24,825 nucleotides of DNA, taken from the IMG/VR virus record IMGVR_UViG_3300023179_000491, positions 1 to 24,825 of that record. The stretch is one strand, 5' to 3'. The notes beneath the pieces were generated by a model that searched no databases, was not told the DNA's origin, and was given only the letters and a program-made list of their open reading frames with translations. This document shows, in pieces, positions 1-24,825 of this stretch. The DNA is from a virus. Position numbers and translations under genes: made by a program. Position 1 is the stretch's first letter. Every line of letters starts with the position of its first letter.

Positions 1-582
1 CGTCCTTTTAGCGTAAAAGCAAAAGATTTTGCTCAATCACTTTTATTTTGGAAGGGAAGAAAAAAAGGAATTATTCGCACACGTGATATTAAACTGGATG
101 ATATTCGTGAAATATTCTTTCCTAAAAACTTTACTGAAAAGTATGGTTATTTAGGCTCAGTTCCTTATGATTCAGCTTTAAAATCAGATACTTTTAAGGC
201 ACTTTTACCTTTGGTTCTTGCTATGGATTATGAAGCAAAACCTAAATGGTGTCCTCGTTGGGTGCTAAGATTTTTGTATGTATTTGGTGATGATAAATCT
301 ATTGTAAGGGTTCGTAATAGGTTTTTATCTAACTTATCTAATAAATTAACCAAAGGAATTACATTATACGATTACAAGACTAAATGGACTTACTACGATT
401 TAAGAATTAGTATTGCTGCTCCTCAATATCTACAAGATTTGGCTGATGATATTGAGTATGGTTATTACCAAAGAGGTAAAAGAGAAGAACTATTAACTAA
501 TATCAAAAAGTATGAACCAGATTTTAATAAATATATGACCATAGAAGAATTAAATGATTATTTAACTCAATTAGAATTATGA
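1..582 (+). CDS. hypothetical protein, 5' end outside the window
   Basis: An open frame runs without a stop from the first base to the TGA at 580-582, so this is the C-terminal 193 residues of a longer protein. I do not recognise the family. It is rich in aromatic and basic residues (for example KPKWCPRW and KTKWTYYDLR) and has no visible membrane segment or nucleotide-binding motif. The first internal ATG (223) is probably not the start, because the reading frame upstream has normal protein-like composition. Its stop overlaps the start of the SNF2-type helicase in an ATGA arrangement, so the two are probably co-translated. A role in replication or recombination is only suggested by position. 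Confidence 0.7.
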   Translation, partial: RPFSVKAKDFAQSLLFWKGRKKGIIRTRDIKLDDIREIFFPKNFTEKYGYLGSVPYDSALKSDTFKALLPLVLAMDYEAKPKWCPRWVLRFLYVFGDDKSIVRVRNRFLSNLSNKLTKGITLYDYKTKWTYYDLRISIAAPQYLQDLADDIEYGYYQRGKREELLTNIKKYEPDFNKYMTIEELNDYLTQLEL

Positions 583-1658
583 TAACAAAAGATTTAATTC
601 AAAACGAAGCTTTAAAAGAAATATTAAATTATGATAGATGTGGTTTAAATATAGCAATGGGTGTTGGAAAGACAAGAATTGCAATAAAACATTTAGATTA
701 TTATAATTATTTAAAAGCCTTAATTGTGGTTCCAAAATTATCAGTAAAAGAATCGTGGATTCAAGAAATTAAAAAAATGGAACTTGATTACTTATATGAT
801 AATATTGAATTTACTACATACTTATCTTTAAATAAAAAAAATCCTAAAAAATATAACATTTTATATTTAGACGAATGCCATAATATTTTAGAAAATCATC
901 TTAACTTTTTAGAAAATTTTAATGGTAAAATATTAGGTTTAACTGGAACTCCACCTGTTGATACTTTTTCAACAAAATATAATATAATAAACACTTATTG
1001 TCCAATTGTTTATAATTTTTCTATAGATAATGCAACTGATAATAGTATATTAAACGATTATAAAATATATGTGCACTATCTAACGTTAAGTGATAAACAA
1101 GATATTTTAAAAACTACAAAAAATAAATCTTGGTATACTTCTGAAATTAATGATTATAATTATTTAACTTCTAAAGTTGTTAATTCTATATCTCATAAAG
1201 ACAAGCAATTTTATTCTATTCTTAGAATGAAAAAAATGATGGAATATAAAACAAAAGAAAAATATACTCAAAATATTTTAAACAAAATTAAATCTAAATG
1301 CATCGTATTTGCTAACACTCAAGAACAAGCTGATTTGTTATCACATTATAGTTACCATAGTAATAATAAAAATTCAGAATATAATTTAGAACTTTTTTCC
1401 AATGATAAAATAAAAATATTATCTTGTGTATCTCAATTAAATGAAGGAATTACAATACCAAATTTAAAGACTGGAATTATAATGCATTCATTTGGAAATG
1501 AAAGAAAAAGCAGTCAAAGAATAGGTAGACTATTAAGACTTAATCCTTCAGAAACAGCAATTTGTCATATTTTATGTTATAAAAACACAATAGATGAAGA
1601 GTGGGTTAAAAAAGCTTTACAACAATTCGATAATAATAAAATAATTTATTATGGATAA
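579..1658 (+). CDS. SNF2/SF2-type DNA helicase
   Basis: Superfamily 2 helicase or DNA translocase, 359 aa, short for the SNF2 group. Visible motifs in order are Walker A MGVGKTR (about 27-33), the DECH box (98-101) of motif II, TGTPP of motif III (about 122-126), and QRIGRLLR of motif VI near residue 315. Together these define two RecA-like lobes that would couple ATP hydrolysis to movement along DNA. No accessory N-terminal domain is present. The ATG overlaps the previous stop (ATGA) and the stop overlaps the next gene by 8 nt, so it sits in a coupled operon. Small SNF2-type helicases are regular members of crAss-like phage replication modules; a role in remodelling or unwinding phage DNA is inferred. 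Confidence 0.88.
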   Translation: MITKDLIQNEALKEILNYDRCGLNIAMGVGKTRIAIKHLDYYNYLKALIVVPKLSVKESWIQEIKKMELDYLYDNIEFTTYLSLNKKNPKKYNILYLDECHNILENHLNFLENFNGKILGLTGTPPVDTFSTKYNIINTYCPIVYNFSIDNATDNSILNDYKIYVHYLTLSDKQDILKTTKNKSWYTSEINDYNYLTSKVVNSISHKDKQFYSILRMKKMMEYKTKEKYTQNILNKIKSKCIVFANTQEQADLLSHYSYHSNNKNSEYNLELFSNDKIKILSCVSQLNEGITIPNLKTGIIMHSFGNERKSSQRIGRLLRLNPSETAICHILCYKNTIDEEWVKKALQQFDNNKIIYYG

Positions 1659-1929
1659 AAAAGTTTCTTTGTTAATTTATGAAAATTTTGGTATATTTGA
1701 TTCTGTTAGAATGGATAATAAAAAAACATATCCTGTATATCTAAAATTTGGGCATTTTTCAAGTATTGATTATAATATATTAAATAGAATATTACCCACA
1801 TATTTAAAAGCAAAAGAATTAAGATTTGAAGAAAATAATTTTGATTTTTGTCTTTATGTTTTAAATCGAAAAAATGGGAAAGATGAAAGAAATATTTATG
1901 AAACAACTAGAAGAAAATCTAGAAAATAA
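1651..1929 (+). CDS. small hypothetical protein
   Basis: 92-residue protein, not recognised. It overlaps the helicase gene by 8 nt and the following zinc-ribbon gene by up to 56 nt. The C-terminus is strongly basic (KSRK at the end). There is no signal peptide, membrane helix or known motif. A consensus Bacteroidota promoter-like pair (TTTG at 1668, TATATTTG at 1692, 20-nt spacer) lies inside the coding sequence, but by my estimate about one such match is expected by chance in a window of this composition. Function unknown; the operon position suggests an accessory replication protein. Confidence 0.65.
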   Translation: MDKKVSLLIYENFGIFDSVRMDNKKTYPVYLKFGHFSSIDYNILNRILPTYLKAKELRFEENNFDFCLYVLNRKNGKDERNIYETTRRKSRK

Positions 1930-2059
1930 CATAGAATATTTAACAATACAGTGTCCTAATTGTAATAAATATTATCTCTTAGATTCTAATGATAAACTAG
2001 AATGTCAAAATTGTGGTAGAAAGTTTACCATTGTAAAAGAATCTCTTATATATGAATGA
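1874..2059 (+). CDS. small zinc-ribbon protein
   Basis: 61 residues with two CxxC knuckles, CPNC and CQNC, separated by about 16 residues. This is a classic four-cysteine zinc ribbon that would hold one Zn ion and could bind nucleic acid or a protein partner. The N-terminus is acidic and helical. Start choice is uncertain: ATG at 1874 overlaps the upstream gene by 56 nt, while ATG at 1883 and 1898 give shorter proteins that keep both knuckles and less overlap. The stop overlaps the next gene by 8 nt. Specific function unknown. Confidence 0.65.
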   Translation: MGKMKEIFMKQLEENLENNIEYLTIQCPNCNKYYLLDSNDKLECQNCGRKFTIVKESLIYE

Positions 2060-2420
2060 TATATATTTAAAACTCGCTGTAAAAAACGGCGAGTTTTATT
2101 TTCCTTTTATATCTTCGGAATATAAATTAAAAACATTTCTAAAAAATCTACCCGAAGGTACAAATTTAGAAATGTTTTTATCTATTAGTAACTCTAATGC
2201 TTCATATGCACAGTTAGCAAAAATACATGTAATGATAAAAGAAATAGCAAATTTAACTGGTCATAATATCTCGGAAATTAAAAAAATAGTTAAAGAATTA
2301 TCGGGGTTATCTTTTAAAGATTATTATAAATCTTTTGCAGATTGCAGCAAAACAGAATTAAATCAATCTATACAATGTTGTATAGAGATTGGTGATTTTT
2401 TAGGAATCCAGCTCAGATAA
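2052..2420 (+). CDS. hypothetical phage protein, possible recombination-associated
   Basis: 122-residue cytoplasmic protein. The N-terminal third is beta-like and basic. The C-terminal two thirds is helical, with the pattern AKIHVMIKEIANLTGH, then KSFADCSKTEL, then IEIGDFLGI. This resembles small phage recombination or replication accessory proteins of the NinB/Orf type, but I cannot assign a family with confidence. A terminator-like hairpin lies within codons 6-16 (separate entry), so the 5' end of this gene doubles as an RNA element. It converges with the minus-strand gene at 2400-2819, overlapping by 21 nt. Confidence 0.65.
   Translation: MNDIYLKLAVKNGEFYFPFISSEYKLKTFLKNLPEGTNLEMFLSISNSNASYAQLAKIHVMIKEIANLTGHNISEIKKIVKELSGLSFKDYYKSFADCSKTELNQSIQCCIEIGDFLGIQLR
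2069..2104 (+). terminator. intrinsic terminator-like hairpin inside the start of the 2052 gene
   Basis: Perfect 9-bp stem AAAACTCGC / GCGAGTTTT (2069-2077 with 2089-2097), extended by a U.G pair, followed by a U-rich tract. It begins 17 nt after the ATG of the 2052-2420 gene. It could end transcripts of the upstream helicase operon, or act as an attenuator for the gene that contains it. Confidence 0.6.
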
Positions 2421-2819
2421 ATCTTTTTTAATTTTATCCATGATTTCTTTTGTTTTTTCTTTATCATCTGAAATATAAGCACTCATTAAATCTTTAGCAT
2501 CATCGTAATCTATAGTCTTGTTATTTTGAATAATTAAATTTTGATTTTTAGCTTCATTTTTTAATATATTTAATATAATAAATAAGGTTAAAAATGAAGA
2601 TTCTATTTCGTTTAAATCATCTACAGAACTTTGTTCTTGCAAAACTTTATTTATCTTAGCAAAAACTTTTGTTGTTTCTGAAGCATCACTTAGAGTTTTT
2701 ATTGCAAGTAACAATATGGTTTGTTCTAATCCATGTATTAAACTTGGATTTAATTCTATATTTTTAATATTTTTAGAAAAATCATACGTATTACCTAAAG
2801 GAATTTTTGTATCTGACAT
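2400..2819 (-). CDS. hypothetical helical protein, isolated minus-strand gene
   Basis: 139-residue protein, the only credible minus-strand gene in the first 23.8 kb. It is predicted mostly helical with alternating acidic and basic heptads (for example DKIKKDLSELDS at the end). There is a hydrophobic helix around TLFIILNILKN, which is probably a packed core rather than a membrane segment. Not recognised. It converges with the 2052 gene (21-nt overlap) and diverges from the uracil-DNA glycosylase with only 24 nt between starts. A promoter-like TATATTTG lies 17 nt upstream of its ATG on the minus strand, so it probably has its own transcript. A regulatory or anti-host protein is possible but unproven. 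Confidence 0.6.
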   Translation of the reverse strand: MSDTKIPLGNTYDFSKNIKNIELNPSLIHGLEQTILLLAIKTLSDASETTKVFAKINKVLQEQSSVDDLNEIESSFLTLFIILNILKNEAKNQNLIIQNNKTIDYDDAKDLMSAYISDDKEKTKEIMDKIKKDLSELDS

Positions 2820-2836
2820 ATAGTTATTTTATAATA

Positions 2837-2868
2837 CAAATATATGGAAAAAATAAATGTTTCTGAAA
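2837..2868 (-). promoter_or_regulatory. Bacteroidota-type promoter for the minus-strand gene
   Basis: On the minus strand a perfect -7 element TATATTTG (2837-2844) follows TTTC (2865-2868, consensus TTTG) with a 20-nt spacer. Transcription would start about 10 nt before the ATG at 2819. The element overlaps the start codon of the divergent uracil-DNA glycosylase, so use of this promoter could interfere with that gene. Confidence 0.35.
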
Positions 2869-3530
2869 TTAAAAAAAAACTTTCAGAAAAGGTTTTAAAA
2901 CACAATTGGAATATATTAGATATATATATCAACTCTGTTGATTTTCAAAGTATAATTGAAGAATTAATAGAGCAAAAAGAAAAGGGATTTAAATTCTCAC
3001 CTCGAATATATAATATTTTTGATGGAATAATAAGTTGCCCAAAAAATAATGTTAAAGTATTAATAGTAGGACAAGATCCATATCCACAAGAAAATATTGC
3101 AGACGGAATAGCTTTCAGTTGTTCTAAATCTATGATAGAACAACCAAGTCTTAAAATGATATTTAACGAATTAAGTAAAATAATTCCTAATTATTCTAGA
3201 AATCCAGATTTATCTCGGTGGACAAATCAAGGTGTTATATTATTAAATTATTCATTAACTTGTAAACTCGGAATGCCTGGATCTCATGAACATTTATGGA
3301 AATTTTTTAGACAATTATTTAGTGAATATATTAGATTAAATCATAAAGATTGTATTATTGTTTTAATGGGAAAAAAAGCACAAGAATTAGAAAAAGAATT
3401 TTCTAAAGTATATAAAATTAGTCATCCTGCATCTGCAACATATACTGGAAAAAACTGGAATAGTGATGATATATTTAATAAAATAAATAGAGATTTAATT
3501 AAATTAAATAAATCAGTCATAGAATGGTAA
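2844..3530 (+). CDS. ung: uracil-DNA glycosylase, family 1
   Basis: Removes uracil from DNA by cleaving the N-glycosidic bond, the first step of base excision repair. At 228 aa it has the usual family 1 length. Motif A, VGQDPYP (about 75-81), supplies the catalytic aspartate (D78). The uracil-binding stretch LLNYSLT (about 133-139) and the C-terminal HPASA (H194 onward) correspond to the canonical LLLN and HPSPLS motifs. The second is somewhat divergent, with Ala in place of Ser and Pro. It starts 24 nt from a divergent gene and overlaps the next by 7 nt. Its presence argues that the phage genome does not contain dU. An inverted repeat lies within codons 6-15 (separate entry). Confidence 0.9.
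   Translation: MEKINVSEIKKKLSEKVLKHNWNILDIYINSVDFQSIIEELIEQKEKGFKFSPRIYNIFDGIISCPKNNVKVLIVGQDPYPQENIADGIAFSCSKSMIEQPSLKMIFNELSKIIPNYSRNPDLSRWTNQGVILLNYSLTCKLGMPGSHEHLWKFFRQLFSEYIRLNHKDCIIVLMGKKAQELEKEFSKVYKISHPASATYTGKNWNSDDIFNKINRDLIKLNKSVIEW
2860..2889 (+). promoter_or_regulatory. inverted repeat at the start of the ung coding region
   Basis: Arms TTTCTGAAA (2860-2868) and TTTCAGAAA (2881-2889) are perfect 9-bp complements separated by 12 nt, beginning 16 nt after the ATG. It could form an mRNA hairpin that modulates translation, or be a dyad operator for the divergent promoter. AT-rich sequence gives some such repeats by chance. Confidence 0.3.
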
Positions 3531-3949
3531 AACTTCAAGTTATAGAAGAAATAAAAAATTTTGAAAACCATATATTAAAAAAATATAATATAAACTTGAA
3601 AATATACCGCGATATTAATACATTGGGTCTTAAATATAATATGACAATAGAAGAACTTGAAAAATTAATGATTGCAATGTTCTGTGAAGAAAATAAAAAT
3701 CAATCTAATTATAATTTTTCAGATAAAACAAATAGGAAAAAATCTTTTATTGCTTATAAATCTATTTTTATATATATTTCCCATAATTATTTAAAATATA
3801 GTTTAAAAAAAATTGCAAATTATCTTAATAATAGTAGAGGCAGCATGTATATTAGGGCAAATACAGCAAAAGATCTTTTGCTTTTTAATGATACATATAT
3901 AACAAAAATATATAATAACACTATAAATAAAATCAATGAAAGTTATTGA
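3524..3949 (+). CDS. DNA-binding protein with DnaA domain IV-like helix-turn-helix
   Basis: 141-residue basic protein. The C-terminal half (about residues 65-140) has the arrangement of the DnaA C-terminal DNA-binding domain: a helix like AYKSIFIYISHNYLKY, then SLKKIANYLN as the first helix-turn-helix helix, a short turn NSRGSM, and a recognition-type helix YIRANTAKDLL. The AAA+ domain of DnaA is absent. It could bind DnaA-box-like sites at the phage origin or act as a regulator. It lies directly before a putative winged-helix protein and the DnaB-like helicase, fitting a replication-initiation role. The match is by pattern only. An 18-nt perfect palindrome occurs near its 3' end. Confidence 0.5.
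   Translation: MVKLQVIEEIKNFENHILKKYNINLKIYRDINTLGLKYNMTIEELEKLMIAMFCEENKNQSNYNFSDKTNRKKSFIAYKSIFIYISHNYLKYSLKKIANYLNNSRGSMYIRANTAKDLLLFNDTYITKIYNNTINKINESY
3865..3886 (+). promoter_or_regulatory. 18-nt perfect palindrome followed by a T-tract
   Basis: AGCAAAAGATCTTTTGCT (3865-3882) is fully self-complementary and is followed by TTTT. As RNA it would fold into a 7-bp hairpin with a GATC loop ahead of a U-tract, terminator-like. As DNA it is a candidate dyad binding site. It lies inside the coding sequence of the DnaA-like gene. Confidence 0.35.
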
Positions 3950-4562
3950 TTTCTTTCATAAAATAATAGCTAATAAAATTAGCGTTGATGCTTGTTATTT
4001 TTTATTTGCTATTAGTAATAAAATATCTCCGCTTTATGTTTTTGAAGAAAAATGTATTCGAGAATTATTAGAAAATGAACTTGTTACTTTTGAAACAATT
4101 AATAATATTAGAAATTTTACAATAACTAAAAAAGGACTATTATTAATGAGTGATATTGGCGAAAGTATTGATAAAATTAAATTAAAATCTGTTTCTGACT
4201 CAGATATTTTAGGAAAAGAATTTAAACTAATGATTGATAAATATCAAGAACTATTTCCAAAAGAAAAAATTATATCAGCAAATGGAAGCAGTCGTTATTT
4301 AAGATGTCAACCGGGTAATTTAATTACTAATTTTAAATGGTTCTTTTCAAAATATAAGTATTCTTGGAATGAAATAATACAAGCCACAGAAAAATATATT
4401 AATGAACAAAGTCAATCTGCTATACCATATGAATTTGCAAAAAGCTCACAATATTTTATATGTAAAGGAAATTATAATACAAAAACATCTTTATTAGCAG
4501 ATTATTGTTTAAGAATAGATGAAAAAGAAGATAATAATCCATTTAAAGAAAAAATCGTGTGA
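3936..4562 (+). CDS. putative replication initiation / helicase-loader-like protein
   Basis: 208 residues, not firmly recognised. The N-terminal ~75 residues look like a winged helix: several helices, then NFTITKKGLLLM, which reads like a wing strand followed by a helix. A middle region rich in K and D follows. The C-terminal part contains LRCQPGNLITNF and WNEIIQATEKYI, a pattern seen in phage replisome organisers. It overlaps the DnaA-like gene by 14 nt and the DnaB-like helicase by 1 nt (TGATG), so stoichiometric co-expression is likely. A helicase-loading or primosome role is inferred from neighbours and fold only. Confidence 0.5.
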   Translation: MKVIDFFHKIIANKISVDACYFLFAISNKISPLYVFEEKCIRELLENELVTFETINNIRNFTITKKGLLLMSDIGESIDKIKLKSVSDSDILGKEFKLMIDKYQELFPKEKIISANGSSRYLRCQPGNLITNFKWFFSKYKYSWNEIIQATEKYINEQSQSAIPYEFAKSSQYFICKGNYNTKTSLLADYCLRIDEKEDNNPFKEKIV

Positions 4563-5491
4563 TGGAATTATGGAAAAATGAGTCTTTAGCTTACAACGAA
4601 GCTATTGAATATATCAAACAAAGACACAATGGAATAAGTAATTCTATTAAAACTCCCTGGTCTAAATTTAATGATGCTTTATTAGATGGTTTTGAATGGA
4701 ATACTCTTACTGTAATCGCAGCAAGACCAAGCACAGGTAAAACTTTATTTAAAGATCAGATAATTAGTGAAGCTTTTAATTTAAATCCAAATGAAAATTT
4801 TAGAGTATTGGAGTTTCAGTTTGAAATGTCTGCAAAAGCTTCGGCAATAAGACACTTTTCTGCTAAAACTCAAATGTCTTACAAACAAATTTTAAGTGTA
4901 AACAATAAACTAAAACAAGAAGATTTTAATAAACTTGAATTAATAAAAAAACAAAGAATAGAAAATAATGTAGATTTTATAGATATTCCTCTTAATATTA
5001 ATCAAATGAAAGATCAAATAGATTTATACTTTAATAAATATAATACAAAAACAATTATTACATTAGATCATACTTTATTAGTTAAAAAATTAGGAAATCA
5101 AAATACATTAGATAAGTTATATGAGTTGGGAGAATTTTTTACAGAATATAAAAAGAAATATCCTTGTTTATTTATTGTGTTATCTCAATTAAATAGAAAT
5201 TCAGAAGACCCATTAAGAGCTGTTCAAGGTACATATGGAAATTATATAACTGGTGATGATATTGCCGGAGCAGATGCAATGTTGCAACATGCTGATAATT
5301 TAATAGGTATAAATAGACCAGCAATGAAAAGAATAAGACAATATGGCCCTGAAAAATTTATTATAGATAATGAAAATATACTAGTATTTCATTTTTTAAA
5401 AGTAAGAAATGGCGACCCAAGAATAAGTTTTTTTAAAGGTATATTTGAAGAAATGAGAATAATAGAAATACCAACCCCTCAAAAAAGTTAA
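4562..5491 (+). CDS. DnaB-like replicative helicase (RecA-fold domain only)
   Basis: 309-residue ATPase of the DnaB/RecA superfamily. Walker A is ARPSTGKT (about 54-61), followed by the DnaB-like sequence in which FQFEMS corresponds to the SLEMS motif. TIITLDHT supplies the Walker B aspartate, and LSQLNRNSE matches the family's LSQLNR motif. The N-terminal primase-interacting domain of full-length DnaB (about 450 aa) is missing, as in several phage helicases. A GTG at 4559 is in frame, but the ATG at 4562 overlaps the preceding TGA by one base and is the better start. It would unwind DNA ahead of the phage polymerase, probably loaded by one of the upstream proteins. Confidence 0.85.
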   Translation: MELWKNESLAYNEAIEYIKQRHNGISNSIKTPWSKFNDALLDGFEWNTLTVIAARPSTGKTLFKDQIISEAFNLNPNENFRVLEFQFEMSAKASAIRHFSAKTQMSYKQILSVNNKLKQEDFNKLELIKKQRIENNVDFIDIPLNINQMKDQIDLYFNKYNTKTIITLDHTLLVKKLGNQNTLDKLYELGEFFTEYKKKYPCLFIVLSQLNRNSEDPLRAVQGTYGNYITGDDIAGADAMLQHADNLIGINRPAMKRIRQYGPEKFIIDNENILVFHFLKVRNGDPRISFFKGIFEEMRIIEIPTPQKS

Positions 5492-5492
5492 A

Positions 5493-5972
5493 ATGCCATA
5501 TCCTCAAAAAGAAGAAATCGAAAAATTTAAAAATTATCATCGAGATTATTTTGTTAATTCCGTTGGAGTAACTGATTTTAAGTTTTTTGCTAAACCTGTA
5601 TTTGATTTTAATAATATAAAATTTATCCCAATATTTGAAAGGGAAGTCGATTTAAATAATGAAATGTATATTGAACTTGTAGATAAAGACAATCAACCAA
5701 TAGATGAAGTTAGAACACTATATAAATGGAAATGTTGTGATAAAAATCAATTAAAATCATATGTATCAAAACAATCAAAAAATAATGCTAATTACGTATT
5801 AATTCCTTTAGATGAATTAGAATTTATAAAAGATAATAATACAATATTTAATAGTCAGAATTTAAGTTTCTCAACAAATATAATAAAAAATATAAATAAT
5901 GATATTGATAATTTAAAAAAAGATATTGAAAAAATACAATTAAAAATAAACGGATTAACTAATTTAATATAA
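5493..5972 (+). CDS. hypothetical protein with C-terminal coiled coil
   Basis: 159 residues. Residues 1-115 are mixed alpha/beta with several F and Y residues and a WKCCDK stretch. The last ~35 residues form an amphipathic coiled-coil-like helix (INNDIDNLKKDIEKIQLKI), suggesting oligomerisation. The stop overlaps the ATPase start by one base (TAATG). Proteins of this kind are found beside RecA-fold ATPases in related phages, but I do not recognise it; function unknown. Confidence 0.65.
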   Translation: MPYPQKEEIEKFKNYHRDYFVNSVGVTDFKFFAKPVFDFNNIKFIPIFEREVDLNNEMYIELVDKDNQPIDEVRTLYKWKCCDKNQLKSYVSKQSKNNANYVLIPLDELEFIKDNNTIFNSQNLSFSTNIIKNINNDIDNLKKDIEKIQLKINGLTNLI

Positions 5973-8406
5973 TGGCACAAAGCATATTAATAATTGCAGA
6001 ATCTGGTTGTGGAAAATCTACATCAATCAGAACATTAAATCCTAAGGAAACAGTTGTAATAAATATTGCTTCAAAACCTTTACCATTTAAAGGTTGGCAA
6101 AGTAATTATGTTTTATATGACAAATCTGAAAATCCTAATGGAAATCTTTTAAACATATCAAATCCTACACATGTATATGGGGCAATGAAACACGTATCTG
6201 AAAAAATGCCTCATATCAAAAATTTAATTATTGATGATAAATAAAATATTGCATATTATCTACAATATTTGTATATTGTAGTATGAAAAGACTAACAAAA
6301 AAAGAAAGATTAAAGATTAAAATGGTAAAAAGAGATAAAGAAATAATAGTTGGTACATTACTTGGAGATAGTTGTCTTCGTTATGTACATTCTGGCTGTA
6401 CATCTCCTCAGCTTACCTTTTCTCATGCTGAAAAAAAACAAAGTATACTTTAAATGGAAGTATAATTTGTTAAGTAAGTTCTTTAATGGATATATTAAAA
6501 GAAACAAAAAATCTAGATTTAAAGAGTTGAATTTTGTTTATCAAACTCTTGGAAAAAACTTACCTTGTCTAATAAATTTTAGAAAAAAGTTTTATCTAAC
6601 TGGAAAAAAAGTCATTCCTTTTGATTTACTAGAAAAGTACTTTACAGCTAAATCTTTAGCCATTCTTTTTATGGATGATGGATGTATTAACTTAAAAACT
6701 ATCAATCTTAATCTTCAAAATTTTAAAGAAGATGAATTAAAAAACTTTGTAGTTTTTATAAAAAATAGGTTTAATATTGAATTCATTTTAAAAAAAGATA
6801 AAACGTTATATTTAAGATATAATAGCGTCAACACTTTTTTGAAATTAGTTAGTAAGCACATAACAAAAGATATGCAATATAAACTGCCGAGTTATCATTA
6901 AACTTCGTGAATCTGGGAAAGTCCTGAAGAGGGTAACCCTGTTCCAAGTGCTATAGAAATATAGTAAAGGATCAACGACTAGTACATACCTTCTTACCAA
7001 GTGGAGTTGAAGAAGATGAAGTACCAAGAGTGCGGAGCATAAAAGGGAGCCAACTCCTTAACTTTTATGAAGATATAGTCTGAACTGCATGCATAACAAA
7101 AAGAAGATGCAGAATTGTAAGATAAAGAGCTTACAAGTTAACAAATGTGGCAGTACATGTCTAGTTTTGAATATTTTGACAGAGCTAATGAAAAAGGGTG
7201 GAATTAAATCATGCCCTTGTAAAACCACTTAAATTGCGGGAATATCCTAAAGACTATGGTACTAACTTTATATAGTAATATAATAAAGGGTGTTGTTAAT
7301 CACAACAGTATAGTAAAAAGCTATAGTATGTACAATGGACAATCCGCAGCCAAGCTTCCCATAAAGGATGAAGGTTCAGAGACTAAAGAGGTGGATTTGA
7401 TTTATAAAAGTATTTATGCTATATTTGTAAACACTAATACAAATAATGGTATGAATAAAAAAACTGTTAAAGAATATAGAGCTTGGAAAGCTATGAAAGC
7501 AAGATGTAATGCCCCTTCTGCAAAAAAAGGAATTTATATGAATGTTGAAGTCTGTGAAAGATGGAAAACATCATATGATGAATTTTTAAAAGATATGGGT
7601 AAAGCACCTTCAGATAAACATAGCTTAGATAGAATTGATAACTCAAAAGGTTATTATCCAGAAAACTGTAGATGGACAACCCAAGATGAACAATGTAAAA
7701 ACCGAGGTACTTTTAATAAAGTATTTACATACAATAATGAAAGTATGGTTTTAAAAGATTGGGCTAAAAAATATTGTATAAAGTATACAACTTTATACAA
7801 TAGAATTTACAGACAAGGGTTAACTTTTGAAGAAGCTATTCTACTAGATAACTCTAAAGAATTTAATGAATTTAAAGGAACATTGAAAGAGATAACAGAA
7901 AAATTTTCTATTGTAAGATATCAAACAGTAATTGATAGAATGCATAGAAGTTGGTCTTTAGAAGATGCTTTATCAAAGCCTTTAAAAAAATCAAATATGA
8001 TATAGTCCGGCTATATATGAAAGTATATAGGTTTAACGATGATAAATTTACACAAATCGCAGCAAATTTAGCACAAGTTGCTAAAGCTCCAAAAGATTTA
8101 AGAAATGATTTATTTGTATTTTTTCTGACGCATTCTGAAGATATAATTGATAACAGTGGAAAAAGAAAAATAAAAGCAAAAACAATAGGAAAAATGATTG
8201 ATAATTCTCTCACTTTAGAAGGATTATTTTCTATTGTTTTATTTGGTAAAATATTAAAATCAGAAAATGGAAAAACACAATATGTTTTTACAACACAATC
8301 TGACGGTGAAACAACATGTAAAACACCAATGGAAATGTTTTCTACAGAATATGTACCAAATGATTTACAATTAATACGTGAAACAATAATTAAATACAAT
8401 AAATAA
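5972..8406 (+). CDS. RecA-fold (Sak4-like) phage ATPase, split by two group I introns
   Basis: Joined exons 5972-6238, 7148-7199 and 8039-8406 give a continuous 228-aa protein. Walker A is AESGCGKST (about 9-17). Walker B is IIDD (86-89) at the end of exon 1. Exon 2 supplies WQYMSSFEYFDRANEKG. The split codon T/AT gives Tyr, and exon 3 continues DKFTQIAAN, then FFLTHSED and KTIGKMIDN, which are hallmark stretches of this phage ATPase family. Sak4-like ATPases assist single-strand annealing and recombination, often with an SSB. Here the next gene is SSB-like, joined by TAATG. Splice sites are supported by P1 and P10 pairings (see introns). Without splicing, exon 1 would end after residue 90 at a TAA inside intron 1. 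Confidence 0.85.
6260..6281 (+). promoter_or_regulatory. hairpin immediately upstream of the LAGLIDADG start
   Basis: CTACAATAT (6260-6268) and ATATTGTAG (6273-6281) form a perfect 9-bp stem with a TTGT loop, ending one base before the ATG at 6283. It would block ribosome access, as RNA hairpins do for T4 intron-encoded endonucleases (known precedent); a translational-control role here is inferred. Confidence 0.4.
6283..6901 (+). pseudogene. LAGLIDADG homing endonuclease interrupted by a frameshift
   Basis: Intron-encoded DNA endonuclease with two LAGLIDADG motifs, which normally acts as a monomer cutting the intronless allele. The first motif, IIVGTLLGDS, is read from the ATG at 6283. That frame stops at 6452-6454 after a run of eight As (6431-6438). 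With seven As the frame would continue as AEKNKVYFKW into the downstream frame, which carries the second motif LAILFMDDGC and ends at TAA 6899-6901, about 205 aa in all. The break is therefore a +1 indel in a homopolymer: a real inactivating mutation, a sequencing or assembly error, or slippage during expression. The last codons encode the intron's guide and P10 strand, so this end is constrained by splicing. Confidence 0.8.
7148..7199 (+). CDS. 52-nt micro-exon (exon 2) of the Sak4-like ATPase
   Basis: Encodes WQYMSSFEYFDRANEKG plus the first base of a Tyr codon. Its 3' end AAGGGT pairs with guide GCCCTT (7213-7218) of intron 2, and its 5' end is fixed by the P10 pairing of intron 1. It is too short to be seen as a gene by itself. 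The protein sequence continues the family pattern after Walker B. Confidence 0.85.
7396..7427 (+). promoter_or_regulatory. consensus Bacteroidota promoter inside intron 2
   Basis: TTTG (7396-7399), a 20-nt spacer and TATATTTG (7420-7427) match the -33/-7 consensus exactly. The -7 element ends 23 nt before the HNH start at 7451, a typical distance. It would let the endonuclease be transcribed apart from the ATPase operon. About one chance match per window of this composition is expected, so position is the main support. Confidence 0.45.
7451..8005 (+). CDS. HNH homing endonuclease (intron-encoded)
   Basis: 184-residue nuclease that would nick or cut intronless copies of the ATPase gene to spread intron 2. 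The HNH core is HSLDRIDNSKGYY (H57, D60) followed by PENCRW (N72). An upstream Cys-rich segment MKARCN...VCERW is usual for this class. The C-terminal ~100 residues carry repeats like SMVLKDWAKKYCI and FEEAI, resembling helix-turn-helix DNA-binding modules of homing nucleases. Start choice: ATG 7451 follows the candidate promoter and gives MNKKTVKEYRAWKAM, a typical beginning. The frame is open further upstream but lies in the catalytic core there. A second HNH protein of the same type occurs at 24509. Confidence 0.85.
   Translation: MNKKTVKEYRAWKAMKARCNAPSAKKGIYMNVEVCERWKTSYDEFLKDMGKAPSDKHSLDRIDNSKGYYPENCRWTTQDEQCKNRGTFNKVFTYNNESMVLKDWAKKYCIKYTTLYNRIYRQGLTFEEAILLDNSKEFNEFKGTLKEITEKFSIVRYQTVIDRMHRSWSLEDALSKPLKKSNMI
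8039..8406 (+). CDS. exon 3 of the Sak4-like ATPase
   Basis: Begins with AT, completing the Tyr codon, then DKFTQIAANLAQ; ends at TAA 8404-8406. It carries the FFLTHSED strand and the KTIGKMIDN segment of the family. It has no start codon of its own: the in-frame ATGs upstream belong to the intron. Confidence 0.85.
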
Positions 8407-9023
8407 TGCTTAGCACATCAAACATCACCTTAAACGCAGTTTCTCCAGTTATAGAGCCGGGTAATCATACTGTTAAAATTAACAGTATGGTTTACAACCC
8501 AGCACCATATGATCAAGAAGTAATTATTATTACTTTTAATTTAGAAACAATGCCTATAGGCAATAATTTTAATGGTTTTTTAGTTGATCCAAATAACACA
8601 AACGGAGAAAGATATAAAGGACAAGTTGGAAGAGTTAAATTAAATCCTTATGGATTTAAAACTATGAAATTTGCAAATGGTCAAGAAATACAAAGAGATG
8701 TAGAAATTTTAAAATATATTTCTATAGTTGCTGATGCAACTAATCTTAGGGACAAACTTGATTTAATTGAAGCTCCTAATATTTTTAGCTTTTTAGATTC
8801 CTGTAAGAGTTTATTTGTAAATACAGCATTTTTTAATGCTTGTATTGGAGGTAAAGAATATAAAAATTTACAAAATTATATAAATATAGATTTGCACTTT
8901 CCAAAATTAAGTACAAAATCTTTGTTCATGACGAAACTAGATAATTCAAATGTTTTGCAATATGACGCATCTAAACATCTTAAAAAACTAGTTGAGAATA
9001 AGCAAGAAGAATTTGAAATGTAA
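8406..9023 (+). CDS. single-stranded DNA-binding protein-like
   Basis: 205-residue protein starting within the ATPase stop (TAATG). The N-terminal half is beta-rich: EPGNHTVKINSMVY, then QEVIIITFNLET, then KGQVGRVKLNPYGF, consistent with an OB-like fold. The C-terminus is acidic (NKQEEFEM), the typical protein-interaction tail of phage SSBs. It sits between the RecA-fold ATPase and the primase and is followed by a strong terminator. The SSB call rests on context, fold pattern and tail, not on a diagnostic motif. A 5'-proximal hairpin (8463-8492) may allow autoregulation. Confidence 0.6.
   Translation: MLSTSNITLNAVSPVIEPGNHTVKINSMVYNPAPYDQEVIIITFNLETMPIGNNFNGFLVDPNNTNGERYKGQVGRVKLNPYGFKTMKFANGQEIQRDVEILKYISIVADATNLRDKLDLIEAPNIFSFLDSCKSLFVNTAFFNACIGGKEYKNLQNYINIDLHFPKLSTKSLFMTKLDNSNVLQYDASKHLKKLVENKQEEFEM
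8463..8492 (+). promoter_or_regulatory. long inverted repeat near the start of the SSB-like gene
   Basis: CATACTGTTAA (8466-8476) and TTAACAGTATG (8479-8489) are perfect complements around an AA centre, extended to 14 pairs with one G.T wobble. It lies about 57 nt after the start codon with no T-tract, so it is not a terminator. It could be an mRNA site for SSB autoregulation, as phage SSB genes sometimes have, or a DNA operator. Confidence 0.4.
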
Positions 9024-9030
9024 AAAAATA

Positions 9031-9065
9031 AAAGGAGCTTTGAAATATAAGCTCCTTTTTTTTTA
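9031..9065 (+). terminator. intrinsic terminator after the SSB-like gene
   Basis: AAAGGAGCTT (9031-9040) pairs with AAGCTCCTTT (9049-9058), closing an 8-nt loop, and is followed by an unbroken T-run to 9064. It ends just before the primase ATG at 9068, leaving no room for a separate promoter or an obvious ribosome site between them. Confidence 0.85.
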
Positions 9066-9067
9066 TT

Positions 9068-10012
9068 ATGCTTAATACAAAAAATATTATAGTTGACATA
9101 AATCTTATTCCTAGTACTTGGGTTTTTGAATATTATTTAAATACAGAAAAATTACAAGGACAAAGAGTAAGAATTAAATCTGTTTGGAATACTGACGAAA
9201 GAACTCCAAGTATGTATTTGTTTGTTCATAACAAACAAAAAGAATATTACTTTAAAGACTTTTCTTCGGGAAACTATGGTAATAAAATAGATCTAGTTAT
9301 GTTGTTATATAATATAGATTATTATCAAGCTATAAATAAAATAATTAATGATTTTAAAGGAGAACCTAAGTTTGAAAGCATAAATCAAATAGAAGAAACT
9401 AAATTTGAAATTAAAGAAATAGAATTTAGAAGTTTAAATTCAAAAGATATATTATTTTGGAATCAATTTAATATTGATAAAAATCTATTAATAGAATATA
9501 ATATCAAACCAATATTTACTTTATCTATTCAAAAAAATAGACTTATTAAAATTGCTAATGACTATATGTATGCTTATAGTGATTTAAGCAATAATGTATA
9601 TAAAATATACCAACCATTTAATAAAGAATTTAAATTTTTTAATATTAAAAGTTATATAAGCGGAATAGAAAATTTAAAATATACAGATAATTTAATAATA
9701 TGCTCGTCTCTTAAAGACTGTTTATCTTTAAAATCTTTATATAATTTTGATGTAATAGCTCCAGAAAGCGAAACAACTATAATAAAAGAGTACATAATAA
9801 ATAATTTAAAAGAAAAATACAAAACAATACTTACATTATTTGATAATGATAATCCTGGAAATATGTGTAAAAAAAAATATTATGATTTATATAACATAGA
9901 TGGTATAATACTTCCTTTAGCAAAAGATATATCTGATTCAATTAAAATACACGGAATACAAAAAGTAAAAAATCATTTAAATAAATTACATGAGATTTTT
10001 TATACCGGGTAA
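9068..10012 (+). CDS. DnaG-like DNA primase with Toprim domain
   Basis: 314-residue primase that would lay down RNA primers for the phage polymerase. The N-terminal region has the layout of the CHC2 primase domain (DERTPSMYLF, then YYFKDFSSG, then GNKIDLVMLLY) but lacks its zinc-binding Cys/His residues. The Toprim region is seen in IICSSLKDCLSL, which replaces the usual glutamate-containing motif, then APESE, then LTLFDNDNPGN with the metal-binding DxD. Its 3' end overlaps the RusA gene by 23 nt. The start directly follows a terminator hairpin, so expression probably depends on readthrough or an internal upstream promoter. Confidence 0.78.
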   Translation: MLNTKNIIVDINLIPSTWVFEYYLNTEKLQGQRVRIKSVWNTDERTPSMYLFVHNKQKEYYFKDFSSGNYGNKIDLVMLLYNIDYYQAINKIINDFKGEPKFESINQIEETKFEIKEIEFRSLNSKDILFWNQFNIDKNLLIEYNIKPIFTLSIQKNRLIKIANDYMYAYSDLSNNVYKIYQPFNKEFKFFNIKSYISGIENLKYTDNLIICSSLKDCLSLKSLYNFDVIAPESETTIIKEYIINNLKEKYKTILTLFDNDNPGNMCKKKYYDLYNIDGIILPLAKDISDSIKIHGIQKVKNHLNKLHEIFYTG

Positions 10013-10385
10013 TGTACCAAGCTCAAAAAATGGCAGAAGATGGACTGGAAAATATTTTATAGCAAGTAAAACTGTTATTAATTATAGAAAAGCATCAAAA
10101 ATTTATTATATAAATCAATCCTCTAAATTTAAAAAAGAATTTAATAAATTTATTAAGCCGGTAATTATAAATTTTACTTTTATTAGAAATAGTAAAAGAA
10201 AATTCGATTATATCAATCCTGCACAAACAGTACAAGATGATATGGTCGAATATAAATGGATTGAAGATGATAATGCTGATATAATTATTCCTGGATTTAA
10301 TCAATATAAATATAATAAAGCTAAACCAGGAGTAATTATAGAAATATCAAATTTAAACAAATTAAAAAATGGAACAGACAATTGA
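9990..10385 (+). CDS. rusA: RusA-like Holliday junction resolvase
   Basis: 131-residue endonuclease of the RusA family, which resolves four-way DNA junctions as a dimer and so debranches replicating phage DNA. The N-terminus FFIPGNVPSSKN matches the family start (GxPxxKxR type). The catalytic acidic cluster is in FDYIN, VQDDM and EDDNAD (about residues 73-97), corresponding to the essential aspartates. The C-terminus is basic. It is translationally coupled by overlap to the primase and to the next small gene. Confidence 0.82.
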   Translation: MRFFIPGNVPSSKNGRRWTGKYFIASKTVINYRKASKIYYINQSSKFKKEFNKFIKPVIINFTFIRNSKRKFDYINPAQTVQDDMVEYKWIEDDNADIIIPGFNQYKYNKAKPGVIIEISNLNKLKNGTDN

Positions 10386-10683
10386 TGAATTTAAAACAAT
10401 GTTGCAAATTATAAATAGTAATGATAAAGATATTGCTGTAAATAATATAATTAACGGAAATTTTGATAATATTTTTACAAAAATGATAATCAAAAGCATA
10501 GAAAAAATTAAAGATAAATTAGAAATAATTCGAGAAATTGAAAGTAAAAGTAATTATACAAACTTAATCGATGTATCAATAGAAGATATTAAAGAAGATT
10601 TAGAAAAAAATTCTCAATTTAATAATATATATGAATATTTTATTGAAAATTTTAAAAACATAAAATATGAACACGGAAGATAA
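10369..10683 (+). CDS. small helical hypothetical protein
   Basis: 104 residues, almost entirely helical and acidic (for example SIEDIKEDLEKN), without known motifs. It overlaps both neighbours (17 nt each side), so it belongs to the primase-RusA-VWA operon. Not recognised; an accessory or adaptor protein is possible. Confidence 0.6.
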   Translation: MEQTIDEFKTMLQIINSNDKDIAVNNIINGNFDNIFTKMIIKSIEKIKDKLEIIREIESKSNYTNLIDVSIEDIKEDLEKNSQFNNIYEYFIENFKNIKYEHGR

Positions 10684-11821
10684 AATAGCAAAAGCTAGTA
10701 AAAATCTTTTATTTAATGAAGCTTTTTACGGATTATTTCTAACAACACTTAATAAAAAATATAACACTTCTGTTCCTACAGCCGGAGTATGTTTAAATGG
10801 AATTAATTATGAATTAATAATAAACAGAGATTATGTAAATGATCTTTCAATGAATCATACTCTCGGATTATTAAAACATGAGCTTTTACATATTGCTTTT
10901 AATCATATATTAATATTTAAAGAATTTAATAGCCATAAAATTTTTAATATCGCAGCAGATTTAGAAATTAATCAATATATAGATGAGGAATTTTTACCAC
11001 AAGGAGGATTATTACTATCAACTTTTCCAGAATTAAACTTACCCAAAAAAGCAGGTTTACATGAATATTATAAAATATTAGAAAATGCAAAAGAAAATGG
11101 CAATTGTCCTTCATTAAATAATATATTACAACAAATGGAAGGTGATTCTCCTTATAATCATGATACTTGGCAAGAATTAAACAATTTATCAGAAGCAGAG
11201 AAAAAACTAATAGATAAACAAAAAAAATATATATTTAAGGAAATTAAAAAATCAATTGAAAAGTCTAATGGAGTAATACCAAATGAATTAAAAGAAATAA
11301 TAGATTCTTTAGATGAATTAGAAGAATCTAAATTTGACTGGAAATCTTACTTTAGAAGGTTTATTGGAAATTCTTATATAATATATACAAAAAAACTAAA
11401 AAGAAAATTTAATAAAAGATATGAAGAAAATCCAGGTTTAAAAATTAAATCTAAAAATCACATATTAGTTGCAATAGATACATCTGGATCTGTAAATAAT
11501 GATGAATTAAAAGAATTTATTAATGAAGTTAATCATATTCATAAATCCGGACATTTAGTTACATTAATTCAATGCGATAGTAATATCAATTCTGTAGAAA
11601 AATTTAAAAGAAATACACCCGTAACTATATTGGGAAGGGGAGGAACTTCTTTTCAACCTGTAATTAATTATTTTAATGATAAAAAAATATATACAACACT
11701 TGTATATTTAACTGATGGTGAATGTGAAGCTCCAATAAATACACCTAAAAATACATTGTGGGTTTTAAGTTCTCAATCAAAATTAACAAATCATTTGCCA
11801 GGTAAAACTATTAAATTATGA
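10667..11821 (+). CDS. putative metallopeptidase with C-terminal VWA-like domain
   Basis: 384-residue protein of the DUF2201 type. Residues ~60-110 carry a zincin motif KHELLHIAFNH (HExxH at 71-75) with a downstream acidic helix (AADLEINQYID). After a helical linker, residues ~262-384 form a von Willebrand factor A-like domain: AIDTSGS (D271) of the MIDAS, GRGGTSF with the third MIDAS residue, and YLTDGECEAP. Its stop overlaps the MoxR-type ATPase start (ATGA). MoxR AAA+ proteins with VWA partners act as chaperone-like machines that insert metals or remodel complexes (as RavA-ViaA), so these two probably form one machine. Its target in a phage is unknown. Confidence 0.8.
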   Translation: MNTEDKIAKASKNLLFNEAFYGLFLTTLNKKYNTSVPTAGVCLNGINYELIINRDYVNDLSMNHTLGLLKHELLHIAFNHILIFKEFNSHKIFNIAADLEINQYIDEEFLPQGGLLLSTFPELNLPKKAGLHEYYKILENAKENGNCPSLNNILQQMEGDSPYNHDTWQELNNLSEAEKKLIDKQKKYIFKEIKKSIEKSNGVIPNELKEIIDSLDELEESKFDWKSYFRRFIGNSYIIYTKKLKRKFNKRYEENPGLKIKSKNHILVAIDTSGSVNNDELKEFINEVNHIHKSGHLVTLIQCDSNINSVEKFKRNTPVTILGRGGTSFQPVINYFNDKKIYTTLVYLTDGECEAPINTPKNTLWVLSSQSKLTNHLPGKTIKL

Positions 11822-14407
11822 GCGCAGTAACACTTAATATAACTGAATTAAAAACCTTAATTCAACATATAATAAATAATAATAGATTTTTACAAAATCA
11901 GGATAAATTGCCTGTATCTGTAGAAGTTATTGGTGAATCAGGGATTGGAAAGACATCATCTATAATGCAAATTGCAAAAGAAAACAATCTTAATTTTGTA
12001 AAATTAAATTTAAGTCAAATTGAAGAATTGGGGGATTAATATTAAGTTTTATTTTGTATATTATTAAAATAAAAACCAACCAGGTCCCCTTAAAATTCCG
12101 TGAACTCAGGGAACATCCTGCAAAGGACAATCCTGAGCCAAGTTATATAGAAATATATAGAAGGTGCAACGACTAGATATAGTAATCTTACCGGGTGGTG
12201 CTGAAGATGAAATATCCACGAGCGCGGAACAACAATTTATATCTACCAAGATTTAAAGATTGTTGATGATATAGTCTGAACTGCATAGTAATATGCAGAA
12301 CTATAGGATAAAGAGCCTATAGGATAACATTATGTTAGTTGGTTTCCCAGTCCGACAATTTCAAATGTATAAAGAACAAAAAGTTACAGACGGTAATTTA
12401 AATTATTTGACTAATCAAAAAGTTGATTCTGTAAAAAAAGTAGGTGTTTGGGTAGATGAACAAACAATGAATGAATATCTAAAGAACGGATATAAAATAA
12501 CAGGAAAAAATAGAATGTCTTATTGCGCTCCAGAATGGATTGCTGATAAAAAAGAAGGTGGTATTTTATTATTAGATGACTGGAATCGTGCTCAAAAATA
12601 AATAGGAAACTATTTGTTCCGGTTAACTAGAAGTTGTATATTAGAGTATGGAGAATTTATTTAAAACAAGATCACTAGCTAAAACTTATAATATTTCTGG
12701 AATTTATCTTATACAGATAGGTAACAAAATGTATGCAGGTGGTTCAGTATCTATAGGTAAAAGACTTCTTACTCATAAAAGCCGTTTAAAAAATGCTAAA
12801 CACAATAATCCAATCATGATTAATTGCTTTAATAAATATGGTGAAAATCATTGTAATTTTAAAGTATTAGAAGAATGTGAGGAGAATGTATTAGTAGAAA
12901 GAGAAAAATTTTATATAGATGTTCTTAAACCAGAACTAAATATAGAATTAGATCCTATAAAACAAAACGGCAGCTATAAAGCCAAAAAAGTTTATCAGTA
13001 TGATTTAGATGGAACTTTTATTCAAGAACATGAGTCAGCATCTTCTGCTGAAAGATCTCTTAACAGATCTAATACAAAAGTATCTCAATGTGCTATGGGT
13101 AAGAGAAAATCCGCATACGATTACTTATGGTCTTATAACAAAGTAGACAAGCTGGTCTATGAAAACAACAGCTCTAAAGCTAAAGCAAAAAAAGTATCAC
13201 AGTACACTATGGAAGGTGAGTTAATCATAACTCATGACTCTGTAGCTGCTGCTGTAAGATCACTTAACTTGCAAGAAAATGCAGCTACTAATATTAGTAG
13301 TGCTGCTTTAGGAAATACTAGCCGCGCATATAATTATGTGTGGAAGTATGAATAAATCTGATGTGGGCACGTAATCCTGTGAATTGCTGGAACACCCTTA
13401 GAGCCAAGTAAGCTACAACATAATCTGTAAAGATAAATGTGAATGCTGAAAATTACTTGGATTGGGCAATCAGCAGCCAAGTAGCCTAGAAATAGGTTGA
13501 AGGTTCAACGACTAGTGTATGGAGTCTAAACAAGTAAAGTTGTAGATAGTAAAACACCAAGAGCGCAGGACACCTTTAAAAGGTGAAGATATAGTCTGGA
13601 CTATAAAGAAATTTATAGAAAATCAAGTTAAATGCTTGATTGTTAACAAATTAGGACACTAGATTTATTCAGGCGTGTATGGAATTAATTGACCGACAAA
13701 CTTATATATCATGGTCTCTTCCAAAAGATTGGCATATTATTCTTACAGCAAATCCGGATAACGGAGAATATTCGGTTAATTCTATTGATGTTGCTCAAAA
13801 AACAAGATATATATCTGCTAATTTAAAATTTGATATTGATATATGGGCTAAATGGGCTGAAAAAGAAAATATAGATAATAGATGTATTAACTTTTTATTG
13901 CTTCATCCAGAACTTGTAAGTACAGAAACTAATGCAAGATCAATAACAACATTTTTTAATTCAATATCTAGCTTTGAATCTTTTGAGGATAATTTACATT
14001 TAATTCAATTAATTGGTGAAGGATCAGTTGGAGATACTTTTGCATCTATGTTTACACTATTTATTAATAATAAATTAGATAAACTAGTTAATCCTAAAGA
14101 ATTATTATTAAATGCTAATGAAACTTATATTTTAAATTTATTAAAATCAAATATTAATCATAATAATTCTTATCGAGCAGATATAGCTTCTATTTTAGCA
14201 ACAAGATTAACAAATTTTACTTGTTTATATGCTGAAAATAATACTATTACTCCTACGATAACGGAAAGATTAATTAAATTATGTACTGAAGATTATTTTA
14301 CAAATGATTTAAAATATTTAATTGTTAGAGGAATTTTTAATAACAATAAACAAAAATTTGCAAAATTATTAATGAATCCAGAAATTATTAAAATGACAAT
14401 GAAATGA
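11818..14407 (+). CDS. MoxR-type AAA+ ATPase, split by two group I introns
   Basis: Joined exons 11818-12036, 12335-12592 and 13655-14407 give 409 residues. Exon 1 holds Walker A GESGIGKT (39-46) and ends ...QIEELGD. Exon 2 begins LVGFPV, the conserved MoxR segment, and ends with Walker B GGILLLDDWNRA (148-159). Exon 3 begins DTRFIQACMELIDRQ and has sensor 1 ILTANPDNGEY, then a helical C-terminal region. AAA+ ATPases of this class form hexamers and work with VWA proteins; the partner is the upstream gene (ATGA overlap). The unspliced message would yield only the Walker A fragment (73 aa). A terminator-like hairpin just past the stop lies in the next gene. Confidence 0.88.
12037..12334 (+). 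ncRNA. group I intron 3, compact and without an ORF
   Basis: 298-nt ribozyme intron. P1: GGGGAT (ending 12036) pairs with guide GTCCCC (12084-12089) with U.G at the splice site. P10: AACCAAC (12074-12080) pairs with the 3' exon GTTGGTT (12338-12344). Core: TCCTGAGCC (12131-12139), GCAACGACTAG (12165-12175) and GATATAGTC (12268-12276) forming P7; last base G12334. Nineteen bases from GATATAGTC onward (12268-12286) are identical to intron 1, and much of the core aligns, so the two share a recent ancestor. Confidence 0.9.
12335..12592 (+). CDS. exon 2 of the MoxR-type ATPase
   Basis: 86 codons from LVGFPVRQ to LDDWNRA. The ATG at 12332 belongs to the intron and is not a start. The exon's last bases CGTGCT pair with the guide GGCACG (13366-13371) of intron 4. 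Confidence 0.88.
12593..13654 (+). mobile_element. group I intron 4 with a GIY-YIG gene in the P1 loop
   Basis: 1062-nt intron just after Walker B. P1: CGTGCT (12587-12592) with GGCACG (13366-13371), U.G at the splice site. P10: the bases before the guide (13351-13364) are complementary to the 3' exon (13656-13669) at 12 of 14 positions, unusually long. Core elements are GAATTGCTGGAA (13380-13391), AATCAGCAGCC (13470-13480), GTTCAACGACTAG (13503-13515) and GATATAGTCTGG (13588-13599); GACT/AGTC form P7. Last base G13654. The endonuclease gene lies between the 5' splice site and the guide. Confidence 0.88.
12648..13355 (+). CDS. GIY-YIG homing endonuclease with two NUMOD1-like repeats
   Basis: 235-residue intron-encoded endonuclease that would cut intronless MoxR-type genes. 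The GIY-YIG nuclease domain occupies about residues 15-105: SGIYLIQIGNKMYAGG (GIY 18-20, YAG for YIG at 29-31), R39 in IGKRL, and the conserved E in VEREKFYI near 86. Two tandem ~50-residue repeats follow, starting KKVYQYDLDG (about 114) and KKVSQYTMEG (about 180), each with an S/A-rich helix and a final Y-x-W motif. These match the NUMOD1 DNA-recognition module. The stop codon lies within the extended P10 strand of the intron. A weak promoter-like pair (TTTG 12613, TATATTAG 12637) lies upstream, probably too close to the ATG to serve. Confidence 0.88.
   Translation: MENLFKTRSLAKTYNISGIYLIQIGNKMYAGGSVSIGKRLLTHKSRLKNAKHNNPIMINCFNKYGENHCNFKVLEECEENVLVEREKFYIDVLKPELNIELDPIKQNGSYKAKKVYQYDLDGTFIQEHESASSAERSLNRSNTKVSQCAMGKRKSAYDYLWSYNKVDKLVYENNSSKAKAKKVSQYTMEGELIITHDSVAAAVRSLNLQENAATNISSAALGNTSRAYNYVWKYE
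13655..14407 (+). CDS. exon 3 of the MoxR-type ATPase
   Basis: 250 codons beginning DTRFIQAC, then MELIDRQ. The internal ATG at 13679 would start eight codons too late and lose the Walker B-linked helix. The exon carries sensor 1 and the C-terminal helical domain. Confidence 0.88.
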   Translation, partial: DTRFIQACMELIDRQTYISWSLPKDWHIILTANPDNGEYSVNSIDVAQKTRYISANLKFDIDIWAKWAEKENIDNRCINFLLLHPELVSTETNARSITTFFNSISSFESFEDNLHLIQLIGEGSVGDTFASMFTLFINNKLDKLVNPKELLLNANETYILNLLKSNINHNNSYRADIASILATRLTNFTCLYAENNTITPTITERLIKLCTEDYFTNDLKYLIVRGIFNNNKQKFAKLLMNPEIIKMTMK

Positions 14408-15381
14408 TAGAACCTCACATACTATCTTATTTTAATTTAGACGAAGCCTCCATGTTGGAGGTTTCGTTTTCTAATTTTGCTGAAACGCATTCATATTTTA
14501 GAGTTGATTCTGAATTATATTATGATTTAATGAATAAATTAAAAAAAAATACAACATATAATTCAACAAAAAATAAATTATATTTATTACCAAATTCTAC
14601 AACATCTCTGTTAAGAGTAAAAAGCATATTAAAAGAAGAAAAAAACTATTTAACAGGAGACTTAGAAAATTCTGATTTATTAATTACTCATGATAATTTA
14701 GAATATTGCCAAGGAAGATACGATACTGATTTAATTAAAAATTCAAGGTATTCATTTTTACGCCCACAATATGCAATTTTGCATAAAAAAACAATATATC
14801 TTAATGCTAATAATTGGAAAAATCGATATAAATTGAAAAACTTTTTAAATGTGTCTTCTGATCATATGAACTATTTAGATTCTGTTTTTTTAGTAAAAAG
14901 TCAAATTTTAAAGATTATTTATACAATTGAAAATAAAAATATTGGAATTATACATGTTGACGATATTCAATCTACTAATAAAAATTTAATATTATCAGAA
15001 GAGCTTGCCGAAAATATTATAGCAATGTTAAATAATAATGATAAAGATAATTTAAACATTTTAGCAAAATTACTTCCCAATGTTGTTATAGATAATCCAT
15101 ATTATATGTGGCAAATACTTAAGAAAAAGCCAAAATTATTATATATTTTTCGTCGAGATAAAGATGTAACCAAGTGGATTAATAAAAATAATCTTCAAGA
15201 ACTATATGATTTAGACACTGAAGATTTTATAATTAAATCATGCGAAGAAAATACAATGAACAATAAAATTTTTAGTATTTTAGAAAAAGAAAATAGAAAA
15301 TTAATATCTATAAGTAATGGAAAATTATATAATGTTAAATTTTTTTTAAAAGATGAATACAAAAAATATACCCAAAATTAG
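14404..15381 (+). CDS. hypothetical protein, 325 aa
   Basis: Cytoplasmic protein of unknown family, AT-biased composition (N, K, I, L rich), starting within the stop of the MoxR-type gene (ATGA). Mixed alpha/beta N-terminal half (SRYSFLRPQYAILHKK) and helical C-terminal half (AENIIAMLNNNDKDNL, ILKKKPKLLYIF). No motif recognised. A strong terminator-like hairpin occupies codons 13-22, so the extreme N-terminus is constrained by RNA structure. It overlaps the next gene by 29 nt. It may work with the MoxR-VWA pair above or the nuclease below; nothing in the sequence decides. Confidence 0.7.
   Translation: MIEPHILSYFNLDEASMLEVSFSNFAETHSYFRVDSELYYDLMNKLKKNTTYNSTKNKLYLLPNSTTSLLRVKSILKEEKNYLTGDLENSDLLITHDNLEYCQGRYDTDLIKNSRYSFLRPQYAILHKKTIYLNANNWKNRYKLKNFLNVSSDHMNYLDSVFLVKSQILKIIYTIENKNIGIIHVDDIQSTNKNLILSEELAENIIAMLNNNDKDNLNILAKLLPNVVIDNPYYMWQILKKKPKLLYIFRRDKDVTKWINKNNLQELYDLDTEDFIIKSCEENTMNNKIFSILEKENRKLISISNGKLYNVKFFLKDEYKKYTQN
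14441..14478 (+). terminator. intrinsic terminator-like hairpin inside the 14404 gene
   Basis: ACGAAGCCTCCA (14441-14452) pairs with TGGAGGTTTCGT (14456-14467) across a 3-nt loop, 12 bp with one G.U, followed by a T-rich tract. It lies 37 nt after the ATG and would end the primase-to-MoxR transcript while sitting in the next gene's coding sequence. Confidence 0.7.
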
Positions 15382-16345
15382 ATTGGGTTCTTATACCGAT
15401 TCTTTAAATGCTTATGTTTCTGCCATGTATTCTGTTTATATTTCAGATAATGATGAAAAAGAAAATTTTTATGATGAAATTAAAAATAATTTTATAGATA
15501 TTAGAAAAGAAAATATAAAAAATAAAACATTTTATAGAAATCCAGATATTAATATTCATAGAGATAAATTAAATAATTTAAAAGATAAATTTAATATTTC
15601 AATTAAAAGAGATGCTGAAAAAGCTGATTATATTATAATTAATCCCATAAATTTAAAAAAATGTAATATAATTAATTGTAAAGCTTATTATAAAGAAGAT
15701 GTAATAAAAAATAATTTTTTTAATAGTGAAGATTTAAAAAATATCATTACTTCTTGTTCTTCTGAAATTGTATTTATATATCTAAGCGGATATAATAATA
15801 ATATAAAAATTCTTAGCAATATTAAAAGTATAAATAAAGCATTTTATGATGTTTCTTATTTAAAATTTAATCCAAATTATTTATCTCAGAAAAATTTAAT
15901 ATCATCTTTAGATTTAGAACAAATTTGCACAGAAGATAATAAAATATTAAATATTGAAGACTATTATTTTTTAATAAAAATGTTAAAAAATAAAAATGAT
16001 TGTGATTTAGCTTTAGAAATACTTGCTAATTGCAATTATGAAAAATCTAAACATATAATATATTGCATCTTTTTTTTATATGAAAATATAATAAAACAAA
16101 ATACAACGAGTTATAATTTAATAAATATTAAAAGTTTGAGAAACAAAATTCAAGAGTTTTCTATTCGCCCACATTATTCATATTATGCGGGCCTTGCCTT
16201 AGCTAAAGGTTTACAAAAAAATAATATTTTGCATCAAGAAGCAATTGAAATAGTTAAAAAATTAATTCAAGAAGAAATATATAAGAATTTTGACCACGAT
16301 ATTATTACTGTAGAAAATTTTTCATTTAAAATATATGGACAATAA
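15353..16345 (+). CDS. hypothetical protein, 330 aa
   Basis: Not recognised. Residues 1-75 contain a possible degenerate nucleotide- or protein-binding segment (RLGSYTDSLNAYVSAM). The C-terminal ~130 residues read as paired helices (LALEILANCNY, then HIIYCIFFLYENI, then YYAGLALAKGL), resembling a TPR/HEAT-like solenoid. It overlaps both neighbours by 29 and 11 nt. No membrane segment is convincing; the hydrophobic stretch near IYCIFFLYE is short. Function unknown. Confidence 0.68.
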   Translation: MNTKNIPKIRLGSYTDSLNAYVSAMYSVYISDNDEKENFYDEIKNNFIDIRKENIKNKTFYRNPDINIHRDKLNNLKDKFNISIKRDAEKADYIIINPINLKKCNIINCKAYYKEDVIKNNFFNSEDLKNIITSCSSEIVFIYLSGYNNNIKILSNIKSINKAFYDVSYLKFNPNYLSQKNLISSLDLEQICTEDNKILNIEDYYFLIKMLKNKNDCDLALEILANCNYEKSKHIIYCIFFLYENIIKQNTTSYNLINIKSLRNKIQEFSIRPHYSYYAGLALAKGLQKNNILHQEAIEIVKKLIQEEIYKNFDHDIITVENFSFKIYGQ

Positions 16346-17291
16346 AGAAAGTAAATTTTATAATTCTAATTTTAATTTTAGTTATTCATCTTTGAACAAA
16401 CTATTACATTCTCCTTCTATATTTTATAAAGAATATATATTAGAAGAACGAGAAGAAAAATTAGAAAAACATTTAGTTGAAGGCAAACTAATTCACTGTC
16501 TTTTATTAGAACCGGAAAATCTAAACATAAAGTTTAAAATTATTCCAAATAAATTACCTACAGATAATGTACGAAAAATCATGCATAAACTAGCAAATAG
16601 AGGGTTAATGAATGATTTATCATCCACTGAACTTGAACCTTATATTTTAGAAGCTTTAAAACAAGAAGACTTATATCAAAGCTTAAAAGAAGATTCTGCA
16701 AGACTTGCAAAAATTCAATGTGAAGAAAATAAAGAATACTGGAAATATCTTACTAATCCTAATATAAATATTATAGATAACGATACTTTGCAAAGTTGTC
16801 AAGACAGAGTTAACATTATTAAATCTAATCAAGAAATAATAGAACTTCTTTCCAGAAATAATCAAACATTTATAGAACAATATTTAGAATGTAAATTAAA
16901 AAACAAAAATTTTGGTTTAAAAGGATATCTTGATTTTTATAAAATAGATGATTTTAACAAGTCAATTATTGTATGTGATTTTAAAACCACAAGTAAAAGC
17001 ATAACTGAATTTAAAGAAACAATTGATTATTATAATTATTGGTTACAAACTGCAATTTATTGTAAACTTGTTCACGATAACATAGAAGAATCCAAAAAGA
17101 ACTATGCATTTTTATATAAGTTTATTGTATTAGATAAATATAATCAAGTATATGTATTTGATGTATCTAAAGCAACATTAAATATATGGTCTGAGCTTTT
17201 GATAAATGCGATAGAAATAGCAAATTATCACTATACAAATAATAATTATAAATTACCGTATGAATACTTAGTAAATAAAATTGTAATTTAA
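16335..17291 (+). CDS. PD-(D/E)XK nuclease, RecB/Cas4-like
   Basis: 318-residue exonuclease-like protein. The motifs of the RecB-type PD-(D/E)XK fold are in order: SYSSLNKLLHSP near the N-terminus, GKLIHCLLLEP with H54, GYLDFY (D200), VCDFKTT (D215, K217), and the Q-x-x-x-Y helix WLQTAIYCKLV (Q238, Y242). Metal binding by H54, D200 and D215 is expected. No iron-sulphur cysteine cluster is evident, so it is closer to phage-encoded single-domain nucleases than to Cas4. It likely works in phage recombination or host DNA degradation. Stop and next start overlap (TAATG). Confidence 0.85.
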   Translation: MDNKESKFYNSNFNFSYSSLNKLLHSPSIFYKEYILEEREEKLEKHLVEGKLIHCLLLEPENLNIKFKIIPNKLPTDNVRKIMHKLANRGLMNDLSSTELEPYILEALKQEDLYQSLKEDSARLAKIQCEENKEYWKYLTNPNINIIDNDTLQSCQDRVNIIKSNQEIIELLSRNNQTFIEQYLECKLKNKNFGLKGYLDFYKIDDFNKSIIVCDFKTTSKSITEFKETIDYYNYWLQTAIYCKLVHDNIEESKKNYAFLYKFIVLDKYNQVYVFDVSKATLNIWSELLINAIEIANYHYTNNNYKLPYEYLVNKIVI

Positions 17292-17809
17292 TGCATAAAT
17301 TACCAGATAAATACTTTCAAAAAAGTAAAGTATTTTTATATCCTTTATTAGGTTTTAAAAGAGGTTTGGAATTTATCCCAATAAATACTTATATTTGTTG
17401 GGATAATCAAATCTCAAAAAAAGATTATAAACTAATATGTGTTTATAATACAGAAAACACATTAGAATTTTTAAACTTTTTAAATAAGTATTTAAAAACT
17501 AACTCTTTATATCGGGATCATATGGATTCCGAATCCAAACAAATATGTATTTTTAATATTTTTATTTTTAAAGAAGAATTTAATAATTTTATTGATGGTT
17601 ACTATTCTAAATTTTCAAGAAATTCAAAAAATACAATATTAAAATATTTTAATGGAACTAAGAGCTATATCAATATAGATGCTTATTTAAATCCAGATAA
17701 ATACCACGAACATTATGCTGATTTTTTTAATGAAGATATAAATATTATAAGAAAAGTTTACGAAACATGCGATAAGCCTGATATTGAAAAAGAAACCCTT
17801 TATTTATAA
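17291..17809 (+). CDS. hypothetical protein, 172 aa
   Basis: No recognised family. Rich in aromatic residues, mixed alpha/beta, with a C-terminal helix (DINIIRKVYETCDK). It starts on the overlap TAATG with the nuclease gene and ends 4 nt before the next ATG, so it belongs to the nuclease-polymerase operon. Function unknown. Confidence 0.65.
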   Translation: MHKLPDKYFQKSKVFLYPLLGFKRGLEFIPINTYICWDNQISKKDYKLICVYNTENTLEFLNFLNKYLKTNSLYRDHMDSESKQICIFNIFIFKEEFNNFIDGYYSKFSRNSKNTILKYFNGTKSYINIDAYLNPDKYHEHYADFFNEDINIIRKVYETCDKPDIEKETLYL

Positions 17810-17813
17810 AACT

Positions 17814-18197
17814 ATGCAAAATAACTTTGGTCAAAATATGCTTATAATTTCCTCTTTATTTAAAGGAAATCCCTCGTTTAGTTTGATGCCTATATCTGAT
17901 AGTTGTCCTTATGTTGAAGCTTTATTTGATCCCGAATCAAAAATATTAGCTGTAATATCTAAAATCAAAAAAGAAAGTTTGCATATGGTTCCCAGATTAG
18001 ATGATTCTGGAAACATAATTCCCATAAAAAATGGAAATAAACAACAACGTTTGCAAATAGAAACTTTTAATGAATTTTATATTATCAAAAAGGAAGAAAT
18101 AATAGATTTTATATCTAAATTCGCAATTAATTCAATTGATGAATATATAAAATACTTTGATACTTCAGAAGATGCTGATAAAACAAATTCCTTATAG
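17814..18197 (+). CDS. hypothetical protein, 127 aa
   Basis: Start at ATG 17814 is preferred: the only in-frame start further upstream, at 17784, is a TTG inside the previous gene. It begins MQNNFGQNMLI and contains MPISDSCPYVEALFDPESK and a later ETFNEFYIIKKEE strand, a pattern that looks like a small conserved beta-rich phage protein upstream of the polymerase. No catalytic motif is seen. It overlaps the next small gene by 26 nt. Confidence 0.62.
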   Translation: MQNNFGQNMLIISSLFKGNPSFSLMPISDSCPYVEALFDPESKILAVISKIKKESLHMVPRLDDSGNIIPIKNGNKQQRLQIETFNEFYIIKKEEIIDFISKFAINSIDEYIKYFDTSEDADKTNSL

Positions 18198-18393
18198 TAA
18201 TAATTGTTTTGGAGAAATTACATTAAAAAGAAATACTCAGTTGTTTTTTAATGATATTTTTATGCCAGAAGAATATAGATGTTATATAATTGATTTGGAT
18301 AAAAATACAAGAACTTATTTAACTTCATTTGATACTGAAAGTAAAGCTCTTGAATATCTAAACTTAATAAATAATGAAAAACTGGATACATGA
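18172..18393 (+). CDS. small hypothetical protein, 73 aa
   Basis: ATG 18172 is chosen because the longer frame would begin at a TTG (18157). Contains CYIIDLDKNTRTYLTSF and a helix SKALEYLNLIN. Not recognised. Overlaps the gene before (26 nt) and the polymerase (20 nt), indicating translational coupling. Confidence 0.5.
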   Translation: MLIKQIPYSNNCFGEITLKRNTQLFFNDIFMPEEYRCYIIDLDKNTRTYLTSFDTESKALEYLNLINNEKLDT

Positions 18394-20356
18394 TTATGAA
18401 ACATTATCTAATTGCTTTGTTGCAATTTTTAAAGATTATAAATCAGAAGACACTAGAATCTTTGTAATTCATGAATCTAAAAATGACATAATTGATTTGT
18501 ATAAATTTTTAGATAATAATATAAAGAATAATGAGTGGCATATATCTTATAACGGTTTAGCTTTTGATAGTCAAATAACTCATTATTTATTAGATAATAG
18601 AAAATTTATTAAAGAAAATCCAAATGTTGTATCTAATTTAATTTATAAATATGCAAGTAAGTGTATTCAACTAAGTGATAATAAATCTTTTCAAGATTAT
18701 AACCGATTCAAAATAAAGCAAATTGACTTATTTAAAATGCATCATTGGGATAACCCTGCTAAACGCTCAAGTTTAAAATGGATCCAATATAGTATGGATT
18801 GGGAAAATTTATTAGAAATGCCAATAGATCATCGTAAATCTATATCTTCAGAAGAAATAAATACAATTATTGAGTATTGTTTAAATGATGTTAATTCGAC
18901 AAAAGAAATATATAATCGTTCTATTCCTCTTATAAAATTAAGAATGGAACTATCAAAAAAATATCAAATTAATCTTTATAGTGCTTCAGAACCTAAAATA
19001 AGCAAAGAGCTTTTTGCTTATTATTTAAGCAAGCAACTTAATATTCCAATAACAGATATTAAAAAACTAAGAACAAATAGAGATAAAATAGTATTAAAAG
19101 ATATTATCTTACCATTTGAATTTAAATCTCCAGAATTTATAAATCTACTTGAAAAATTTAAAAATGTAATATTAGACGCAAATAACTTAAAAGGTAGTTT
19201 TAAATATTCATTAAACTTTAATAATGTAGTTACAGACTTTGGTTTGGGAGGAGTTCATGGAGCGACTAAACCGGGAATATACAAATCAGACGAAGAATAT
19301 ATTATTGTATCTTCAGATGTTGTAAGTTTTTATCCTAACTTAGTTATAAAAAATAAATGGTCTCCTGCTCATTTTCCAAATGAAATTTTTTGTAACCAAT
19401 ACGAATGGTTTTTTGAAGAAAGAAAGAAAATTCCAAAGAAAGATCCAATGAATTATGTATATAAAATTATATTAAATTCAACCTTTGGATTAAGTAATGC
19501 TAAAGATAGTTTTTTCTATGATCCAGAATTATGCATGAAAATTACAGTAAATGGGCAATTATCATTAATGTTATTATACGAAATGATAATGTTAGAAATA
19601 CCAAATGCTAAAGCATTAATGCAAAATACAGACGGCATAGAAACTAAAATTCCCATTAAATATTTAGATAAATACATGGAAATTTGTAAAAAATGGGAAA
19701 GTATTACAAATCTATCTTTAGAACATGATACATATGAAAAATTAATTTTGGCTGATGTTAATAACTATATAGCGATAAATACATTTAAAGAAATAGACTA
19801 TGAAACTTATTTATACTATAAAAAAGAATATCCTTTTTATATTTATAAAGAAGACACTAAGTATTATTATGCTCCTGTTAAATTAAAAGGCAGATTTGAT
19901 TTTCACAATTTAGCTTTACACAAAAACAAATCTAAATTAATTGTTGCAAAAGCTGTTTTTTATTATTTTGTTCATAAGATTCTTCCTGTAGAATATTTAA
20001 ACAGTAACAAAAATATAATTGATTATTGTATAGGAGCTAAATCTCAAGGAGATTGGAAACAAGTAGCAAGATTTATAGATAAAAATAACATCGTTAACAA
20101 AGATTTACAAAAAATAAATAGATATTATATTTGTAAATCTAATCACAAAGAAGCTGTTAAAATAATTAAAATAAATAAACAAGATAAACGAGAAATTCAA
20201 TTAGAATCAGGAAAATGGATGCAATGTATTTTTAATAAAATTGAAAATAAAAACTGGGAAGACTACAATGTAAACATTAGCTATTACATGCAATTAATTG
20301 AATCTGAAATAGAAAATATATTTAGTAAATCAAGACAATTAAATTTATTTGAATGA
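18374..20356 (+). CDS. family B DNA polymerase
   Basis: 660-residue replicative polymerase with proofreading. Exonuclease motifs: Exo I DYE (D7, E9), Exo II YNGLAFD (D65), Exo III YCLND (Y168, D172). Polymerase motifs: A, DVVSFYPN (D315, SxYP type); B, KIILNSTFG (K364, N368); C, QNTDG (418-421), where the first acidic residue of the usual DTD is Asn and D420 remains. The interval between A and B is short (about 50 residues), typical of compact phage enzymes. It overlaps the upstream small gene by 20 nt and the MazG-like gene by an ATGA. It would copy the phage genome with the helicase, primase and SSB encoded upstream. Confidence 0.9.
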   Translation: MKNWIHDYETLSNCFVAIFKDYKSEDTRIFVIHESKNDIIDLYKFLDNNIKNNEWHISYNGLAFDSQITHYLLDNRKFIKENPNVVSNLIYKYASKCIQLSDNKSFQDYNRFKIKQIDLFKMHHWDNPAKRSSLKWIQYSMDWENLLEMPIDHRKSISSEEINTIIEYCLNDVNSTKEIYNRSIPLIKLRMELSKKYQINLYSASEPKISKELFAYYLSKQLNIPITDIKKLRTNRDKIVLKDIILPFEFKSPEFINLLEKFKNVILDANNLKGSFKYSLNFNNVVTDFGLGGVHGATKPGIYKSDEEYIIVSSDVVSFYPNLVIKNKWSPAHFPNEIFCNQYEWFFEERKKIPKKDPMNYVYKIILNSTFGLSNAKDSFFYDPELCMKITVNGQLSLMLLYEMIMLEIPNAKALMQNTDGIETKIPIKYLDKYMEICKKWESITNLSLEHDTYEKLILADVNNYIAINTFKEIDYETYLYYKKEYPFYIYKEDTKYYYAPVKLKGRFDFHNLALHKNKSKLIVAKAVFYYFVHKILPVEYLNSNKNIIDYCIGAKSQGDWKQVARFIDKNNIVNKDLQKINRYYICKSNHKEAVKIIKINKQDKREIQLESGKWMQCIFNKIENKNWEDYNVNISYYMQLIESEIENIFSKSRQLNLFE

Positions 20357-20652
20357 ATTATTCTGAACTTGAAAATCTGATTGAAATATGGGCTGAAGAA
20401 AAAGGTATTCTTACAAAAGCCACAACAATCAAACAAGCAATGAAAACACAAGAAGAAGTTACAGAATTATGTAATGCTATTCTTGATAACAATAAAAATG
20501 AAGTTCAAGATGCAATTGGTGATATCCTTGTAACTTTAATCATACAAGCAAAAATGCAAAACTTAAAAGTAGAAAATTGTTTAGAATCCGCTTATAATAT
20601 AATTAGCAAAAGAACAGGAAAAATGGTTAATGGACAATTTGTAAAAGATTAA
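20353..20652 (+). CDS. MazG-like nucleotide pyrophosphohydrolase
   Basis: 99-residue all-helical protein. The MazG metal-binding signature is visible as EEVTEL (E34/E35 and E38) and NEVQDAIGDI (E50, D53, D57), the ExxE...ExxD pattern. Such enzymes hydrolyse (d)NTPs to (d)NMP and pyrophosphate; in phages they may balance nucleotide pools, clear modified dNTPs or reduce host (p)ppGpp. Translationally coupled to the polymerase (ATGA overlap). Confidence 0.85.
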   Translation: MNYSELENLIEIWAEEKGILTKATTIKQAMKTQEEVTELCNAILDNNKNEVQDAIGDILVTLIIQAKMQNLKVENCLESAYNIISKRTGKMVNGQFVKD

Positions 20653-20653
20653 A

Positions 20654-21403
20654 ATGGCAAATAAAATATCATCTAGAGAAGAAATAGAAAGCTTTTCTTT
20701 ACCATCACATGCTCGGTCATATAAAGTTATTCCTCATGCTTATGCCATTGAGAATACAATAAAAATTTTAAATGAAAATAATTTTCAAATAGACAACGAA
20801 ATCTATAAAACAAATAAAGAAGGAGGAGTAATGCAGGCAATATTTCATATTAGTCAGAATAATCAAATAGATTCTGAAATAGGAATGATGTTTGCATTTG
20901 CAAATTCTTACGATAAAACAACAAGATTTAAATGTGCTATTGGGGCTTATGTTTTTGTTTGTGATAACGGTATGATTTCTGGAGATATAAATTACTCTCG
21001 AAAACATATCGGAAACGCAGATATAGAAGTAATTCAACAAATAAGAAGTCAAATTTCAAATGCTAGTTCTATATTTACAAACATTGCGAATGATAAAAAT
21101 GAAATAAAAAAGATATCATTAAATCAAAGAGAACAAGCAGAGCTTGCTGGTAGATTATTTTATGAGAAAGAAATAATAACAGCAAATCAAATGTCAATAA
21201 TAAAATATGAGTTTAAAAATCCAAGTTATAATTACAATGTTGATTCAAATAATTTATGGAGTTTTTATAATCATGTTACACATGCTTTAAAAAAAGATCA
21301 TCCAAGAAATTGGATTGAAGCCTCACAAGATTTTCATAAATTTATTGTAAGTGAATTTTTAACAAACTCTCAAGTTAATAATTTAGATTCAGATATCTTT
21401 TAA
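20654..21403 (+). CDS. DUF932-like phage protein
   Basis: 249 residues matching the pattern of DUF932/phage-plasmid-like proteins: SEIGMMFAFANSYDKT, then KCAIGAYVFVCDNGMISGD, and late LWSFYNHVTHALKKDHP. The family is widespread in phages and plasmids; its biochemical role is not established. It begins one base after the MazG-like stop. The tRNA-like element follows six bases after its stop. Confidence 0.7.
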   Translation: MANKISSREEIESFSLPSHARSYKVIPHAYAIENTIKILNENNFQIDNEIYKTNKEGGVMQAIFHISQNNQIDSEIGMMFAFANSYDKTTRFKCAIGAYVFVCDNGMISGDINYSRKHIGNADIEVIQQIRSQISNASSIFTNIANDKNEIKKISLNQREQAELAGRLFYEKEIITANQMSIIKYEFKNPSYNYNVDSNNLWSFYNHVTHALKKDHPRNWIEASQDFHKFIVSEFLTNSQVNNLDSDIF

Positions 21404-21408
21404 GGTTA

Positions 21409-21450
21409 TCCCGGGAATGGTTAATATGGGTTCGATTCCCATCCCGGGAG
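21409..21450 (+). ncRNA. tRNA-like minihelix: acceptor stem plus T-arm only
   Basis: TCCCGGG (21409-21415) pairs perfectly with CCCGGGA (21443-21449), a 7-bp acceptor-like stem. Stacked on it is a 5-bp stem ATGGG/CCCAT closing a 7-nt loop TTCGATT, the canonical T-arm with G53-TTCGA-C61. A G follows as discriminator, then CTA rather than CCA. Only AATGGTTAAT (10 nt, D-loop-like) lies where the D, anticodon and variable regions should be. It is therefore not a normal tRNA. It could be a deleted tRNA, an RNase P processing signal in the operon, or a terminator, since a T-run starts 5 nt after the stem. Confidence 0.6.
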
Positions 21451-21464
21451 CTAATTTTTTTATT

Positions 21465-21782
21465 ATGAATGAATTTACAGAAAAACACAAAGAAACAATA
21501 GATTTCTTTAAATCTATACAAAATGATATGTTGGAATTACTTATCAAAAAACAAATAGATTATGGAATAAATAATATAACACTTGGAAAAGACCCTTCTA
21601 TTGAAGAAAATCAAAAACTCATTTTAACGGGTTTGTGGTTTAGAATGAATGATAAAATTCAAAGAGTTATAAATATTGTGGGAAAATCTCCCCAAAACGA
21701 AAGTTTAGAAGACACTTATATAGACTTAGCTAACTATGCTTTAATATCTATTTTAATATTAAAAAATAAATGGTTTAAATGA
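21465..21782 (+). CDS. nucleotide modification associated domain 1 (DUF1599)-like protein
   Basis: 105 residues from ATG 21465. An earlier in-frame ATG (21417) lies inside the tRNA-like element and gives the spurious leader MVNMGSIPIPGA, so it is rejected. The pattern KKQIDYGINN, then LTGLWFRMNDKIQRV, then ESLEDTYIDLANYALI with a final KW is that of the Nmad1/DUF1599 group, a family linked to phages with modified nucleotides. It is all-helical, reminiscent of MazG-type enzymes. Its stop overlaps the glycosyltransferase start (ATGA). Confidence 0.72.
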   Translation: MNEFTEKHKETIDFFKSIQNDMLELLIKKQIDYGINNITLGKDPSIEENQKLILTGLWFRMNDKIQRVINIVGKSPQNESLEDTYIDLANYALISILILKNKWFK

Positions 21783-22840
21783 ATATATGTTTAGTCTATA
21801 ATAATCCAAATACAGGATCGGCTTATTACAGATTAGAAATGCCGCATTCTTTTGAGTTTCCGGAAGTGAATATTTTTAATGTTGATTCTATTCTAAAAAT
21901 TGAACCTCATGAATTAGAATTTTTAGATTTAATTATAGTAAATCGTTCTTGGTGCAATCCGACAAAAGATATATCTGTAGTATCTAAAACTGCAGATGCT
22001 TTGAGAGCTTACAACACTAAGATTATTCTCGATATGGATGACCACTGGGAACTCGGTACTGGGCACTCATTCTATAAGTACTACCAAGAAAACAAAATGA
22101 CCGATTTTGTTAGAGAGCATGTTAAAGTTGCTGATGGCGTGATAACTTCGACTAAATACTTAGAGGCTGAGTGCCGTAATCTCAATTCTAAGACCATAAC
22201 GCTACCCAACATTCCCAATGTATCGCTCTATGAGCAGTATAGTCTTAAAAGCGTTCCTAAGGAAAAGTTCGGCATAGGCTATTTTGGGGGTGCTCAGCAT
22301 GAGGAGGATGTAGAGCTTCTAAGGATTTCTATGGGTAAGCTTTCATGTGATTCTTCTTTGGATGGGAGGTATTTATTGGCACTGGCAGGATATAACGACA
22401 ACCCTGTTTATAACGCCTACGAGAAAATCTTTTCGAATGATGGCCACAACATAAATTACACCAGAATCCTCGCTGCGGATATTTACAGTTACGTTGGTGG
22501 CTACAACTATGTCGATGTTGCCCTTGCTCCTTTAAGGAAGACTAAGTTCAATATGTTTAAGTCGGAGTTAAAGATTACGGAGGCTGCCTTCATGGGTAAG
22601 ACTGTTATCTGCTCTGATCTGCCTATGTATGCCGATGTGGTTAAAGATGGCTATAATGGCTTTTTGATTTCGGACAACAAAAAGTCTTTGTGGTACAAAC
22701 GTATGAAGACCTTGATTAACGAACCAGAGCTCTCTCATCTGATGGCTACCAGATTAAAGGAGGATATGATTCAGTTTCTCTCCCCAAGTGAAGTCCCTAA
22801 AAAAAGAATGGATTTCTACCGCAGTATCTGTTCTAAATAG
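21779..22840 (+). CDS. glycosyltransferase, GT-B fold (GT1/GT4-like)
   Basis: 353-residue GT-B type transferase. The N-terminal domain has NTGSAYYRLEMP, close to the GxxxYR donor/acceptor loop of GT4 enzymes, and LDMDDHWELG. The C-terminal Rossmann domain has GYFGGAQHEED, then DVALAPLRKTKFNMFKSELKITEAAF, where the E of KITEAA is the expected nucleotide-sugar ligand, and ADVVKDGYNGFLI, the typical GT4 end. Base use changes inside the gene: roughly the first 230 bp are AT-rich like the phage, while the rest is visibly GC-richer with different codons. Substrate could be host surface glycan, phage protein or modified DNA; undecided. Starts by ATGA overlap with the Nmad1-like gene. Confidence 0.85.
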   Translation: MNICLVYNNPNTGSAYYRLEMPHSFEFPEVNIFNVDSILKIEPHELEFLDLIIVNRSWCNPTKDISVVSKTADALRAYNTKIILDMDDHWELGTGHSFYKYYQENKMTDFVREHVKVADGVITSTKYLEAECRNLNSKTITLPNIPNVSLYEQYSLKSVPKEKFGIGYFGGAQHEEDVELLRISMGKLSCDSSLDGRYLLALAGYNDNPVYNAYEKIFSNDGHNINYTRILAADIYSYVGGYNYVDVALAPLRKTKFNMFKSELKITEAAFMGKTVICSDLPMYADVVKDGYNGFLISDNKKSLWYKRMKTLINEPELSHLMATRLKEDMIQFLSPSEVPKKRMDFYRSICSK

Positions 22841-22843
22841 TTG

Positions 22844-22851
22844 TATCTTTG
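22844..22851 (+). promoter_or_regulatory. -7 promoter element downstream of the glycosyltransferase gene
   Basis: TATCTTTG matches the Bacteroidota -7 consensus TAnnTTTG, but I see no TTTG at the -33 position. With the terminator at 22895 it would define a transcript of about 60-70 nt with no reading frame. Confidence 0.25.
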
Positions 22852-22894
22852 CTGAGTCATTTGGTGTGGTTACCATATGGTTTAATGGTTAAAG

Positions 22895-22928
22895 GAAAGG
22901 CTCGCTTAACGGCGGGTCTTTTTTTTTA
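22895..22928 (+). terminator. intrinsic terminator after the glycosyltransferase operon
   Basis: AAGGCTCGC (22897-22905) pairs with GCGGGTCTT (22912-22920), two G.U pairs, 6-nt loop, followed by a run of Ts to 22927. Likely ends the polymerase-glycosyltransferase operon. Confidence 0.85.
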
Positions 22929-23116
22929 ATTGTTAGAAAGTAAACAAAACTAATCTTTAACATAAAATAAATTGGAGTAAAGAAAAATCTTAAAGAATAA
23001 AAGATTAATTTCCATTTCATATATCCTAGAAAAGAATTGACTAAAAAAATAAAATTTAAAAGAGTCAATCTCTTTTAACTCTTAAATATTATTTTAACCT
23101 TTTAACCAAATTTTTT
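22929..23116 (+). promoter_or_regulatory. non-coding leader rich in inverted repeats
   Basis: No gene here. AATCTT/AAGATT (22986-22991 with 23001-23006) is one repeat. TTAAAAGAG/CTCTTTTAA (23056-23064 with 23070-23078) is a perfect 9-bp hairpin with loop TCAAT. ATTGACT (23036-23042) can instead pair with AGTCAAT (23063-23069), and AAGAGT (23060-23065) with ACTCTT (23078-23083). These pairings exclude one another, as in switching leaders, or the repeats could be protein-binding sites. No consensus promoter was found. Confidence 0.4.
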
Positions 23117-23380
23117 ATGAAAACCCAAAATTTTGAAGAGCAAGTAAACAAGCTCACCAATCAACTTATCAAAAGGAAGAATAACGTGGTCATTGAAGTG
23201 CCACTCAATATGTGCGTATCCGAAATGAAGGCACGTTATCGGAAACTTCTTTCTATACCAACGAGTAAGGAAGTTTTTATTGATGATGTTTCTAAGTGGG
23301 CTGCTCAAATCATTCAATCACACTTGACAAGAGTCGATATGCTTGTCGATAACTCTAACAACATCATTAAACCAACTTAA
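23117..23380 (+). CDS. small hypothetical protein, 87 aa
   Basis: Begins MKTQNFEEQV, with a basic helix (LIKRKNNVV), a KARYRKLL helix and C-terminal DNSNNIIKPT. Not recognised. Codon use is less AT-extreme than the replication genes. Preceded by the repeat-rich leader and followed after 12 nt by the RadC-like gene, with which it is probably co-transcribed. Confidence 0.65.
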   Translation: MKTQNFEEQVNKLTNQLIKRKNNVVIEVPLNMCVSEMKARYRKLLSIPTSKEVFIDDVSKWAAQIIQSHLTRVDMLVDNSNNIIKPT

Positions 23381-23392
23381 ACACTTTTAACC

Positions 23393-23851
23393 ATGAAAAA
23401 CCTTTATGTGGCAAGCAGAAAAATTACTTGTGTATCCGAACCCACAAAAATTATGAGTCATAAAGTTACAAGCTCGCAAATAGCTGCGGATTTTGCTCGA
23501 CAATTTTATCATGAGGACATTGAATTATATGAATCCTTCTTTTTGATTATGATGAATCAAGCCAATGTAATTACATCCTATGCTAAAATTTCTCAGGGTG
23601 GGATAGCTGGCACGGTTGTAGATCCTAAAATCATTATGAAATACGCTGTTGACGATTTAGCTGCTTCAGTTATTATGGTCCATAATCATCCGTCAGGTAG
23701 TTTGGTAGCTTCAGGCCCAGATAAAACCATAACGGAAAAAGTGCATAATGCGCTTTCGTATATTGACTGCAAATTATTTGACCATATAATTTTAACGAAA
23801 TCGAATTATTTATCTTTTATGGACTCCGGAATTAGCCCTTTTCATATATGA
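23393..23851 (+). CDS. RadC-like JAB/MPN domain protein
   Basis: 152 residues, the JAB domain of RadC without its helix-hairpin-helix N-terminus. The JAMM zinc signature is complete: E47, then HNHPSG (H97, H99), S107 and D110, giving HxH-x7-S-x2-D. GGIAGTVVDPK is the usual preceding strand. Such short RadC proteins are common on Bacteroidota mobile elements and prophages; the cellular role of RadC is not settled, and DNA repair has been questioned. Its 3' end overlaps the convergent amidase gene by 10 nt. Confidence 0.85.
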   Translation: MKNLYVASRKITCVSEPTKIMSHKVTSSQIAADFARQFYHEDIELYESFFLIMMNQANVITSYAKISQGGIAGTVVDPKIIMKYAVDDLAASVIMVHNHPSGSLVASGPDKTITEKVHNALSYIDCKLFDHIILTKSNYLSFMDSGISPFHI

Positions 23852-24252
23852 GCGTACTCGCTTTTAGCATCGAATGAAGGGCAAGCCTTGTTTACGCGTG
23901 GGAAGTCGCGGTGGCCTTGAATCTTGGCGTCTGGGTACTTGGCACGCCACGCGTGTAGGACTTGACTGAGCGCGTCTTTCTGCCCTTGCGTGCGATTGTC
24001 AAGCGGATTGCCGCGCGAATCAATGCCCCCAATATAGGATACGTGAAGTGAAGCAGAATTATAACCAGCCACCCCATTGCAAATCTCGTTATCTGCCGAA
24101 AGTGTGACAACTTCCCCATTTGCCTTGATTATTTTGTGATAGCCACTCGCCAACCATCCGAGCCGTTCACGCCAGTAGCGTTGGATGCTTTCAACGGTTG
24201 TTGCTTGTGGGGTCGCCGTGCAGTGCACTACGAGGTATTTAATATTTCTCAT
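23842..24252 (-). CDS. N-acetylmuramoyl-L-alanine amidase (phage lysozyme, Amidase_2)
   Basis: 136-residue zinc amidase that cleaves the MurNAc-L-Ala bond of peptidoglycan; the probable endolysin. Ligands expected from T7 lysozyme are visible: H10 in VVHCTATP, H114 in GHRDFP and C124 in ACPSFD. The catalytic-type Tyr38 is in SGYHKII, with K122 near the end. No signal peptide, so release would need a holin, which is not recognised here. Visibly GC-richer than the replication genes, so possibly acquired separately. It is translated from an ATGA overlap with the upstream minus-strand gene and converges with the RadC-like gene. Confidence 0.88.
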   Translation of the reverse strand: MRNIKYLVVHCTATPQATTVESIQRYWRERLGWLASGYHKIIKANGEVVTLSADNEICNGVAGYNSASLHVSYIGGIDSRGNPLDNRTQGQKDALSQVLHAWRAKYPDAKIQGHRDFPRVNKACPSFDAKSEYAHI

Positions 24253-24509
24253 AAATTAGTGTTTTTTCGCTCGTTATAGTCGTTTGTGTATTGTTCATCC
24301 CAACCAAGGAACGTATGTCTCCCCACCTGGCTCGGCCAAACCTCAAACTGCTCCCAATCTGCATCGGGTTCGTTTGTCCACAGCAAGTCCACGCAGTAGG
24401 TGTTGTCGATTTCGCCCAACTCAACGCAGGTGGCATCGGGTTGGGATAGCGTGAAGAAAGCCTCAAACTCGGCTTGGGTGTTCCATTTGTACTTCCTGAA
24501 GGTAGCCAT
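24249..24509 (-). CDS. small hypothetical protein of the lysis operon, 86 aa
   Basis: Begins MATFRKYKWNTQ, acidic, with several Trp (VDLLWTNEPDADW, EQFEVWPSQVG, FLGWDEQY). No membrane helix, so not a holin. Proteins of this size and pattern are seen beside amidase genes in Bacteroidota phages, but the function is unknown to me. Overlaps the HNH stop upstream (TAATG) and the amidase start downstream (ATGA). Same GC-rich composition as the amidase. Confidence 0.7.
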   Translation of the reverse strand: MATFRKYKWNTQAEFEAFFTLSQPDATCVELGEIDNTYCVDLLWTNEPDADWEQFEVWPSQVGRHTFLGWDEQYTNDYNERKNTNL

Positions 24510-24825
24510 TACGTTAGTCGGTTTATAAATACAACATTTTCGGGTAAACGATTAAAAGCCCTCATATACCTGAGTTTTTTAATAGTACACCCTAAAACAA
24601 TCTTAGCTTCTTCTTGGCAATAATTTATTCCGTTAATGGAATAGAATACATTTCTTGATGTATTTCTGTTTTGTTCTAAATTAGTTGCCCACCTGCAGTT
24701 TTCCTTAAAATATCCTTTTGAATTATCAATTCTATCCAAAGATGTATTTGCAGGTCTTTCGCCCATATCTTCAACAAAACACAAAAATGAATCCCAACGA
24801 GGGTCGTATGTTATCCCTTTTAAGA
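24509..24825 (-). CDS. HNH endonuclease, free-standing, 5' end outside the window
   Basis: The frame is open to the window edge on the minus strand: YDPRWDSFLCFVEDMG precedes the HNH core SLDRIDNSKGYFKENCRW, followed by a basic helix-turn-helix-like tail (EEAKIVLGCTIKKLR). It is the same class as the HNH enzyme of intron 2, though the residue before SLDRID is Thr where that one has His. No group I core is visible in the window next to it, so it appears intronless, inserted upstream of the lysis genes with a TAATG overlap. AT-rich like the replication genes, unlike its neighbours. Confidence 0.8.
   Translation of the reverse strand, partial: LKGITYDPRWDSFLCFVEDMGERPANTSLDRIDNSKGYFKENCRWATNLEQNRNTSRNVFYSINGINYCQEEAKIVLGCTIKKLRYMRAFNRLPENVVFINRLT

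Follow-up and report, generated by a model that had tools for sequence, protein, structure and literature searches.

Four probable group I introns in two ATPase genes of a phage apparently related to crAss-like phages, and candidate promoters at the start codons of intron nuclease genes

How could a phage express two ATPase genes that are each interrupted twice, and how would the endonucleases encoded within the interruptions be produced? These questions are raised by the window analysed here, a stretch of 24,825 nt (IMGVR_UViG_3300023179_000491) that covers part of a genome, those of its relatives exceeding 115 kb. The phage appears to be related to crAss-like phages and its host probably belongs to the Bacteroidota. 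Cultured members are only distantly related, the PolB of the window phage standing at 33% to that of phi14:2. The window holds no structural genes; in relatives, the terminase large subunit (TerL) and the major capsid protein match those of phi14:2 in three and four of five records, respectively, at 23-26% identity.

Interrupted ATPase genes and the fold of the insertions

In the window, a Sak4-like single-strand annealing ATPase gene and a MoxR-type AAA ATPase gene are each split by two insertions (Table 1); both genes lie in the replication block of the phage. Joining the exons at 6238/7148 and 7199/8039 gives an unbroken Sak4-like protein of 228 aa, and joining them at 12036/12335 and 12592/13655 an unbroken MoxR-type protein of 409 aa. 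The Sak4-like gene has a single uninterrupted match in 149 loci and the MoxR-type gene in 128, both aligning end-to-end with 65-77% identity among the best hits.

Table 1. Exons, introns and intron-borne elements of the two ATPase genes, with positions in the window
Feature	Positions	Strand	Remarks
Exon 1, Sak4-like AAA ATPase gene (phrog_2872, Pfam AAA_24)	5972..6238	+	Uninterrupted in relatives
Group I intron 1, 909 nt (probable)	6239..7147	+	Inserted after IDD of Walker B motif
Predicted Bacteroidota-type promoter TTG-N20-TATATT, intron 1	6249..6277	+	5 nt 5′ of LAGLIDADG ATG
LAGLIDADG endonuclease gene, N-terminal frame	6283..6453	+	First motif GTLLGDS; stop after A8 run
LAGLIDADG endonuclease gene, C-terminal frame	6437..6901	+	Pfam LAGLIDADG_2, E 1.5e-21
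Intron 1 internal guide sequence GTTATC	6891..6896	+	6/6 pairs with GATGAT of 5′ exon
Exon 2, Sak4-like gene, 52 nt	7148..7199	+	Exon continuity
Group I intron 2, 839 nt (probable)	7200..8038	+	Interrupts Tyr codon of GYDKFT
Intron 2 internal guide sequence GCCCTT	7213..7218	+	P1 6/6 with AAGGGT; P10 ATGAT/ATCAT
Predicted Bacteroidota-type promoter TTG-N20-TATATTTG, intron 2	7397..7425	+	25 nt 5′ of HNH ATG
HNH endonuclease gene, in P8 loop	7451..8005	+	phrog_3377, E 1.6e-43
Exon 3, Sak4-like gene	8039..8406	+	Exon continuity
Exon 1, MoxR-type AAA ATPase gene (phrog_1297)	11818..12036	+	Exon continuity, phrog match
Group I intron 3, 298 nt, no ORF (probable)	12037..12334	+	Within conserved motif ELGD-LVGFP, after ELGD
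Intron 3 internal guide sequence GTCCCC	12084..12089	+	Identical in site-4b introns of L158, L162, L171, L174
Exon 2, MoxR-type gene	12335..12592	+	Exon continuity
Group I intron 4, 1062 nt (probable)	12593..13654	+	Directly after Walker B LLDDWNRA
Predicted Bacteroidota-type promoter TTG-N20-TATATT, intron 4	12614..12642	+	5 nt 5′ of GIY-YIG ATG
GIY-YIG endonuclease gene with NUMOD1 repeats	12648..13355	+	P1 loop, 5′ of guide sequence
Intron 4 internal guide sequence GGCACG	13366..13371	+	P1 6/6 with CGTGCT
Exon 3, MoxR-type gene	13655..14407	+	Exon continuity

Judged from sequence, the four insertions are very probably group I introns. Indeed, Rfam RF00028 matches all of them: intron 4 with 102 bits (E 8e-26), intron 3 in two pieces of 43 and 29 bits, and introns 1 and 2 with 38.7 and 38.4 bits (E about 1e-7) when the region was searched alone. 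The last two scores fall below the gathering score of 50 bits and both introns were missed by the whole-window search; an ORF-less counterpart of intron 2 in the related locus L151 reaches 56 bits, above gathering. Each of the four introns forms six of six P1 pairs with its own exon, including a U.G at the splice site, compared with four to five pairs with the exons of the other introns. P10 comprises five to seven pairs, being weakest in intron 4, where it contains mismatches. A P7 GACTA/TAGTC pair is found in all four introns, and all four end with a G. The core (P3, P4, P6, P7 and P8) was also examined across 11 introns of the type to which introns 1, 3 and 4 belong, intron 2 being judged by Rfam; intron 4 has an insertion in P5. 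In this set, 89.2% of cells are paired, versus 33-48% when the structure is slid, both sides have changed in 22 of the 48 core pairs, and the covariation score is 0.423, versus 0.171 after shuffling. The earlier note had placed two group I introns in each ATPase gene at these junctions, with a U.G-bearing P1, a P10 and a P7 GACT/AGTC pair throughout; this description holds, and the Rfam search and the comparison with intronless relatives that it had suggested both agree with it.

Once transcribed, each intron would fold and pick its splice sites through guide-exon pairing (P1 and P10), and self-splicing would restore the two ATPases. That nuclease genes were instead inserted without a working ribozyme, leaving the ATPase genes broken or expressed as split proteins, might be suggested by the presence of such genes in three of the four insertions, one of them frameshifted. 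We consider this very improbable: intron 3 lacks an ORF and yet retains the complete fold, covariation of the core extends over the 11 introns, the guide sequences fit their own exons, and conserved motifs reappear when the insertions are taken out exactly. Inteins, which are excised from the protein, are also present in crAss-like phages (PMC7886860). Here, they have next to no probability and are already excluded by stop codons that every insertion places in the reading frame of the exon shortly past the junction (two codons past the 5′ junction in intron 1); moreover, one insertion is 298 nt long without an ORF, and Rfam assigns the sequences to group I.

The cargo had been described in the earlier note as LAGLIDADG, HNH, none and GIY-YIG. 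The three families are right, but the LAGLIDADG gene, which sits in the P1 loop of intron 1, carries a frameshift at a run of eight A (about 6429-6436) that divides it between two frames, with no intact two-motif frame; the stop of the C-terminal frame overlaps the guide sequence region. The frameshift could be decay, a sequencing error or slippage and, because of it, intron 1 may have lost the ability to home on its own. In intron 2, the HNH gene probably starts at 7451 and not at 7256, and its 3′ end passes through the 3′ strands of P8 and P7. Its product is covered by the phrog_3377 profile over residues 3-182 and has no match in Pfam. A pattern search of viral contigs gave no relatives of the LAGLIDADG and HNH proteins, and relatives were therefore retrieved through exon-junction patterns. 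The GIY-YIG protein of intron 4 matches PF01541 with 23.1 bits (cut-off 22.6), in addition to NUMOD1.

Occupied and empty sites in relatives

Three of the four sites hold introns in relatives, with cargo that is different, decayed or absent. Site 1 is also occupied in L151, L237 and L239, with a GIY-YIG gene in L151; site 2 holds an intron without an ORF in L151 and one encoding a homologue of the intron 2 HNH protein in L171. Intron 4 is also present in L163, L164 and L165, and L166 shares its site and nuclease gene, the record stopping before the ribozyme core. At a position 3 nt from site 4, L174 has a full nuclease, compared with a C-terminal remnant only in L162 and L176. For site 3, the pattern gave 55 matches, none of them in a MoxR-type gene, and by this pattern no further contig has an intron there. 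Intronless alleles exist at matching sites. Introns 1, 2 and 4 probably spread, or did so in the past, by homing: the endonuclease would cut the intronless allele and repair would copy the intron in. By sequence comparison, the relatives display the successive stages, namely an empty site, a nuclease-bearing intron, a different nuclease and a lost nuclease, so that one set of insertion sites offers a well-mapped natural series. A preference of the introns for the most conserved protein motifs was tested and gains no significant support over the sites together (P 0.17 and 0.06), site 3 lying at the 100th conservation percentile and the other sites at 58-82.

Intron 3 probably shares its lineage with introns found at another site of the MoxR-type gene, site 4b. 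Whole cores group it with the introns of L162 and L174 (support 100/99) and reject a single clade of site-4b introns (p-AU 0.0096); moreover, the guide sequence is common to intron 3 and site-4b introns. A separate origin, without any move between MoxR sites and with exchange of peripheral domains only, nevertheless has appreciable, if lesser, plausibility. Indeed, when P7.1/P7.2 and P8 are left out, the core no longer sets the site-4b introns apart from intron 3 (p-AU 0.22), a grouping of intron 3 with L174 and L162 is itself rejected (p-AU 0.016), and the 3′ part of intron 3 is equally similar to site-1 introns (79-84%). Thus, a clean tree proof of a move from site 4b is lost once the peripheral domains are removed.

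Promoter motifs at nuclease start codons

A two-part motif of the Bacteroidota promoter type, TTG-N19/20-TAT[AC]TT, lies 5′ of 11 of the 12 intron nuclease genes examined, and in ten of them it ends 5-6 nt before the ATG. Across 2.14 Mb of related loci with 1873 distinct ORFs, it ends 4-7 nt before the ATG in 13, each of which encodes a mobile nuclease by Pfam, that of L166 scoring slightly below the cut-off. This count has to be read knowing that the motif was first noticed on inspecting the window's own genes. The second box alone, TTGTATATT, was discarded as a promoter signal: it also occurs inside coding sequence, and only the two-part spaced motif discriminates. Since the Flavobacterium -7 box is located at -12 to -5 (PMC9723704), the nuclease ATGs would fall at about +1, and this tight placement leads us to predict that the nuclease mRNAs lack a leader and are transcribed by the host polymerase, a prediction we hold at roughly even strength. 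Leaderlessness is not universal among the nuclease genes as predicted from their sequences: the promoter of the intron 2 HNH gene would leave a leader of about 20 nt, the L171 HNH gene does not have the strict motif, and the tight promoter is absent from 13 of the 26 nuclease-like ORFs found.

The nuclease genes would most likely be transcribed separately, from promoters within the introns and, in introns 1 and 4, transcription would begin at the start codon or no more than one nucleotide from it. The short leaderless mRNA would then be translated, and this AUG would mostly be ignored where it lies inside the pre-mRNA, which would keep ribosomes off the folding ribozyme. That unrelated nuclease families of this phage group have convergently acquired, or have in common, a host-type promoter starting transcription at the ATG, with the leaderless mRNA translated and the buried ATG not, is in our judgement evenly balanced between true and false. 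Translation of the nucleases from the long pre-mRNA, the motif being a translation signal or inherited sequence, seems unlikely to us, although several of the 13 genes are homologous to one another and Bacteroidota, having no Shine-Dalgarno sites, adjust initiation through other features of the start region (PMC6847099). Against this, the motif precedes unrelated families (GIY-YIG, Endonuclease VII, PDDEXK_5 and, in the window, LAGLIDADG), and ordinary genes follow the same spacing rule, preferring a spacer of 19/20, with the motif mostly 17-33 nt 5′ of the ATG, as for promoters. If transcription does start at the nuclease ATG, nuclease production would be uncoupled from the folding of the ribozyme with no need for a hairpin over a Shine-Dalgarno site as in T4. 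The expression of intron nucleases in Bacteroidota phages, which lack that hairpin, is open to a concrete and cheap test with these genes. Moreover, if the promoter rule holds, homing endonuclease genes, including those of novel families, could be found from DNA alone.

Relation to known phage introns

In T4, the introns of td, nrdB and nrdD (I-TevI, I-TevII and I-TevIII) also have internal nuclease promoters, uncoupled from the interrupted gene (PMC2988022). These are middle or late phage promoters, combined with a hairpin that masks the ribosome site when the transcript is long, whereas the candidate promoter described here resembles the host primary type and reaches as far as the start codon, where no Shine-Dalgarno sequence needs masking.

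The window introns are further members of a crAss-like intron type that is already published. Yutin et al. 2021 (PMC7886860) describe crAss-like phages dense in group I introns, one of the interrupted genes being the AAA ATPase 'ATP_43b', and nuclease-bearing introns in core replication genes of the Delta and Zeta groups, likewise in phages of Bacteroidota or their relatives. In the text compared here, the MoxR-type gene is not mentioned and promoters are not described; we provide exact junctions, the fold, guide sequences, and occupied and empty sites. In Staphylococcus phage Twort, several group I introns, with three in one gene, are likewise reported (Landthaler and Shub 1999, cited in PMC3073962), in a different host phylum and in different genes. 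Because of these precedents, the intron density that the earlier note had called unusual is less so than stated. The confinement of introns to P-loop ATPase genes that it also proposed does not extend beyond the window: in L151 a group I intron lies in a VWA-type gene, and in L170 the DNA polymerase gene contains introns, which also rules out an avoidance of polymerase genes. The restriction is an accident of the 24.8-kb fragment.

Among annotated genes, those most closely related to the intron 4 GIY-YIG gene are found in two Crassvirales, Kolpuevirus 'frurule' and phage cr111_1, within or adjoining the DnaB helicase gene. As in the window, TTG-N20-TATATT lies 5′ of both nuclease genes. Unlike in introns 1 and 4, it ends 18-25 nt before the ATG, and a short leader is therefore expected.

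Four group I introns in the two ATPase genes

The window is a single 24,825-base IMG/VR record of a phage replication block. It has genes for an SNF2 helicase, a uracil-DNA glycosylase, a DnaB helicase, a Sak4-like ATPase, an SSB-like protein, a primase, a RusA-like protein, a VWA-type protein, a MoxR-type ATPase, a PD-(D/E)XK nuclease and a family B DNA polymerase, among others; the SSB, RusA, glycosylase, VWA and PD-(D/E)XK names come from sequence reading and synteny with Cellulophaga phage phi14:2, without a profile match. This phage is the closest annotated phage relative of the window polymerase (33%) and shares the order Sak4-like gene, next gene, primase; relatives of the window have capsid and terminase genes related to those of phi14:2 (23-26% identity). 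Removal of introns 1 and 2 gives a 228-aa Sak4-like protein matching phrog_2872 (E 8e-61) and removal of introns 3 and 4 a 409-aa MoxR-type protein matching the phrog_1297 ATPases, which bears out the in-frame continuity that the earlier note had claimed for all junctions. The comparison with intronless relatives that it proposed agrees, the genes being unbroken across every junction in 149 (Sak4-like) and 128 (MoxR) loci. Uninterrupted genes are the majority among relatives, with 65-77% identity among the best matches.

Positions of the introns, their guide sequences and the two parts of the LAGLIDADG gene
Feature	Positions	Location or match	Guide sequence	Guide positions
Intron 1	6239-7147	Sak4-like gene	GTTATC	6891-6896
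Intron 2	7200-8038	Sak4-like gene	GCCCTT	7213-7218
Intron 3	12037-12334	MoxR-type gene	GTCCCC	12084-12089
Intron 4	12593-13654	MoxR-type gene	GGCACG	13366-13371
LAGLIDADG gene, part with first motif GTLLGDS	6283-6453			
LAGLIDADG gene, remainder in another frame	6437-6901	LAGLIDADG_2, E 1.5e-21		

The Rfam group I model gives a strong match to intron 4 (102 bits) and two separate partial matches, of 43 and 29 bits, to intron 3. Introns 1 and 2 score 38-39 bits (E ~1e-7, their region searched alone), under the curated 50-bit line; a relative holds a version of intron 2 without ORF that scores 56 bits. The P1 with U.G and the P10 announced for every intron were both recovered: the final six bases of each 5′ exon are paired 6/6 by the guide of the same intron, the terminal U facing a G, against 4-5 pairs when a guide is set against the other exons, and P10 comprises 7, 5, 6 and 6 pairs in introns 1, 2, 3 and 4. 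All introns end in G, and in all of them an exon-frame stop codon follows soon after the junction. Introns 1, 3 and 4 were aligned with eight introns of their type from relatives. In these 11 introns, 89.2% of cells are paired in the P3-P9.1 and P7 pseudoknot structure versus 33-48% when it is slid, 22/48 core pairs show changes on both sides, and the covariation score of 0.423 (0.171 shuffled) was reached by 0/500 shuffles.

In introns 1 and 4 the nuclease gene lies in the P1 loop, downstream of the 5′ splice site and ahead of the guide sequence; in intron 2 it lies in the P8 loop, where its end contributes to P8 and P7; intron 3 has no cargo gene. The proposed cargo families (LAGLIDADG, HNH, none, GIY-YIG) hold for all four introns, the HNH gene matching phrog_3377 (E 1.6e-43) and the GIY-YIG gene containing NUMOD1 repeats. 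The LAGLIDADG gene is split over two frames at an eight-A run (6429-6436), for which decay, slippage or a sequencing error could account.

Elsewhere in the window, AAAAGGAGCTTT...AAGCTCCTTTT, an inverted repeat with a run of T behind it, lies between the SSB-like gene and primase (9029-9063) and is likely an intrinsic terminator. An HNH endonuclease fragment (phrog_3377; 24509-24823, minus strand), truncated by the record end, is possibly a further mobile element.

Site occupancy in relatives and the origin of intron 3

Among related contigs, L151, L237 and L239 carry at the insertion site of intron 1 an intron with the same core (85% identical) that has a GIY-YIG gene after P9, versus a LAGLIDADG gene in P1 in the window; at site 2 they have a 261-nt intron without ORF, and L171 one bearing HNH. 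The same intron as intron 4, with a homologous GIY-YIG gene, occupies site 4 in L163, L164 and L165, and L166 shares the 5′ junction and nuclease gene, its record stopping ahead of the ribozyme core. At site 4b, 3 nt downstream of site 4, GIY-YIG-bearing introns are found in L158, L170, L171, L173 and L174, and an intron near to that of L174, its nuclease gene reduced to the C-terminal end, in L162 and L176. These sites show, inside one viral group, the cycle of gain, replacement and loss expected of homing introns.

No site-3 intron was found in any other contig. Intron 3 has its guide sequence and core in common with the site-4b introns and is closer to L162 (82% identity) than L158 is (76%), though L158 and L162 occupy one site. 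Full-core trees group it with L162 and L174 (support 100/99) and reject a single clade of site-4b introns (p-AU 0.0096). Without the peripheral P7.1/P7.2 and P8 the test has less power, and the intron 3/L162/L174 trio is itself rejected; the 3′ part of intron 3 is equally like the site-1 introns. On these sequence comparisons, we read intron 3 as belonging to a lineage that would have occupied two sites of the MoxR gene, in either direction and by reverse splicing or a DNA-level route, with peripheral parts exchanged as a mosaic. Reverse splicing is an established idea, unproven for bacteria and phages (PMC3984707).

The four introns are additional cases of an established element type, since, among other things, relatives also hold introns in VWA-type and polymerase genes; what would be new is the placement of the predicted promoters. 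Such interruptions include a group I intron in the L151 VWA-type gene (~5950-7050; Rfam 33.6 bits, under gathering), at least two nuclease-carrying interruptions with group I features in the L170 DNA polymerase gene (~12440-14509), and an intron in the phi14:2 polymerase gene (L245, ~10580-11000) with a small ORF of ~58 aa and no evident nuclease motif.

Predicted promoters at nuclease start codons

The Bacteroidota-type pattern TTG-N20-TATATT lies upstream of 3/3 window nuclease genes and was found ahead of 0 of 29 other genes. With relatives included, TTG-N19/20-TAT[AC]TT precedes 11/12 intron nuclease genes, ending 5 or 6 nt before the ATG in 10 of the 12, and occurs in 0.2-3% of shuffled versions of those 70 nt. 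We then scanned 2.14 Mb of related loci with the motif fixed beforehand. It stands 4-7 nt before the start codon in 13 of 1873 distinct ORFs (≥80 aa), and 13/13 are nucleases: eleven belong to GIY-YIG (one of them slightly under the Pfam cut-off), and PDDEXK_5 and Endonuclease VII have one member each. Together they represent about six independent nuclease lineages. Four are outside the genes examined earlier (L170:14030, L152:1739, L175:7058, L019:831) and two clearly outside introns: the Endonuclease VII gene is beside the start of a polymerase-like gene, and tRNA genes neighbour the PDDEXK_5 gene. Ordinary ORFs have the same promoter mostly 17-33 nt before the ATG, never at 4-7 nt (0/1847), and prefer spacers of 19/20 (24 and 29 cases versus a mean of ~7 for other spacers, largest 17). 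The nuclease set (n=26) was seeded with the 13, so that the Fisher p of 2e-26 is not clean; the clean statement is 13/13.

The -7 box of Flavobacterium psychrophilum, TAnnTTTG, lies at -12 to -5, and only 5.5% of the mRNAs of this species lack a leader (PMC9723704); this register would place the nuclease ATGs at about +1. Such a start codon may be used at the 5′ end of a short leaderless mRNA and poorly used when internal to a long transcript. In T4, intron nucleases are expressed from a middle or late promoter inside the intron, and in the long transcript a hairpin masks their ribosome site; when the hairpin is lost, ribosomes enter the intron and splicing is reduced (PMC2988022). Shine-Dalgarno sites are not used by Bacteroidota (PMC6847099). 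We hypothesize that the predicted leaderless mRNA serves the same end as the T4 hairpin. No published report of this placement was found in a literature search without most subscription journals. Outside our sample, TTG-N20-TATATT also precedes GIY-YIG genes of the crAss-like phages 'frurule' and cr111_1, but 18 and 25 nt from the ATG, respectively; it was not found at the cr4_1 free-standing nuclease.

The short P1 loop of intron 3, which has no ORF, retains TTGTATATT (12054-12062); this may be what is left of a nuclease promoter since lost. In L175 (~6980-7590, minus strand), the free-standing Endonuclease VII-type gene is inserted at the 5′ end of the polymerase-like gene, whose first codons are apparently duplicated on both sides of it. 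In L019 (~760-1440), the PDDEXK_5 gene with its leaderless-type promoter lies next to tRNA genes, directly after an apparent tRNA 5′ half.
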